This document shows, piece after piece, positions 1 to 64,000 of a stretch of DNA of 64,000 nucleotides. Below the pieces are notes generated by a model. That model worked only from the letters and a program-made list of their open reading frames with translations, was not told the DNA's origin and did not search any database. Source of the stretch: Dokdonella sp. (GTDB lineage Bacteria; Pseudomonadota; Gammaproteobacteria; Xanthomonadales; Rhodanobacteraceae). The translations under genes and the position numbers were made by a program. The stretch is from the NCBI GenBank assembly GCA_019634795.1, contig JAHCAR010000002.1:226628-290627 (forward strand), in the 5' to 3' direction. How positions within the stretch are numbered: position 1 is the first letter of the stretch; every line of letters starts with the position of its first letter.

Positions 1-1
1 C

Positions 2-160
2 AGGGCCGACGAGGCCCGGATTGCCGCGGTGGCCCGCGCCATCCAGGCCTGTGCGGACTGGCACGGGACCCCCGAGGTCCAGGTCCGGCGCAGCGATCCG
101 CGCGAGCTTGCCGCCGGCCTGCGTGCAGCCCTGCGCTCGGCAAGTCAGGCCGCACGCTGA
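2..160 (+). CDS. C-terminal end of an unidentified protein (cut by the window edge)
   Basis: An open frame enters from the left edge and stops with TGA at 158-160, giving 52 residues that begin RADEARIAAVARAIQ. The Ala/Arg-rich, helix-like composition and third-position GC bias look like real coding sequence. No family could be recognised from so short a tail. It reads in the same direction as the MBL-fold gene 83 bp downstream, so the two may be cotranscribed. Function unknown. Confidence 0.5.
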   Translation, partial: RADEARIAAVARAIQACADWHGTPEVQVRRSDPRELAAGLRAALRSASQAAR

Positions 161-243
161 GGGCTGGCACCGGTGTCCGCGTTTCGCTTCGTGGCCCGCT
201 CTGCGATCATGGGCGACCTCCCGGCCACGTCATCGCCACCCGC

Positions 244-1176
244 ATGGATTTCGAACACGGCATCACCGCCATCGACACGGGTTTCCATCGCCCCTGCTTC
301 GATGCCAGCCACCTGATCGTCGAGGACGGCCGCGCCGCGTTCATCGACGTCGGCACCAATTATTCGATACCGGGGCTGCTCGCCGAGCTCGACAACAAGG
401 GCGTGCGGCGCGAGGACGTCGACTACGTGATCGTCACCCACGTCCATCTCGATCATGCCGGCGGCGCCGGCGAGATCATGCGCCAGTTGCCGAATGCGCG
501 GCTGGCCGTGCACCCGCGTGGCGCCCCGCACATGATCAATCCGGCCCGCCTGGTCGCCAGCGCGTCCTCGGTGTATGGCGCCGAGGAGGTGCAGCGGACT
601 TATGGCGAACTCGTGCCGGTGCCGGCCGAGCGCGTGCTCGAGATCCGCGACGAGGCGGTGATCCATCTTGGCGGTCGCGCCTTGCGCTGCCTCGATACGC
701 CGGGTCATGCACGCCACCATTTCAGCGTCTGGGATGCGCGCAGCCAGGCCTTCTTCCCGGGCGACACCTTCGGACTCTCATATCGCGAGTTCGACACCGA
801 CAAGGGCGCCTTCATCCTGCCGACGACGACGCCGGTGCAGTTCGATCCGGTTGCACTCAAGGGATCGATCGCGCGCATGCTGCTGTTCCGCCCGCAGGCC
901 ATGTTCCTGACCCACTACAGCCGGGTCGTCGATGTCGAGCGACTCGGTCGCGACCTGTTCGAACAGATCGACGCGATGGTCGCCATCGCCGAATCGATGC
1001 ACGGCCAGCCCGAACGCCACGAGCGCATCAAGGAGCGCCTGGCCGCGCTCTATGTCGAGCGCGCCCTGGCCCACGGTTGCGCGATTAGCGAAGCGCGCAT
1101 CTGCGAACTGCTGGCGTCGGATATCGAACTGAATGCGCAGGGCCTCGAGATCTGGCTCGAGCACGGGCGCCGTTGA
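244..1176 (+). CDS. MBL-fold metallo-hydrolase
   Basis: A 310-residue metallo-beta-lactamase-fold hydrolase. The zinc motif THVHLDHAGG lies at residues 65-74 (H66, H68, D70, H71). Further ligands fit the TPGHARHH stretch near residue 153, the GD of FFPGDTFG and the late LTHYSR. This set is typical of the glyoxalase II/lactonase-like branch, which usually hydrolyses thioesters or lactones in the cytoplasm. There is no signal peptide. The ATG at 244 starts the conserved N-terminal strand. The substrate cannot be read from the sequence. The family assignment is firm; any specific activity would be a guess. Confidence 0.88.
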   Translation: MDFEHGITAIDTGFHRPCFDASHLIVEDGRAAFIDVGTNYSIPGLLAELDNKGVRREDVDYVIVTHVHLDHAGGAGEIMRQLPNARLAVHPRGAPHMINPARLVASASSVYGAEEVQRTYGELVPVPAERVLEIRDEAVIHLGGRALRCLDTPGHARHHFSVWDARSQAFFPGDTFGLSYREFDTDKGAFILPTTTPVQFDPVALKGSIARMLLFRPQAMFLTHYSRVVDVERLGRDLFEQIDAMVAIAESMHGQPERHERIKERLAALYVERALAHGCAISEARICELLASDIELNAQGLEIWLEHGRR

Positions 1177-1229
1177 GCGCAGGCGATCCGTTGCCGGCGG
1201 GCCTGGCGGCGCAGGCCGGGTACCAAAAG

Positions 1230-1254
1230 GCATCGCGGCTGAACCCGCTCCTAC
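1230..1254 (-). repeat. GTAG-type REP-like element (single copy)
   Basis: Read on the minus strand this begins GTAGGAGCGGGTTCAGCCGC and continues GATGC. It is nearly the same 25-base core as the repeats near 52.57 and 52.70 kb, with GGTTCAGCC in place of GGCTTCAGCC. It can fold as a small imperfect hairpin. The GTAG start and hairpin core match the REP families described in Stenotrophomonas and Xanthomonas. Confidence 0.6.
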
Positions 1255-1497
1255 AACGAAGCGCATACCAGGGACACGCCAGCGAAATCCGTGCCTGGGA
1301 TTCGCTGCGCCTCGTAGGCGCCTTCGGGAGCGATGCTGGCTCTTCGGTATCGATGCTTCTCGCTCCCGTTGGCGGGAGTCGCGTTGGATTGATTCGTATT
1401 CCTGACCAGTCCTGACGTTCGGCCACCGACAACCGTTCGAGCTGAGCGTAGCTCGCGCCAGCAGGCGAAGTCGAAGCATCGACCCGAGCGACCCTTC

Positions 1498-1640
1498 GAC
1501 TCCGGCCCTGCGGGCCTACGCTCAGGGCGAACGGAGATCGACTCCGGCGCTGCGGGCCTACGCTCAAGGCGAACGGAGATCGACTCCGGCCGTGCAGGCC
1601 TACGCTCAGGGCGAACGGAGATCGACTCCGGCCCTGCGGG
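1498..1640. repeat. 42-bp tandem repeat, three full copies plus a partial fourth
   Basis: Units at 1498-1539, 1540-1581 and 1582-1623 all begin GACTCCGG and end GGCGAACGGAGATC. They differ at only a few positions (for example ccc/cgc/ccg after GACTCCGG). A fourth copy decays after about 17 bases from 1624. The period of 42 is a multiple of three, so the array stays open on the minus strand, but no start signal or protein context supports a gene. Confidence 0.85.
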
Positions 1641-1788
1641 GCTGCGCCCATGGCAAACCGTTGTCGATTGGCTGAGCCTTGAGGCTCCACAGTTAAATCT
1701 TATGGTCCGAATCAACAGGAGTCCGGGCGGCAGAACCATTGCGGGCTGCAGATCCATCGCCGCCGCCCATATATCCGCCACTTCTTGG

Positions 1789-2673
1789 CTAGCGCTTGGG
1801 CCAGTCGACCTCGCCCTCGATGACGGTCTGGGTCTGGCCACCGACCCAGACCGTCGCATCGGCGTCGATGCGGATGTCGAGTTGCGCATCGTGGCCGATT
1901 TCACGACCCTGGCTGACCGTGTAGCCGCGTGCGAGCGGGCCGTCCGGCTCGGCGGCGGCGATATAGGCCGCGACCAGGCCGTTGGCCGCACCCGAGGCCG
2001 GGTCTTCGACGATACCGACCCCGGCCGGAAATGCTCGCAAGGCGACGTCGTAGTCCGAATCCTTGCTGCGTGCGAACACGCACAGGCCCAGGCTGTCGCT
2101 GTCGAGCGCGATCTTCTTGATCGCCGCATGATCGGGATGCCAGGCGCGCAATGCCCATTCCTCGGCGAACTCGGCCAGCCACCAGCGACGTCCGCCTTCT
2201 ACGAAGGCCGGCGGCAGCGCGCCGAGCCGGATCTTGCTCAGGGTCGATCCGAGCAGGCTCTTGCTGTCGACGCCGGTCTTGAGGATCGAGGCCTTGGGCG
2301 CCTGGATCGAGAGACGACGCTCGCCGGCCTGGCCTTCGACGCGGATCGGCAGCAGCCCGGCCTGGCACTCCTGGATCAGCACCCCCTCGTGCGCGCTGGC
2401 GAATCCGGATTGCAGGGCGACGTGCGCGCTGCCGATCGACGGATGACCGGCGAACGCGATCTCGCGCGTCGGCGTGAAGATGCGCAGGCGGTAGCTCGCT
2501 GCCGGCGTGGACGGACGCAGCATGAAGGTGGTCTCGACGATCTCGGTCCAGGCGGCGAACGCCTGCATGGCCGCATCGCTCCAGTCATCGGCACCGACCA
2601 CGACACCGAGCGGATTGCCGCCGCCGGGGCGGTGGGTGAAGACATCGAGCTGGAAGTAGCGATTGGCGGGCAT
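1789..2673 (-). CDS. PhzF-family isomerase-like protein
   Basis: A 294-residue member of the PhzF/diaminopimelate-epimerase-like fold. It starts MPANRYFQLDVFTHRPGGGN, has the catalytic glutamate in the VETTF motif (E47), the FAGHPSIGSAH segment near residue 80, and the C-terminal VEDPASGAANG signature of the second half-barrel. The ATG at 2673 was chosen because the first conserved strand starts there; further upstream the frame loses family likeness. PhzF proteins outside phenazine operons have mostly unknown substrates, and no phenazine genes are present. A second, divergent paralogue lies at 30330-31166. Confidence 0.88.
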   Translation of the reverse strand: MPANRYFQLDVFTHRPGGGNPLGVVVGADDWSDAAMQAFAAWTEIVETTFMLRPSTPAASYRLRIFTPTREIAFAGHPSIGSAHVALQSGFASAHEGVLIQECQAGLLPIRVEGQAGERRLSIQAPKASILKTGVDSKSLLGSTLSKIRLGALPPAFVEGGRRWWLAEFAEEWALRAWHPDHAAIKKIALDSDSLGLCVFARSKDSDYDVALRAFPAGVGIVEDPASGAANGLVAAYIAAAEPDGPLARGYTVSQGREIGHDAQLDIRIDADATVWVGGQTQTVIEGEVDWPKR

Positions 2674-2884
2674 CGGCAAGGTCGACCTGGAAGCCGGAGG
2701 TGGAGAGTCGTCTGTCGGCGGATTGCATTCAATGCAGTCAAGCAGCGCACACCGCCACGCGCATCCGGCGTTCCGGTGTAGGCTTCGCTCCTGAAGCAAC
2801 AGGGCACAAGCTTGCCACGTCTGCTCGCGTGTAGACATGACTTGGGTCCGAACCCTGCAGACTTCCGGTTATAAGGCGAACCCG

Positions 2885-3556
2885 ATGATCACGGTCCATC
2901 ATCTGAACAATTCGCGCTCGCAGCGCGTGCTCTGGCTGCTCGAAGAACTCAAGCTCGACTACGAGGTGATCCGCTACGAGCGCGACGAAAAAACCATGCT
3001 GGCGCCGCCGGCCTTGCGCAAGATCCATCCGCTCGGCAAGTCGCCGGTGATCAGCGACGGCGACATCACCGTGGCCGAATCGGGTGCGATCATCGAGTAC
3101 CTCGTCGACGGCCCCGGCCAGGGTCGACTCAAGCCCGAACAGGGTACCGCCGAGCAGCGGCGCTACACCTACTGGCTGCACTACGCCGAAGGTTCGGCGA
3201 TGCCGCCCTTGCTGATGGGCCTCGTGTTCGCGCGGATTCCGAAGCAGCCGATGCCATTCTTCGTGCGCCCGATCGCGCGCGGCATTGCCGACAAGGTGTT
3301 GGCCAACTTCGTCAACCCGCAGCTGAAGGTCCACCAGGATTTTCTCGAGAGCGAACTGAGGGACCGTGACTGGTTTGCCGGCAGGCACTTCACCGCGGCG
3401 GATATCCAGATGAGCTTCCCGGTCGAGGCCCTGGCCGCGCGCGGCGGGCTCAAGAAGGGCAAGGGCAGGCTCGGCGCCTGGCTCGAGCGCATCCACGACC
3501 GGCCGGCCTACCAGCGTGCCTTGCTGAGAGGCGGTCCGTACGCGCTGATGAGCTAG
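2885..3556 (+). CDS. Glutathione S-transferase
   Basis: A 223-residue cytosolic GST. The thioredoxin-like N-terminal domain starts MITVHHLNNSRSQRVLWLLE, with a serine/asparagine cluster at the usual catalytic position. It includes the cis-proline segment GKSPVISDG and the glutathione-contacting ESGAIIEYL motif. The all-helical C-terminal domain follows from about residue 85. The ATG at 2885 starts exactly at the domain. These enzymes add glutathione to electrophiles or reduce peroxides; the substrate is not predictable here. The PhzF-like gene to the left is divergent, so 2674-2884 should hold both promoters. Confidence 0.92.
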   Translation: MITVHHLNNSRSQRVLWLLEELKLDYEVIRYERDEKTMLAPPALRKIHPLGKSPVISDGDITVAESGAIIEYLVDGPGQGRLKPEQGTAEQRRYTYWLHYAEGSAMPPLLMGLVFARIPKQPMPFFVRPIARGIADKVLANFVNPQLKVHQDFLESELRDRDWFAGRHFTAADIQMSFPVEALAARGGLKKGKGRLGAWLERIHDRPAYQRALLRGGPYALMS

Positions 3557-3572
3557 CCCGGCACGAGGAGTT

Positions 3573-4685
3573 TTGCAGGGGAGTGGACGCTTGCTGACGA
3601 CGGGGGAATTCTGGCCGGGCCTGGCGGCGCCTGTGCTGAACGGACTGGCCTTGTTGCTTGCGCTCGGCTTTCGCCGTAACCGGGCGGTCATGCTGCTGCT
3701 CATCATGAGCTGCGCCGCGCTGGCCCTGGCCGGCCTGGCTTCGGGGGCTGGCGGCGACCGCGGCATCGAGGCGATGCGCATGTTCGCGCCATGGCTGCTG
3801 CTGGCGATCGCGGCCATGCCCGAACGCCGGCTGCTGGCGCGCCGCAACCTTGCCGTGATCGGCCTATTGGCGATCGCGACCTGGCTGACCCTGGCCGCGC
3901 CGGCACATGTCTGGCCCGGACTTCGTGATGCGTTTCCGCTCGGCTGGGTGCCTCTGGAGCGCGGACTGGTCGCCGCCGGCATCGTGCTGCTTGCCGCAGC
4001 GGTGTGCCTCTCGCGCTGGTTGTTCCAGCGCACGGCCATGGAATTCGCCATGGGCCTCGTGCTGATCGTGGTCGGCATCGCCCAGTTGCCGGTGATGCGT
4101 GCAGACGGTGCCAGCAGCCTGTTCTGCGTTGCCGGGCTGATCGCCCTGGTCGCGATCCTGCACGCGTCCTATCGCATGGCCTTCGTCGACGGACTCGCCG
4201 GGTTGCCGAACCGGCGCGCGCTCGATGAGTCGCTGGCACGCATTTCCGGCGACTATGCCGTGGCCATGGTCGATGTCGACCATTTCAAGACCTTCAACGA
4301 CCGCCATGGCCACGCCGCGGGCGACCGTGCGCTGAAGGCGGTGGCCGAACAATTGAAGACGACCCGTGGTGCGAGCGCGTTCCGCTACGGTGGCGAGGAA
4401 TTCTGCCTACTGTTTACCGGCGCGCGCAGCCGCACGGCGAGACAGGCCTGCGAGGAACTGCGCAAGCGCATTGCGGCCACGCCGATTCGCGTGCGCGCCG
4501 CTTCGGGACGCAGCGGGCGCAAGAACAGTACCCGCGCGGGTGCCGGCGAGGTCAGGCTCACGGTCAGCATCGGCCTGGCCGAGCGCGATGCCAGGACGCG
4601 CGAGTCCGACGAGGTACTCAAGGCGGCCGACAAGGCCCTGTACAAGGCCAAGGGCGCCGGACGCAATTGCGTCCGAATCGGTTGA
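3573..4685 (+). CDS. Membrane-bound GGDEF diguanylate cyclase
   Basis: A 370-residue protein with a hydrophobic N-terminal half of about six membrane helices (roughly residues 15-200) followed by a GGDEF domain. The active-site motif is GGEEF at residues 273-277, with the Mg-binding DVDHFK at 234-239. This predicts synthesis of cyclic di-GMP from two GTP at the inner membrane. The RxxD inhibitory site expected five residues before GGEEF reads RGAS, so product inhibition at that site is probably absent. Start: TTG at 3573 with GAGGAG just upstream; spacing is tight, and a TTG at 3591 is an alternative. The gene begins 16 bp after the GST stop. Confidence 0.88.
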   Translation: MQGSGRLLTTGEFWPGLAAPVLNGLALLLALGFRRNRAVMLLLIMSCAALALAGLASGAGGDRGIEAMRMFAPWLLLAIAAMPERRLLARRNLAVIGLLAIATWLTLAAPAHVWPGLRDAFPLGWVPLERGLVAAGIVLLAAAVCLSRWLFQRTAMEFAMGLVLIVVGIAQLPVMRADGASSLFCVAGLIALVAILHASYRMAFVDGLAGLPNRRALDESLARISGDYAVAMVDVDHFKTFNDRHGHAAGDRALKAVAEQLKTTRGASAFRYGGEEFCLLFTGARSRTARQACEELRKRIAATPIRVRAASGRSGRKNSTRAGAGEVRLTVSIGLAERDARTRESDEVLKAADKALYKAKGAGRNCVRIG

Positions 4686-4827
4686 TGCTGAGCACCTGAT
4701 CGCGCGGACCGTCGGTTTGCCTTGTTCTGCACCACCCGATCAAACCTGCCCTTGTCGAGCCGGTTGGTGACGACCGCGGCACCTGCGGCGATTTCGCCCA
4801 TGCGCCGCGTACGCCTCCCACAATGGT

Positions 4828-5364
4828 TCAGCGGCGAACGACAGGCAGGAAGCGGCGATTGCAGAGCAGGGCGGCCGAAACCAGCGAGACGAGGACACCG
4901 ACCGGGAAGATCTCGGCGAAGGTCATCGGCATCCGGAACAGCGGATTGGCATAGTTGACGGCCAGCGTCTCCATCTCGGCGCTGAGAGCGGCGATGGCCT
5001 CGGCGCTGGCGCCCTTGGCCTTCTGCTCGGCGATCATGGCCTGGCTGTAGGCAGCGATGAAATCGATGTCGGTCATGGCCATGGCGGCTTCCCAGGCCAG
5101 CATGTAGATCAGGCTGGCAATCAGACTGATGCCGAGGCCGATTCCGAGGGCCGGCCAGAAGCGGATCACGCCGCCGCGCTCGATATCACGCTGGCGCTTG
5201 ATCGCGATGAAGATCGTGCTGAATGCGACGAGCATGGTCAGGTAGCCGACGAGCATGCCCCAGCTCGGTGGCAGCTCGTCCTTGCTCGCGATGCACATGT
5301 AGGACATCGGCAGGCCGGCGATGATGCCTGCAATCAGCCCGTACTTCAGAATCGTCTTGCCCAT
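4828..5364 (-). CDS. DUF4199 membrane protein
   Basis: A 178-residue integral membrane protein with four hydrophobic segments (about residues 5-25, 35-55, 70-95 and 145-168). The helix pattern and the MDIDFIAAY-like middle (here TDIDFIAAYSQAM) are typical of DUF4199. No catalytic residues are visible. It lies 103 bp downstream of, and in the same direction as, a membrane-tethered LuxR-type regulator. The pair probably forms a unit, and the DUF4199 protein is a candidate partner or target of that regulator. Function unknown. Confidence 0.8.
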   Translation of the reverse strand: MGKTILKYGLIAGIIAGLPMSYMCIASKDELPPSWGMLVGYLTMLVAFSTIFIAIKRQRDIERGGVIRFWPALGIGLGISLIASLIYMLAWEAAMAMTDIDFIAAYSQAMIAEQKAKGASAEAIAALSAEMETLAVNYANPLFRMPMTFAEIFPVGVLVSLVSAALLCNRRFLPVVRR

Positions 5365-5467
5365 CGGGTCTCTCCGGTTGCTGCGCTGGCGCCATTGGCG
5401 GCCGGTTCGGGTGCGGGATCAATCGCCCGAAAGGGTGAGCGGGTACAAATCACCCGAAAATCACCGA

Positions 5468-5881
5468 TCAGGAAACAATGCCGAGCTCGCGGGCGCGGTG
5501 GATCGCCTCGGTTCGGCGCCTTGCGCCCAATTTCTCGAACAGCCGGGTGACGTGGGTCTTGACTGTGTTCGGCGAGACCTCGAGGCGCCGGGCGATTTCC
5601 TTGTTCGAAAGGCCGGCGGCCAGTTCCCTGAGCACCTCCAGCTCGCGCGGACTGATGCCGAGGGCAGCGAGGGCCTGCGGATTGCCGTCGTCCGGCAGGC
5701 TGCGATGCCGCCCGAACAAGCGTGCGCCGACGAACACGCCGAGCCCCAGGAAGGCCGCGGCGACGAGCAGTATGTAGATGTCTTCCCAGTGCGAGCGCGC
5801 CAGGCGCTGGTAGTCCAGCCACTGCAGCACGGCGGTCCCGGCCGCGAGCATGGCGCCGTAGAGAACGAGTCGCCCGCGCAT
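5468..5881 (-). CDS. LuxR-type transcriptional regulator with two N-terminal membrane helices
   Basis: A 137-residue protein with two hydrophobic helices (about residues 4-22 and 33-53), a short linker, and a C-terminal LuxR/GerE helix-turn-helix. The motifs SPRELEVLRELAAGLSNKEI and NTVKTHVTRLFEKLGA are intact. There is no receiver or ligand-binding domain, so any signal would come through the membrane segment or a partner such as the DUF4199 protein. The ATG at 5881 follows GGGAGG about 11 bases upstream. Longer in-frame extensions overlap the YkgJ gene and look non-coding. Confidence 0.85.
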   Translation of the reverse strand: MRGRLVLYGAMLAAGTAVLQWLDYQRLARSHWEDIYILLVAAAFLGLGVFVGARLFGRHRSLPDDGNPQALAALGISPRELEVLRELAAGLSNKEIARRLEVSPNTVKTHVTRLFEKLGARRRTEAIHRARELGIVS

Positions 5882-6012
5882 GATTCGCCATTCCCTCCCC
5901 GTGCTGCACTCAGCCGCCGATGGCCGGCCATGCTTGCCAGGCACAAGAATACCGTCGAAAGCGGGCGCTGGCAGTCCCTGCCGATTCGAGAACGTGCGCG
6001 AACCGGGGCCGT

Positions 6013-6333
6013 TCAGAGCACCGCCAGGGCCAGCCGGCGGTCGTTGTCGCGCACGCTGCGGCAATCGCCGCCGCCCATGGCGAAGTCCCGGCAGACCTGC
6101 GGACGCAGGCGGTAGATCGTGCAGCGCATCGTCTCGCGGTCGAGCGCGGTGCACCAGCCGTCGTCGCGGCGGCGCATCACGTCCATGCCATGTTCGTCCT
6201 GGTCTACGAGATAGGCGGGGGTGGGGTCGTCGGCCATGACGTAGACGGTCAGGCGGCAGCAGACCGCCTCGCAATGGCTGCAGAGGATGGTCGGATCGAT
6301 GCGGTCATCGTCGCTGGCGGATTCGGCGTCCAT
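6013..6333 (-). CDS. YkgJ-family cysteine cluster protein
   Basis: A 106-residue protein with a cysteine set typical of the YkgJ/Fe-S oxidoreductase-like family. An N-terminal CSHCEAVCC is followed by WCTALD, MRCTIY and the late QVCRDF. These probably bind zinc or an iron-sulfur cluster. No signal peptide. Its ATG lies one base after the stop of the epimerase-like gene upstream (TGA-A-ATG), so translation is likely coupled. Biochemical role unknown. Confidence 0.85.
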   Translation of the reverse strand: MDAESASDDDRIDPTILCSHCEAVCCRLTVYVMADDPTPAYLVDQDEHGMDVMRRRDDGWCTALDRETMRCTIYRLRPQVCRDFAMGGGDCRSVRDNDRRLALAVL

Positions 6334-6334
6334 T

Positions 6335-7486
6335 TCATCCCGGGCTCTTGGTCGCCTTGCTTTTCCAGGCGGCCAGCACTTCGGCTTCGCGCTCGGCGCT
6401 GACGCCGGCGCCGAGCTTGGCCTGGCGCTCGGCGGGAAGCGTGCGGAACCAGGCCAGTGTATCGCTGGCGGTGGTCGCCAGGGAGCGGAAGCTCAATCCG
6501 GCCTTGAGCGCACGCACGATGCTGCGCGAGGCAAAGCCGGCCGAATCGCCCTGGGCCGGGATCCAGACCGGCATGTCCGACCATGGCGCGACCTTCTGTT
6601 CCTCGAGAAACGCGGTCGGCACCCAGTTCAGGTGCGCACCGGCGGCGTTCGTCGCGCGGATGCCGTAGAGCATCGCCGCGGTGCTCATCGGATAGTCCGG
6701 CCCGGTTGCATTGAAGGTGCCGAAGCGGCGTGACTCGACCAGGCGGATCATCCACTCGGCCAGGTCGCGAGCGTCGATGAACTGTACCGGATCGCTGCCG
6801 TCGCCCGGCGCCAGCACCTCGCCACCACGAGCCAGGCGCACCGGCCAGTAGCTGAATCGATCGGTCGGATCGCCGGGCCCGACGATCAGGCCGGGGCGCA
6901 CGATCGTGGTGATGTCCGGAAACCATTTCGCGGCTTCGCGCTCGCAGGCGGCCTTGAGCGGCCCGTACAGGCGCAGGTCGGCCAGCATCGATTCGCGGGT
7001 TTCCTTCATGACGTCCTTGCCGGCGTATTTCTCGAGTGCGGCATTTTCGTCGGCGTTCGGTTGGCTGTTGTCCGCATACACCGAGATGGTCGACACGAAG
7101 ACATATTGGCCGACCTTGCCCTTGAGGACCTTGCCGGCATCGCGAACCCAGTACGGGGTGCTGGTCGGATTGTCGATGCAGACATCCCACTCGCGCCCCT
7201 TGAGCGCGTCGAGGCTGCCGTCCGAACGATCGCCCCTCAGGTGCTCGACTGCCGCCGGCAGATCGGCCTCGCGCTTGCCGCGATTGAATACGGTGACCTG
7301 GTGGCCGCGGGCCAGCGCATAACGGACCTGGTGCGGGCCGATGAAGCCGGTGCCGCCGAGGATGAGGATGCGCAGGGGTTTGCCGCCTTGCCCTGGCAGC
7401 GCGGCAGAGTAGGCCCGGCTCGTGGTCAGGCCGATGGCGCCGGCAAGGGCGCCCAACTTGATAAGATTGCGACGGCTGATCGACAT
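6335..7486 (-). CDS. Tat-exported NAD-dependent epimerase/dehydratase-like protein
   Basis: A 383-residue extended short-chain dehydrogenase-like protein. Residues 1-28 form a twin-arginine signal (SRRNLIKLGALAGAIG) ending near the ASA-like SAALPG site. The mature part begins with the Rossmann motif ILGGTGFIGPH, then VTVFNRGKR and a GDRSDG nucleotide-binding turn. A Tat leader fits a protein folded with its cofactor before export. It matches the 'NAD-dependent epimerase' group that includes mRNA-binding-like CSP41 relatives. Substrate unknown. The downstream YkgJ gene is one base away. Confidence 0.85.
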   Translation of the reverse strand: MSISRRNLIKLGALAGAIGLTTSRAYSAALPGQGGKPLRILILGGTGFIGPHQVRYALARGHQVTVFNRGKREADLPAAVEHLRGDRSDGSLDALKGREWDVCIDNPTSTPYWVRDAGKVLKGKVGQYVFVSTISVYADNSQPNADENAALEKYAGKDVMKETRESMLADLRLYGPLKAACEREAAKWFPDITTIVRPGLIVGPGDPTDRFSYWPVRLARGGEVLAPGDGSDPVQFIDARDLAEWMIRLVESRRFGTFNATGPDYPMSTAAMLYGIRATNAAGAHLNWVPTAFLEEQKVAPWSDMPVWIPAQGDSAGFASRSIVRALKAGLSFRSLATTASDTLAWFRTLPAERQAKLGAGVSAEREAEVLAAWKSKATKSPG

Positions 7487-7690
7487 GGCTCGCTTCCCGA
7501 AGTCCGACAGGTGAGGGTTGACGATTCATTCCGGCGCGGCCACGGGTGCCGGGTCGGAATGTCGGCGCAGCGTGGCCTGAAACCCGTATCGGCATACAGT
7601 GCCATCGGTCCTGCCCGGTGGCGCGGCCCGCCCGACAGGCCGCTGCCCGGCATCGTGCATCCCTCAAATCCAGTTCCCTCCCGGTATCCC

Positions 7691-9580
7691 ATGGCCCTGA
7701 TAGAAATTCGCAAACTCGACTACAGCGTCGGCGGTCCGCTACTGCTCGAGGGCGTGGAGCTCAGCCTCGAAGCGCGCGAACGCGTTTGCGTGGTCGGCCG
7801 CAACGGGGCCGGCAAGTCAACCCTGCTCAAGCTGATCGATCGCGAGATCCGGCCCGACGACGGCGAGGTCCGGGTCAGCCCGGGCGTGGTCGTCGCGCGC
7901 CTGGCTCAGGAAGTTCCGCAGGGAACGCACGGCACGATCTTCGAGGTCGTCGCCGGCGCTCTCGGCGACATCGGCATGCTGCTCGCCGAATACCACCATC
8001 TGAGCCACCACCTCGTCGACGATGCCGCGATGCGGGCGCTTTCAGCGGTACAGGCGCGCATCGAGGCGGCCAATGGCTGGGACCTCGACCGACGCGTGAC
8101 CCAGGTGCTGAGCCGGCTCGAACTGCCGGAGGACGATGAGTTCGACTCGCTCTCGGGCGGCATGAAGCGCCGCGTCCTGCTCGCGCGGGCGCTGGTCCTC
8201 GATCCTGACGTGCTGCTGCTCGACGAACCGACCAATCATCTCGACATCGAGGCGATCGCCTGGCTCGAGGATTTCCTGCGCAGCTTCGCCGGCAGCGTCA
8301 TCTTCATCACCCACGATCGCCGCTTCGTGCGTTCGCTGGCGACGCGCATCATCGAGATCGATCGCGGAGCCCTGACCAGTTGGCCCGGCGACTACGAGAA
8401 CTACCTGCGCCGGCGCGAAGAACGCCTGCACGCCGAAGCGCAGGCGAATGCGCTGTTCGACAAGAAGCTGGCCCAGGAAGAAGTCTGGATCCGCCAGGGC
8501 ATCAAGGCCCGCCGCACGCGCGACGAAGGCCGCGTGCGCCGGCTCGAAGCGATGCGCCGCGAACGCAGCGAGCGACGCAACCAGGCCGGCAACGTGCGCA
8601 TGCAGGCCGGTTCGACGCAGAACTCGGGACGCAAGGTGATCGAGGCGAAGGATGTCAGCTACGGCTATCCGGGGCGCAGCCTGATTTCCGGTTTTTCGAC
8701 CGTGGTCATGCGCGGCGACCGCATCGGCCTGATCGGGCCGAACGGATCGGGCAAGACGACCCTGCTGCGCCTGCTGCTCGGCCAGCTCGAACCGCAGGCC
8801 GGCGAGGTGCGCCTCGGCACCCAGCTCGAGATCGCCTACTTCGACCAGCACCGGGCCCAGCTTCGCGAGGACATGAGTGCGCTAGACAATGTCGCCGATG
8901 GCCGCGAATTCATCGAGATCAACGGCGCGCGCAAGCACGCGATCGGTTACCTGCAGGATTTCCTGTTCACCCCGGAGCGCGCGCGCGCGCCGATTTCTGC
9001 GCTGTCCGGCGGCGAGCGCAATCGCTTGCTGCTTGCGCGCCTGTTCGCCAAGCCCTCGAACCTGCTGGTCATGGACGAGCCGACCAACGATCTCGACGTG
9101 GAAACCCTGGAGCTGCTCGAGGAATTGCTGGTCGACTATCCCGGTACCCTGCTGCTGGTCTCGCACGATCGCGAATTCCTCGACAACGTGGTTACCAGCA
9201 CGCTCGCCCTCGAAGGCGAGGGGCGGGTCGGCGAGTACGTCGGCGGTTACGCGGAATGGTTGCGCCAGCGTCCGCAGGCGGTTTCGATGCGGCCGCGCAA
9301 CGAGGCCGACGCGGCCAGGGCCGCGCCGCTCGCGCCGGTGCAGGCGAAGCGCAAGCTGAGCTACAAGGAAATGCGCGAGCTCGAAAATCTTCCGGCGACG
9401 ATCGAAGCGCTGGAAGCGCGGATCGGCGAGCTGACCGCGGCCATGAACGATCCGGCCTTCTTCAGGCAGGATGCCCAGGCCATCGTCGCTGCCAACGAAG
9501 TGATGGCAGCGGTGCAGGCCGAGCTAGACACCGCCTACGCGCGCTGGCAGGCGCTCGAGGCCACTGCAGCCGGTAGCTGA
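7691..9580 (+). CDS. uup: ABC-F family ATPase Uup
   Basis: A 629-residue soluble protein with two ABC ATPase modules. The first has Walker [10 protein letters not shown], signature LSGGMKRR and Walker [12 protein letters not shown]. The second has [17 protein letters not shown] and [11 protein letters not shown]. The inter-domain linker is Arg-rich (about residues 240-320), and a basic coiled-coil tail follows from about residue 545. Two modules, no membrane domain and the C-terminal coiled coil match Uup, which acts on ribosomes and affects transposon precise excision in E. coli. The ATG at 7691 begins the first strand. An in-frame extension back to 7061 is only antisense to the epimerase gene. 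Confidence 0.93.
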
Positions 9581-9635
9581 CGGGATGGCCTCGGCGGACT
9601 CGCTGCGGGTGCGGCGCGTGCGTCAGTTCACCGAC

Positions 9636-9944
9636 TCAGGGCAGGGCGACCCAGCGCTCGTATTCGCGTCGCGAAACTTTGCCGTCGTGGTTGCTGTCGG
9701 CCATGCGGTAATCATTGGCCAGCAGGCGATAGCCGGCGGCTTCGGAAGAGTCGATGGAGCCGTCGCCATTGGTATCGAGTTGGGCGAAGTCCGGCGCCGG
9801 ACCGGATGGCGTGTAGCCGGTCCCGGCGCTGCGAATGATCAGCAGGCCGTCATCGCTGCGGTAGGTGTTGTCGTTCTGGGCCATGGCCGTCGCGCTCATC
9901 GCGAGGATTCCGAACAGCGCGAAACAACGGGGCATCAGGTTCAT
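9636..9944 (-). CDS. Small secreted EF-hand protein
   Basis: A 102-residue precursor with a signal peptide (residues 1-22, ending SATAMAQ) and two EF-hand calcium loops. Loop one is DTNGDGSIDSSE at 57-68 and loop two is DSNHDGKVSRRE at 83-94, both with acidic residues in the coordinating positions. This predicts a periplasmic calcium-binding protein. The ATG at 9944 is preceded by GGAGA at a good distance. It converges with uup, and its upstream side abuts a MITE inserted in the intergenic region. Role unknown. Confidence 0.85.
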   Translation of the reverse strand: MNLMPRCFALFGILAMSATAMAQNDNTYRSDDGLLIIRSAGTGYTPSGPAPDFAQLDTNGDGSIDSSEAAGYRLLANDYRMADSNHDGKVSRREYERWVALP

Positions 9945-10024
9945 GACGAGTTCTCCAGGTGGTTGCAGGCCGTCGATTCTCACCCTGTCGCATTAACCTC
10001 GCCGAAACGTCCGCTTGTTGTAGG

Positions 10025-10316
10025 CTAGGGAGCCTCTGAACAGGTGGCGCACATGTCACGATGCCTGCCTGCGCGCCGATCGCGGCGCGCTGACGAAGAC
10101 AGACTGGCCGTCTTTCAAGTCAGTGCAACTATGAGCTGCGCGCAGGCAGGCATCGCCTGATCGATTGATTGGATGGTGAAAAGGTGGCGTCCAGAAGGCT
10201 CTCCACATGCACTGCGTGGCTCGTCAAGGCAACCAGTCTTCACTTCGCCACGCAGCACATGTGGAAAACCTTCTTAACGCCATGACGACTTTGCTACTTG
10301 ATCAGACCCTCCCTAG
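10025..10316. mobile_element. IS5-type MITE with CTAG target duplication
   Basis: CTAG at 10025-10028 and 10313-10316 flank a 284-bp gene-less element. Its ends are imperfect inverted repeats: left GGAGCCTCTGAACAGGTGGC, and right, read inward, GGAGGGTCTGATCAAGTAGC. The right end resembles the IS5 end, and a CTAR-type 4-bp duplication is what IS5-group transposases make. Inside are a perfect 17-bp inverted repeat (10059-10075 with 10139-10155) and a long imperfect hairpin (10186-10220 with 10247-10281, 29 of 35 paired). No transposase is encoded. It fills the region between the EF-hand gene and the peroxidase gene. Confidence 0.8.
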
Positions 10317-10342
10317 TTGCCCGATACCAAGCCGAGGTGCCC

Positions 10343-10825
10343 ATGACTACCGCCTATGATTTCTCCGCCCGCGACATCGACGGCAACGAGCAGCCGCTTT
10401 CGAAGTACAAGGGCGAAGCCCTGTTGATCGTCAACGTGGCCTCCAAGTGCGGATTCACGCCGCAGTACACCGGTCTCGAGGCGCTGCACAAGGAATACCA
10501 CGACAAGGGCTTCGAGGTGCTCGGCTTTCCTTGCGACCAGTTCGGCCATCAGGAGCCCGGCGACGAGGCCGAGATCAAGAATTTCTGTTCGCTGACCTAT
10601 GACGTCACGTTCCCGATGTTCGCCAAGGTCGAGGTCAATGGCAGCGGCGCGCATCCGCTCTACGACTGGCTGAAGAAAGAGAAATCCGGGATGCTCGGCA
10701 TCGGTGCGATCAAGTGGAATTTCACCAAGTTCCTGGTCGATCGCGATGGCAACGTGGTCAAGCGCTACGCACCGACCGACAAGCCCGAGGCGATTGCGAA
10801 GGACGTGGCCAAGCTGCTCGGCTGA
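10343..10825 (+). CDS. Glutathione peroxidase-family peroxidase (cysteine type)
   Basis: A 160-residue GPx-fold enzyme that reduces hydroperoxides. It has the peroxidatic motif NVASKCGFT (C36), the GFPCDQFGHQEPG motif containing the catalytic Gln, and the IKWNFTKF motif with Trp and Asn. C36 replaces selenocysteine. C82 (KNFCSLTYD) is placed as the resolving cysteine of the thioredoxin-dependent subtype. No signal peptide. The ATG at 10343 is only 27 bp from the MITE's right flank, so the promoter must lie within or be altered by the MITE. A leftward TTG extension would start inside the MITE and is unlikely. Confidence 0.93.
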   Translation: MTTAYDFSARDIDGNEQPLSKYKGEALLIVNVASKCGFTPQYTGLEALHKEYHDKGFEVLGFPCDQFGHQEPGDEAEIKNFCSLTYDVTFPMFAKVEVNGSGAHPLYDWLKKEKSGMLGIGAIKWNFTKFLVDRDGNVVKRYAPTDKPEAIAKDVAKLLG

Positions 10826-10962
10826 GCTTGGCCCGGGCCGCCCCTATCGCGGGAATCCCGCAGCATCACGTGGGCGGGTTGTCCGCATACAGCCGAGCGG
10901 TCGCTGATCCTGCATGGCATCGGCTCCGGAACGCCCCTGCCATTCCCGCAGCGAGACTGCCC

Positions 10963-12456
10963 CTACTTCGAGGCCGGTTCGCTCGCCGGGTCGACTTCGT
11001 GGCCGGTTGCGGTTGCCGAAAACGCAACCACCGGCGCCGGCGGCAGCGCGCGGCTCCACTTGTCGAGCTTGGCCTCGATGCTGCGCGAGCTGGCTATTTG
11101 CGGCTCGGAATGGGGGTCTTCGCGGTCGCGGGTTTCCCAGGCCTCGACCGTGCTGCGGGCCTTCTCGAAGGCTTCAGGCAGCGACCTTGTCTCGTTCAGG
11201 GCCTCGGCCAGGAAGGCCTTGCCGAAATAGGTGATCTCGGATTCGGCGCCGCAGCCGAACGAGGTGCGGTCGCTGCGCGCGGCGGTGATGACCAGGGTCG
11301 AGTCGTCGCGCAGGGAATCGATGAATCCGCCTGAATAGCAGGCATTGACGATCAACACTTTCCAGCGTATCGAAGGCGAGGTCTGCAGGGCCTCGGCGAG
11401 ATCCTCCGGGCCGATCTGGTTCAGCGGCAGCGGGTCGAGCGATACGTACAAGTGGTGCTCGCGCGAACCATGCGAGGTCAGGTAGACGAGCAGGATGTCC
11501 TCGACGGGGTCCATGCGTTCGGCCAGCGCAGCGAGGGCGAGGCGCAGGTTGGTCAGGGTCGCCAGTGGCCGCGTATCGATACTGGCCGGGTTGTTGTCGA
11601 GCAGAAGGATGTGACCCTCGGCATCGAATCGGCGCGCGAACAGCCGGCCGGCGTACCCGACTTCATTGTGGAAGACGTTCTCGCTGCCGTCGCCACCGAA
11701 GGCGATCACATAGAGATTGGACCGGCCTGGCGTGCGCGGGCGCAGGCCATCGATCGCGTCGGCCAGCAGTCGCGGCTGGTCGAACATGAGCTGTTCGGGA
11801 TCGAAGTCGGCGCCTTCATCGTAGGCCTCGCCATCAAAGCCCGCATCGATGATCGCGTCGTCTTCGTTGACGGAGGATTGCTGTGCGGCCTGCGCGCTGG
11901 CCGCGTCATGCGCGATCAGCGGCGCTCCCGGCAACCACCACCACGGCATCGCCGAGACCGCGTAGGCGAGCATTGCCGTGAATACGGCCAGCGGCAGCCG
12001 GCGCGGCATCAGCCAGCCGGAGAGGCGAATCAGGACCAGGAACCACCATGCCAGCGACAGCCAGACCACCGCGGCAGCGGTAACCGGCAGCCCGCGTTCG
12101 TAGATCAGCGTGGCCACCCACTGCAGCGGCCAGTGCACGACCAGCGAGGTCGCCGCCGTGGCCGCCAGCGCGATCGCCGCGACGCCCCAGCCGATGCCGC
12201 GGCGACCGGCCATGCGGACCAGCACCCAGGCGGCCACCAGAGTCAGTGCGGAATCGGCCAGGATCTGGTTGACCCCCCAGCCGTAGAACATGCGCGGCGG
12301 TTCGGCGGACACCCAGTATGTGAGTGCCTCGACGAGGAAATAGACGGCCAGGGCAAGTACGAAGGCGCCGGGACCCGGCAGAGCAGGGTTGCCGCGTGGC
12401 CGCAGCAGCACGCTGGCGCGCAGTCCGTCTCGCAGGGCTGAAAGATTCGGGTTCAT
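10963..12456 (-). CDS. Membrane-anchored C13 (legumain-like) cysteine peptidase
   Basis: A 497-residue protein with five predicted membrane helices in residues 30-175, an acidic linker (about 190-230), then a caspase/legumain-fold domain. The dyad is H329 in LTSHGSREHH and C373 in VNACYSGGF, the arrangement of clan CD peptidase family C13. The domain starts after SNLYVIAFGGDGSENVF. Clan CD enzymes usually cut after Asn or Asp, but specificity is not visible. The start lies 4 bp after the mtnC stop, so it is probably translated from the same message as the methionine-salvage gene. The role beside mtnC is not obvious. Confidence 0.85.
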   Translation of the reverse strand: MNPNLSALRDGLRASVLLRPRGNPALPGPGAFVLALAVYFLVEALTYWVSAEPPRMFYGWGVNQILADSALTLVAAWVLVRMAGRRGIGWGVAAIALAATAATSLVVHWPLQWVATLIYERGLPVTAAAVVWLSLAWWFLVLIRLSGWLMPRRLPLAVFTAMLAYAVSAMPWWWLPGAPLIAHDAASAQAAQQSSVNEDDAIIDAGFDGEAYDEGADFDPEQLMFDQPRLLADAIDGLRPRTPGRSNLYVIAFGGDGSENVFHNEVGYAGRLFARRFDAEGHILLLDNNPASIDTRPLATLTNLRLALAALAERMDPVEDILLVYLTSHGSREHHLYVSLDPLPLNQIGPEDLAEALQTSPSIRWKVLIVNACYSGGFIDSLRDDSTLVITAARSDRTSFGCGAESEITYFGKAFLAEALNETRSLPEAFEKARSTVEAWETRDREDPHSEPQIASSRSIEAKLDKWSRALPPAPVVAFSATATGHEVDPASEPASK

Positions 12457-12460
12457 ACGG

Positions 12461-13156
12461 TCAGAGCGAATCGAGGTCGATGGCGTCGAAATCGGTCACG
12501 CAGGGATGTCCCGCGTCGGCCGGGCAGCCATCGGCGGAACGGGCCACGAGCAGGGTTCTCAGGCCGGCTGCGCGGGCGGCATCGAGTTCCTCGACGATGT
12601 CCGACAGGAACAGGATCTGGTCAGCCGGCAGGTCGATGGCGCGGGCGATGCGCGCATACGAGGCCGATTCGCGCTTGGCGCCTGTCTCGGTATCGAAGTA
12701 GCCGCTGAACACGGAGCTCAGGTCGCCTTGTTCGGTATGTGCGAACAGCAGCTTCTGCGCCGGCACCGATCCCGAGGAGTAGACGTAGAGCGTCTTTCCC
12801 ATGGCCGCCCATTTCTGCAGGCAACGCGCGGCATCGGCGTAGATGTGCGCACGAAACGCACTGTCGCGATAGCCGTCCTGCCAGATCATCCCCTGTAGGG
12901 CCTTCAGCGCGGTCGACTTGCGATCGCTGTCGATCCAGCCGATCAGCAGCTCGATCATTTCCTGCTCGCTGGCCGAGACGAGGCCGGCCTCGCGGGCGGC
13001 CTCGTGCAACCAGTGCCGGACCTCGGGCTTGTCGGCGTGGGTGACGACGAACGCCGGCAGGCGTTCGCGCGCATACGGGAACAGCACGTCCTTGACGAAG
13101 CTGATCGAACTCGTGGTGCCTTCGATGTCGGTGACGATCGCGCGAATGGCGGACAT
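12461..13156 (-). CDS. mtnC: Acireductone synthase (enolase-phosphatase E1)
   Basis: A 231-residue HAD-superfamily enzyme of the methionine salvage pathway. It converts 2,3-diketomethylthiopentyl-1-phosphate to the acireductone. The nucleophile motif [12 protein letters not shown] has D10 as phospho-acceptor. [13 protein letters not shown] supplies the motif II serine, and [16 protein letters not shown] carries the acidic motif. Length fits MtnC (about 230). The ATG at 13156 was chosen over a longer frame because the family starts there. The C13 peptidase gene follows after 4 bp, and mtnD lies 329 bp upstream in the same direction. Confidence 0.93.
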
Positions 13157-13485
13157 GGGGCGTCCTTGCAGCAAAGGGGGTCGATCAAATCCTAGCAGGC
13201 CGGCCATGAGCCCGGGTGAACCGGAACCGCCCGGGCCTGCCGGAAATCCTGTCTTGCGGACCGGGCGGCCACGGGCCCGGCGTGGATTCATGGCGACTGT
13301 GATGGTTTTACGTGCCGTATTCCGTCAGTAACCGGGCACGCGCATCCAGGACCGGGAACTCCCCCTCCCCGAATGGCAAACGCCGCGTGTGTTCGCCGCG
13401 AAGTCCCCCAGCTTGCGGCGAGCCGGAGCGTGCCACGCATGGCCCAAGAACGTGCCTGGCACGCTCCACCTCGGGGCGAGGCGGG
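13157..13485. other. 329-bp gap between mtnD and mtnC with a stem-loop
   Basis: No gene is visible. An 11-bp perfect inverted repeat, GGAGCGTGCCA at 13425-13435 with TGGCACGCTCC at 13457-13467, lies just downstream of the mtnD stop and could form a hairpin in the transcript with a 21-base loop. There is no T-run, so simple termination is not supported. It may be a processing or partial attenuation site, or a repeat remnant. Nothing else recognisable was seen. Confidence 0.5.
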
Positions 13486-14052
13486 TCAGGCGGCCTCGCT
13501 AGATGCGGACGCATCCATGCGCGGAAATTTCTGCGCGATGTCGTCTCCAGTGAAACGCGCGACCCAGCCCTCGGCGTTGGTGAACAGACGGATGGCGACG
13601 AAGCTGGGCGATTCGCTCATGTCGAACCAGTGCCGCGTGCCGTCCGGCACGCCGATCAGGTCGCCCTTTTCGCAAAGGACTTCGTAGACGCGGTCGCCGA
13701 TATGCAGGGTGAACAGGCCGGAGCCGGCGACGAAGAAACGCACCTCGTCTTCGGCGTGGGTGTGTTCGTTGAGAAACTTCTGGCGCAGCGCGGCGCGGTC
13801 CGGATGGTCGGGCGACAGGCTGATCACGTCCACGGCCTTGTATCCGCCTTCGCGCATCAGGCGCTCGATGTCGGCGCGGTAGGCGGCAATGACCTCTTCC
13901 TGGGAGGCGCCCGGAGCGATCGCTTGCGATGCCTGCCATTGCTCGAAGCGCACGCCGACGGCACGCAGCGCATCGGCGATGGCGGCGTGGCTCGCATGCG
14001 TCGCAAGGACGCTCCCGGCATCGTTCTCGGCGAAGATTCGCAGTCGGCTCAT
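13486..14052 (-). CDS. mtnD: Acireductone dioxygenase
   Basis: A 188-residue cupin enzyme of methionine salvage that oxidises acireductone to the 2-keto acid and formate. The metal ligands are in [12 protein letters not shown] (H97, H99, E103) with H141 in DGTRHWFDM. The KDVISL-like region reads [13 protein letters not shown]. Length and motif spacing match bacterial MtnD. The start ATG overlaps the mtnB stop by 4 bp (ATGA), indicating translational coupling, and mtnC follows after a gap. Confidence 0.95.
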
Positions 14053-14717
14053 GCGTTCAGTCTCCTCAGGTCCAGCTCGCAGTTCAGGAGGAACTCGAAA
14101 GCTTCGAGATGGCGCCTGGCCTCGGCCATGTCAATGCCCCAGGCATAGATGCCATGGCCATCGATCAGATAGCCGTGCAGCGGTTTCCCGGCATCCAGCC
14201 AGGCGTCGATGCGGCCGACCAGCTCGGCCATGTCCTGGGTGTTCGGGAATACCGGCAGCTCGAGCACGCTCTCGTGCGTGCTGTAACCGGAGATCGCCTT
14301 CTGCAGTTCCCAGCCCTCGAAGCGCACCTTGCCGGCCTCGGCAAACAGTCGCGAAGCGACACTTTGCGCCCGCGAGTGCGTGTGCAGAACTGCACCGGCC
14401 GAGGGAAAGCGGCGGTAGATCTGGGTATGCAGGGCGGTTTCGGCCGATGGGCGCCGCTGGGTGGCGACCGCGCGGTTGTCGAGGTCGACGACCATGATGT
14501 CTTCGGCACCGAGCTTGCCCTTGTCGCGCCCCGACACGGTCACGGCGGCATGGCGGTCGTCGAGGCGCATCGAGAAGTTGCTGCTGGTCGCCGGGGTCCA
14601 TCCGAGCGCGGCGAGTTCGCGTGCATTGTCGGCGATGGTTTGCGCGTGGGCGGCGAGCAGGGCGCCATCGTAGGGAAGCGTATCGATGTCGGGACTCCGG
14701 TTCACGGTTTCGGTCAC
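14049..14717 (-). CDS. mtnB: Methylthioribulose-1-phosphate dehydratase
   Basis: A class II aldolase/adducin-fold enzyme of about 222 residues that dehydrates 5-methylthioribulose-1-phosphate in methionine salvage. Visible are the substrate motif [13 protein letters not shown], the zinc ligands in VLHTHSRAQ, and the later GHGIYAWG histidine. The start is uncertain: GTG at 14717 and GTG at 14705 are both plausible and neither has a good Shine-Dalgarno. An ATG-free extension further upstream has no family likeness. First gene of an mtnB-mtnD-mtnC run; mtnA and mtnK are not in the window. Confidence 0.92.
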
Positions 14718-14931
14718 GACAATGATACGACAGCCCTGCGAGAGGTTCCGCGGACTGGCGAGCCCGCCAGGAAAGAGAAGGGCCGGACCCTGGCTGGCTT
14801 CCGGCCCTGCAGCGTTGCCCGGGCCGGCGTCTCGGCAAGGCTGCGGCAATCCCGCGAGCAACAGGGCGGGGCTATTTGCCCTGGGCACGATGGAGGTTCA
14901 ATGTGGACCCCCGAATTATGGAGACCCCGTG

Positions 14932-15159
14932 ATGTCGTCCCCATCAAAGGCCCGCCACTACCGGCTGATCGCGATCCTCACCCTTGTCCTGCTGCTTCTG
15001 CTGATCATCTGGCAGAACAGCGAAGCGACCACGCTCAGTCTGCTGTTCTTCAGCGCCGAGCTGCCCCTGATGATCTGGCTCGGGCTGTTCCTGTTGATCG
15101 GCCTGCTGCTCGGCATGGCGCTGATGTGGACGCTGAGGAGACGGTCGCGCAGGGACTGA
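14932..15159 (+). CDS. LapA/DUF1049-family small membrane protein
   Basis: A 75-residue protein with two membrane helices, IAILTLVLLLLLIIWQ and the segment from MIWLGLFLLIG, separated by SEATTLSLLFFSAE. It ends in a basic RRRSRRD tail. The layout (short N-terminus, helix, N-x-x-x-V/L-F-F turn, helix, basic end) is that of lipopolysaccharide assembly protein A / DUF1049. The ATG at 14932 follows a GGAGA motif at 14920. It is divergent from mtnB. It probably sits in the inner membrane; exact role uncertain. Confidence 0.75.
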   Translation: MSSPSKARHYRLIAILTLVLLLLLIIWQNSEATTLSLLFFSAELPLMIWLGLFLLIGLLLGMALMWTLRRRSRRD

Positions 15160-15269
15160 ACTGACGTGGTCGGGCCGGGAAACGCGGCGGAACTTGCCGA
15201 CGCCCATTAATCCGGTTCGCGCCGGGAGCTCAGGCCGGGCTTGGCCGACCGAAATGCGTCGAGAAACGC

Positions 15270-15297
15270 TTGATTTCGCAATCCTTTCTGCTAGTGT
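15270..15297 (+). promoter_or_regulatory. Possible sigma70-type promoter for the 15371 gene
   Basis: TTGATT at 15270-15275 and TAGTGT at 15292-15297 are separated by 16 bp, about 74 bp upstream of the ATG at 15371. The surrounding DNA is locally AT-richer than the window. The downstream gene also has an AGGGGA ribosome-binding site. Based on hexamer likeness only. Confidence 0.35.
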
Positions 15298-15370
15298 CGC
15301 AGCGCCAGAGCACAATCCCCTGGGGAGGGTGTGCGATTGCATTTCTTTCAATTGAAACAGGGGACGTCGC

Positions 15371-16255
15371 ATGAGATTTGGAAATTCCTGGGTACTTGCC
15401 ACGGGTCTGGTCGTATCGACCTTGGCCATGGCGCAATCGCACGAAACCTACAACCCGGCCGAGCCGCTGCGCACCACCTTCGATGCTGGCGCACCCCTGC
15501 AGGTCCTGGGCGGCGCCCTGCTCGATACCCGTTCGGGTCTCGTCAACTTCCCGGGCGGTGGCGCGGGTGGTGCGGACGCATCGCGTCTGCAGAACTCGAG
15601 CCTGGGCATGTCGACAATCGGACTCAACGTCTCGTTGGCTGCGCCCGCGCGCCTGGCCGAGGATTTCGTCGTTCCGGCGTCAGGCTGGACGATCAACGAC
15701 ATCACCGTCTATGCCTATCAAACCGGCTCGCCGACGACCTCGACCCTGACCGAATTCAACTTCCAGATCTGGGACGGTGATCCGAGTCTCGGCACCTCGA
15801 GTGTCGTCTTCGGCGATACCACGACCAATCGCCTGAGCAGCACGGCGTTCACGAACATTTTCCGCGATACGGAAACCACGGTCGGCGACACCAACCGTCC
15901 GATCATGGCGGCGACTGCCTCGGGGCTGTCGATCGACCTGCCTGCCGGCACATACTGGATCGACTGGCAGCTCAATGGTTCGCTGGCATCGGGTCCCTGG
16001 GCGCCGCCGCTGACCACCAATGGCCAGACGACGACGGGCAATGCCCAGCAATTCTTCGGTGGTGTGTGGGGTCCTGCCAATGACGGCGGCACGACCACCC
16101 AGCAAGGGTTTCCGTTGACCGTTGGTGGCGTGACGGGCGGTGTTCCATTCGTGGCGCCGCGCGAGCTGCCGGTCAATTCGCCGATGCTGCTGGCGGGCCT
16201 GCTGGCCGGGCTTGCAGTCTTCGGCCTGCTCGTACTGAAGCGCCGCAGGGCCTGA
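15371..16255 (+). CDS. Secreted protein with C-terminal sorting-signal-like tail
   Basis: A 294-residue exported protein. Residues 1-22 form a signal peptide ending LAMAQ. The mature body is rich in Thr, Ser, Gly and Asn with beta-type patterning (for example DFVVPASGWTINDITVYAY and FQIWDGDPS), like PEP-CTERM-type extracellular proteins. The C-terminus is tripartite: a short ELPVNSP motif, a hydrophobic helix and the basic end KRRRA. This suggests recognition by an exosortase/archaeosortase-like enzyme or simple membrane anchoring. No such enzyme is in the window. It is monocistronic, with its own putative promoter and a strong terminator at 16276-16303. Function unknown. Confidence 0.8.
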   Translation: MRFGNSWVLATGLVVSTLAMAQSHETYNPAEPLRTTFDAGAPLQVLGGALLDTRSGLVNFPGGGAGGADASRLQNSSLGMSTIGLNVSLAAPARLAEDFVVPASGWTINDITVYAYQTGSPTTSTLTEFNFQIWDGDPSLGTSSVVFGDTTTNRLSSTAFTNIFRDTETTVGDTNRPIMAATASGLSIDLPAGTYWIDWQLNGSLASGPWAPPLTTNGQTTTGNAQQFFGGVWGPANDGGTTTQQGFPLTVGGVTGGVPFVAPRELPVNSPMLLAGLLAGLAVFGLLVLKRRRA

Positions 16256-16275
16256 TGCCGGCGCCGGTTGCCACG

Positions 16276-16303
16276 GAGCCCCTCGTTCGAGGGGCTCTTT
16301 TTT
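16276..16303 (+). terminator. Rho-independent terminator of the 15371 gene
   Basis: GAGCCCCTCG at 16276-16285 pairs perfectly with CGAGGGGCTC at 16288-16297 and is followed by six T residues at 16298-16303. It lies 20 bp after the stop codon. This is the clearest intrinsic terminator seen in the window. Confidence 0.9.
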
Positions 16304-16422
16304 GTCCGGCGCTGCAAACGCAAGGCCCTGCGGCGTGACACGCCGCGGTGCTTCACCGACCTGGAAACGAGCGCACGCTTGAAGTCTGCCCGGCGGCCGT
16401 GTCGATCCGCTTCGGCGCTGGC

Positions 16423-17955
16423 TCAGCTTGCCTTTTCGCCGACCCATTTGAGCTCGTAGAGGCTCGGCAGCCGATCCTTCAGTGTCGTCACCGAGCCATG
16501 CTCGTGCAGCGTTCGCAGCAGATCGAGGTTGACCTCGGCGACCAGCAGCGCTTCGGAATTCGCCGCAGCTTCGTTGATGATCGAGTCGCCGGGAAAGGCG
16601 AAGTCCGCCGGCGTGAATACCGCCGATTGCGCGTAGTGGGTATCCGAAGCCTGCACTTTCGGCAGGTTGCCGACGGCGCCGGCGATCGCCACGTAGCATT
16701 CGTTTTCCACGGCGCGGGCGCGCGAGCACATGCGCACGCGCATGTAGCCGTTCTTCATTTCGGTCAGGAAGGGTACGAACAGGATCTGCATGCCCTCGTT
16801 GGCCAGCAGGCGCGGCAGTTCGGGGAACTCGCAGTCGTAGCAGATCAGGATGCCGATCTTGCCGCAGTCCGTGTCGAAGGCCTTGAGCCGGGTGCCGCCT
16901 TTCATGCCCCACCAGCGTCGCTCGCCCGGCGTGATGTGGATCTTGCGCTGCTCGTCGCGGCTGCCGTCGCGGCGCAGCAGGTAGGCTACGTTGTACAGGT
17001 GCCCGTCCTCGAGGAAGGGCAGGCTGCCCGAGATGATGTTGGTGTTGTAGTTGACCGCAAGTTGGCTCAGACGGTCGCAGATGGCCGGCGTGAATTCGGC
17101 CAGGCGACGGATCGACTGGGCCGGACTGAGGTCGCCGAACTGCGCCATAAGCGGCATGTGGAACAGCTCGGGAAACAGCACGAAGTCCGCGCGCACGGCA
17201 CCCATCGAGTCGACGAAAAACTCGGCCTGCTGCAGCAGTGAATCGAGCGTGTCGATCGGTCGCATCTGCCATTGGACCAGGCCGATCCGCACCAGGCTGT
17301 GCTGGCGCTTGAGCATGTCGGGTTTTTCCTGGTAGTAGATATTGTTCCACTCGATCAGGGTCGCGTAGGCCTTCGATTCGGCGTCGAAGCGCAGGTAATC
17401 GGTCAGCACCTTGCGAACATGGAAACCATTGGCGATCTGGAAGCTCAGCACCGGATCGTAGATTTCCTTGAGCGAAACGCGCTCGATGTATTCCTTCGGC
17501 GTCATTCTGTCCGCGTACTCGGCGTAGCCGGGGATGCGCCCTCCGGCGACGATCGCACGCAGCCCGTAGTTCTCGCAGAGCGCCTTGCGCGCCTCGTAGA
17601 GCCTTCGGGCCAGGCGCATGTTGCGGTAAGCCGGATCGACCATGATGTCGAGGCCGTAGAGGACATCGCCATCCGGATCGAAGGTGTTGAAGCTGTACTT
17701 GGCGGTGATGTCTTCGTAGCTGTGCGAATCGCCGAACTTCGCGTAGTCGACGATCAGGCTGAGGGCGAAGCCGACCGGCTGCCCGCCGACCGTGACGCAC
17801 AATTGGCCGTCAGGGAAAAGATCAAGAAGTTTGCCGATGTGCTGCAAGCCCCAGGGCAGGCCGCCGATGCCGGCATAGGCGGCGCGGGTCACGGCCACCA
17901 TGGCGTCATAGTCTTCCATGCGCAGGTTGCGCACTTCGATGATTTCTTCAGTCAC
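16423..17955 (-). CDS. GNAT acetyltransferase fused to a nitrilase-family amidohydrolase
   Basis: A 510-residue two-domain protein. Residues 1 to about 215 are a GNAT-type domain (GLDIMVDPAYRNMRLARRLY is the acetyl-CoA loop region). Residues from about 225 form a carbon-nitrogen hydrolase domain with the E-K-C triad: LFPELFH, RKIHITPGE and LICYDCEFPEL. This fusion is a known bacterial arrangement whose substrate is not established. GTG at 17955 was chosen because GAGG precedes it by 8 bases and the conserved TEEIIEVRNL follows. It is the last gene in the leftward series but is separated from it by a MITE. Confidence 0.88.
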   Translation of the reverse strand: MTEEIIEVRNLRMEDYDAMVAVTRAAYAGIGGLPWGLQHIGKLLDLFPDGQLCVTVGGQPVGFALSLIVDYAKFGDSHSYEDITAKYSFNTFDPDGDVLYGLDIMVDPAYRNMRLARRLYEARKALCENYGLRAIVAGGRIPGYAEYADRMTPKEYIERVSLKEIYDPVLSFQIANGFHVRKVLTDYLRFDAESKAYATLIEWNNIYYQEKPDMLKRQHSLVRIGLVQWQMRPIDTLDSLLQQAEFFVDSMGAVRADFVLFPELFHMPLMAQFGDLSPAQSIRRLAEFTPAICDRLSQLAVNYNTNIISGSLPFLEDGHLYNVAYLLRRDGSRDEQRKIHITPGERRWWGMKGGTRLKAFDTDCGKIGILICYDCEFPELPRLLANEGMQILFVPFLTEMKNGYMRVRMCSRARAVENECYVAIAGAVGNLPKVQASDTHYAQSAVFTPADFAFPGDSIINEAAANSEALLVAEVNLDLLRTLHEHGSVTTLKDRLPSLYELKWVGEKAS

Positions 17956-18076
17956 GGGGTACCTCGAATGTCGAAAATCAGTACCGAACTGCGCAAGCGG
18001 CATGCCGGCCTCGTCGACCAGTCTAGTACCTGTGGCGACTCATCGCTCGTTGCGGCCTTGCATATTCGGACCCTAC

Positions 18077-18242
18077 CTAGTGTGGTGTCCCACAAATACC
18101 ATCAAATAATTCCGGCGTCTTTCACGGCGATACTGCGTTGCTCGTCGTCGCCATAGCGCCCACTATGACTCCTCCTCGCGCCTTGTCTCGCCATGAAATC
18201 CATCCGGAATTTCTTCGCGTTATTTGCGGGACACCACACTAG
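18077..18242. mobile_element. Second MITE-like element with CTAG flanks
   Basis: CTAG at 18077-18080 and 18239-18242 flank a 158-bp element. Its ends are TGTGGTGTCCCACAAATA on the left and, read inward from the right, TGTGGTGTCCCGCAAATA (17 of 18 identical). Similarity between the two inward-reading halves continues imperfectly for about 55 bases, including AATTCCGG and TTTCAyGGCGA. There is no coding capacity. The CTAG copies fit a 4-bp target duplication. They might instead be part of the terminal repeat, which would leave the transposase family open. Confidence 0.72.
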
Positions 18243-18709
18243 CGTCCGGTCCACATGATGTCGGCATCGTTGGCGATGCGTGTGCGCCATTCATTGCGAT
18301 AGACGCGCAACCTCGTGGAAATCGGATTGACCGCGACCACGATCGCATTCTGGCCGAATTCGATGGCAAGCCGATCTGCCGCTTCGAGCGACAGGCCGGC
18401 AATGAGGAAGGAGGTTTCACGCCAGGCTGGATGCGTGGCGCGGCCCACGCCGACCAGGCGTCGCAGGCGCGATCGGTCGAGGCGGCTCAGCAGGTTCCGG
18501 GTGCGATCGCGGTTGTCGACCGCGGCGAGTTCTTTCGAGTGCGGATTGCAGGCACTGATGAAGAGCAGCGGCCAGTCGCGTCGGACCCACACGCGCAAGG
18601 CTTCGGGCACCGGCTTGCCGATCCTCAGCGAGGACCGTGCGCCTCCGGGCAATCGAGCGTCATACGAAGTCGCGCGATAGATGTCGAGCAGCTGTGTGGG
18701 GGACGACAA
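18239..18709 (-). CDS. DUF3293 domain protein
   Basis: A 156-residue protein matching DUF3293 in layout: an N-terminal YRATSYD, the central LLFISACNPHSKEL, GVGRATHPAWRETSFLIAGL, and the late IEFGQNAIVV. No catalytic set is known. No signal peptide. It starts 13 bp after kmo stops and reads the same way, so it is probably in the kynurenine operon. Its TAG stop (18239-18241) lies within the CTAG flank of the neighbouring MITE, so the element inserted exactly at the 3' end of the gene without destroying it. Confidence 0.8.
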   Translation of the reverse strand: MSSPTQLLDIYRATSYDARLPGGARSSLRIGKPVPEALRVWVRRDWPLLFISACNPHSKELAAVDNRDRTRNLLSRLDRSRLRRLVGVGRATHPAWRETSFLIAGLSLEAADRLAIEFGQNAIVVAVNPISTRLRVYRNEWRTRIANDADIMWTGR

Positions 18710-18722
18710 GGAATCGGCCTGG

Positions 18723-20132
18723 TCAGCCGGATGTCGGCAACGGGTCCAGTCGCTCGCGGATCACGCGATCGGCCTGGTCGAAGTCGATGTCGGCGAGGGC
18801 CTGCTTGCCGGAGGTGAATTGACGCAACAAGGTAGACTGGACCTTGCCGCGTTCGAATGCGGTGGCATAGGGAACACGCGAAAACGTGACCATCCAGTAG
18901 CGCGGAACCCAACGCCCCGGATGCCGCTGGGCGAGCAGCAGGTCAAGCTCGCGCATCAGCAGGTAGTCGGCATCGTCGACGCGATCGCGCATCTCGACGT
19001 AGTTTTCGAGAGCCATCGCCGCGATCGCATCGGCGTTCGGCTTGCGCCGGCGTTCGAATTCGGCGTACACGTCGGCGCTGTCATCGGGCGTAGCCTCGAG
19101 CAGGTCGGCCAGCTCGACTGCATCCTCGAAACCCGAATTCATGCCCTGGCCATGGAACGGTACGATCGCGTGCGACGCGTCGCCTAGCAGCAGGGCGCGC
19201 CCGCCGATGTGCCAGCGATCGAGATAGAGGGTGCCGAGCAGCCCGGTCGGATTGCCGACGAAATCCTTTTCGAGATCGGGTATCAGCGGCACGGCATCGG
19301 CGAAATCGCGCTCGAAGAACGCACGCGCCTGGGCCGCGGTCGCGACGGATTCGAGGCTCGGCTCGCCGGTGTTGGGGAGGAACAGGGTGACCGTGAAGCT
19401 GCCCTCGGCATTCGGCAGGGCGATGCACATGTAGTTGCCGCGCGGCCAGATGTGCAGCGCGTGCGGTTCCATCGCGTAGCGCTCGCCGCTGGCCAGAGCA
19501 TCGCCCAGGTGCGCAGGCAGTCGGCCGGGTGGAAAATTGCCGAGCGCCGGAATCTCGAGTTCCTTGTAGCCATGTCCGAGCGGCTCGAAGCGCTCGCCAA
19601 GATCGGCTTCCTGCGCCATCGCCGAGCGCAGCGCCGAACCGGCGCCGTCGGTGCCGAGGATCGTGCCGACCTGAAAGGCCCGGGATCTGTCGTCCTCACT
19701 GCGAAAGTGCAGGGTCGAGGTCTTCCAGTCGACCGCATCGAGGCGCTGGTCGAAATGGATCGTGGCACCGGCCGCTTCGGCTGCGTCGAGCAGGGCCATG
19801 TTCAGCGCTCCCCGGCTGACCGACCAGATCACTTCCGAATCGTCACGTCCATAGCGCTGCAGATTCGTATGCCCGGCGAGGTCGTGGACCATGCGACCGC
19901 GCATCATCACCGCGATCGGCTGCATGCGTTGCTGCATGCCGGCGAGGCGCAGGCCGTGCCAGCCGCGTTCGGCCAGGGCCAGGTTGATCGAGCGCCCGCC
20001 GAGGAATCCGGCCTTGCGCGGATCGGGGCGGCGTTCGAACGCGATCACCTTGAAGCCGCGTTGGGCGAGCAGGGTGGCGAGCAGGGCGCCGACCAGGCCG
20101 GCGCCGACGATGGTGATGGGTGCGGACTTCAT
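18723..20132 (-). CDS. kmo: Kynurenine 3-monooxygenase
   Basis: A 469-residue class A flavin monooxygenase that hydroxylates L-kynurenine at C3 using NADPH and O2. The N-terminal FAD motif ITIVGAGLVGALLATLLAQR is at residues 5-24. LGGRSINLALAERGWHGL is the substrate-region signature of KMO. LLGDASHAIVPFHGQGMNSG is the second FAD motif. The ATG at 20132 starts directly before the Rossmann strand and 7 bp after the kynU stop, so the two form one unit. Confidence 0.95.
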   Translation of the reverse strand: MKSAPITIVGAGLVGALLATLLAQRGFKVIAFERRPDPRKAGFLGGRSINLALAERGWHGLRLAGMQQRMQPIAVMMRGRMVHDLAGHTNLQRYGRDDSEVIWSVSRGALNMALLDAAEAAGATIHFDQRLDAVDWKTSTLHFRSEDDRSRAFQVGTILGTDGAGSALRSAMAQEADLGERFEPLGHGYKELEIPALGNFPPGRLPAHLGDALASGERYAMEPHALHIWPRGNYMCIALPNAEGSFTVTLFLPNTGEPSLESVATAAQARAFFERDFADAVPLIPDLEKDFVGNPTGLLGTLYLDRWHIGGRALLLGDASHAIVPFHGQGMNSGFEDAVELADLLEATPDDSADVYAEFERRRKPNADAIAAMALENYVEMRDRVDDADYLLMRELDLLLAQRHPGRWVPRYWMVTFSRVPYATAFERGKVQSTLLRQFTSGKQALADIDFDQADRVIRERLDPLPTSG

Positions 20133-20139
20133 TGCAGTC

Positions 20140-21426
20140 TCAGCGCGTGTCACGCCAGCGGGCGACCGATTCGACCAGGCGTCGGCAATCCATGTGGCGG
20201 TTGTACAGCGGGGTCGGCGCGGCGCGGATCACATCGGGTTCGCGCCAGTCGACCACGATGGCGTCGCCTTGCAGATGCTCGAACAGCTTGCGACCCGATT
20301 CGCGCGGACCCTTGACCCGCAGCGAGAGCTGGCAGCCACGCCGCGAAGGTTCAGCAGGCGTGGCGATTTCGAGGACATCGGCGACGCGTTCGTGGATCAG
20401 CCACTCGAGGTAGCCGGTCAGGGCTTGCGACTTGCGGCGCAGGTTGGCGAATCCGGCTCGCTGGAACAGCTGCAGCGAGATGCGCAGCGGCGCGAGGGCG
20501 AGGATCGGCGGATTCGACAGCTGCCAGCCATCGGCGCCGGGGGTGGGCCGGAACTCCGGGCCCATCTGGAAGCGCGTGGATTTCTCGTGGCCCCACCAGC
20601 CGGCGAAGCGTGGGCGCTCGGTGCGAGCGTGGCGCTCATGCACGAACGCGCCGGCGACCGCACCGGGACCCGAGTTGAGGTACTTGTAGCTGCACCAGAC
20701 GGCGAAATCGCAATCCGAATCATGCAGGGCGAGGTCGAGGTTGCCGACTGCGTGGGCGAGATCGAAGCCGACCATGCAGCCTTTCGCGTGCGCGCTGGCA
20801 GCGATGGTCTTGAGGTCGAGCGCCTGGCCGGTCAGGTATTGCACGCCGGGCAGCATGACCAGGGCGATGCGCGAGCCATGCTCTTCGATGGCTCGCAGGA
20901 TCGCGGCGTCGGACAGGGTGCCATTGGCCTGGTCGGGTTCGAGCTCGATCAGCGCGGTGGCCGGATCATGGCCATGGAATCGTACCTGCGCCTCGACCGC
21001 GTAGCGATCCGACGGGAACGCGCTCTTCTCGATCAGGATCGCCGGGCGCTCGGCCGTGGGCCGGTAGAAGCTGACCATGAGCAGGTGCAGGTTGACGCTC
21101 AGCGAATTCATCGCGACGACTTCGATCGGCTTCGCGCCGACGATGGCAGCAAGATCGTCGCGAACGAATTCGTGGTAGTCGAGCCAGGGCAGGCGACCGC
21201 GAAAATGTCCCTCGACGGCGAGCTCGGCCCAGTAATCGAGTTCGTCGTTGACCGCCTGGCGCGTCGCTCGTGGCAACAGGCCCAGCGAATTGCCGCAGAA
21301 GTAGGCGATTTCGCGTCCCTCGTGCTGCGGCATGCAGAACTCGGCGCGGAAATCGGCCAGCGGATCGGCGGCATCGGCGGCGAGGGCCCACTCCTCGCCC
21401 GCTTCGTAGGGCTGGCCCGTGGTCAT
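20140..21426 (-). CDS. kynU: Kynureninase
   Basis: A 428-residue PLP enzyme that cleaves 3-hydroxykynurenine to 3-hydroxyanthranilate and alanine. The start region contains IAYFCGNSLGLLPRATRQAV, typical of kynureninases. The PLP lysine is in WCSYKYLNSGPGA, and FDLAHAVGNLDLALHD supplies the PLP-pyridine aspartate. The ATG at 21426 overlaps the stop of the upstream small secreted-protein gene by 4 bp. Confidence 0.96.
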   Translation of the reverse strand: MTTGQPYEAGEEWALAADAADPLADFRAEFCMPQHEGREIAYFCGNSLGLLPRATRQAVNDELDYWAELAVEGHFRGRLPWLDYHEFVRDDLAAIVGAKPIEVVAMNSLSVNLHLLMVSFYRPTAERPAILIEKSAFPSDRYAVEAQVRFHGHDPATALIELEPDQANGTLSDAAILRAIEEHGSRIALVMLPGVQYLTGQALDLKTIAASAHAKGCMVGFDLAHAVGNLDLALHDSDCDFAVWCSYKYLNSGPGAVAGAFVHERHARTERPRFAGWWGHEKSTRFQMGPEFRPTPGADGWQLSNPPILALAPLRISLQLFQRAGFANLRRKSQALTGYLEWLIHERVADVLEIATPAEPSRRGCQLSLRVKGPRESGRKLFEHLQGDAIVVDWREPDVIRAAPTPLYNRHMDCRRLVESVARWRDTR

Positions 21427-21932
21427 TTCAGCGAGGCTGCCACGCTGTCGCAACCGCTGTTGAATTTCGCGGTCCAGTCCCTGGTCGTGGCATCGAGCAG
21501 CGGCCGCTGGCAGCGCACCTGGACGGCGATGTTACCCATCAGGGTAAAGCGATCACGGATGTCGTAGCGGGTCTTGCCGCGCATGACGAAATAGTGGTGG
21601 ACGCCGGCGGTGCTGCCGTCCAGCGCGGCCTCGTAGCCGGTCTGCGCTTTCGACAGCAACATTTCGTTCTGGGTCGCATCGGCGAAGTCCGCGGGCGACT
21701 TGAGCTGGCGGGTCTTGACCGTGACGCTGGCCGTGTCATCGGTGCCGGCCGTGGCCGGGTCGGGCACCTGGAAGATGATCGCCTGCGGGTTGCCGTCGGA
21801 CTTCTCCATGATCGCGCTCCAGCCGTCGGGCACGCTGAAACGGATCTTGCCGTCATTGAGGGTGAAATCACTGTTCGATTGCGCGTTGGCGCCGGCCGTG
21901 AACAGCAGCATTGCCAGGGGAAGCCATTTCAT
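21423..21932 (-). CDS. Small secreted protein of unknown function in the kynurenine operon
   Basis: A 169-residue precursor with a clear signal peptide (MKWLPLAMLLFTAGANAQ). The mature domain, starting near FTLNDGKIRFSVPDGWSAIM, resembles PsbP/Mog1-like or DUF1795-like beta-alpha folds that often begin with a 'FSVPxGW' strand. Two cysteines (QVRCQRP and NSGCDSV) could form a disulfide. It overlaps kynU by 4 bp and follows the ACMSD gene by 4 bp, so it is firmly inside the operon although nothing in the pathway needs a periplasmic protein. No function assigned. Confidence 0.75.
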   Translation of the reverse strand: MKWLPLAMLLFTAGANAQSNSDFTLNDGKIRFSVPDGWSAIMEKSDGNPQAIIFQVPDPATAGTDDTASVTVKTRQLKSPADFADATQNEMLLSKAQTGYEAALDGSTAGVHHYFVMRGKTRYDIRDRFTLMGNIAVQVRCQRPLLDATTRDWTAKFNSGCDSVAASLK

Positions 21933-21936
21933 CGGA

Positions 21937-22959
21937 TCACTCCGTATCGTCGTTCGCAAAGCGCGAGTAGGGAAGGTTGAGCCACTCCAGGGCAGTGCCA
22001 TGGTAAAGGCGGGCCTGCTCGGGACCGGTCAGCTTGAGCGCGGCGATGCCGCTGCCCGGCTCCTGTTCGCCGAGCGGGAACGGATAGTCGGTGCCGAGCA
22101 TGACCGTATCGACGCCGGCAACCTCGAGCAGGTAGCGCAGGGCGGCGTCGTCGTGGACGCAGGAATCGAAATAGATGCGACCGAAATATTCGCGTGGATT
22201 GCGCGAGTTGTCGGTGGCAACGAGGTCCGGACGCATGCGGAAGCCGTGTTCGATGCGTCCGATCGAATAAGGGAACGACCCGCCGCCGTGGGCGAAACAC
22301 ACGCGCAGCTTGGGCAGGCGCTCGAGCACGCCGCCGAAGATCAGGCAGCACGCCGCCCGCGCCTGCTCGGCCGGCATGCCGACCAGCCACGGCAGCCAGT
22401 ACTTCGGCATGGTTTCCCTGCCCATCATGTCCCAGGGGTGGACCAGGATCGCGGCGCCGAGATCGGCGGCCGCCTCGAAGAACGGAAACAGCTCGGGCGC
22501 ATCGAGATTCCAGTCCTCGATGTGCGAGCCGATCTGCACGGCGGACAGACCCAGCTGGTCGACGCAACGCTCGAGTTCCTGGATGGCCAGGGTCGGCGAT
22601 TGCAGCGGAACCGTGCCGATGCCGGCGTAGTTGCGCGGATAGCGCCGGCAGATCTCGGCTGTATGATCGTTGAGGAAACGGTGCAGCTCGAGCGCCTGGC
22701 TCGGCTTGGCCCAGTAGCTGAACATGACCGGCACGGTCGAAACGACCTGCACATCGACCGCGTATTTCGCGTAGTCGGCGATGCGCACCTCGGGATCGAA
22801 CGCGTTCGACCAGATCTCGCGGAAGAACTTGCCGTCCTTGTAGATGCGATGGCGGCCGTCGGCGTTGACGACGATCGGAAAGCGGTCGTCGCGGTATTTT
22901 TCGGCAAGGTTGGGCCAGCTTTCGGGCAGGATGTGGGCGTGGGTGTCGATCTTGAGCAT
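21937..22959 (-). CDS. nbaD: 2-amino-3-carboxymuconate-6-semialdehyde decarboxylase (ACMSD)
   Basis: A 340-residue amidohydrolase-superfamily decarboxylase that diverts ACMS to 2-aminomuconate semialdehyde. The N-terminal metal motif is DTHAHILPE (H7, H9). Further ligands fall in ILVHPWDMMG, FAHGGGSFPYSIGRIEHG and GTDYPFPLG. These match the zinc site known for Pseudomonas ACMSD. Length agrees with the family. The preceding 153-bp gap to the dioxygenase gene is highly structured. Confidence 0.95.
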   Translation of the reverse strand: MLKIDTHAHILPESWPNLAEKYRDDRFPIVVNADGRHRIYKDGKFFREIWSNAFDPEVRIADYAKYAVDVQVVSTVPVMFSYWAKPSQALELHRFLNDHTAEICRRYPRNYAGIGTVPLQSPTLAIQELERCVDQLGLSAVQIGSHIEDWNLDAPELFPFFEAAADLGAAILVHPWDMMGRETMPKYWLPWLVGMPAEQARAACCLIFGGVLERLPKLRVCFAHGGGSFPYSIGRIEHGFRMRPDLVATDNSRNPREYFGRIYFDSCVHDDAALRYLLEVAGVDTVMLGTDYPFPLGEQEPGSGIAALKLTGPEQARLYHGTALEWLNLPYSRFANDDTE

Positions 22960-22996
22960 TCGCGCAGTTTAACCCGCCGCGCCGGGCCCGGGCAGG

Positions 22997-23105
22997 AACC
23001 CGGTCGCTTTCGCCGCCGGCTCGCGCTGGCGGATGCGTCAGGGCCGAGCCGCTGCGGCTGCCTGCGGCGCGCCCAGGCAGCCGCTGGCCCCGGGCAGACC
23101 GGGTT
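22997..23105 (-). promoter_or_regulatory. Nested stem-loop between nbaC and nbaD
   Basis: An outer 9-bp stem (AACCCGGTC at 22997-23005 with GACCGGGTT at 23097-23105) encloses a perfect 11-bp inner hairpin (GCGGCTGCCTG at 23054-23064 with CAGGCAGCCGC at 23074-23084). It occupies the only large gap within the run from nbaF to kmo. No T-run follows, so it is more likely an mRNA processing or stability element than a terminator. That role is inference. Confidence 0.45.
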
Positions 23106-23112
23106 TCCGCCT

Positions 23113-23631
23113 TCAGGCGTACCTGTCCGGCGCCGGATTGAGGTGTCCGCAGGAGGCGCAGGTGCGCGCTTCCTTTGAACGGTAGAAGCGCTCGAAGACC
23201 GCCGGAAAGTCGGTTTCGATGTTGTCGAGGGTAAAGAACTCCTCATACAACTTGTGGTTGCAACGTTCGCAGTACCAGAGCAGGCCATCCTTCTCGTGGG
23301 CGAGGCGCTTGCGCTCGATGACCAGGCCGACCGAGCCGGCCGCCCGCTGCGGCGAATGCGGCACGCGCGGTGGCAGATAGAACATCTCCCCGGCTCGGAT
23401 CGGGATGTCCCGAGGCTGGCCGTCCTCCTGCACCTTGAGCACCATCTCGCCTTCGAGCTGGTAGAAGAATTCCGGACCTTCGTCCCAGTGGTAGTCGGTA
23501 CGCAGGTTCGGGCCGCCGACGATCATGACGAAGAAATCGCCGTCGACGATGCACTTGTTGCCGACCGGCGGCTTGAGCAGATGACGGTGATCGTCTATCC
23601 ATTGCTGCAGGTTGAAGGCGGGGGTCAGCAT
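23113..23631 (-). CDS. nbaC: 3-hydroxyanthranilate 3,4-dioxygenase
   Basis: A 172-residue cupin that opens 3-hydroxyanthranilate to ACMS. The iron ligands and substrate arginine are all present: R44, H48 and E54 in [20 protein letters not shown] and H92 in [10 protein letters not shown]. The C-terminal rubredoxin-like site is present as YCERC (C121, C124) and CASCG (C158, C161), as in the bacterial two-metal form. The ATG at 23631 begins the family consensus. It provides the substrate for ACMSD, encoded next. Confidence 0.95.
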
Positions 23632-23666
23632 GACGCTCTCGACAATGGCCTCGATGGACCGGAATG

Positions 23667-24056
23667 CTAACGGATAAAGCGCGTTGCGTCCGCCGCATCG
23701 GGCAGGAAGCACTGTTCGCTGCGACCGAACCAGCGATAGCGATGGCGCGCGATCCAGCGATAGAGTGCGTCGCGCAAGGGTGCCGGAATGATCCAGGCGA
23801 TCCAGGCCAGCCGCCACGGCCAGCCGAGCGCGTGGGCAACCCGCAGCACGGCCGCCGACTCGGTCCAGATCCGCATTTCGTCGACCAGCACGAAGGATTC
23901 CGGGTCGAGGGCATCGATACCGGCCTTGCCGAGCAGCGCGCGGCCGGCGTCGGACTGGATCGTCGCGAAACGCAGCCTGTGCCGGTGATCGTGGCGGAGC
24001 AGGAACTGCACCGAGCCGCTGCAGAGCAGGCAATGGGCGTCGAATACGACGATCAC
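23667..24056 (-). CDS. DUF393 / DCC-family thiol-disulfide oxidoreductase-like protein
   Basis: A 129-residue protein beginning [19 protein letters not shown], the D-x-x-C-x-x-C hallmark of the DCC family (DUF393), with C9 and C12. Later conserved parts are [11 protein letters not shown] and an R-rich end ([10 protein letters not shown]). No membrane helix or signal is evident. GTG at 24056 overlaps the upstream DUF4166 stop by 4 bp. DCC proteins are assumed to be redox proteins from the CxxC motif, but substrates are not established. Its position just upstream of the dioxygenase is suggestive only. Confidence 0.82.
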
Positions 24057-24604
24057 GGCGGCTCTCCGTGGACATCGATTTCGAGGTAGCCGGAATAGGC
24101 GACCAGGGAGCCGAGCGCGCGCAGGCGGGCGCCGACATCGAAGCAGAAACGCCCGCGATCGCCACTTTCGAAGGCCCAGACCTCGGGAAACCAACGCCGT
24201 GGCCAGGGTAGGCCAAGCACTCGGATCGACTGCAGGCGCATCGACAGACAGCCTCCGTCAGTATCCAGGGAAAATGTCAGCGTGGCCGGCCCGAGGCGCT
24301 CGCGCAGGCGATTCGCGCCGAGTCTTTCGAGCCGGGATCGCATGGTCCGGGTCGGGAAATGCCGGATCCAGATTTCCGCGTCGGGCTCGGCCTCGAGATC
24401 GAACTGGAACTCGGCATCGCTGATCCGGCGCGGCAGTCCGAGCATGGCGCAGACGAATCGCCCGACCGCGTGTTCGGCGCCATTGACGGTGCAGCGCCCG
24501 TGCAATCGGTGGTGACCCTGCAGGCTGTGGAAGCGCCGGACCGGTTCGTCGAGCGCGGCAAACTCGCTACCGAGGATCTGACGGTAGAGAGGTTCTTGGC
24601 TCAC
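24053..24604 (-). CDS. DUF4166 domain protein
   Basis: A 183-residue protein with the DUF4166 pattern: [20 protein letters not shown], then [19 protein letters not shown] and a C-terminal [10 protein letters not shown]. Proteins with this domain often sit beside, or are fused to, DCC-type proteins, as here. GTG at 24604 lies 4 bp after the RidA-like stop. A TTG at 24625 is a weaker alternative start. Function unknown; no catalytic residues are recognisable. Confidence 0.75.
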
Positions 24605-24608
24605 CGAC

Positions 24609-25034
24609 TCAGGACGGATCGCCAATCACCGCGATGCATTTGAGCTCGATCGCGATCGGCGTCGGCAGGGCGTTGATACCGAGCGTCGTGCGGCAAGGTT
24701 GGGCGTCGATGAAGTGCTCGGCGTAGACGCGATTGTAGGTGGCGAAATCGCGCTGCATGTCGGTCAGGAACACGGTGACGTCGACGAGGTCCTGCCAGCG
24801 AGCGCCGCTGGCCTCGAGCACGGCACGCACATTCGCGAAGACCTGCCGGCACTGCGCTTCGATGTCGTAGCTGAGCAGGCGGCCATCGGCATCGGACACG
24901 TTGCCGGGAACGCTGTTGTCTTCAGGCTGGCGTGGCCCGACCCCGGACAGGAACAGCAGGTTGCCGACCCGGCGCGCGTGCGGGTAGGCGCCGACCGCGC
25001 CGGGCGCCCCCTTGGCGTGGACGATGCCGGTCAT
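24609..25034 (-). CDS. nbaF: RidA-family protein, probable 2-aminomuconate deaminase
   Basis: A 141-residue RidA/YjgF-fold protein with the conserved LLFLSGVGPRQPEDN, WQDLVDVTVFLTDM, PCRTTLG and a C-terminal IELKCIAVIG. In bacterial 3-hydroxyanthranilate pathways the deaminase that converts 2-aminomuconate to 4-oxalocrotonate belongs to this family. The gene sits between the semialdehyde dehydrogenase and dioxygenase genes, so this role is favoured over generic enamine deamination. The ATG at 25034 overlaps the upstream secreted-protein stop by 4 bp. Confidence 0.82.
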   Translation of the reverse strand: MTGIVHAKGAPGAVGAYPHARRVGNLLFLSGVGPRQPEDNSVPGNVSDADGRLLSYDIEAQCRQVFANVRAVLEASGARWQDLVDVTVFLTDMQRDFATYNRVYAEHFIDAQPCRTTLGINALPTPIAIELKCIAVIGDPS

Positions 25035-26443
25035 GGTGTCTTGCCGCCGGCGCCGACCACGATCTGCTGGCGATGGCGAGGTTGGTTCGCCACGTCGCGG
25101 GCGAGGATTTCGTACTTGCCCGGGCGCAACCACAGTTCGGTCACCGGATGCGGGTCGCTGCTCTGTCTGAGCTTGTCGCCGAAAGCAGCAACGCGCCCCT
25201 TGAATTCGATGACCGCACGATCCGCAGGAACGGCCTCGTCGGGATCCCCTTCGTAGCGGGCTTCGGCCATGCACGGATACTGTTCGTCGCACATCCTGCC
25301 GCTGACTTCGTAGGGAACGCGCTGGCCGCCCAGGGCCAGCCAGGTCGGCCGCCCGCGTTGCAGGACTTCCTCGGGGAAGAGCACGCTGATGTCATAGGCC
25401 TTGGGCTTCAGCGACCAGGGTTTTCCATCCTTGTCGGTGAAGACGATGGGTTGGGTCGGAGCCAGCCGTTGCACCGCATCACGGTAGTAGGGGTGATCGC
25501 TGGCCTGCTTGTCGTGCGGTATCAGCATGGTCTGCTCGACGGTCAGCGGATCGATGTCGGTCATGCGCGAGAAGTGCTGGGCCATGGCCGCGCCGCCGAG
25601 GTATTTGCCGTGTTCCTGGATGTGCGCGTAGCCGGCATTCACCACCAGCCGCGCGTCGGGGTGTTTGTCGAACACCTCCCGCTTGAGGTTGCGCGCCTGC
25701 TCTGTCTCGCGCGCGTCGCCGGTCGCGTCCGACAGCGCCTCGTAGGCGACCACGCGGTAGCCGAGCCTGAGCGCCTCGTTCACCATTTCGGCATAGACCG
25801 GCTCCTCGGTGTAGAAGCCGGTATCCGAAACCACATAGCCGCGCTTCGGCAGCGCCTCCATGTCGGTCTGGTAGAGTGTCTCGGCGGCAAACGTATCGAA
25901 GCCTTCCTTGCGCAACCGGGCCAGCATCTGCACGGTCAGCGTGCGCGTCAGCGGGTAGCTGTGGTTCTCGTTGAAGAACACCGCCTTGCGGTCCTTGGCC
26001 AGGCGCGCGATCGCGTCGACTGCGGGTTCGGCCTTGTAGGCCGCATCCTGCAGCGGCGACGGCGCATCGTCCTTGGCGGCCTTCTGCACGATCGAAAAGC
26101 TGTTGCGGGCACCCGCATAGTCGCCGACCCAGGTCTGATACCAGCTCAGGTACTGGTTGAAGATGACGCGGAACGAGAAGTCGGTGCTGCTGGCATAGGC
26201 ATCGCGCATGAAAAGGTATTGCGCAAGCAGCCCACTGCGGGTCTTGGCTTCGGCCATGATTTTCTCGGATTTCTCGACCGCCGCACGCTGCTGGTGCACG
26301 TTGGCGCTGCCGCCGGCCGCGGTCTTGTCATCGGCGACGGCGCTTGCGGCAAGCAGCAGTGCCATCAGGGCGATGAGTGGAACGCGTCCTGCAGTCGAGG
26401 CGGTTTGGCGCGCCGTCGAGTTGCCATGCTTCGGATGCTTCAT
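25031..26443 (-). CDS. Secreted ChaN/erythromycin-esterase-like protein of unknown function
   Basis: A 470-residue precursor with a signal peptide (about residues 1-38, ending ASAVADD). The core contains FFNENHSYPLTRTLTVQMLA, FDTFAAETL, LRLGYRVVAYEA and LVVNAGYAHIQEHG. The spacing of the E-N-H, AAE and YAH elements resembles the ChaN / erythromycin-esterase-like (EreA) fold, which uses paired His and Glu residues; this is inference from pattern. The ATG at 26443 has GGAGG upstream. It lies between nbaE (50 bp) and nbaF (4-bp overlap), so it belongs to the operon. Function unassigned. Confidence 0.75.
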   Translation of the reverse strand: MKHPKHGNSTARQTASTAGRVPLIALMALLLAASAVADDKTAAGGSANVHQQRAAVEKSEKIMAEAKTRSGLLAQYLFMRDAYASSTDFSFRVIFNQYLSWYQTWVGDYAGARNSFSIVQKAAKDDAPSPLQDAAYKAEPAVDAIARLAKDRKAVFFNENHSYPLTRTLTVQMLARLRKEGFDTFAAETLYQTDMEALPKRGYVVSDTGFYTEEPVYAEMVNEALRLGYRVVAYEALSDATGDARETEQARNLKREVFDKHPDARLVVNAGYAHIQEHGKYLGGAAMAQHFSRMTDIDPLTVEQTMLIPHDKQASDHPYYRDAVQRLAPTQPIVFTDKDGKPWSLKPKAYDISVLFPEEVLQRGRPTWLALGGQRVPYEVSGRMCDEQYPCMAEARYEGDPDEAVPADRAVIEFKGRVAAFGDKLRQSSDPHPVTELWLRPGKYEILARDVANQPRHRQQIVVGAGGKTP

Positions 26444-26493
26444 GTTGAGTCCTCCAGTGGCGCATGCCGGGCAGTCGGTCTGGAACCGCCTGT

Positions 26494-27951
26494 TCAGCCG
26501 TGTTCGATACATACGTTTTTCGGTTCCGTGAAGAAGCGCAGCGCATCGACGCCGCCTTCCCGGCCGATGCCGGAACTCTTGACCCCGCCGAACGGAGTTC
26601 GCAGGTCGCGCGCCATCCAGCAGTTGACCCAGACGATGCCGAAGTCGAGTCGGGCCGACACGCGGTGCGCACGGCCGAGGTCGGTCGTCCACAGCGAAGC
26701 GGCGAGGCCGTACTCGGAATCGTTGGCGATGCTGATCGCCTCGTCCTCGTCCTCGAACGGGATCAGGCTGACGACCGGGCCGAAAATCTCCTGCTGGTTG
26801 GTCGCGCAGCGCGAGGGCAGGCCCTCGACCACGGTCGGTTCGACGAACCATCCCTGCGCGCAGCGCCCGCCGACGCTTGCAGCCTTGCCGCCGCAGAGGA
26901 TCCGCCCACCCTCGTCGCGCGCGCGCGCGATCGCGCCGATCACCTTGTTGAAGTGTTCCTGCGAAACCAGCGCGCCGAGATCGCTCGTGGCATCCTGCGG
27001 GTCGCCGACGCACAGGCGGCGCACGCCTTCAAGATAGCGCTCGCGAAACGGCTCGTAGATGGAACGCTGGACCAGCAGACGCGATCCACACAGGCAGATT
27101 TCGCCCTGGTTGGCGAATCCCGAACGCACGATCGTGGCCAGGTTGGCATCGCTGAATTCGAAATCGGCGAACACGATGGCTGGATTCTTGCCGCCCATCT
27201 CGAGCGAGAGCTTCTTGAACATCGGTGCCGCAGTGGTGGCGATGGTCGCGCCCGTTCGCGTGCTCCCGGTGAACGAAATGGCCTTGACCGTGGCGTGCTC
27301 GACGAGGGCCTGCCCGACTTCGGCGCCGTGGCCATGGACGATGTTGAGCACGCCGGCGGGGAAGCCGGCGGTTACCGCCAGCTCGCCGAGTCGCGCTGCC
27401 GTGCACGGCGTGATCTCCGAGGGTTTGGCCACGACCGTGTTGCCGGTGGCCAGTGCCGGGGCGATCTTCCAGGTGAACAGGTAGAGCGGCAGGTTCCACG
27501 GCGAGATGCAGCCGACCACGCCGAGTGGCTGGCGCAGGGTGATGTTGATGGTGCGGGTATTGCCGACATGGGACTCGCTGGCCCACTGCGTTATCGCCGA
27601 TGCGAAGAAGCGAAGATTGGTAACCGCCCTCGGAATATCGACCTGGCGGGCCAGCGTGACCGGCTTGCCGTTGTCGCGCGACTCGAGCGCGGCCAGGGCG
27701 TCGATCTCCGCTTCGAGCAGGTCGGCAAGGCGGTTCAGCAGTCGAGCGCGTTCGTCGACCGAAGTGGCTGCCCAGGCCGCTGCGGCCCGGCTGGCGGCCG
27801 CGACCGCGGCTTCGACATCGGCCGCGGTCGAGGCCGGACAACGCGCGAACACTCTGCCGGTGGCCGGCTCGAAGACATCGAGGTAGTGGCCGCTGCGGGG
27901 ATCCCGCGGCTGGCCATCGATCATGTTGGCAAGCTGGATGGGTTCGCTCAT
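26494..27951 (-). CDS. nbaE: 2-aminomuconate 6-semialdehyde dehydrogenase
   Basis: A 485-residue aldehyde dehydrogenase that oxidises 2-aminomuconate semialdehyde with NAD. Motifs are SPWNLPLYLFTWKIAPAL, FTGSTRTGATI, the general-base LEMGGKNPA (Glu) and the catalytic cysteine in NQGEICLCGSRL. The C-terminal FGGVKSSGIGREGG is conserved. Sequence style and gene neighbours (nbaC, nbaD, nbaF, kynU, kmo) point to the AmnC/NbaE subgroup rather than betaine-aldehyde or succinate-semialdehyde enzymes. It is the first clear pathway gene of the leftward operon. Confidence 0.9.
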   Translation of the reverse strand: MSEPIQLANMIDGQPRDPRSGHYLDVFEPATGRVFARCPASTAADVEAAVAAASRAAAAWAATSVDERARLLNRLADLLEAEIDALAALESRDNGKPVTLARQVDIPRAVTNLRFFASAITQWASESHVGNTRTINITLRQPLGVVGCISPWNLPLYLFTWKIAPALATGNTVVAKPSEITPCTAARLGELAVTAGFPAGVLNIVHGHGAEVGQALVEHATVKAISFTGSTRTGATIATTAAPMFKKLSLEMGGKNPAIVFADFEFSDANLATIVRSGFANQGEICLCGSRLLVQRSIYEPFRERYLEGVRRLCVGDPQDATSDLGALVSQEHFNKVIGAIARARDEGGRILCGGKAASVGGRCAQGWFVEPTVVEGLPSRCATNQQEIFGPVVSLIPFEDEDEAISIANDSEYGLAASLWTTDLGRAHRVSARLDFGIVWVNCWMARDLRTPFGGVKSSGIGREGGVDALRFFTEPKNVCIEHG

Positions 27952-28056
27952 GGGCCAAGCTTAGCGAGTTCGGACCCGCATGGGGCAACGGCGGGTCGCG
28001 GGGCAGTCCCGGTTCGGCGCGATCGGCGCGCGCCGACCGGGAGTCATCCGTACCGG

Positions 28057-30234
28057 CTACTGCGCGGTTGCGGTAAGACCACGACGTTCGAGCAGCGGCT
28101 TGACGTCCGGTTCCCCGCCGCTGAAGTTGCGGAACAGGTTGAGTGCGTCGTCGGAGCCGCCGCGCGACAGAAGGGTGTCGCGGAAATGATCGCCGTTGGC
28201 ACGGGTCAGGCCACCGTGCGCCTTGAACCATTCGACGCTGTCGGCATCGAGCACCTCGCTCCAGATATAGGCGTAGTAGCCGGCCGAGTAGCCGCCCATG
28301 ATGTGCGAGAAATAGGTCGTCCGGTAGCGCGGCGGCACCGGAGCGAAGTCGACACCGGCGCGCTTGAGTGCGGCCGCCTCGAAGGCCAGTACGCCGTCGG
28401 CGGAGGGTGCCTGGGCCGCCGTGATCTGGTGCCAGGCCTGGTCGAGCAGGGCCGCGCCGAGATACTCGGTGGTGGCGAAGCCCTGATTGAATTTCTCCGA
28501 AGCCTTGACCTTGTCGAGCAGCGCCTGCGGCAGCGGTTCGCCGGTCTTGTAGTGCTTTGCGTAGTTCTTCAGCACTTCGGGCCAGGCTGCCCACATTTCG
28601 TTGACCTGGGACGGATACTCGACGAAATCGCGCGGCACCGAGGTGCCGGCGAAGCGCGGATACTTCACGTTCGAGAACATGCCGTGCAGGGCGTGGCCGA
28701 ATTCGTGAAAGGCCGTGGTCACTTCCTCATAGGTCATCAGGGTCGGCTCGCCGTCGGCCGGCTTCGGGATGTTGAGGTGGTTGGCGATGACCGGGCTCGT
28801 GCCGAGCAGGCTCGACTGCGCCACGTAGGCATTCGCCCAGGCGCCGCCACGCTTGTTGCTGCGCGCGTAGTAGTCGACCAGGAACAGGGCCAGGTGGCTG
28901 CCATCCTCGTTGAAAACCTCGAACACGCGGATGTCCGGCAGGTAAACCGGCAGGTCCTTGCGCTCCTTGAAGGTGATGCCGTAGAGCTTGTTGGCGGCGT
29001 AGAAGACGCCGTTGCGCAGCACGTTGTCCATCTCGAAATAGGGACGCAACTGCTCTTCGTCGAGATCGAACTTCTGCTTGCGCACCTTCTCCGTGTAGAA
29101 GGCCCAATCGGCCGCCGATACCTGGAACTTGCCGCCCTCGGCATCGATGATCTTCTGGATGTCGGCTGCCTCGGCGCGGGCATTGGCGACCGCCGGCGGT
29201 GCCAATTGGGCGAGCAGCCTGTTGACCGCCTCGACGCTGCCGGCGGTTTCGTCGGCGAGCACGTAGGCGGCATGGTTGGCGTAGCCCAGCATGGCGGCGC
29301 GCTCGGCGCGCAGCTTGACCATCGAGGCGACCACTGCGCGGTTGTCGAACTCGCCGCCCTTGCTGGCGCGATTGAGCGAGGCGTCCATGATGCGCTGGCG
29401 CAGCGCGCGATTCTTCAGCGAGGCGAGCGCGGGCTGGCCGCTCGTGTTCTTCAGCGGAATGACGAACTTGCCGTCGAGCTTGCGACTCTTCGCGGCGGCG
29501 CTGGCGGCGCCGATGGCGTCGTCGCCGAGCCCCTCGAGCTGCTCGCGGCTGTCGACGACGACCGCGTCGGCATTGGTTTCCTTGAGCAGGTTCTGGCTGA
29601 AGCGTGTCGACAGCGTGGCCATTTCGGCATTGATCGCCTTCAGGCGGGTTTTTTCCGCGTCACCGAGCCTGGCGCCGGCGCGCACGAAGTCCGTGTAGTA
29701 GCGCTCCACGAGGCGTTTCGATTCGGCATCGAGTCCCAGCGTTTCGCGCTTGTCGTAGATCGACTGGACCCTGGCGAACAGTTTTCCGTTGAGCAGGATC
29801 AGGTCGTTGTGGGCGGACAGCTTGGGCGCCATTTCGGCCTGAACCTTCTGCATGGCCTCATTGGTGTTGGTGCCTGCCAGGGAAAAGAACACTCGGGAGA
29901 CCCGGGTGAGCAGCTGGCCGCTGCGTTCCATCGCGACGATCGTGTTTTCGAAGGTCGCCGGTTCCTTGCTATTGGCGATCGCCTCGATCTCTGCGCGGTT
30001 GTCCGCCATGCCCTTTTCGAACGCAGGCGCATAGTCGGAATCCCTGATCTTGTCGAACTGCGGGTACTGGAACGGCAGCGGGCTCGGCGCAAAGAACGGA
30101 TTGACCCTCGTGGCCGTATCGTCTTTCGCGACGGCCGGCTTCGTGCCTGCCGGGTCATCGGCGGCACAGAGCGGAGCGGCCAGGTTGAAAACAAGCGCAA
30201 GGGCGCAGGCGAGAGCAGGGCGGATTGCCATCAT
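28057..30234 (-). CDS. dcp: Periplasmic M3-family oligopeptidase (Dcp-like)
   Basis: A 725-residue zinc metallopeptidase with a signal peptide (residues 1-25, ending PLCAADD). The HExxH site is HEFGHALHGMF, with H510 as first ligand, and the third ligand region is the following segment. The late YFSHIMGGYSAGYYAYIWSE and the EVLDADSVEWF region are characteristic of M3 peptidyl-dipeptidases. Export separates it from cytosolic OpdA and matches Dcp-like enzymes in this order. The ATG at 30234 has GGAAG upstream. It ends 105 bp before nbaE, so read-through into the kynurenine operon is possible but unproven. Confidence 0.92.
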   Translation of the reverse strand: MMAIRPALACALALVFNLAAPLCAADDPAGTKPAVAKDDTATRVNPFFAPSPLPFQYPQFDKIRDSDYAPAFEKGMADNRAEIEAIANSKEPATFENTIVAMERSGQLLTRVSRVFFSLAGTNTNEAMQKVQAEMAPKLSAHNDLILLNGKLFARVQSIYDKRETLGLDAESKRLVERYYTDFVRAGARLGDAEKTRLKAINAEMATLSTRFSQNLLKETNADAVVVDSREQLEGLGDDAIGAASAAAKSRKLDGKFVIPLKNTSGQPALASLKNRALRQRIMDASLNRASKGGEFDNRAVVASMVKLRAERAAMLGYANHAAYVLADETAGSVEAVNRLLAQLAPPAVANARAEAADIQKIIDAEGGKFQVSAADWAFYTEKVRKQKFDLDEEQLRPYFEMDNVLRNGVFYAANKLYGITFKERKDLPVYLPDIRVFEVFNEDGSHLALFLVDYYARSNKRGGAWANAYVAQSSLLGTSPVIANHLNIPKPADGEPTLMTYEEVTTAFHEFGHALHGMFSNVKYPRFAGTSVPRDFVEYPSQVNEMWAAWPEVLKNYAKHYKTGEPLPQALLDKVKASEKFNQGFATTEYLGAALLDQAWHQITAAQAPSADGVLAFEAAALKRAGVDFAPVPPRYRTTYFSHIMGGYSAGYYAYIWSEVLDADSVEWFKAHGGLTRANGDHFRDTLLSRGGSDDALNLFRNFSGGEPDVKPLLERRGLTATAQ

Positions 30235-30329
30235 CGGGGTCTTCCAGGAGCGACAGGTCCGCCGAGGCTAGACGAATCGGTCCGGCATTGCGCGTGACTA
30301 AAGTCAGTCGCGGCGCGCAACGAATCCGG

Positions 30330-31166
30330 TCATAGACGGATGGCCGTGCCGCGCACGACGATGCCCCCGGCGGGCGGAATGTCCACGCGGATCAGGCTCG
30401 GGCGGCCCATGGCCTGCCCCTGGCGGATCTCGATCGAAGCCGGGGCCTCGATCAGTCCGACGTCGCGCAGGTAGCCGCCCAGGGCAGCGGCGGCGGCGCC
30501 GGTAGCCGGATCCTCGACCACGCCCCCGACCGGAAACGCATTACGAGAAAGGAACACCGACTCGCTCCGGCGATGGACCAGCTGCAAGGTGGTCAGATCG
30601 TCGGCCAGCATCATGCTGCGGACGGCTTCGAATGGATAGTCGAGGCTGGCCAGGCGTTCGCCGTGCGCCGTCGCGAGGACCAGGTGCCAGGCGCCGGCGT
30701 AGGCACGCACCGGGGCCATCGTGGGATCGAGGTCGTCATGGCACCAACCGAGTGCGTCGAGATACGCCGCGAGCCTCCTTTCATCGACCGCGGCATGGCG
30801 GGGTGCGACCGAGGTCAGCGACGCTTCGCGGATTCCATCATGAACACTGGATTGCACGGACACCGTGCCGACCGATGTGGAAAAGGCAAAAGTCGCATCA
30901 CCGTCGGTCTCACCGAGCAGCACGCCGCTGGCAATGGTCGCGTGGCCGCAAAACGGTACTTCGGCTTGCGGGCTGTAGTAGCGCACGCTGCGCTCGAGTC
31001 CGCTCTGCGGTGCGATGAAGGCCGTTTCCGAATAGTCGACCTCGGCGGCGATGCGCTGCATCGTGGCCGGGTCCGGCAACTGCGCGCCGATCCAGACCCC
31101 GGCGGGATTGCCGCCTTCGCCATCGGCGGCAAACGCGCTGAGGCGGTGTAGCGTTCCTTCGGACAT
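30330..31166 (-). CDS. PhzF-family isomerase-like protein (second copy)
   Basis: A 278-residue PhzF-fold protein starting MSEGTLHRLSAFAADGEGGN, with the catalytic glutamate in DYSETAFI (E47), the VPFCGHATIASG segment and the C-terminal VVEDPATGAAAAALGGY signature. It is clearly diverged from the copy at 1789-2673 (different lengths and linkers), so they are old paralogues or separate acquisitions. The ATG at 31166 matches the family start. Substrate unknown. Confidence 0.88.
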   Translation of the reverse strand: MSEGTLHRLSAFAADGEGGNPAGVWIGAQLPDPATMQRIAAEVDYSETAFIAPQSGLERSVRYYSPQAEVPFCGHATIASGVLLGETDGDATFAFSTSVGTVSVQSSVHDGIREASLTSVAPRHAAVDERRLAAYLDALGWCHDDLDPTMAPVRAYAGAWHLVLATAHGERLASLDYPFEAVRSMMLADDLTTLQLVHRRSESVFLSRNAFPVGGVVEDPATGAAAAALGGYLRDVGLIEAPASIEIRQGQAMGRPSLIRVDIPPAGGIVVRGTAIRL

Positions 31167-31281
31167 GGCTTGGCCTCGTGATCGAGAGACCATGAGTTGG
31201 GGCCGGCCTCGCCGTGATCAAGAGTTGCAGTCGAAGCTGTCGCTCAGCCCGGTCGGGTGCGCGAGACGGTCGATCGGCCGA

Positions 31282-31476
31282 TCAGGCCGCGCTTGATTGT
31301 GTCTTGCGCTTGAGGATTTCTCGTTCGATGCCGAGATAGACGGGGCTGCCGCGCTGACCGCTCATGATCAGCTCCCAGAGGCGGACATCGAGTTCGTCGT
31401 CGTCGACGGCATCGATGGGACAGGTCGGGATCGCATTTGCGCGTGAGGCGCGATCGAAGGGAATGACGTTGCTCAT
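31282..31476 (-). CDS. Small conserved-looking hypothetical protein
   Basis: A 64-residue acidic-to-basic protein starting MSNVIPFDRASRANAIP and ending EREILKRKTQSSAA. The opening NVIPFD and the DDELDVRLWELIMSG segment suggest a short helical protein, perhaps a regulatory or ribosome-associated factor. No domain is recognised. GC bias is consistent with coding, and the upstream site (AGGTTG) is weak. It is divergent from rluF. Confidence 0.5.
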   Translation of the reverse strand: MSNVIPFDRASRANAIPTCPIDAVDDDELDVRLWELIMSGQRGSPVYLGIEREILKRKTQSSAA

Positions 31477-31793
31477 GATGGAAACAACCTGGTTGGACAG
31501 GATTGAATGAGCATCAAGCGTGCCAGTCGCCATGCGTCGTCGCGGAAAACGCAATAGATTCATAGGCATGGGATGCGGTCGAAAGCTGGCTAGGCGGTCT
31601 GGAGCACGGCCGCGCTGCCAATAGTTGACGAATTGCGCGCCCGTGCCCGCTCCTGTGCGGCTGGTGTCCGGGGCGACGACCCCGCAACGCTGCCGCTCCC
31701 GGTTGGACCGAATCCCCGGCAACGTGCCAGCATGCGCACCTTTTCCGGCCCCATGCGGCGGATCGGGAAGCGTGCGACAGGGCTTCGACGACG
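31477..31793. other. 317-bp divergent intergenic region
   Basis: Lies between the small leftward hypothetical gene and the rightward rluF. No coding frame with a plausible start and composition was seen, nor a strong hairpin. It must contain the promoters of both genes, but no convincing pair of -35/-10 hexamers could be picked (an isolated TTGACG at 31624 has no partner at the right distance). Confidence 0.5.
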
Positions 31794-32507
31794 ATGCGAT
31801 TGAACAAATACATCAGCGAGAGCGGGCATTGTTCGCGGCGCGAGGCCGACCGGCTCATCGCCGCGCGCAAGGTCAGCCTGAACGGCAATGTGGCGCGTAT
31901 CGGCGACAGCTGGGAAGAGGGTGACGAGGTGCGGGTCGAGGGCCAGCCGCTGCGCGCGCGCTCGGCCGCGACCGGTGCACGCAAGCATGTCTACATCGCC
32001 CTGTACAAGCCGGTCGGCATCACCTGCACCACGGAATCCTCGGTCAAGGGCAACATCGTCGATTTCGTCGATCATCCGCAACGCATCTTCCCGATCGGGC
32101 GGCTCGACAAGGATTCCGAGGGACTGATCCTGCTGACCAGCAACGGCGACATCGTCAACGAGTTGCTGCGATCGGAAAACAACCACGAAAAGGAATACCT
32201 GGTCGGCGTCAATCGGGCCGTCACCGACGAGTTCCTCTCGGGCATGGCGCGCGGCGTGCGCATCCACGGCCAGATGACCAAGCCGTGCCGAACGCAGAAG
32301 ATTGCCCGATTCGGCTTCCGCATCGTGCTGACCCAGGGTCTGAATCGCCAGATCCGCCTGATGGCCGCGGCGTTCGGCTATCGGGTCAAGCAGTTGTGCC
32401 GGGTCCGCATCGTCAACGTCAAGCTCGGCAACCTGCGCGTGGGGCAGTGGCGCAACCTGAGCGACGCGGAACTGCGCGGGCTGTTGCCGCAACGAACCCA
32501 GTGGTAG
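31794..32507 (+). CDS. rluF: 23S rRNA pseudouridine synthase RluF
   Basis: A 237-residue RsuA-family pseudouridine synthase. The N-terminal S4 RNA-binding domain (RLNKYISESGHCSRREADRL) is followed by the catalytic core with the conserved aspartate in PIGRLDKDSEGLILLTSNG. The segment GITCTTESSVKGNIVDFV and the C-terminal LTQGLNRQIRLMAAAFGYRV fit RluF, which modifies U2604 of 23S rRNA, better than RluB, RluE or RsuA. The ATG at 31794 starts the S4 domain. The gene ends directly against the convergent flavoprotein gene. Confidence 0.92.
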   Translation: MRLNKYISESGHCSRREADRLIAARKVSLNGNVARIGDSWEEGDEVRVEGQPLRARSAATGARKHVYIALYKPVGITCTTESSVKGNIVDFVDHPQRIFPIGRLDKDSEGLILLTSNGDIVNELLRSENNHEKEYLVGVNRAVTDEFLSGMARGVRIHGQMTKPCRTQKIARFGFRIVLTQGLNRQIRLMAAAFGYRVKQLCRVRIVNVKLGNLRVGQWRNLSDAELRGLLPQRTQW

Positions 32508-33749
32508 TCAGCCGGACGCTCGCAGCCAGGCCACCGCTCCATCGCCGGCAATGAATCCGCTGGCCATGCAGGCGGTCAGCAGATAGCCGCCGGTCGGCGC
32601 TTCCCAGTCGAGCATTTCGCCGGCGCAAAAGACTCCCGCGAAATCGCGGGCCATCAGATTCGCATCGAGCGACTCGAGACGCACGCCGCCGGCACTGCTG
32701 ATCGCTTCGACCAGAGGCCGCGGTCGTTGCAGGCGGATCGGCAGTGCCTTGATCGCCTCAGCCAGTCTTGCCGCATCGGAAAAGTCCGCGGCCGGCAGGA
32801 CCTCATGCAGCAACGCCGCCTTGGCCCCGTCGATGCCCGTATTGCGGTGCAGGTGCTTGGCCATCGAATGACGGCCGCGCGGCCGCGACAGGTCGCGGCG
32901 CAGGCGCGCTTCGTCGCGGCCCGGGGCCAGATCGAGATGGATCAGGGCCGAACCGTTCGCCGTGATCGCTTCGCGCGCATCGGCGGAGAGGGCGTAGACC
33001 AGGCTGCCTTCGACCCCGCTTTCGGTGAGCACGAATTCGCCCTGGCGCTTCTCGTGCCGGCCATCGGCCGTGATCCAGCTGATCGCGACCGGCTTGATCG
33101 GCGCGCCGGCATGGCGCGCGCGCAGGAACGGACTCCAGCCGACATCGAAGCCGCAGTTCGAGGCTTGCAACGGGGCGAGCGCGAAGCCGTGCTTCTCGAG
33201 CAACGGGACCCAACTGCCGTCCGAGCCGAGGATCGGCCAACTGCCGCCGCCGGCGGCAAGAATGAGCGCATCGGCCCGGACCTGCGTCTCGCCGCTTTCG
33301 TTTTCGAAGCGCAGCGCTCCCGCCCCGGTCCAGCCCAGCCAGCGCGAGTGGACGTGGAAGCGCACGCCCTCGGCGCGCAGGCGGCGGACCCATCCGCGCA
33401 GCAGCGGAGCCGCCTTGAGGTCGCGCGGAAAAACGCGCCCGGAGCTTCCTACGAAGGTTTCGACGCCGAGTCCCGCGGCCCAGGTGCGCAGATCGTCGGC
33501 GCCGAAGCGCCGCAGCCAGTCGGCGACGATGGTGCTGCGTGCGCCGAAGCGGCCGACGAAGGCATCGAAGGGCTCGGCATGGGTGAGGTTGAGGCCGCCC
33601 TTGCCGGCGATCAGCAATTTGCGGCCGACCGAACCCATGCGCTCGTGCAGGTCGACCTGCAGACCTGCACGCGCCACGCGCTCGGCCGCCATCAGCCCGG
33701 CCGGGCCACCACCGATGACGACGACGCGTTCTGCATGCGGCTTGCTCAT
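32508..33749 (-). CDS. TIGR03862/HI0933-family flavoprotein
   Basis: A 413-residue FAD-binding oxidoreductase-like protein. It begins VVVIGGGPAGLMAAERVARA, the dinucleotide motif, followed by GRKLLIAGKGGLNLTHAEP, the hallmark of the HI0933/BaiN-like family. The middle has ALILAAGGGSWPILGSDG and the end VFCAGEMLDWEAPTGGYLL, the second FAD contact. This family reduces unsaturated bonds in some anaerobes, but the substrate here is unknown. The stop abuts that of rluF on the opposite strand. Confidence 0.9.
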   Translation of the reverse strand: MSKPHAERVVVIGGGPAGLMAAERVARAGLQVDLHERMGSVGRKLLIAGKGGLNLTHAEPFDAFVGRFGARSTIVADWLRRFGADDLRTWAAGLGVETFVGSSGRVFPRDLKAAPLLRGWVRRLRAEGVRFHVHSRWLGWTGAGALRFENESGETQVRADALILAAGGGSWPILGSDGSWVPLLEKHGFALAPLQASNCGFDVGWSPFLRARHAGAPIKPVAISWITADGRHEKRQGEFVLTESGVEGSLVYALSADAREAITANGSALIHLDLAPGRDEARLRRDLSRPRGRHSMAKHLHRNTGIDGAKAALLHEVLPAADFSDAARLAEAIKALPIRLQRPRPLVEAISSAGGVRLESLDANLMARDFAGVFCAGEMLDWEAPTGGYLLTACMASGFIAGDGAVAWLRASG

Positions 33750-33902
33750 GCGCGGATGGTCGCATGCATCGTCGGCGCCGGGGAGCCGCCCGTCCGGAAG
33801 TGGTCCCGGTGATGCGATACTGGTCGCGGCTTGCCATTCCTCGTCAGAGCAGGGCGGGCCACTGGTCTACCACTTCACTACACCCCTGGCGGTCGGTGCC
33901 GA

Positions 33903-34508
33903 ATGAATGCAACCCTGATCATCATCCTCGTGACCTGTGCGATCTCGATTCTCGCCTTCAGGAACGAAAAGCTCATCAGCGACCTGATCCTGTGGCCACC
34001 GGCGATCAGCCGCGGCAAGCAGTACTACCGCCTGCTCAGCTACGGATTCATCCATGCCGACGGCACGCACCTGCTGTTCAACATGATCACCCTGTACTTC
34101 TTCGGCCGGCTGATCGAGCAGTTCATGGCCAGCTATATCGGGACGCTCGGCTTCGTCGCGTTCTACCTGTCCGCGATCGTCGTCTCGATCCTGCCGACCT
34201 ACGTGAAAAACGTCGGCAATCCCGCCTACCGCAGCCTCGGCGCATCGGGCGCCGTCTCGGCGATCCTGTTCGCCTTCGTCCTGCTGCAGCCGTGGGCGAC
34301 CATCCTGATCTTCTTCATTCCGTGCCCGGCGATCATCTACGCGGTCATCTACGTCGGCTATTCGATCTACATGGATCGCAAGGGCAGCGACAACATCAAC
34401 CACAGCGCGCATCTGTGGGGTGCGGCCTACGGCGTGCTGTTCCTGCTGGCCATGGAGCCGAGGATATTCGGCGTGTTCCTCGCCCAGCTGACCAGATCGC
34501 AAGGCTAG
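33903..34508 (+). CDS. Rhomboid-family intramembrane serine protease
   Basis: A 201-residue integral membrane protease with about six helices. The catalytic serine is in RSLGASGAVSAIL and the histidine in NHSAHLWGAAYG. The earlier HADGTHLLFNMITLYFFG is the conserved loop-1/helix-2 region. Such enzymes cut transmembrane segments within the bilayer. The ATG at 33903 was chosen because the first helix (ATLIIILVTCAISILAF) follows immediately; another ATG at 33907 is in a different frame. Confidence 0.92.
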   Translation: MNATLIIILVTCAISILAFRNEKLISDLILWPPAISRGKQYYRLLSYGFIHADGTHLLFNMITLYFFGRLIEQFMASYIGTLGFVAFYLSAIVVSILPTYVKNVGNPAYRSLGASGAVSAILFAFVLLQPWATILIFFIPCPAIIYAVIYVGYSIYMDRKGSDNINHSAHLWGAAYGVLFLLAMEPRIFGVFLAQLTRSQG

Positions 34509-34535
34509 CCATCGGCCGGCGCCCCACACCTGCGG

Positions 34536-35051
34536 TCAGGGCCGCGGTTCGAAGCCGTTGGCGAGAATGAAATCGGTCTGCAGGCGCGGTGCGCCGAGCA
34601 TGATCCAGTCAAAGATCAGGGCCTGTTCGGTCAGCGGCAAGGGCGCGCGGCCGCGTGGCATGCGCAGGCCGAAATTCGGCACGTCGCAATTGATCTTCTC
34701 GAACAGCACGCTGTCCAGCGGCTGGCCCGGTACGACCAGGAAGCGGCCCGGCTGTTCGTTCGACGGGCCATTGACGAGGTTGTCGTAGGAAAACTCCGGA
34801 TCGAGGTCGAGATCGCCCGAAGGCGAGCCGCCATGGTCGACATGGCAGTTCGAACAGCGATTGTTGAACACCTCCTGGATATCGAGGGAGTAATCGATGT
34901 TCCAGGTGATCGGAATGCTGGCAATGCTGTCGCAGCCGCTCGTGGCCGAAGCCGGCACGCTCGCCCAGGTCAGTGACAGGCCGATCAGGACCGACGCTGC
35001 AGCCCTGGTGAATGGTGTCGGGCGCCGTGCGCGCAAGGGCCGCGTGCTCAA
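34536..35051 (-). CDS. Secreted c-type cytochrome-like protein
   Basis: A 171-residue precursor with a signal peptide (to about residue 36, SVPASA). It contains one haem-binding CSNCH motif (C66 to H70, within FNNRCSNCHVDHGG), like the short cytochrome-like domains found next to DUF1501/DUF1800 proteins. A distal LRMPRGRAPL supplies a possible Met ligand. The chain ends DFILANGFEPRP. The gene overlaps the DUF1501 stop-start region by 4 bp and is the last of a three-gene export operon. Electron partner unknown. Confidence 0.75.
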   Translation of the reverse strand: MSTRPLRARRPTPFTRAAASVLIGLSLTWASVPASATSGCDSIASIPITWNIDYSLDIQEVFNNRCSNCHVDHGGSPSGDLDLDPEFSYDNLVNGPSNEQPGRFLVVPGQPLDSVLFEKINCDVPNFGLRMPRGRAPLPLTEQALIFDWIMLGAPRLQTDFILANGFEPRP

Positions 35052-36505
35052 GGTTGCATGAAGCCGAGGTTGTTGGTCGAGAAGTTGGGCAGGTTCGGGA
35101 AGATCGTGTTGAGGTCGGTGGTCGAGGTGACACCCATCCAGCGGGCCAGGGTCGCGGCCATCTGGTCGACGCTGATCGAGGGAATGAACTGGCCGCGGCT
35201 GAGGCTGACCGGGCCATTGAGGGTCTGGTCGGGAAATTCGCCGTACAGCTTGCCACCATTGACCGCGCCGCCCATGACCATGCTGACCGAGCCCCAGGCA
35301 TGGTCGGACCCGTTGCCGTTGGTCGACAGCGTGCGCGCGAAATCGCTCATCGTGAACGCGGTGACCTGGCTTTGCGCACCGATTTCGCCGAGCGCCGTCC
35401 AGAACGCGCCCATGGCCTGCGAGACGCGCGTGAGCAGGTTGGCGTGGCCGTTGGTGCCGGTGCTCATCAGATTGTCGTGCATGTCGAAGCCGCCGAGACG
35501 CACGTAGTAGATCTGCCGCGAATGCTGGACATTGAACGAGGTATCGCGCGAGAGCTTGATCATGCGCGCGACCATCTTCAGCTGGTTTGCGAGCGATTCG
35601 TTCGGGAACGCAACGTTGAAAACATCGGATGCGGCGATGCCCCCATTGGCCAGGCCCGAGTTGAGCAGGTCATAGAGGTCGCGCGAACGCTGGAACACGT
35701 TGCGGTACTCGTCCTGGTAGGGCGATACATAGGTCGCATCGAGCAATTGCTGCAGCGCTCCGCGGCGGGCCGCGCCCTCGGTACTCGTTCCGGTCATGCC
35801 GGAGAGGCCGGACAGGCCGCTCGAGGACAACTGGTACGGGAAGGTCGAAGCGCCGACCTCGAAGCGATTGCCGCCGCCGATCGAAATGCACGGCGACAAC
35901 AACTGGTTGAGGTTGTTGGTGCGTACGAGGTCGGCAACCTGGCCGCCCCAGCCGCGCGCACTGGCGGTGGTGCGACCGATGTGCCAGAGATTTTCCTGGT
36001 CGCTGTGCGAATACAGCTGCGGCGGTCGCAGCGACGGCGTCGAGTTGTATTCGGTCTTGGTGATCGGCTGGATCAGGGTGCCGATGTTGCTGAGCAGGGC
36101 CAGCTTGCCCTGGGTGTAGAGCGTGCGCAGCCCCGGAATGGAGCCCTGGTTGACCGTGCTCGGATGCAGGGCATAGCTGCCGCTGACATCGGATATCTGC
36201 ATCGGCGTCAGCTGGGCGCGATCGATCGCCAGGCCGCCCGGATTCGATCCGGCGTTGTAGACCCCGCTGCGGGAGGCCGCATAGACGTCATAGCGCGCCT
36301 GATCGTAGGGCATCAGGAAATTCCAGGCGTCGTTGCCGCCGGCGAAATAAATGCACACCAGGGCCCGGTATCCGGGCACCGTGGTCTGGGCCAGGGCGCT
36401 GCTGATCATGTTCAGCTGCGGCAGCAGGGTCGATGCGCCGCCTGCGCAGATCGCGCAGGAAAGCTGGCGCAGGAAATTTCTACGGGATGTGGATTCGCCG
36501 CTCAT
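35048..36505 (-). CDS. DUF1501 (sulfatase-like) exported protein
   Basis: A 485-residue protein with a twin-arginine leader (TSRRNFLRQLSCAICAGGAS). It carries the DUF1501 core: VCIYFAGGNDAWNFLMPYD near the start, the GGFDMHDN segment, and TMSDFARTLSTNGNGSDHAWG near the metal-binding end. These residues resemble the alkaline-phosphatase/sulfatase superfamily. Tat export suggests a bound cofactor or metal. It follows the DUF1800 gene by 10 bp. The DUF1501-DUF1800 pair is widespread in bacteria, but its substrate is not known. Confidence 0.9.
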   Translation of the reverse strand: MSGESTSRRNFLRQLSCAICAGGASTLLPQLNMISSALAQTTVPGYRALVCIYFAGGNDAWNFLMPYDQARYDVYAASRSGVYNAGSNPGGLAIDRAQLTPMQISDVSGSYALHPSTVNQGSIPGLRTLYTQGKLALLSNIGTLIQPITKTEYNSTPSLRPPQLYSHSDQENLWHIGRTTASARGWGGQVADLVRTNNLNQLLSPCISIGGGNRFEVGASTFPYQLSSSGLSGLSGMTGTSTEGAARRGALQQLLDATYVSPYQDEYRNVFQRSRDLYDLLNSGLANGGIAASDVFNVAFPNESLANQLKMVARMIKLSRDTSFNVQHSRQIYYVRLGGFDMHDNLMSTGTNGHANLLTRVSQAMGAFWTALGEIGAQSQVTAFTMSDFARTLSTNGNGSDHAWGSVSMVMGGAVNGGKLYGEFPDQTLNGPVSLSRGQFIPSISVDQMAATLARWMGVTSTTDLNTIFPNLPNFSTNNLGFMQP

Positions 36506-36515
36506 CGTTATGGCC

Positions 36516-38180
36516 TCAGCGCTGCACTGCGTATTCGGGAGAGAGCGCGGTCACGTAGACCAGGGTGCGTGCCTTGTCGGTCGCGGATGCGCCATCCATG
36601 AAAATCAGCATGTTGCGAAGGACGCTCTGCATGTTGCTCGACATGCTGCCGTACATCATCCGCTTGTTCACTTCCGCAACCATCGCCGTCGGGTCGCTGG
36701 CCAGCGCGACCAGCGGAGCCAGATTCAGCAGCGGCCGGTTGCTGGGCGGGCTCGACATGCCGACGTAGCTGTTCCAGCTGTAGGTGTAGTAGCTGTTCGA
36801 GGCCGAGGTCAGGGTACTTTCGTTGAGGGTCTGGAACTCGGGCGAATAGAGGCCGGCATTGGCGATCGCCCCGGGCAGCTGGTAGTCCGGCTCGAAGAAG
36901 TTGAACACCGTATCGGCGCCGAGCGGGCGCTGGCCGAAGGTTCCGCTTGGATTGGTCATGCCCATGGGAATGTTCCCGTAGGCGTCGGCTGCCGGCATCT
37001 GGGCATCCCAGGCGCGCCACATGGCAGTCAGCTTGAGCATCGGCTCGCGTGGCTTGCCGCTGTTGGTGGTCGGTGCATTGCGCGCTTCGGGGTCCATCAG
37101 GACCTGGCGGACCACGGCACTGAGATCGCCGCGCTCGCCGAAACCGTTGTTGAGGAACTTCTGCGCCACACGCTGGATGTAGGCCGGGGACGGCGAGCTC
37201 GAGGTGAAGCGCTGGATCAGCTGGCGCGAGATGAACGGGGCGATGTTCGGATGCGCGAAGAGCAGGTCGAGGCCGTCGTCGACGTCGGTCGGGCAATCCT
37301 GTCCGGCCGGAATCGTCGAGCCCCCGATCACGGTCTTCAGCGTGGTGTCGTGCTCCGTTTCGATGCACGTCATGCGCAGGTAGGTGTTGGTGCCGTTGCT
37401 GATCGTGGTCGCGTTGTTGTAGTTGAAGCCGGTGAAGACCTTGGCGTATTCGGTGACCACGTTCTGGTTGTAGGTCGGAATCGGCTGGCCGCCGCTGAGG
37501 ATCGGGGTGAAATCGAGGTTGCGCTCGATCAGGCCGATCGTGAACAGCTGCATGACCTCGCGCGCGTAGTTCTCGTCCGGCTGGCGCAGGCCGTCGGCGG
37601 ACGCCTTGCGGTTGCGGAAGTGACTGAGGTACTTGCCCATCGAGGGATTCCAGGTCACCTCGTCGAGCAGCTCGCGATAATTGCCGAAGGCGTTGCGGGC
37701 GAGGATGTCCCAGTACTCGCTGACCTGGATCGGCTCGCCGCCGAGGGTGCTGTTCTGGTCCGAGATGACGAGGATCTGACTCAGCGCAAAGGCGGCACGC
37801 TGGCGCAGCTGGTCACTGCCCGTGGCGGCGGTGTGGAACCAGCGATCGAGCCGGTTGTTGTGGCTGACGCCGCTCTGGCCGTCGGCCAGGCGCGCATCGT
37901 TGACGGCTTCCATGTACGGGCGCGCGGCCGTCGCGGGTTTGTTGAATTCCTGGCGCAGCCATTCCGAATAACCGATCGCGCGCAGGCGGGCGATCTCGGC
38001 CACGGTTGGTCCATAGGTGGCCTGGGTAAGGAAGCGGGCCGCTTCGGCGTCATTCGCCGGCAGGTCGGTCGGCGCCTCGAAACTGGCGCCGAAGATCGGG
38101 TCGTGCAGGAGGGCGTTGGCATCGCGCACTCCGAGAAGGCCGGCGCAAACGACCAGACCAATCAGGACAGTTCTGTTCAT
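36516..38180 (-). CDS. DUF1800 exported protein
   Basis: A 554-residue precursor with a signal peptide (MNRTVLIGLVVCAGLLGVRD, cleaved near ANA). The DUF1800 body begins AARFLTQATYGPTVAEI and includes NYAREVMQLFTIGLIERN, FTGFNYNN-type loops and RDLSAVVRQVLMDPEA-like text (here GDLSAVVRQVLMDPEARN). No catalytic residues are established for the family. The N-terminal HDPIFGASFE segment resembles the GFE tail of the cytochrome-like partner. First gene of the DUF1800-DUF1501-cytochrome operon. Confidence 0.9.
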   Translation of the reverse strand: MNRTVLIGLVVCAGLLGVRDANALLHDPIFGASFEAPTDLPANDAEAARFLTQATYGPTVAEIARLRAIGYSEWLRQEFNKPATAARPYMEAVNDARLADGQSGVSHNNRLDRWFHTAATGSDQLRQRAAFALSQILVISDQNSTLGGEPIQVSEYWDILARNAFGNYRELLDEVTWNPSMGKYLSHFRNRKASADGLRQPDENYAREVMQLFTIGLIERNLDFTPILSGGQPIPTYNQNVVTEYAKVFTGFNYNNATTISNGTNTYLRMTCIETEHDTTLKTVIGGSTIPAGQDCPTDVDDGLDLLFAHPNIAPFISRQLIQRFTSSSPSPAYIQRVAQKFLNNGFGERGDLSAVVRQVLMDPEARNAPTTNSGKPREPMLKLTAMWRAWDAQMPAADAYGNIPMGMTNPSGTFGQRPLGADTVFNFFEPDYQLPGAIANAGLYSPEFQTLNESTLTSASNSYYTYSWNSYVGMSSPPSNRPLLNLAPLVALASDPTAMVAEVNKRMMYGSMSSNMQSVLRNMLIFMDGASATDKARTLVYVTALSPEYAVQR

Positions 38181-38402
38181 GGATGATCCCCGGGAGCCGA
38201 GCGCACGATACGTCGGAATTGGACGGCTGGTGTGTGATGGCCGTCAATGGATTCTTGTGTAGCGCAACATGGGCGGGAGCCGCGTTGTGAGCTGCCGACG
38301 GCATGAGCTTGTCGTGCCCTGCACCATGCGGCCGACTGCGCCTGTTGGCGCGTTGCTTGCTTCCCCCTTGTCGGTCGAACTGGAGGGGACTAGCCTCAGT
38401 CA

Positions 38403-41400
38403 ATGCGCGCGTGTCGCTCCCGGGCTTCGATTCCAGGCATGGCACGCCGGCCGTGGCTCGGAACCGCCTGCCTCTGGTTCGCCGCGGCGATCTGCGCGCA
38501 GGCCGCGCTGGCCGGCAACATACCGGGTATCGATACGGTGCATTTCCGCACCTTTGCGACCGGCCAGGGACTCTCGCAGGCAACCGCCAGGGCCATTGCC
38601 CAGGATCGCGCAGGGTTCATCTGGGTCGGTACCCAGGATGGTCTCAATCGTTTCGACGGTTACGAATTCCACGTCTACAAGACCGATCGTGACGATCCCT
38701 GGTCGCTGTCCCAGAACCACGTCTGGGCGCTGGCCGCCGATCCCGACGGCAGCCTCTGGGTCGGCACCCAGGCCGGCGGACTCAACCACTACGATCCCCG
38801 GCTCGACCGGTTTTCGGTGTACCGCTCGAAGGCGGGCGACCCGCATGCCATTGGCAGCAACCATGTCACCGCCTTGCTGCTCGACCGCGACGGCCGACTG
38901 TGGGTGGCGAACTCGGCCGGTCGCCTGCAGTGGTTCGATCGAGCTGAGCAGAGATTCGACGACACCCCGATCGGCATGAACGCCGGTCTGCGCATGGTGC
39001 GCAGTCTTCTGCAAGGGGCCGACGGTCGTATCTGGATCGGCGCGCGCGATGGACTGTGGAGGATCGAACCTGACGGTACCGATCTGCGCGAGTTCCGCAT
39101 CGAGGGCCAGTCAGCGGATGTGTATGCGCTGGCCCCGGCGAGCAATGGCGATGTCTGGATTGGAACGGCCGAGCAGGGCCTCTATCGGGTAAACGCCGAC
39201 GGCAGCGTATTGCAGCACTATCGGCGCAATGACGATGCGGCCGAGAACGCACTGCACGACAACGAGATCCGCGCCCTGCTGGCTGATCGCGATGGAAAGC
39301 TCTGGATTGCCGGCAACAGCCGTGGATTGGCCCAGTTCGATCCGACCAGTGCGCATCTCAGTCGCTATGGCCACGATCCGGCCATGGAATCCAGCGTCGC
39401 CGGCAACCGGCTGGCGGCCCTGATGAGGGGCCGTGACGGCGAGCTGTTCGTCGGCTCATGGGCCAATGGTTTCTCGGTACAGAACCCTCGGACCGAAGTA
39501 TTCACCCGTGTCGGCAGCGTCGCCGGTGATCCGCGCACGCTGCCGACCAAACTGGCCCTGACCGTCTGGGGTGAGCCCGATGGCACGCTCTGGGTGGGCG
39601 TCCTCGAAGGCGGTGGACTGGTCCATCTGGATCCGCACAAGGGTCTCGTCGCGCGCTACACGCACGATCCTGCGCAGCCGGATTCGCTGTCCAACGATTT
39701 CGTTCAATTTATTACCCGCACGCGTGACGGCAGCCTGTGGATTGCAACGATGAGCGGCGGACTCAACCGCCTGCGCCCCGGTAGTACATCGTTCGAACAC
39801 TTTCGCCATGATCCCGATGATCCAGCCAGCCTGGCCGAGGATTCGATCCTGTACGTTTACGAAGATCATGCCGGCACCCTCTGGGTCGGCACCCTGAACC
39901 AGGGACTCGATGAACGCTGCGCGACCTGCAAAGGATTCAGACATCACGTCCCCGAACCGGGCGGCAACGATGCCCAGACCAGCATCGGCGGCGATGCCGT
40001 CAGCAGCATCGTCGAAACATCGGGCGCCGACCTGTGGCTGGGACTTCGCTCGGGAGGGCTTGATCGCTACAACCGCGAAACGGGTCGGTTCGAGCACTTC
40101 CGCTCCGACCGGCTCAATCCGCGCACGATCGGTGGCGATACGGTTTCGACGCTGAGCGTCGACTCGCGCGGCGAGCTCTGGGTCGGCACCCAGGGCGGCG
40201 GCATCAGCCACCTGTTGCCCGGAACCGACGGCGATCCGCAGTTCGAAACCTTCGGTAGCAAGGAAGGACTGGCCGCCGAAGCGATCGGCGCGATCGTCGA
40301 GGATGCCGAGGGCAACCTCTGGATCAGCACGACCGTGGGCATCAGCCGCTTCGACCGCAAGCAGCGCAGCTTCCTCAATCTCGGTCCGCACGACGGCACG
40401 CTCGGCACCGGCTACTGGGTCAATGGCTCGACCCGGTTGCCCGGTGGACGCATCGTCTTCAGCGGACTCGACGGCATCAGCATCTTCGATCCGCTGCAGG
40501 TCCGCATGCCGCCGCCGCCGCGGCCGCTGGCAACGCGCTTGCTGCTGCAGAACATGCCGGTCAAGCTGCGCTGGCGCGATCCCGAGTCGCCCCTGGACAT
40601 GAGCCTTTGGCTCGGCGGCACGGTTTCGCTGCGGCATGACCACGATAACGTCACGTTCGAGTTCGCCGCACTGGATTTCACCGATCCCGAATCGATCCAG
40701 TACAGCTATCGCCTGGAAGGCCACGACCAGCAATGGATCGAGGCCTCGGCTTCGCGGCGATTCGCAACCTATACGGACCTGCCGGCCGGCAGCTACGGAT
40801 TGCGACTGCGCGCCCGCCACCAGGGCAATGCCGGGTCTGGTGACACCTGGGCAGGGGAAGAATTCGTCGTTCCAGTGCGGGTCGCGCCATCTCCCTGGCT
40901 TTCGCCTTTGGCATTCGGCGGTTATCTTGCCGCGTTTGCCCTGGTGGTCTGGCTCGGTGGCTTGCAGGTGCGCGCCGGATTGGAGCAGCGTGCGAGGGCC
41001 CAGGAGGCGATCCGGGTCAGCGAGGAACGCCTGAAGATGTCGCTGTGGGGCAGCGGCAACGAGCTCTGGGACATGGATCTCGAAACCGGGCGCATGCATC
41101 GGGACAACAAGCTCCAGCACCTCGCCGCCACGGTCGAGGCGGTGGCTGAAACGGTCGAGGCCTATCTGCCGTTCGTGCACAAGGACGACCTGCCTGCCTT
41201 CAATGAGGCGCTGGCAGCGCATTTCCGTGGCGAGACGGCCCAGTTCGAAGCCAGCTACCGGACCCTGGACCGCAAGCACGATTGGGTCTGGATCCTGACC
41301 CGCGGACGCATCGTCGAACGCGATGCCCAGGGGCGTGGCCTGCGCATGGCCGGAACCACCCATGACATCAGTGCACTCAAGCACGCGGAAGACGCGCTGC

Positions 41401-42293
41401 GCAGGCTCAACGAGGAGCTCGAGTTGCGCGTGGACCGGCGCACCTCGGACCTGCGCGCGACCAATCTCGAACTGCAGGAAGCCCTCGACCGCCTGACCCT
41501 GACCCAGCGCCAGCTGCTGGAGGCGGAAAAGCTCGCATCGCTGGGTGGCCTGGTCGCCGGCATTGCCCATGAAATCAACACACCGCTCGGCGTCAGCGTC
41601 ACCGCCGCTTCGCACCTGGTCGAGGAAGCCACGCACCTGTCGCGCATGATCGAGCGTGGCGAACTGAAACGTGCCGACCTTGAACGCTTCGAACGTGCCG
41701 CGCGCGAGGGCTCGGAACTGATCCTGCGCAATCTCAAGCGCGCCGACCGGCTGGTTCGCAGCTTCAAGCAGGTTGCCGTCGACCAGACCAACGAGGATCT
41801 TCGCGTCGTCGACCTGGCCGCTTGCATCAACGAGATCCTGACTACGCTCGGTCCTGCCCTGAGAAAGACGCCGCACAAGGTCGAGGTCGTCTGCGCGGCT
41901 CCTGTGGTCTGCGAAACCGCGCCCGGCGCGCTCTATCAGATCATCAGCAACCTGGTCATGAATTCGCTGATGCATGCCTTCGAAGATGGCCGGCCCGGCC
42001 TGATCCGGATCGAGGTTTCACGTGCCGGCGACAGTGCGGTGGTCGACTATCGCGACGATGGCATCGGCATGGACGAGGCCGCCCGGGCGCGCATCTTCGA
42101 TCCGTTCTTCACGACCCGACGCGGCCAGGGCGGGTCGGGCCTCGGCATGCACATCGTCTACAACCTGGTGACCCAGGTGCTCGGCGGCAGCATCGTCGTC
42201 GACAGCGCGCCCGGCAAGGGCTTCCAGGCCTGCATGATCTTCGAGATCGAGCGGCGCGTCGCCGACAGCGGCGCCGAAAAGGCGTCCGCCTAG
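38403..42293 (+). CDS. Two-component sensor histidine kinase with a propeller sensor domain
   Basis: A 1296-residue membrane sensor. After a signal peptide, about 14 ligand-sensing propeller repeats (pattern IWVGTQDGLNRFDGYEF) fill residues 55-690. A Y_Y_Y-type domain follows (about 735-820), then one membrane helix (831-855), a PAS domain (875-990), and a HisKA domain with phospho-acceptor H1056 in GIAHEINTPLG. The HATPase has NLVMNSLMHAF, DDGIGMDE and GQGGSGLGMHIV. There is no C-terminal receiver, so a separate response regulator is needed. The start may instead be the ATG at 38439; the one at 38403 has GGAGGGG upstream. Confidence 0.9.
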   Translation: MRACRSRASIPGMARRPWLGTACLWFAAAICAQAALAGNIPGIDTVHFRTFATGQGLSQATARAIAQDRAGFIWVGTQDGLNRFDGYEFHVYKTDRDDPWSLSQNHVWALAADPDGSLWVGTQAGGLNHYDPRLDRFSVYRSKAGDPHAIGSNHVTALLLDRDGRLWVANSAGRLQWFDRAEQRFDDTPIGMNAGLRMVRSLLQGADGRIWIGARDGLWRIEPDGTDLREFRIEGQSADVYALAPASNGDVWIGTAEQGLYRVNADGSVLQHYRRNDDAAENALHDNEIRALLADRDGKLWIAGNSRGLAQFDPTSAHLSRYGHDPAMESSVAGNRLAALMRGRDGELFVGSWANGFSVQNPRTEVFTRVGSVAGDPRTLPTKLALTVWGEPDGTLWVGVLEGGGLVHLDPHKGLVARYTHDPAQPDSLSNDFVQFITRTRDGSLWIATMSGGLNRLRPGSTSFEHFRHDPDDPASLAEDSILYVYEDHAGTLWVGTLNQGLDERCATCKGFRHHVPEPGGNDAQTSIGGDAVSSIVETSGADLWLGLRSGGLDRYNRETGRFEHFRSDRLNPRTIGGDTVSTLSVDSRGELWVGTQGGGISHLLPGTDGDPQFETFGSKEGLAAEAIGAIVEDAEGNLWISTTVGISRFDRKQRSFLNLGPHDGTLGTGYWVNGSTRLPGGRIVFSGLDGISIFDPLQVRMPPPPRPLATRLLLQNMPVKLRWRDPESPLDMSLWLGGTVSLRHDHDNVTFEFAALDFTDPESIQYSYRLEGHDQQWIEASASRRFATYTDLPAGSYGLRLRARHQGNAGSGDTWAGEEFVVPVRVAPSPWLSPLAFGGYLAAFALVVWLGGLQVRAGLEQRARAQEAIRVSEERLKMSLWGSGNELWDMDLETGRMHRDNKLQHLAATVEAVAETVEAYLPFVHKDDLPAFNEALAAHFRGETAQFEASYRTLDRKHDWVWILTRGRIVERDAQGRGLRMAGTTHDISALKHAEDALRRLNEELELRVDRRTSDLRATNLELQEALDRLTLTQRQLLEAEKLASLGGLVAGIAHEINTPLGVSVTAASHLVEEATHLSRMIERGELKRADLERFERAAREGSELILRNLKRADRLVRSFKQVAVDQTNEDLRVVDLAACINEILTTLGPALRKTPHKVEVVCAAPVVCETAPGALYQIISNLVMNSLMHAFEDGRPGLIRIEVSRAGDSAVVDYRDDGIGMDEAARARIFDPFFTTRRGQGGSGLGMHIVYNLVTQVLGGSIVVDSAPGKGFQACMIFEIERRVADSGAEKASA

Positions 42294-42332
42294 GACGATT
42301 CGGGTTCGGTTGCGCCGATTCCTTCGTATCCG

Positions 42333-43862
42333 CTAGGTGTCGGGCAGGGCCTGACGCAGGGCGACGACCTGAGTCCAGTTGGCGAACAGCAGGTCGGTCA
42401 GGGCGGGATCGAACTTTCGCCCCCGCTCCTCAGCGATATAGGTGCGGATTTCCTCGTCCGACCAGGGTTCCTTGTAGCAGCGGCGGCTGCCCAGCGCATC
42501 GAAGACGTCGGCCAGCGCGGTGATGCGTCCGGCGATCGGAATGTCGTCTCCGGCCAGCGCATTCGGATAGCCGCTGCCATCGAAGTTCTCGTGGTGGGTC
42601 AGGGCAATCTGTGCGGCCAGCTGGAAGATCGGGCGTCGCGATCCGGACAGCAGCCTCGAGCCCAGTTCCGCATGCGTGCGCATGATCACGGTCTCTTGCG
42701 GCGTGTGCAGCCCCGGCTTGTTGAGGATCGCGTCGGGGATGCCGATCTTGCCGATATCGTGCAGCGGAGCGGCGTAGTTGAGCAGCTCGCAGGTAGCCTC
42801 GTCGAGTCCATGCAGCCTCCCGAGCATGGCCGCCAGCTGGCCGACCCTGCGCACGTGGTTGGCGGTTTCGCGCGAGCGTGTTTCGGCGGCGCCGGCGAGC
42901 AGGTAGAGCATGTCGAGCTGGCTGTCGAACAGTTCCTGGTTCAGGTGCAGGTTTTCGTAGGCGATCGCGACGTTGCTGCAGAAAACCTGCATGAGCTGGT
43001 GGCCATGCTCGTCGAGCTGGTGCGACTCGCCGACGTAGAGCAGCGCCTCGCGCGCATCGCTGTCGGCGAAATGCAGCACGTAGTGGTCGCCGGAGAAGAC
43101 ATGCTGCTTCTTGCTGAAGGCGCGATGCAGCGACTGCACCATGTGGCCGGGCAGCTTTTCCTCGGCGTTGCCGGACAGGTAGCGAGAGTATTCGCCGATC
43201 GCCGCGGTGACCTGGAAATGCTCGGGCAGGGTGCCGTTCGGGTGGGCGATGCGGCAGCACAGGGCGCTGCCTTCGACGCCGATCAGTTCGGTCAGTTTGG
43301 CCAGCACGACCGACGAGAAGTGCTGCGGATGATGGTGGGAGAAGACTTCCGAGGAGGCCTTGATCACAAGCTCGAGCCCGCGTCGGCTCGATTCGATCGT
43401 GCGCATGTCGCGATAGGCGCGCAGCGCGGCGTACAGGGTGGTCGAGAGCTTCTGTGCCGTGAGCTCGGTCTTTTCCTTGTAATCGTTGATGTCGTAGGCG
43501 GCGACGACCTCGTGCTCCGGCGCCTGGCCGGGCTGGCCGGTGCGCAGCACGATGCGCACGAACTGGTTGCCAATACGATCACGGATGGCGCGGACGAGGT
43601 CGAGGCCGGCCTGCTCGGTTTCCATGACCACGTCGAGCAGGATCACCGCGGTGTCGGGGTGCTCGCGCAACAGCGCTTCGGCTTCGGCGCTCGAGAAGGC
43701 GCTCAGGAGTTGCAGCGGGCGTTCGGCGAAGCGGAAGTTGGCGAGGACGAGGCGCGTGACCTGGTGCACTTCGGGTTCGTCGTCGACGATCATGACCTTC
43801 CACGGTGGGGCCAACCGTGTCGGCTCCAGCGAAAAGTCCAGACCATCGTCGATCAGCCCCAT
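42333..43862 (-). CDS. HD-GYP response regulator (cyclic di-GMP phosphodiesterase)
   Basis: A 509-residue regulator. The N-terminal receiver begins KVMIVDDEPEVHQVTRLVL, with phospho-acceptor D77 in VILLDVVMETEQAGLD. A DUF3369-type sensor region follows (about 150-320), then an HD-GYP domain with APLHDIGKIGIPDAILNKPG, THAELGSRLL, ALTHHE and FDGSGYP. The full HD and GYP residues predict cleavage of cyclic di-GMP. It converges with the giant sensor kinase. No hisKA partner is adjacent on its own strand, so the kinase-regulator pairing is only possible. Together with the cyclase at 3573 it frames c-di-GMP control. Confidence 0.92.
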   Translation of the reverse strand: MGLIDDGLDFSLEPTRLAPPWKVMIVDDEPEVHQVTRLVLANFRFAERPLQLLSAFSSAEAEALLREHPDTAVILLDVVMETEQAGLDLVRAIRDRIGNQFVRIVLRTGQPGQAPEHEVVAAYDINDYKEKTELTAQKLSTTLYAALRAYRDMRTIESSRRGLELVIKASSEVFSHHHPQHFSSVVLAKLTELIGVEGSALCCRIAHPNGTLPEHFQVTAAIGEYSRYLSGNAEEKLPGHMVQSLHRAFSKKQHVFSGDHYVLHFADSDAREALLYVGESHQLDEHGHQLMQVFCSNVAIAYENLHLNQELFDSQLDMLYLLAGAAETRSRETANHVRRVGQLAAMLGRLHGLDEATCELLNYAAPLHDIGKIGIPDAILNKPGLHTPQETVIMRTHAELGSRLLSGSRRPIFQLAAQIALTHHENFDGSGYPNALAGDDIPIAGRITALADVFDALGSRRCYKEPWSDEEIRTYIAEERGRKFDPALTDLLFANWTQVVALRQALPDT

Positions 43863-44058
43863 GCGATCCCCCGCGGCTGTTGAGCCCAGTCTACCTCAAG
43901 CTCGAGCCAAAGATTCCACCGTGGCTGCAACAAACGGTGAATCGCCGGTGCCGCGTGGCGGCACAGGGTCGGGCAGATGCACCCGAAGCCTGTCTGCGTG
44001 CTGCCGGGGCGGCGGATGGTCGGACGAAGTGGACGGCGTGCCGTGCCGGTGCTGCTGC

Positions 44059-45216
44059 TCAGCTCTTGCCGTGGAACAGCTCACGTCCGATCAGCATGCG
44101 CCGGATCTCGTTGGTGCCGGCACCGATCTCGTAGAGCTTGGCGTCGCGCATCAGGCGCCCGGCCGGGTACTCGTTGATGTAGCCGTTGCCGCCGAGGGCC
44201 TGGATCGCCTCCATGGTCACCCTGACCGCGGTCTGCGATGCGTGCAGCAGGCAGGAGGCCGGATCGATGCGCGACTTCACGCCCTGGTCGAAATCGCGGG
44301 CGACCATGTAGGCATAGGCGCGCGCCGACTGCAGGCCGGTGTACATGTCGGCGACCTTGGCCTGCATGATGCCGAAGGTGCCGATCGGCGCATTGAACTG
44401 CTTGCGTTCGCGCACATAGGGAATGACCAGGTCCATGGCCGCCTGCATGAGCCCGATCGGACCGCCGGACAGGACCAGGCGTTCGGTGTCGAGACCGCTC
44501 ATCAGCACGCGCACGCCCTCGTTGACCTGGCCGACGATGTTGGCCTCGGGGATCTCGCAGTTCTCGAAGACCAGTTCGCAGGTGTTCGATCCGCGCATGC
44601 CGAGCTTGTCGAGCTTCTGCGCGGTGGAAAAGCCCTTCATGCCCTTCTCGACGATGAAGGCGGTCATGCAGCGCGAGCCGGCCGGTTTCGGCGCGGTGCG
44701 CATGTAGACCAGCAGCACGTCGGCATCGGGGCCGTTGGTGATCCACATCTTCGAGCCGTTGGCGACCCAGACGTCGCCCTTCTTCTCGGCCTTGCAGGTC
44801 ATGCAGCCGACCACATCGGAGCCGGCGCCGGGCTCGCTCATGGCCAGTGCGCCGACCCACTCGCCGCTGCACAGTTTAGGCAGGTACTTGCGGCGCTGCT
44901 CGTCGCTGCCGTTGTTGCTGAGGTTCTGCACGCAGAGATTCGAATGCGCGCCGTAGGAAAGGCCGACCGAACCCGATGCCCGCGAGATTTCCTCGAGCGC
45001 GACGACATGCGCGAGGTAGCCCAGTTCGGAGCCGCCGAATTCGCCGGGCACGGTGATGCCGAGCAGGCCCATCTCGCCGAGCTTGCGCCAGAGGTCCTTG
45101 GGGAATTCGTTGTCGCGGTCGATCAGGTCGGCGCGCGGGGCGATTTCCTTTTCCGCGAAGGCCTGCACGGTCTCGCGCAGGGCGACAAGGTCTTCATCGA
45201 GCTGGAAAGGGTGCAT
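44059..45216 (-). CDS. ivd: Isovaleryl-CoA dehydrogenase
   Basis: A 385-residue acyl-CoA dehydrogenase. It has [37 protein letters not shown] and the leucine-branch signature [20 protein letters not shown], which carries the catalytic glutamate at the IVD-specific position. It ends [20 protein letters not shown]. It oxidises isovaleryl-CoA to 3-methylcrotonyl-CoA in leucine breakdown. Its neighbour upstream, 76 bp away on the same strand, is a leucine-type dehydrogenase, which supports that substrate. Confidence 0.92.
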
Positions 45217-45292
45217 GGGTCAGGTCCACGGGTCGATGGGCAGGCGGGGATTGTCGCATCTGCGCAATCCCCGTTCACGACCGCGCCGCGCT

Positions 45293-46393
45293 TCAGCTGC
45301 CGCGACGGCCCTGGAAGCTCGGTGCGGTCACGCCGAGGTGCGGCAGGCGCAGCTTGCCGATCGTCGAGATGCGTTCCTCGGCGAGGCGGTCGGCGGCCAG
45401 GTAGGTGGGGATCCTGTCGCGCTTGGCGATCTCGAAGATGCGGCTGACGTTGTGGTAGATCGTGCGCATCATGCGCATCGCGCGTTCGCGGTTGTAACCG
45501 TCGATTTCGAGCGAGATGTTCATGACGCCGCCGGCGTTGACGGCATAGTCCGGCGCGTAGAACAGCCCGCGTCTGGAAACCTCGTCACCGATCGCGTTGC
45601 TGGCCAGCTGGTTGTTGGCGGCGCCGCAGATGACCTTGCACTTGAGGCGGTCGAGCGTGGCTTCGTTGATCGTGCCGCCGAGCGCGCAGGGGCTGTAGAC
45701 ATCGGCGTCGGTGTCGTAGATCTCGTCGAGGCCGACCGCGACGCAGCCGTATTCGTCGACGGCGCGCTGCACGAGTTCCTTGTTGATGTCGGTGACGTAG
45801 ACCTTGGCATCGTGCTCGCGCAGCAGCTTGATGAACTCCATGCCGACATGACCCGCGCCCTGCACGGCATAGCTGTACTTGCCGACGTCCTCGTTGCCGT
45901 AACAGGCATTCAGCGACGCCAGCAGGCCCTGCAGGGTACCGAAAGCGGTGAACGGCGACGGGTCGCCGGAACCGCCGTGGACCTGGTGCACGCCGGTCAC
46001 GAACGAGGTTTCGCGGAACACCCATTCCATGTCGTTGACGTCGATTCCGACGTCCTCGGCCGTGATGTAGCGTCCGTTCAGCGAGTTGACGAAGCGGCCG
46101 AAGGCACGAAACAGCGCTTCGGACTTGTCCGTGGCCGGGTCGCCGATGATCACGGCCTTGCCGCCGCCGAGATTGAGTCCGGCGACCGCGTTCTTGTAGG
46201 TCATGCCGCGGGACAGGCGCAGGACATCGTTGATCGCTTCCTGTTCGCTCTTGTACGGCCACATGCGCAAGCCGCCGAGTGAGGGACCGAGCACGGTGTT
46301 GTGGATCGCGATGATGGCCTTGAGGCCGGCGTCCTTGTTGTGGCAGAACACCACTTCTTCGTGGCCGGTGGTGTCGAGCGTTTCAAAGATCAT
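45293..46393 (-). CDS. Leucine/branched-chain amino-acid dehydrogenase
   Basis: A 366-residue Glu/Leu/Phe/Val dehydrogenase. Residues KDAGLKAIIAIHNTVLGPSL, GMTYKNAVAGLNLGGGKAVI (catalytic lysine) and the Rossmann YAVQGAGHVGMEFIKLL are all present. The substrate side chain group and the neighbouring isovaleryl-CoA dehydrogenase favour leucine or valine over glutamate. The ATG at 46393 has GGAG nine bases upstream; a longer frame upstream is not supported. It deaminates the amino acid to the 2-oxo acid with NAD. Confidence 0.88.
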   Translation of the reverse strand: MIFETLDTTGHEEVVFCHNKDAGLKAIIAIHNTVLGPSLGGLRMWPYKSEQEAINDVLRLSRGMTYKNAVAGLNLGGGKAVIIGDPATDKSEALFRAFGRFVNSLNGRYITAEDVGIDVNDMEWVFRETSFVTGVHQVHGGSGDPSPFTAFGTLQGLLASLNACYGNEDVGKYSYAVQGAGHVGMEFIKLLREHDAKVYVTDINKELVQRAVDEYGCVAVGLDEIYDTDADVYSPCALGGTINEATLDRLKCKVICGAANNQLASNAIGDEVSRRGLFYAPDYAVNAGGVMNISLEIDGYNRERAMRMMRTIYHNVSRIFEIAKRDRIPTYLAADRLAEERISTIGKLRLPHLGVTAPSFQGRRGS

Positions 46394-46676
46394 GTCTTGC
46401 TCCGCAAACGGGAAGAAGCGTCCGGACCCAGGACCATGCCAGGCATCGACTTGATCATCGGCATGAGGTCCGGGCGCCAGGTGGTTGATGGATTTGGGAA
46501 AGTCAGCTGCAAACAGTGACTGGGGCCGGGTTACAGGCGCGTAGTCTAGCGGTGCCGCTGCGCAGCCACAAACAGATTCGGCGGCAGCGCCGTGTCCGCG
46601 GAGGGCCGGCCGTCCAGGCTTGCGACCGGGGTCGCTTGTCACGCAGGATTGGGGCCTGCCCAACACGGAACCGCCC

Positions 46677-47282
46677 ATGCCCCGTCTTGCCCGATTGTTT
46701 GCCACTGCCCTGGTTCTTGCCGCCCTTTGCTCGGGCGCCGGCCCGGTCCTTGCCGCTGGCGACGCCAGCTCGGCCCTGTTCGATGCCTACGCGAAAATGA
46801 TCAATTCGCGCTGCGTCGCCGAAACCGTGGCGACCGACGCCAAGGGCCGCGAAAGCCGTTCGCAAGTCGAGTTCGACACGATCAACCGGATCCGCGTGAG
46901 CACCGACCAGGCCAGTTTCATCGTGCTGCCCGAGGGCACCTGGATGCGTACAGGCGGTGGCGAGTGGACGAAGCCGCCGATCGACATGAGCGCGATGTTC
47001 AAGCGCCTGGTTCCGTCGACCCTCGAGGAGATCCGCGCCGGCACGCGCAATATCCGCGACGAAGGCATGCAGACCGTCGATGGCCAGAACCTGCGTGCGG
47101 TCAGCTACGACGTCAACACCCAGGTCATGGGTATCGATGTCAGTTCGCACAACACCGTGTTCATCGACGCCTCGGGCCGCATCGTGCGCAGCGTCAGCGA
47201 TGGCGAAGCGATGGGCCACAAGACTCATTCGGTGCAGACGATCCGCTACGACGATTCGATCCGGATCAGCGCGCCGGACTGA
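46677..47282 (+). CDS. Secreted protein of unknown function, possibly LolA-like fold
   Basis: A 201-residue precursor with a signal peptide (residues 1-27, ending GPVLAAGD). The mature part is beta-rich, with RIRVSTDQASFIVLPEGTWM and a late HNTVFIDASGRIVRSVSD. The pattern of paired strands around an INRIRV-type core recalls LolA/LolB-like lipoprotein carrier folds, but no motif is decisive. The ATG at 46677 gives a clean signal peptide. It converges with hflD across a 34-bp gap. Function unassigned. Confidence 0.7.
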   Translation: MPRLARLFATALVLAALCSGAGPVLAAGDASSALFDAYAKMINSRCVAETVATDAKGRESRSQVEFDTINRIRVSTDQASFIVLPEGTWMRTGGGEWTKPPIDMSAMFKRLVPSTLEEIRAGTRNIRDEGMQTVDGQNLRAVSYDVNTQVMGIDVSSHNTVFIDASGRIVRSVSDGEAMGHKTHSVQTIRYDDSIRISAPD

Positions 47283-47298
47283 ACCGCGCGGGTGGATT

Positions 47299-47316
47299 GC
47301 GCCGCGAAGGCGGCGC
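47299..47316. terminator. Possible bidirectional stem-loop between convergent genes
   Basis: GCGCCGC at 47299-47305 pairs with GCGGCGC at 47310-47316 around a GAAG loop, in the short gap between the 46677 gene and hflD, which converge here. There is no T-run on either strand, so intrinsic termination is doubtful. Confidence 0.3.
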
Positions 47317-47940
47317 TCAGCCGCGATCCAGCGTGCAGCGCGTAAGCAGGCCGCGCGCGAGCATCGCGTACTCACTGCGGCGCAGCAGCAGGCGCCACTG
47401 GCTGCCGCCGACCTGACGCCAGAGCACGGCCGCGCGGATGCCGGCCAGCAGCATCGAGCGGATCTGTTCGACCCGCTTCGGATCGGCCAGGTGCAGCGGA
47501 TTGCCATGCACGACGATGCGCGGCTTGAGGCGCGAAAGGGTGTTGCTGTAGAGCTCGGCCAAGCGCGTCTGCACCGTTGCATGGGCTACGCCGAGGTGGT
47601 CCACCTGGCGCTGGATCGACTCGATGCCTTCGCGCAGCTGGCGTTTCATCTCCGAGCGAGCGTCGAGCTTGCGCTCGAGCCGGAGCACGCCCATGACCAG
47701 TTGCGAGACCGCGAGGTTGCGATGCTCGCTGTCGAGATTGGCGACCAGGGTTTCCATGCCGAGGCGAACGCCGGCAAGGCCGCCGAAGACATCGGCCGCG
47801 CTGTCGCTGTCGATGCGGAACAGGCTGGCCAGGCTCGATTCGACCGCGGCGCTGTCGCTGCGCCCCTCGTTGGCGATCGAGCGGACCACGGCGCAGGCCT
47901 GGAACACGCCGGCGAGTGCGATGACGCGGGCTTCACGCAT
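47317..47940 (-). CDS. hflD: HflD family lysogenization-regulator homologue
   Basis: A 207-residue protein of the HflD family (DUF489), beginning [20 protein letters not shown] and containing [19 protein letters not shown] and the later [20 protein letters not shown]. In E. coli HflD binds phage lambda CII and sits beside mnmA, the same order as here. The ATG at 47940 overlaps the mnmA stop by 8 bp. The role in phage-free bacteria is not established. Confidence 0.9.
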
Positions 47941-49084
47941 GCACGTTCTCCGTGGTCCGTTCGGGGTTTGCCCCGGATTGTTGCGCCCAGCCGCCGAACG
48001 GCGCGTCGCTGCATTCGATGACGCCGCCGCCGAGGCAGACCTCGCCATCGTAGAACACCACGGACTGTCCCGGCGTGACCGCGCGCTGTGGCTCGTCGAA
48101 TTCGACCCTGCAGACTTGGCCCTCGACGAATACGGTGCAGGCCTGGTCGGGCTGCCGGTAGCGCACCTTGGCCAGGCTGCGGAAGGTCGCCGCCGGGGCG
48201 CTTCCGGCCACCCAGTTGGGTGCGCTCGCCATCAGCCGGCGTGACAGCAGCCAGTCGCTGGCGCCGCCCTGTACGGCGTAGAGGATGTTGCGCGGCACGT
48301 CCTTGCCGACCACGTACCAGGGTTCGCCGCTCGAATCGCGGCGGCCGCCGATGCCGAGCCCGCCGCGCTGGCCGAGCGTGTAGTACCAGGCACCCTGGTG
48401 TTCGCCGATCTCGGCTCCGTCCGGGGTCTGGATGACGCCCGGCCGGGCCGGAATGTAGCGGCCGAGGAATTCGCGGATATCGCGCTCGCCGATGAAGCAG
48501 ATGCCGGTCGAATCCTTTTTCGCGTGGCTCGGCAGTCCGGCCTCGCGGGCAATGCGCCGAACCTCGGGCTTGGGCAGTTCGCCGACCGGAAACAGCGTGG
48601 CCGCAAGCTGCTCCTGGCCCAGCGCGTGCAGGAAGTAGCTCTGGTCCTTGTTCTCGTCCAGGCCGCGCAGCAATTGCCAGCGTCCGTCCAGGCACCTGTT
48701 GCGCGCGTAGTGGCCGGTGGCGATGCGCTCGGCGCCGAGCTCGCGGGCGTGTTCGAGGAAGGTCTTGAACTTGATCTCGCGGTTGCACAGCACGTCCGGA
48801 TTCGGCGTGCGCCCGGCCCGGTACTCGGCGAGGAAGTGTTCGAAGACCTGGTCCCAGTATTCGCGCGCGAAATTGCGGGCATGGAACGGAATGCCGAGCA
48901 GGGCACAGGTGGCCAGGGCGTCCTTGCGGTCCTCGACGGCGCGGCAGGGGCCGAATCGCTCGTCTTCCTCCCAGTTCTGCATGAACAGCCCGGCGACCGG
49001 CTGCTTGGCCCGGGCCAGCAGCCAGGCGCTGACCGAGGAGTCGACGCCCCCGGACACGCCGATCATGATCAAATCGCGGCTCAT
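47933..49084 (-). CDS. mnmA: tRNA 2-thiouridine(34) synthase
   Basis: A 383-residue ATP-dependent thiolase that inserts sulfur at U34 of tRNA. The PP-loop is [17 protein letters not shown]. The catalytic cysteines lie in [16 protein letters not shown] and [11 protein letters not shown]. The length is close to other MnmA proteins. It lies 5 bp after the Nudix gene and overlaps hflD by 8 bp, so the three form one operon. Confidence 0.95.
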
Positions 49085-49089
49085 TTCGT

Positions 49090-49599
49090 TCAGATCGAGG
49101 TCGTGCCGGGGGCCAGCCTGCGAATGCTGTCCAGCGGCAGGCGCCGGCCGGCGAGCCAGTCGTCGATGCTGTTCAGGATCAGCGGGCTGCGCAGGCGTTC
49201 GCGGGCGGCGACGATTTCGTCACGATCGAGCCAGAGCGCGCGCAGGATGCCGCTGTCGAGTGCACGCCCCGGATGGTGGCGCAGCGGCGTGGCGGCAAAC
49301 GTGAAGCGTACGAACTGGCTGCCGGAATGGCTGCTCGTCCACTGCTGGATGCCGACCAGGCATTCGAGTTCGACCTCCCAGCCGGTTTCCTCGAGGGTTT
49401 CGCGCAGCGCCGCGGCCTGCAGGGTCTCATCGGGTTCGAGATGCCCGGCCGGCTGGTTGATCACGGTGCGGCCGTGCACGACTTCCTCGACCAGCAGGTA
49501 GCGGCCCTCGCGTGGCACGACGGTTGCAACGGTTACCCGTGGGCACCAGACCTGCGGTTCGGCCTGCAGTGCGCCCGAATGAGAATTTTCCATGTTCAT
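49090..49599 (-). CDS. Nudix hydrolase (NudJ-like)
   Basis: A 169-residue Nudix hydrolase. The Nudix box is visible as [20 protein letters not shown] followed by TGWEV, with the flanking [19 protein letters not shown] strand. The gene order Nudix-mnmA-hflD matches the nudJ-mnmA(trmU)-hflD order of E. coli, which supports a NudJ-like phosphatase of nucleotide or thiamine-type pyrophosphates. The exact substrate is not certain. It is divergent from clpS. Confidence 0.88.
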
Positions 49600-49687
49600 C
49601 GGGACGAAGTTTACAGGAGATGACGCAACGATCCGGGCTTGAACGCCAATCCGCGCGACCTATACTGATGTCCGACGCTCACTGCAT

Positions 49688-50023
49688 ATGGCACCCATGT
49701 CGCAACATCCGCAGCACGAAAACGATCACGAGCATGGCCTGGCCGTCGAGGTGGCGCCGCCGCAGGTGGCCAAGCCGCCGATGTACCAGGTCGTGATCCT
49801 GAACGACGACTTCACGCCAATGGACTTCGTCGTCGTCGTGCTGGAAACGTTTTTCACGATGGATCGGGAGCGCGCCACCCAGGTCATGCTGCATGTCCAC
49901 ACGCGCGGAAAAGGCGTTTGTGGCGTATATACGAGGGAAGTGGCAGAAACCAAGGTGACCCAGGTCAACGAATTTTCACGGACGCACCAGCATCCTCTGT
50001 TGTGCACCATGGAAAAATCCTGA
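49688..50023 (+). CDS. clpS: ClpS adaptor protein
   Basis: A 111-residue ClpAP adaptor of the N-end rule pathway. It has the conserved [20 protein letters not shown] binding pocket, followed by [20 protein letters not shown]. An internal ATG at 49697 is possible and would give 108 residues. It delivers N-degron proteins to ClpA, encoded 47 bp downstream. Confidence 0.95.
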
Positions 50024-50070
50024 GCCACCCCACATATCCGACGCATCAGTCATCCAGTGAGGCAAAACGG

Positions 50071-52347
50071 ATGTTCAGCAAGGATCTAGAGCTCACCATC
50101 GGCCAGTGCTACAAGGAGGCTCGCGAGCAGCGTCATGAGTTCATGACCGTGGAGCACCTGCTCCTCGCCCTGCTCGAAAACCCCTCGGCGACCCAGGTGC
50201 TGCGCGCCTGCAGCGCCGATCTCGACAAACTCGGCCGCGACCTGCGCTCGATCATTGCCGAAACAGTGCCGGTTCTCCCGCCCAGCGACGACCGCGATAC
50301 CCAGCCGACGCTCGGCTTCCAGCGCGTGCTGCAGCGCGCCGTCTACCACGTGCAATCCTCGGGCCGCAAGGAAGTGACCGGGGCCAACGTGCTGGTCGCC
50401 ATCTTCGGCGAGAAGGACTCGCACGCCGTCTATTTCCTCGGCCAGCAGGACGTCAACCGGCTCGACGTGGTCAACTACCTCTCGCACGGCATCGCCAAGC
50501 TCGTCGACGACGCCAGCCAGGGCCAGGGTGCCGAACCGGGTGCCCGTGAAGGCGAGAATGGCGAGGAGCCGCGCGGCAACCCGCTCGGCGAATTCGCCAA
50601 CAATCTCAATGAATTGGCGAAACAGGGCAAGATCGATCCGCTGATCGGGCGCGAGCTCGAAATCGAACGCACGATCCAGGTCCTGTGCCGCCGGCGCAAG
50701 AACAACCCGCTGTACGTCGGTGAGGCCGGCGTCGGCAAGACCGCACTGGCCGAGGGGCTGGCCAAGCGCATCGTCGAGGGCCAGGTGCCCGACGTGCTCA
50801 AGGACGCGACAATCTACGCGCTCGACCTCGGTGCCCTGGTTGCCGGCACCAAGTACCGCGGCGACTTCGAAAAGCGCCTGAAGGCGGTCATCAACCAGCT
50901 CAAGAAGGAACCCGGCGCGATCCTGTTCATCGACGAGATCCACACCATCATCGGCGCCGGATCGGCTTCGGGCGGGACCATGGACGCGTCGAACCTGATC
51001 AAGCCGATGCTGGCCTCGGGCGAGATGCGCTGCATCGGTTCGACGACGTTCCAAGAATATCGTGGCGTGTTCGAGAAGGATCGCGCCCTCGCGCGGCGTT
51101 TCCAGAAGATCGACGTGGTCGAGCCGACCGTCGCCGACAGCATCGAAATCCTCAAGGGCCTGAAGTCGCGCTTCGAGGAGCATCACCACGTCGAATACAC
51201 CGGTGAGGCGCTGAAAGCCGCCGTCGACCTTTCGGTCAAGCATATTTCCGACCGCCTGCTGCCGGACAAGGCCATCGACGTCATCGACGAGGCCGGCGCG
51301 CGCCAGCGCCTGCTGCCGGACGAGCAACGCACCGGCACCGTCGACGTCGCCGAGATCGAGTACATCGTCGCGCGCATGGCACGTATCCCGCCCAAGCAGG
51401 TCTCGGCCTCGGATCGCGACGTGCTGCGTAACCTCGAGCGCAACCTCAAGATGGTCGTGTTTGGCCAGGATTCGGCGATCGAGGCGCTGACCAGCGCGAT
51501 CAAGATGGCCCGCTCCGGACTCGGCGATCCGAACAAGCCGATCGGCAACTTCCTGTTCGCCGGCCCGACCGGAGTCGGCAAGACCGAAGTCACCCGTCAG
51601 CTGGCCCTCCAGCTCGGCGTCGAACTGGTCCGCTTCGACATGTCCGAGTACATGGAGGCGCATTCGGTGTCGCGCCTGATCGGTGCGCCGCCGGGCTATG
51701 TCGGCTTCGACCAGGGCGGCCTGCTGACCGAGCAGATCGTCAAGCATCCGCATTGCGTGCTGCTGCTCGACGAGATCGAGAAGGCGCATCCGGACGTCTA
51801 CAACGTGCTGTTGCAGATCATGGATCGCGGTGCGCTGACCGACACCAACGGCCGCGAGGCGAACTTCAAGAACGTCATCGTGGTCATGACCACGAATGCC
51901 GGCGCCCAGGCCGCGGCCCGGCGCACGATCGGCTTCGTTGACCAGAACCACGCCTCGGACGCGATGGAAATCATCCGCAAGGCCTTTACCCCGGAGTTCC
52001 GCAACCGCCTCGATGCGATCGTGCAGTTCTCTGCGCTCGATTTCGAGCACATCCTGCGCGTGGTCGACAAGTTCCTGATCGAACTCGAGGTCCAGCTGCA
52101 GGAGAAGCACGTCGCCCTCGACGTCGACGCGGAGGCGCGCAGGTGGCTGGCCGAGCACGGCTTCGACCCGCAGATGGGCGCGCGGCCGATGGCCCGGGTC
52201 ATCCAGGACAACGTCAAGCGCGCGCTGGCCGACGAACTGCTGTTCGGCGAACTGGCCGAGGGCGGCAAGGTCAAGCTGACCGTGCGCGACGGCAAGCTCA
52301 AGGTCGAGACCGAAGCCGCCGAAAAGATGCCGGTGGTGGTGGAGTAG
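50071..52347 (+). CDS. clpA: ClpA ATPase of the ClpAP protease
   Basis: A 758-residue Hsp100 chaperone. The N-terminal Clp-N domain begins [20 protein letters not shown]. The first AAA module has [18 protein letters not shown] and the second [39 protein letters not shown] is Walker B of the second module. The length and domain order are those of ClpA rather than ClpB (no middle coiled coil). The ATG at 50071 starts the N-domain, and frames extending further left are the clpS region read in another frame. Confidence 0.96.
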
Positions 52348-52568
52348 GGCCTGCATCGGGCAGGGATGCCTGACCAGCGGGAGGCTGGCGATTGCGGGCG
52401 CGGACGTCGAAGGCGTGAGCCGCGTTGACGCTTCGGTGTGGGAGGCGGCTTCAGCCGCGATGGTTTTTTGGCGCGGCCTGGCCAAGAGCGTCGAACCTGA
52501 AGGTTCTTCCTACAAGAACGGACGATCTGGGGTGCGGGCTTCGATCACCGCGATCGCGTTATTGCTTC

Positions 52569-52673
52569 GTAGTTGGAGCGGCTTCAGCCGCGATGCCCTT
52601 TCCGCAAATTGGCGAAGAGCATCGCGCGTGAACGCGCTCCTACGAAAGCATGCGATGAACGGCGCGGGCTTCG
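52569..52673. repeat. BIME-like REP element, copy 1
   Basis: Begins GTAGTTGGAGCGGCTTCAGC and runs through ATCGCGCGTGAACGCGCTCC, TACGAAAGCA and the flanking GAACGGCG to GGGCTTCG. The internal palindromes GCGGCTTCAGCCGC, GATGC/GCATC and GCGCGTGAACGCGC give several small hairpins. About 98 of 99 bases from 52575 match copy 2. Confidence 0.85.
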
Positions 52674-52701
52674 TTGACCCTGCAGGCGTCCCTGCTCCGT
52701 T

Positions 52702-52803
52702 GTAGGAGCGGCTTCAGCCGCGATGCCCTTTCCGCAAATTGGCGAAGAGCATCGCGCGTGAACGCGCTCCTACGAAAGCATGCGATGAACGGCGTGGGCT
52801 TCG
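52702..52803. repeat. BIME-like REP element, copy 2
   Basis: The core at 52702-52773 is a 72-base unit bounded by GTAGGAGCG and its inverse CGCTCCTAC, as expected for a pair of inverted GTAG-type REPs. The following 30 bases are also shared with copy 1, offset 130 bp. The near-identity suggests a recent duplication including flanking DNA. Confidence 0.85.
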
Positions 52804-52831
52804 ATGGCTCGTCTCGCTTTGCCGCTCGATT

Positions 52832-52937
52832 GTGGATCCCGTGTCGACGTGCATCCATGCACTGCGCGGGATGAGGGCAACTGAATGCAGTGGATCCCGT
52901 GTCGTCGTGCATCCATGCACTGCACGGGATAAGGGCA
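52832..52937. repeat. Two 48-bp direct repeats with internal hairpins
   Basis: Copies at 52832-52879 and 52890-52937 both start GTGGATCCCGTGTCG and end AGGGCA. They differ at about four positions (for example acg/tcg and gcgc/gcac). Each can fold ATCCCGTG against CrCGGGAT and contains GTGCATCCATGCAC. Confidence 0.8.
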
Positions 52938-52945
52938 TCCTGCCC

Positions 52946-53164
52946 TTACTTCATGCGGTAGGTGATGCGGCCCTTGGTCAGGTCATAGGGAGTCATCTCG
53001 ACCTTGACCTTGTCGCCCGTGAGGATGCGGATGTAGTTCTTGCGCATGCGGCCCGAGATATGGGCGGTGACCACGTGGCCGTTTTCCAGCTTCACGCGGA
53101 ACATGGTGTTGGGCAGGGTCTCGAGGACCGCGCCTTCCATTTCGATGACATCGTCTTTTGACAT
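52946..53164 (-). CDS. infA: Translation initiation factor IF-1
   Basis: A 72-residue S1-like OB-fold protein. [20 protein letters not shown] begins the canonical sequence, [20 protein letters not shown] forms the core, and it ends RITYRMK. It binds the ribosomal A site during initiation. The ATG at 53164 gives the standard length. It follows the aat gene on the same strand, as in E. coli, but clpA on the other side faces it. Confidence 0.97.
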
Positions 53165-53369
53165 TTTTCCCTGTACTGCGGAATCGGAGGGGTCGCGAAG
53201 GCGCGGAATTCTACACGATCGACGGGTCGAGTACCTTACATCGTGTCGATTTACCGGCAATCGTGGTGAGGGCGCGCCCGACGGACCGACCCGGATTGCC
53301 TCGCCGTCCGGATCGCTCAGGGCCGCGATGGCGCCAAACGGCCGGCGCGCAGGGCCGGCCGGGCCTGGC

Positions 53370-54104
53370 TCAGGCCGGTTGCCGGCCCAGGCTCGCCGGT
53401 GCAATACAGGCAAACAGCGCAGCCCAGTCGCCTTGCGGCGGCGGGCGGTCCACCAGTTCGGCGATCCGCCGGCAGAACTCCCGGCGCGGCATTTCCCGCG
53501 CGCCGAGGGTCTGCAGATGCGTCGAGCAGACCTGGGCATCGAGCAGCGGGTAGCCGGCGTCGGCCAGCCCGCGGCAGAGCGCCAGCAGGGCCACCTTGGA
53601 GGCGTGGTCGCGCCGGCTGAACATCGATTCGCCGAAGAACATGCGGCCAATGGCGACGCCATAGATGCCGCCGACCAGTTCCTCGCCGTCCATGACTTCG
53701 ACCGAATGCGCATGGCCCTGCGCGTGCAGCCGGCGATAGGCATCGATCATCGCGGCCGTGATCCAGGTGCCGGCACCGTCGCCGCGTGGTTCGGCGCAGC
53801 GCCGGATTACCTCGGCGAAGGCGCGGTCGGCGCTGATGCTCCAGGGGCAGGACTTGAGCCAGCGCCGCAGCCGTCGCGGCACATGTGGTGCGGCAGTCTC
53901 GATGACCATGCGCGGGTCGGGCGACCACCAGAGGATCGGCTGGCCCTGCGAGTACCACGGAAAGATGCCGCGCGAATACGCGGCGAGCAGGCGTTCGCTG
54001 CCGAGGTCGCCGCCGAAGGCGAGCAGGCCGTTCGGTTCGTCCAGCGCCGACTCGACCTCGGGAAAGGCGATGCGGGCCGGATCGAGTCGGGGCAGGGTAA
54101 TCAC
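53370..54104 (-). CDS. aat: Leucyl/phenylalanyl-tRNA-protein transferase
   Basis: A 244-residue N-end rule enzyme that attaches Leu or Phe to proteins with N-terminal Arg or Lys, marking them for ClpS/ClpAP. Conserved elements are [29 protein letters not shown] and [23 protein letters not shown] at 54104 overlaps the upstream stop by 4 bp (GTGA). Its closeness to clpS and clpA on the chromosome is functionally meaningful. Confidence 0.95.
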
Positions 54105-55258
54105 GCGTCGTCCCGGGATGTCTGCCGGTAGGGCGAATGATCGAGCAATTCCTCGCGATAGGCTTCCAGGGCCTGGCCCTCGCGTCGCAGGGCGTCGCCG
54201 ACCGCCGCCGAAAAGCGTGCGTCGATGAGGCGGTGGAACGAGCGCGTGCGCACCGGCAGGAATCCGCGGGCGATCTTGTGTTCGCCCTGGGCACCTGGTT
54301 CGAAGCGCCGCAGGCCGTTGCGGATGCAGTAGTCGATGCCCTGGTAGTAGCAGGCCTCGAAATGCAGCCCGGCGATCGGCTCATCGGCGCCCCAGTAGCG
54401 GCCATACAGGGTATCGCTGCTGCGCAGGCAGAACGCCGCGGCGATGATTCGTCCGGCCCGCCGGCAGAGCACGGCGACGACCTGGCGCGGCATGTGGCGA
54501 CCGAGGTGGCGGAAAAACGCCTCGGTCAGGGCCGGATGATTGCCGTGGGCTTCGAAGGTCGACAGATAGAGTCGGTGCAGGGTCCGCCACTCGGCATCCT
54601 CGAGCTCGTCGCCATGGCGGATCTCGCAATGCACCCCGGCGGCCGCGACCTGGGCCCGCTCCTGGCGGATGTTCTTGCGCTTCTTCGGCTTGAGCGCGGC
54701 GAGGAAGGCCTCGAAATCCGGCCAGCCCCGGTTGTGCCAGTGGAATTGCCAGTCGAAGCGCGGCAGCCAGTGCGTTCCGGAAAACGCTTCCGCGCCGGCG
54801 TCATCGACGAAGTTCAGGTGTGCGGACGACAGGCCGAGCGACTCGAGCCGTTGCTCGATCGCGGCGACCAGCAAGCGACGTCGCGAGCCTGCCTCTGCGT
54901 CGTCGCCGACCAGCAGGCGCGGCCCGCTGACCGGCGTGTACGGCACGGCGCAGAGCAGCTTGGGGTAGTAGTCGAGCCCGTTGCGCGCATAGGCGCTGGC
55001 CCAGGCCCAGTCGAAGACGAATTCGCCGTGCGAGTTGCCCTTGAAATAAAGCGGCGCCGCGGCGACCAGGCGCCCGTCTTCGTATAGTCCCAACGGACAC
55101 GGCTGCCAGCCGAGGGCCGGCTGGATGCAGCCCTGCGCCTCGAGGCCGGCCAGGAAGGCATGCGAAACGAACGGGTGGTCGCTGCCGACCAGGGCGTCCC
55201 ATGCGCCGGCGTCGATCTCGTCGACGCCCGTGTGCATGCGCATATCGATTGACGCCAT
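54101..55258 (-). CDS. FemAB-like GNAT-fold acyltransferase
   Basis: A 385-residue protein matching the FemAB-like/PF04339 group: HPFVSHAFLAGLEAQGC near the start, LYFKGNSHGEFVFDWAWASA, KPKKRKNIRQERAQV and the later GRYWGADEPIAGLHFEACYY. It resembles peptidoglycan-crossbridge and lipid-type acyltransferases. The tight overlap with aat (also an aminoacyl-transfer GNAT-fold enzyme) is notable. The donor and acceptor are not predictable. The ATG at 55258 begins before the first conserved segment. Confidence 0.87.
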   Translation of the reverse strand: MASIDMRMHTGVDEIDAGAWDALVGSDHPFVSHAFLAGLEAQGCIQPALGWQPCPLGLYEDGRLVAAAPLYFKGNSHGEFVFDWAWASAYARNGLDYYPKLLCAVPYTPVSGPRLLVGDDAEAGSRRRLLVAAIEQRLESLGLSSAHLNFVDDAGAEAFSGTHWLPRFDWQFHWHNRGWPDFEAFLAALKPKKRKNIRQERAQVAAAGVHCEIRHGDELEDAEWRTLHRLYLSTFEAHGNHPALTEAFFRHLGRHMPRQVVAVLCRRAGRIIAAAFCLRSSDTLYGRYWGADEPIAGLHFEACYYQGIDYCIRNGLRRFEPGAQGEHKIARGFLPVRTRSFHRLIDARFSAAVGDALRREGQALEAYREELLDHSPYRQTSRDDA

Positions 55259-55397
55259 GGGTATTCCGTGTTCGCTCAACGCAGGCGCGGCGTCAGCCGC
55301 GATGATCTTTTTCGCAGGTTTCCACGTCCCCGCGCGTTGCCTGAAAGCATCGAGCCTGATGGCTCTTCCTGCCAATTGGGTCGGCCGAACCCGCCTG

Positions 55398-56426
<1,029 letters not shown>

Positions 56427-56632
56427 CTATCGCCCGGATGCCACCTTCACGCCTGGTTCTCGTTGCCGCTGCCGATGTCGATCCGCCGGATCGCCGCCTG
56501 CACGCGGGTCAAGAGGATGGGGGGCAGGCGCGGACGAATCAAGGCTTGCGCCCGCGCCTGCGGGATTCGAGGTTCGCTTGACCCGCGTCGACACTTCGTA
56601 CGACGCGCCAACTGATCAATCTGGAGATTCTG

Positions 56633-57700
56633 ATGCGCATCGGTATTCCGTCCGAGACCAAGACCCTCGAAGGGCGTGTCGCCCTGGTGCCAGCGGCCTG
56701 TGCCGACCTGGTCCGTCGCGGCCACGAGGTTTTCATCCAGTCCGGCGCCGGCACCAAGAGCGGCTACAGCGATGACGACTTCGTGCGCAACGGGGTCAAG
56801 GTGGTTGCCGATGCCGACAAGCTCTATGAAAGCGGCGAGCTGATCGTCAAGGTCAAGGAACCGATCGCCGGCGACCTCTCGCGCCTGCGCAAGAACCATC
56901 TGCTGTTCTGCTACCTGCACCTGGCCGCCGAACCTGCCCTCACCAAGAGCCTCTGCGAGATCGGCCTGACCGGCATCGCCTTCGAGTCGGTCGAGGAGAT
57001 GGACGGCTCGCTGCCGCTGCTGGCGCCGATGTCGATCATCGCCGGGCGCATCGCCGTGCAGGTCGGCACGCATCTGCTGCACCAGCCGGCCGGCGGCAAG
57101 GGCAAGCTGCTCGGCGGCCTGCCCTCGACCGACCGCGGCAAGGTCGTCGTGCTCGGCGCCGGCGCAGCGGGCGGCAATTCGGCGGCGCTGGCCGCGGCCG
57201 GTGGCGCCAACGTGATCGTCTTCGACAAGCGCCCGGACCGCCTCGCCCAGATGATGGCGCTCGGCGCCAACGTCACCGCGCTGTATCCCTACGAGGAATA
57301 CGTCGCCCGCGAACTGCGTGATGCCGACCTCGTCGTCGGCGCCGTGCTCGTGCCGAGCGCGCGCGCGCCGCGCGTGGTGACCGCGGCCATGGTCAAGGAC
57401 ATGGAGCCGGGCAGCGTGCTCGCCGACATCTCGATCGACCAGGGTGGCTGCTTCGAGACCTCGCGGCCGACCACCTGGAAGGAACCGACCTACGTGGTCG
57501 ACGGCGTGACCCACTTCGCCGTAACGAACATGCCCGGCGCCGTGCCGCAGACCTCCTCGCAGGCCATTTCGGCGGCGATCCTGCCCTATGTGCAGCGCCT
57601 CGCCAGCGGCCCGGCCTGGCGCGACTATGCCCCGCTCAAGGGCGGCATCAATGTCGACGCAGGCAAGGTCGTGCATCCCGCGCTGGAAGGCGTGGTTTGA
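56633..57700 (+). CDS. ald: Alanine dehydrogenase
   Basis: A 355-residue NAD-dependent alanine dehydrogenase. MRIGIPSETKTLEGRVALVP begins the canonical N-terminal domain, IVKVKEPIAGDLSRLRKNHL is the substrate region, and VVVLGAGAAGGNSAALAAAG the nucleotide-binding turn. The C-terminus carries VTNMPGAVPQTSSQAISAAI. It interconverts alanine and pyruvate. Its place between trxB and ftsK is unusual for gammaproteobacteria, where a regulator (lrp) is common. Confidence 0.95.
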   Translation: MRIGIPSETKTLEGRVALVPAACADLVRRGHEVFIQSGAGTKSGYSDDDFVRNGVKVVADADKLYESGELIVKVKEPIAGDLSRLRKNHLLFCYLHLAAEPALTKSLCEIGLTGIAFESVEEMDGSLPLLAPMSIIAGRIAVQVGTHLLHQPAGGKGKLLGGLPSTDRGKVVVLGAGAAGGNSAALAAAGGANVIVFDKRPDRLAQMMALGANVTALYPYEEYVARELRDADLVVGAVLVPSARAPRVVTAAMVKDMEPGSVLADISIDQGGCFETSRPTTWKEPTYVVDGVTHFAVTNMPGAVPQTSSQAISAAILPYVQRLASGPAWRDYAPLKGGINVDAGKVVHPALEGVV

Positions 57701-57745
57701 TAATAAACAATCGCTTGCGCCACTAAATTAAGGTAACTTCTGCTG

Positions 57746-60067
<2,322 letters not shown>

Positions 60068-60159
60068 GTCGCGTCAGCCAGCGACGCTTCAGGACCGGCG
60101 TGGGATGCTGCGCCGCTTTCGAAAACCCCGTTCGCCACGACCTTCCAGGAACTCCGTCG

Positions 60160-60810
60160 ATGCTGCGTGCCCTCCTGTTGCTGTCCGCCCTCGTTGCCTC
60201 GAACGCGTCCGCCGCGGACACAGCGCGGGCCAGGCTCGATGCGTTCTCGGCCGGCATCCGCACGATCAGTGCGCAGTTTGAACAGTCGATCACCGGTGCC
60301 AAGGGGCAACGCGGCGAGACCTCGTCCGGCACCCTGGCGCTGAAGGCGCCGCGCCAGTTCCGCTGGCATGTCACCGCGCCCTACGAGCAGCTGATCGTCG
60401 CCGACGGCAACCGGGTCTGGATCTACGATCCCGATCTCGAGCAGGTCAGCGTGCGCGGGCAGGGCGCCGAGGAAGCGCACAGTCCGCTTGCCGTGCTGAC
60501 CGACCTGTCTCAGCTCGACACTGAATTCACCGCCAGCGAAGCGGGCCAGCGCGACGGCCTGCGCTGGCTCAAGCTCGTCTCGAAGGCCAGGGAACCCGAA
60601 TTCGCCTTCGCCGAACTCGGCTTCGACGACAAGGGCCTGGCCCGCATGCGCTTCGAGGACTCGCTCGGCAATACCACCGAGATCCGTTTCTCGGACTGGC
60701 AGCGCGACCCGAAGCTGGCCGCCGACACGTTTGCCTTCACCCCGCCCGACGGCGTCGATGTGGTCGGCGATCCGGGCGAGGACGCCGAGGTCTTCCCGAT
60801 CAAGGATTAG
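60160..60810 (+). CDS. lolA: Outer-membrane lipoprotein carrier protein LolA
   Basis: A 216-residue periplasmic carrier that ferries lipoproteins from LolCDE to LolB. It has a signal peptide (residues 1-19, SNASAA), RTISAQFEQSITGAKGQRGE, the GTLALKAPRQFRWHVTAPYE strand pair, and the WIYDPDLEQV segment. The ATG at 60160 lies 93 bp after ftsK, the conserved ftsK-lolA order. Confidence 0.95.
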   Translation: MLRALLLLSALVASNASAADTARARLDAFSAGIRTISAQFEQSITGAKGQRGETSSGTLALKAPRQFRWHVTAPYEQLIVADGNRVWIYDPDLEQVSVRGQGAEEAHSPLAVLTDLSQLDTEFTASEAGQRDGLRWLKLVSKAREPEFAFAELGFDDKGLARMRFEDSLGNTTEIRFSDWQRDPKLAADTFAFTPPDGVDVVGDPGEDAEVFPIKD

Positions 60811-61172
60811 GGGACCCGGCATCGACCAGGGGACTCGGCGACGGCCACGCCGTTGATCCGGCGCGACAGGGCCCTGCGAACTTGTCCGTCCAGCCGTCAC
60901 AGTCGTTCCAACCTCAGCGTCATCCCGGCGCAGGCCGGGATCCAGCGCCTTGAGCGCACATTGGAATCAAGCTTCAGTCCCCCGGCCTCGTTGGCCGTAT
61001 CCACGAGCTGCCGGCGAATCCTGCGCCTCATGGCAATTCTGACTGGAAACTGAATACGCCCTTCGAAGCCCTTGACTCTGGACCATGGTCCAGGGTGCAT
61101 GCTGGTCACCTCGGATCCCGCATCGAACCCCCTCGGGCTCACGGATCCGCTTCAAGACGATCGGAGGGCACC
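60811..61172. other. 362-bp gap after lolA with one common inverted repeat and the merR promoter
   Basis: No gene is seen. At 60922-60941 ATCCCGGC pairs with GCCGGGAT around GCAG, within the widespread GTCATCCCGGCGCAGGCC-type genomic repeat followed by GATCCAGCGCC. The right part (from about 61070) holds the MerR-type promoter listed separately. The lolA terminator was not identified. Confidence 0.55.
61072..61102 (+). promoter_or_regulatory. MerR-type metal-responsive promoter with dyad operator
   Basis: TTGACT at 61072-61077 and GCATGC at 61097-61102 are separated by 19 bp, the over-long spacer used by MerR-family activators. The spacer contains a perfect palindrome CTGGACCATGGTCCAG (61078-61093), extended to about 22 bp of near-symmetry (ACTCTGGACC/GGTCCAGGGT). 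It lies about 70 bp upstream of the merR start, so it probably drives the whole merR-membrane protein-ATPase operon. Confidence 0.82.
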
Positions 61173-61580
61173 ATGACCCAGTTTGCCATCGGCCAACTCG
61201 CCAGCGCCGCCGGCGTCGGCATCGACACGGTCCGCTACTACGAGCGCAGCGGCCTGCTCAAGCCGGCCAAACGTTCGGCTTCGGGCTACCGGAAGTACGG
61301 TGAAGGCGAACTTGACCGCCTGAACTTCATCCGTCGTGCCCAGCACCTCGGTTTCAGCCTCGGCGAAATCGGCGAGTTGCTCGCGATCAGCAGCCGCGGC
61401 GACGTCAAGGCCATGTACCAGGCGGCCAAGGTCCGCCTCGACGACATCGACAAACGCATCAACGAACTGCATCGCATGCGCGACGCGCTGGCCAACCTGA
61501 TGTCGGGTTGTCCGCGCGAAGGCATGGATGTGGATTGCCCCATCCTGCGTGCATTGCTCCACAAGGAGGCTAGCCAATGA
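61173..61580 (+). CDS. MerR-family metal-responsive regulator (CueR-like)
   Basis: A 135-residue MerR protein. The winged HTH spans IGQLASAAGVGIDTVRYYER and the following SGLLKPAKRSASGYRKY. A dimerisation helix follows (about 75-110), then a metal-binding loop with C113 and C122 in SGCPREGMDVDCPIL. This C-P-x(7)-C-P loop is close to CueR, with one extra residue, and the position where zinc and mercury sensors carry a helix cysteine has none. A copper or silver sensor is favoured. The ATG at 61173 follows GGAGGG. The stop overlaps the next start (ATGA). Confidence 0.9.
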   Translation: MTQFAIGQLASAAGVGIDTVRYYERSGLLKPAKRSASGYRKYGEGELDRLNFIRRAQHLGFSLGEIGELLAISSRGDVKAMYQAAKVRLDDIDKRINELHRMRDALANLMSGCPREGMDVDCPILRALLHKEASQ

Positions 61581-62239
61581 AACCCGTGAATGCCCTGCAA
61601 AAAGCCGAAGACGTGTCGCGCGAAGCCAGCCGCATGTGCTGCCTGACCCGCGTCAATTCGCTGCTAAAGTCCCTGCGCATCAAACACGACCGTGCCGGTG
61701 CCGTGCAGCAACCCGGGACGTCGCCCGACGGACATGACGACGATGGCGTGCATGCACCAACGCCGCACGACGAATTCGTCAGCGAACTCGAAGCCGCCGT
61801 TGCGATCGGCAGCTTTGCCCGCCTGCAGCGCGACACCCTGGTCGCCTTCGACAGTGCGCGCGAACTCGCCCGCGCCAAACTCGTATTCGCGGCGAGCCTG
61901 GTGGTGCCGCTGGTGCTGGTCGCCGCCGCGCTGAGCCTGTTCGGCGCGCAGCTCGATCGCGCGGCGACCGCGCTGTTGCAGTTCTCGGCACTGGCCCTGG
62001 CCACGCCGCTGATCTTCGCCCTGGCGAAAACCGCTGTGCGCAGTGGCTGGCAGGGCATCCGCCAGCATCCGTGGCTGGCCCTGCTCGGCGCTGCCGCGGC
62101 CGGGGGCTATGCGAGCAGCGCCTTGGCGATGTCCGGGGCGGTCAGTGCGACCGCGTCGGCGTTGACGCTCTCGGTGGCGGGCCTGCTGGTAATGGCCGTG
62201 CAACTCGGTCACTGGTGGTTGCTGCGCCGGGCGGCCTGA
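61577..62239 (+). CDS. Membrane protein homologous to the first four helices of a P1B ATPase
   Basis: A 220-residue protein. Residues 1-90 are soluble, with a CC pair (C21, C22) and a His/Asp-rich stretch (HDDDGVHAPTPHDE), plausible metal ligands. From residue 95 it aligns without gaps, offset 40, to the downstream ATPase: P111 to P144 here against P151 to P184 there, both ending ATPL(I/V)F, then GWQGIR against GWKGVR. The final helix (GLLVMAVQLGHWWLLRR) matches the ATPase's [17 protein letters not shown]. The actuator, CPC and DKTGT parts are absent. It overlaps merR by 4 bp and ends 6 bp before the ATPase. Function unknown. Confidence 0.85.
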   Translation: MKPVNALQKAEDVSREASRMCCLTRVNSLLKSLRIKHDRAGAVQQPGTSPDGHDDDGVHAPTPHDEFVSELEAAVAIGSFARLQRDTLVAFDSARELARAKLVFAASLVVPLVLVAAALSLFGAQLDRAATALLQFSALALATPLIFALAKTAVRSGWQGIRQHPWLALLGAAAAGGYASSALAMSGAVSATASALTLSVAGLLVMAVQLGHWWLLRRAA

Positions 62240-62245
62240 CCCGCC

Positions 62246-64000
62246 ATGCACGAACCCTCCAAGCACCACACGGACGGCTGCAGGCATTGCCATGCGCCCG
62301 ACGAGCCGGTCGACCCGGCACGCAAGGCGCATGGCAGGGACGCTGCCGCGCCGTCGATCGACCCCGTCTGCGGAATGTCGGTCGATCCGCTCACGGCAAA
62401 GCACGTCGCCGAACACGCGGGCGAGACGTTTCACTTCTGTTCGGCCGGATGCCGGCAGAAGTTCGTCGCCGACCCCGGCAAATACCTGAACCCGGCAAAG
62501 GCCGAACCCGCGTCCGTCGTGGACACGGACGTGATCTACACCTGCCCGATGCATCCCGAGATCCGCCAGCGCGGACCGGGCAGCTGTCCCAAGTGCGGCA
62601 TGGCGCTCGAGCCGCTGATTCCGACCGGGGCGGAGGACGATGGCGAACTGAAGGCGGTGCGGCGCAAGTTCCTGATCGCGGCGGTGCTGGCAATCCCGCT
62701 GTTGCTGATCGCCATGGGGCCGCATCTGCTCGGCCTGCATTTCGATGCCGGTATATCGACGATCGTGCGCTGGTCCGAATTCGTGCTGGCGACGCCGCTG
62801 GTTTTCTGGCTGGGTGCCGCCTACTACGTGCGCGGTTGGAAGGGAGTGCGAGCCGGATCGCCCAACATGTACAGCCTGATCGGCCTTGGTGTGCTCGTGG
62901 CCTATGCGTTCAGCCTCGCTGCGTTGTTCGCACCCAAGGTGTTCCCGCCGACGATGCGCGATGCGCACGGCGACGTGCCGTTCTACTTCGAGGCATCCGG
63001 CGTGATCATCGCCCTCGTGTTGCTTGGCGAGTGGCTAGAGCTGCGCGCACGCGGCAAGACTTCGGCCGCGATTCGCGGACTGCTCGAACTCGCGCCGAAA
63101 ACCGCGCGTCGCGTCGGTGAGGATGGCAGCGAGGATGAGGTCTCGCTCGACCAGGTCGAGGCCGGCGATCGGCTTCGCATACGGCCTGGCGAGAAGATTC
63201 CGGTCGACGGCAAGGTCGAGGACGGCAGCAGCAGCGTCGATGAATCGATGCTCAGCGGCGAGCCGATCGCGGTTGGCAAGAAGGCCGGCGACGCGGTGAC
63301 CGGCGGCACCATCAACGGCACCGGCAGTCTGCTCATGCGCGCCGAGAAAGTCGGCAACGAAACGGTGTTGGCGCAGATCGTCGACATGGTGGCCAAGGCA
63401 CAACGTTCGAAGGCTCCGTTGCAGCGACTGGCCGATCGGGTATCGATCTGGTTCGTACCGGCGGTCGTGGCGGTTTCCGTTCTCGCTTTCGGAGTCTGGT
63501 TCGCGTTCGGGCCCGAGCCGCGGCTGGCCCATGCGATCGTCAACGCGGTCGCCGTGCTCATCATCGCCTGTCCGTGTGCGCTCGGCCTGGCCACGCCGAT
63601 TTCGATCATGGTCGCCAGCGGGCGTGGTGCCGGCATGGGTGTATTGTTCCGCGAAGCGGCGGCGATCGAGGGCCTCAGCCATGTCGACACGCTCGTGCTC
63701 GACAAGACCGGCACGATCACCGAGGGCAAGCCGCGCCTGACCGACGTGGTCGCCGCCGATGGTTTCGATGAAAACGATGTGCTGGCCATGGCCGCGAGTC
63801 TCGAGGCCGCCAGCGAGCATCCGCTGGCCCATGCCGTCCTGGAAGGCGCCAAGGCGCGCCAGGTTGCCGTCCGCACGACCCGCGGTTTCGATTCGGTGAC
63901 CGGCGAAGGGGTCCGCGGCGAAGTCGATGGCAGGAAGGTCGCGCTGGGCAACGCGAAGCTGATGGCCAGCTACACGGTTCCCGAGGCGCTGGCGGGCAGG
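62246..64000 (+). CDS. copA: Copper-type P1B ATPase (CopA-like), cut by the right edge
   Basis: The first 585 residues of a metal-exporting P-type ATPase. The N-terminus has Cys/His clusters, a YHS-type domain (DPVCGMSV near 39-46, HFCSAGC at 63-69), and a heavy-metal-binding YTCPMHPEI...[12 protein letters not shown] domain (98-123), instead of classic HMA domains. Then come membrane helices, the LSGEP actuator motif, the transport motif CPC in [12 protein letters not shown], the phospho-acceptor DKTGT, and [12 protein letters not shown] predicts Cu(I)/Ag(I) export. The ATG at 62246 follows the small membrane protein by 6 bp. The ATP-binding end lies outside the window. Confidence 0.93.

Follow-up and report, generated by a model that had tools for sequence, protein, structure and literature searches.

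A small Dokdonella membrane protein sharing the MA-MB hairpin of P1B-1 ATPases, encoded behind a MerR-type operator

Genes and operator of the merR locus

The window (the whole 64,000-nucleotide stretch of Dokdonella sp. DNA that was analyzed, labeled G000 among the genomes) closes with a run of genes that a reading of the frames gives as ftsK, a lolA-like gene, merR (61173-61580), a small gene named P0001 (61577-62239), and a YHS-HMBD P1B ATPase gene from 62246 onward. The features are as follows.

61072..61103, + strand: MerR-family operator-promoter before merR, with TTGACT and a long spacer holding the dyad CTGGACCATGGTCCAG; near-identical in all six species with the small gene
61173..61580, + strand: merR-family regulator, 135 aa; Pfam MerR_1 (5.2e-18) and MerR-DNA-bind (1.5e-16), best NCBIfam model TIGR02051 MerR
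61577..62239, + strand: small gene P0001, 220 aa, a soluble N-terminus with apparently pump-derived membrane helices; from the open reading frame, blastp, orthologues, and selection
61577..61849, + strand: N-terminal soluble region of P0001, residues 1-91; from the family alignment and a class search
61850..62056, + strand: MA-MB hairpin of P0001, residues 92-160, homologous by sequence to the first two P1B helices; in 6/6 orthologues
62057..62236, + strand: two more hydrophobic helices of P0001, residues 161-220, possibly M1-M2; weak match, and 4/6 orthologues are without them
62246..64000, + strand: YHS-HMBD P1B-1 ATPase (LpCopA-like), first 585 residues; Pfam YHS, HMBD, and E1-E2_ATPase, and a 10-residue motif
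62639..63046, + strand: ATPase residues 132-267 (MA, MB, M1, and M2), matched by P0001 in the blastp alignment

The merR stop overlaps the P0001 start as ATGA, an overlap of 4 bp that is found in all six small-gene species, and the ATPase start lies 6 bp past the P0001 stop in the window. The ATPase gene is cut by the contig end, and thus only its first 585 residues are visible; its orthologue in D. immobilis, the closest named relative at the locus in a contig-level scan reaching close relatives only, scores 799 bits against LpCopA (PDB 3rfu). Genome G059 is taken as D. immobilis, and the other genomes with the small gene are G110, G073, G086, and G131. The window MerR scored 124 bits with the MerR model of NCBIfam (cut-off for TIGR02051, 150.85), 108 with ZntR, 101 with CueR, and 74 with CadR-PbrR, all below the cut-offs of the models, so the family assignment gives no metal for this regulator.

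A near-identical TTGACTCTGGACCAnnGTCCAG element was aligned upstream of merR in all six small-gene species, including those with no ATPase behind the small gene, and it probably binds the MerR of the window. The operator pattern was matched at G000:C12:287699-287720 and was present in 12 of 14 genomes with no more than two mismatches, while the reversed control pattern gave 0 matches; the G030 operator was taken from this pattern scan and not from the alignment. Two extra copies are located in G073 directly upstream of other P1B pump genes (L133 7824 and L134 9343), and both are one mismatch from the search pattern. In G086 (contig 1, 260100-260700), a MerR-type operator stands ahead of a P1B ATPase gene cut down to its YHS-HMBD N-terminus (189-aa open frame), and the printed stretch of this remnant looks identical to the G073 ATPase gene with an open frame (L134 9343).

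A preliminary description of this DNA had regarded the small gene as translationally coupled to both of its neighbors. The overlap with merR is present in every species, and the ATPase is indeed close by in the window, but an ATPase gene adjoins the small gene in only four of the six species. The locus pumps of G059, G086, and G131 are 81, 73, and 71% identical to the window ATPase, and the distance from the small gene to the pump, which includes a dispersed repeat, is about 230 bp in G086 and about 190 bp in G131. In G073 and G110, where the best pumps elsewhere in the genome are 54% and 57% identical to the window ATPase, the ATPase is missing from the locus and the other parts are kept; the constant unit is thus merR, its operator, and the small gene. 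The ATPase has presumably been lost at the locus in these two species. The CGTCATnCCGGCGCAnGCCGGnATCC repeat is intergenic at the locus in three genomes, near 60918-60943 in the window and between the small gene and the ATPase in L025 and L027.

Relation of the small protein to P1B pump helices

Residues 92-217 of P0001 align with residues 132-267 of the adjacent ATPase at 29% identity in a single blastp comparison (E = 2e-12). The preliminary description had given this alignment as gapless over about 90 residues at an offset of 40; the alignment is real, but its gapless stretch covers the first 71 residues (92-162). Three other likenesses that it pointed out are present, namely, the spacing of P111 and P144 against P151 and P184, ATPL(I/V)F, and GWQGIR against GWKGVR (GW(Q/K)G(I/V)R), and the match does end just before the actuator domain of the ATPase, which begins at residue 281.

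The hairpin scored 116 against the ATPase, compared with a mean of 36.6 (sd 6.2) for local shuffles, of which 0/1000 were as high. Against the window ATPase, the numbers of shuffles out of 2000 that scored as high as each of the six hairpins were 0 (window), 0 (G059), 14 (G110), 35 (G073), 0 (G086), and 0 (G131), a modest similarity for the G110 and G073 copies. An hhalign comparison of the P0001 family with 32 ATPases, the HMM-HMM check that had been proposed, placed residues 92-155 on MA-MB (E 1.6e-5, probability 79%). A profile of 19 YHS/HMBD ATPases (search size 1000) gave E values of 8e-9 and 2e-6 for the two long forms of the protein and 0.018 to 2.6 for the four short ones; the short forms are clearly related to the long ones, and the MA-MB homology is on this ground extended to them. 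A reverse search with the MA-M2 region of the pump found P0001 at 1.5e-8, and nearly all others among the matches listed were frames of P1B size. For each of the six hairpins, the best-scoring ATPase was of the downstream type, and their mean score was higher with 13 ATPases of this type than with the 19 remaining P1B pumps; both results are partly biased, since part of the 13 were fetched because P0001 matched them. Judged by these sequence comparisons, the MA-MB hairpin of P0001 is homologous to P1B-1 ATPases, including CopA/LpCopA (3rfu), and in two species the homology perhaps includes M1-M2.

The claim that P0001 consists of the first four helices of a P1B ATPase is only partly supported, because the match of the last two is weak. 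Their score was reached by 81/1000 shuffles against the neighbor ATPase and by 1/1000 against the G086 pump, which was the best of 32; the corresponding numbers for the D. immobilis copy were 78/1000 and 6/1000. The C-terminal parts alone were insignificant against the 19-ATPase profile (E 7.7 and 28). Within the putative M1-M2 region, compared with the pump motifs SPNM and LGExLELRA, the Asn-Met of the first is opposite a gap and the LGE Glu of the second is replaced by His; the Glu matching E205 is replaced by Leu, and these helices are altogether absent from four of the six orthologues.

P1B-1 pumps have YHS/HMBD, actuator, phosphorylation, and nucleotide domains and a CPC motif, whereas the small protein is without all of these and keeps neither the MB glycines nor the Met of M1. 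An alignment via the D. immobilis pump and LpCopA shows the MB glycines replaced by Ala and Lys/Arg, E189 by Ser, and E205 by Leu. The actuator domain, DKTGT site, and CPC motif are absent from the 220 residues of P0001, and Pfam gave no E1-E2_ATPase or Hydrolase match. With the catalytic domains and residues of the metal-entry path missing, the small protein is not a transporter.

The N-terminal region has one invariant Cys (C21) and a conserved P-x3-D-x4-ELEA-x-V motif in the family alignment. A second Cys lies within three residues of C21 in five of the six members, G110 has Cys also at 52, 55, and 58, and there are several His; with a single Cys invariant, metal binding by the small protein is uncertain. 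The preliminary description had called this region unrelated to the pump, in agreement with a YHS/HMBD origin being rejected here, as the score of the first 90 residues against the neighbor ATPase is no higher than that of shuffles (611/1000 are as high). With the best-scoring of 32 pumps, the number was 19/1000, which is unconvincing for a pick out of 32. An HMA origin, considered on account of a C-x-x-R-V-x-x-x-L pattern, was likewise rejected (hhalign against the HMA domains of the fetched ATPases, probability 0.2%). No convincing relative of the region was found outside the genus among 369 class genomes, with up to 14 candidates per genome scored among the matches listed; the search returned the small gene itself and two weak matches, at E = 0.005 (with stops inside) and 0.007, that were taken as chance.

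The AlphaFold model built from the family alignment alone was poor (pLDDT 52.6). Adding ATPase rows gave a fair value of 72.9 for an alignment of 18 rows, which includes 12 ATPase fragments and thus leans to the pump by construction. Foldseek with the 18-row model found no P1B ATPase in the best 50 of 82 matches and none at E <= 0.001, and the prediction for the N-terminal region, as for the whole protein, is all-helical at low confidence. The modeling that had been suggested as a check gives no support for the relation to the pump.

Distribution, selection, and origin

The small gene is present in 6 of 10 genus genomes. The preliminary description had proposed looking for it in other Xanthomonadales, and none was found outside Dokdonella among 197 family genomes and 398 order genomes, in searches that scored 9 candidates per genome among the matches listed for the order (up to 14 for the class) and that could miss distant copies. 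The protein search of the family genomes gave 14 with a match, of which six hold the small gene, and the other frames are of ATPase size (492-933 aa). The profile search of the order genomes found it in G000, G059, G073, and G086 and otherwise matched ATPase-size frames; G110 and G131 do not figure in its matches, probably since the genomes sampled did not include them. A plasmid search returned no relative of P0001, and a scan of genome contigs that reaches close relatives only returned one, in D. immobilis. When the MA-M2 region of the pump was searched against 151 order genomes, 122 had a match, and the frames below 400 aa among the matches listed were P0001 (as a 221-aa frame) and two from G214 (306 and 310 aa). 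The latter were rejected as stand-alone fragments, being parts of ATPase genes whose reading frame is broken; two P1B ATPase genes of G214 (L141 and L142) have such a break within or after the first membrane helices.

That no family of this shape is known to have been described, as the preliminary description put it, agrees with our searches: there was no convincing Pfam match in the six members, no NCBIfam match in the three members scanned, and no occurrence beyond the genus among the genomes searched. A PDB sequence search with P0001 gave no match, and beta-lactamase matches in the PDB with the family query (E 0.07-0.4) were rejected. No description of a stand-alone P1B helix protein was found in the literature searched, which covered few subscription journals.

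The orthologues are 220, 222, 160, 172, 156, and 156 aa long. The four short forms (156-172 aa) end soon after MB and thus consist of the soluble N-terminus and MA-MB, and M1-M2-like helices are confined to the window species and D. immobilis. Invariant in the family are C21, P61, D65, ELEA (70-73), V75, D92, ELA (96-98), F104, P111, LL (133-134), S137, and PL (144-145).

All six copies are intact, with no stops or frameshifts, as the preliminary description had held for the window copy, and two species pairs display purifying selection. Between the window and D. immobilis there are 60.0 synonymous and 51.0 nonsynonymous differences over 179.3 and 480.7 sites (pN/pS 0.317; Fisher 3e-11), and between G086 and G131 there are 24.0 and 19.0 over 124.0 and 344.0 sites (pN/pS 0.285; Fisher 2e-5). 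The differences fall on the three codon positions as 30/23/58 and 11/10/22, respectively. The Nei-Gojobori omega of the small gene is 0.252 in the first pair and 0.256 in the second. The ATPases have 0.221 and 0.208 in these pairs, merR has 0.037 and 0.103, and ftsK has 0.071. By part, the omega of the window pair is lowest in residues 61-92 (0.02), highest in residues 1-60 (0.47), and 0.19 in residues 158-220. The small gene behaves as a functioning protein gene under a constraint similar to that on the pump and weaker than that on merR. Pseudogene-like fragments and the absence of any profile relation to ATPases had been named beforehand as outcomes that speak against the idea, and neither was found: the pN/pS values of 0.32 and 0.29 are not near 1, and the relation is evident in both the profile and the shuffle tests.

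A tree of FtsK from 10 genomes (of 12, leaving out G099, where FtsK is split, and G083, where it has a stop inside) placed the six small-gene species into one clade (support, 98/96), within which the long forms and the short forms can each be explained by a single change, at lower support. In G030, G004, and G099, merR lies directly before the ATPase with no space for the small gene, and G121 has neither the merR-ATPase arrangement nor the small gene. The ATPase and ftsK matches of G099 (contig 1, 1676844-1678702 and 726322-728639) are each split over two frames, perhaps by sequencing errors. The simplest account of the origin is a single partial duplication of the downstream pump gene in the ancestor of the six species, by which MA-MB would have been joined to a new N-terminus.

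Proposed function and alternatives

Several known systems invite comparison. MerT, MerC, and MerF are small membrane mercury transporters of mer operons under MerR control; P0001 differs from them in that its family has no Pfam match to them and its helices contain no Cys and match P1B pumps. In Escherichia coli, CopA(Z) is a truncated N-terminal copA product, an HMA domain that the pump gene yields by frameshifting. P0001 likewise corresponds to the N-terminal part of a copper pump standing on its own, but it is encoded by a separate gene and has membrane helices and no HMA domain.

In role, P0001 comes closest to PacL and CupA, to which it has no sequence relation. PacL proteins are presented in PMC9374683 and PMC13043812 as small membrane proteins that gather and stabilize P1B pumps and act for more than a single pump. 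Mycobacterial PacL (DUF1490) resembles P0001 in being small, membrane-bound, and partly cytosolic and in having its gene next to that of a P1B ATPase (in 4/6 species for P0001), and PacL1 is described as somewhat similar to the unfolded metal-binding part and first helix of ZiaA (PMC9374683). Unlike P0001, the PacL/DUF1490 family is described as exclusive to Actinobacteria, and no DUF1490 match at E <= 10 was obtained for any of the six P0001 members with HMMER, whose filters drop most weak matches. CupA of Streptococcus pneumoniae is likewise a small membrane-associated protein in an operon with a metal regulator and CopA (PMC5646241); by description it has a cupredoxin fold with a leader sequence, whereas P0001 is without such a Pfam match and is predicted, at low confidence, to be helical. 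As far as these searches go, P0001 represents a new protein family; its role is probably a variation on that of known small membrane proteins that partner P1B pumps.

We tentatively favor, as plausible rather than established, that the small protein derives from the pump and serves as an accessory membrane protein in a metal-efflux response controlled by MerR (probably to copper-type metals), pairing with P1B pumps. Metal would activate MerR, and the small protein would be made together with, or without, the pump and inserted with its N-terminus in the cytosol. The copied hairpin could then place it beside P1B pumps, stabilizing or clustering them; alternatively, it may hold the Cys-bearing N-terminal domain near the metal-entry or cytosolic face of the pumps. 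Its role would resemble that of PacL for mycobacterial P1B pumps and that of CupA for pneumococcal CopA. An obligate subunit role for the neighboring ATPase is unlikely because this ATPase is not adjacent in two of the six species, and action on more than one pump would explain why the small gene is retained there. It is conceivable, if somewhat doubtful, that the free-standing hairpin packs as a regulatory or scaffold subunit on P1B pumps generally, including those encoded elsewhere, so that what it really works with is the metal regulon rather than the neighbor pump. If true, this would be a de novo subunit in an otherwise single-chain pump family.

The cysteines could instead be read as those of a membrane-tethered metal buffer or chaperone, whose N-terminal domain binds metal for delivery to MerR or any pump and whose hairpin is only an anchor. 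The invariant C21, the second Cys of five members, the extra Cys of G110, and the several His fit this role, as does the precedent of CupA, a copper chaperone with a membrane leader sequence in an operon with the repressor CopY and CopA (PMC5646241). We nevertheless consider it unlikely, since no known metal-binding domain was recognized (no convincing Pfam match in six members, no NCBIfam match in three scanned, and 0.2% for HMA) and a mere anchor need not stay MA-MB-like.

A negative regulator, in which the copied hairpin competes with the pump MA-MB for packing or for a cytosolic copper chaperone and so dampens efflux, appears quite improbable. A basic segment follows MB in all six members (3, 3, 4, 8, 3, and 3 Lys plus Arg within at most 30 residues after the MB Pro-Leu in the window, G059, G110, G073, G086, and G131), which recalls MB', an electropositive platform proposed as the place where CopZ docks or is recruited (PMC9433437), and P1B pumps have been proposed to be autoinhibited via their N-terminal part (PMC11970713). 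However, the positive-inside rule also accounts for the basic segment, an operon with the pump points to help rather than hindrance, and the presence of the gene in species with no neighbor pump is hard to account for.

Distinctly improbable, too, is that the small gene is a relic, a drifting partial duplicate retained for linking the translation of merR to that of the pump gene. Its restriction to one genus, its variable C-terminal helices, its lower constraint than that of merR and ftsK, and the start of the window pump 6 bp after its stop with no Shine-Dalgarno sequence seen would all suit a relic, but a pN/pS of about 0.3 in two species pairs, the intactness of every copy, its retention in two species with no ATPase behind it, and the gaps to the pump in G086 and G131 would not. 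Finally, convergence of hydrophobic sequence, favored by the inflation of scores by hydrophobic helices and by the lack of a P1B match in the best 50 of 82 Foldseek matches, is hardly credible given that local-composition shuffles miss the score of the long copies and that the reverse search recovered P0001 at 1.5e-8.

The reach of an accessory protein of this kind is limited, as the family is small and comprises six genomes. To our knowledge, the role of the extra helices MA and MB of P1B pumps, whether as a docking platform or in regulation, is not settled. A natural protein that is almost only MA-MB, kept by selection and preceded by the operator of a metal regulator, would allow the abilities of the isolated hairpin to be tested directly, be it binding to pumps, binding to chaperones, or a part in metal sensing, and within one genus it provides a case of a single-chain transporter perhaps gaining an accessory protein from its own gene.
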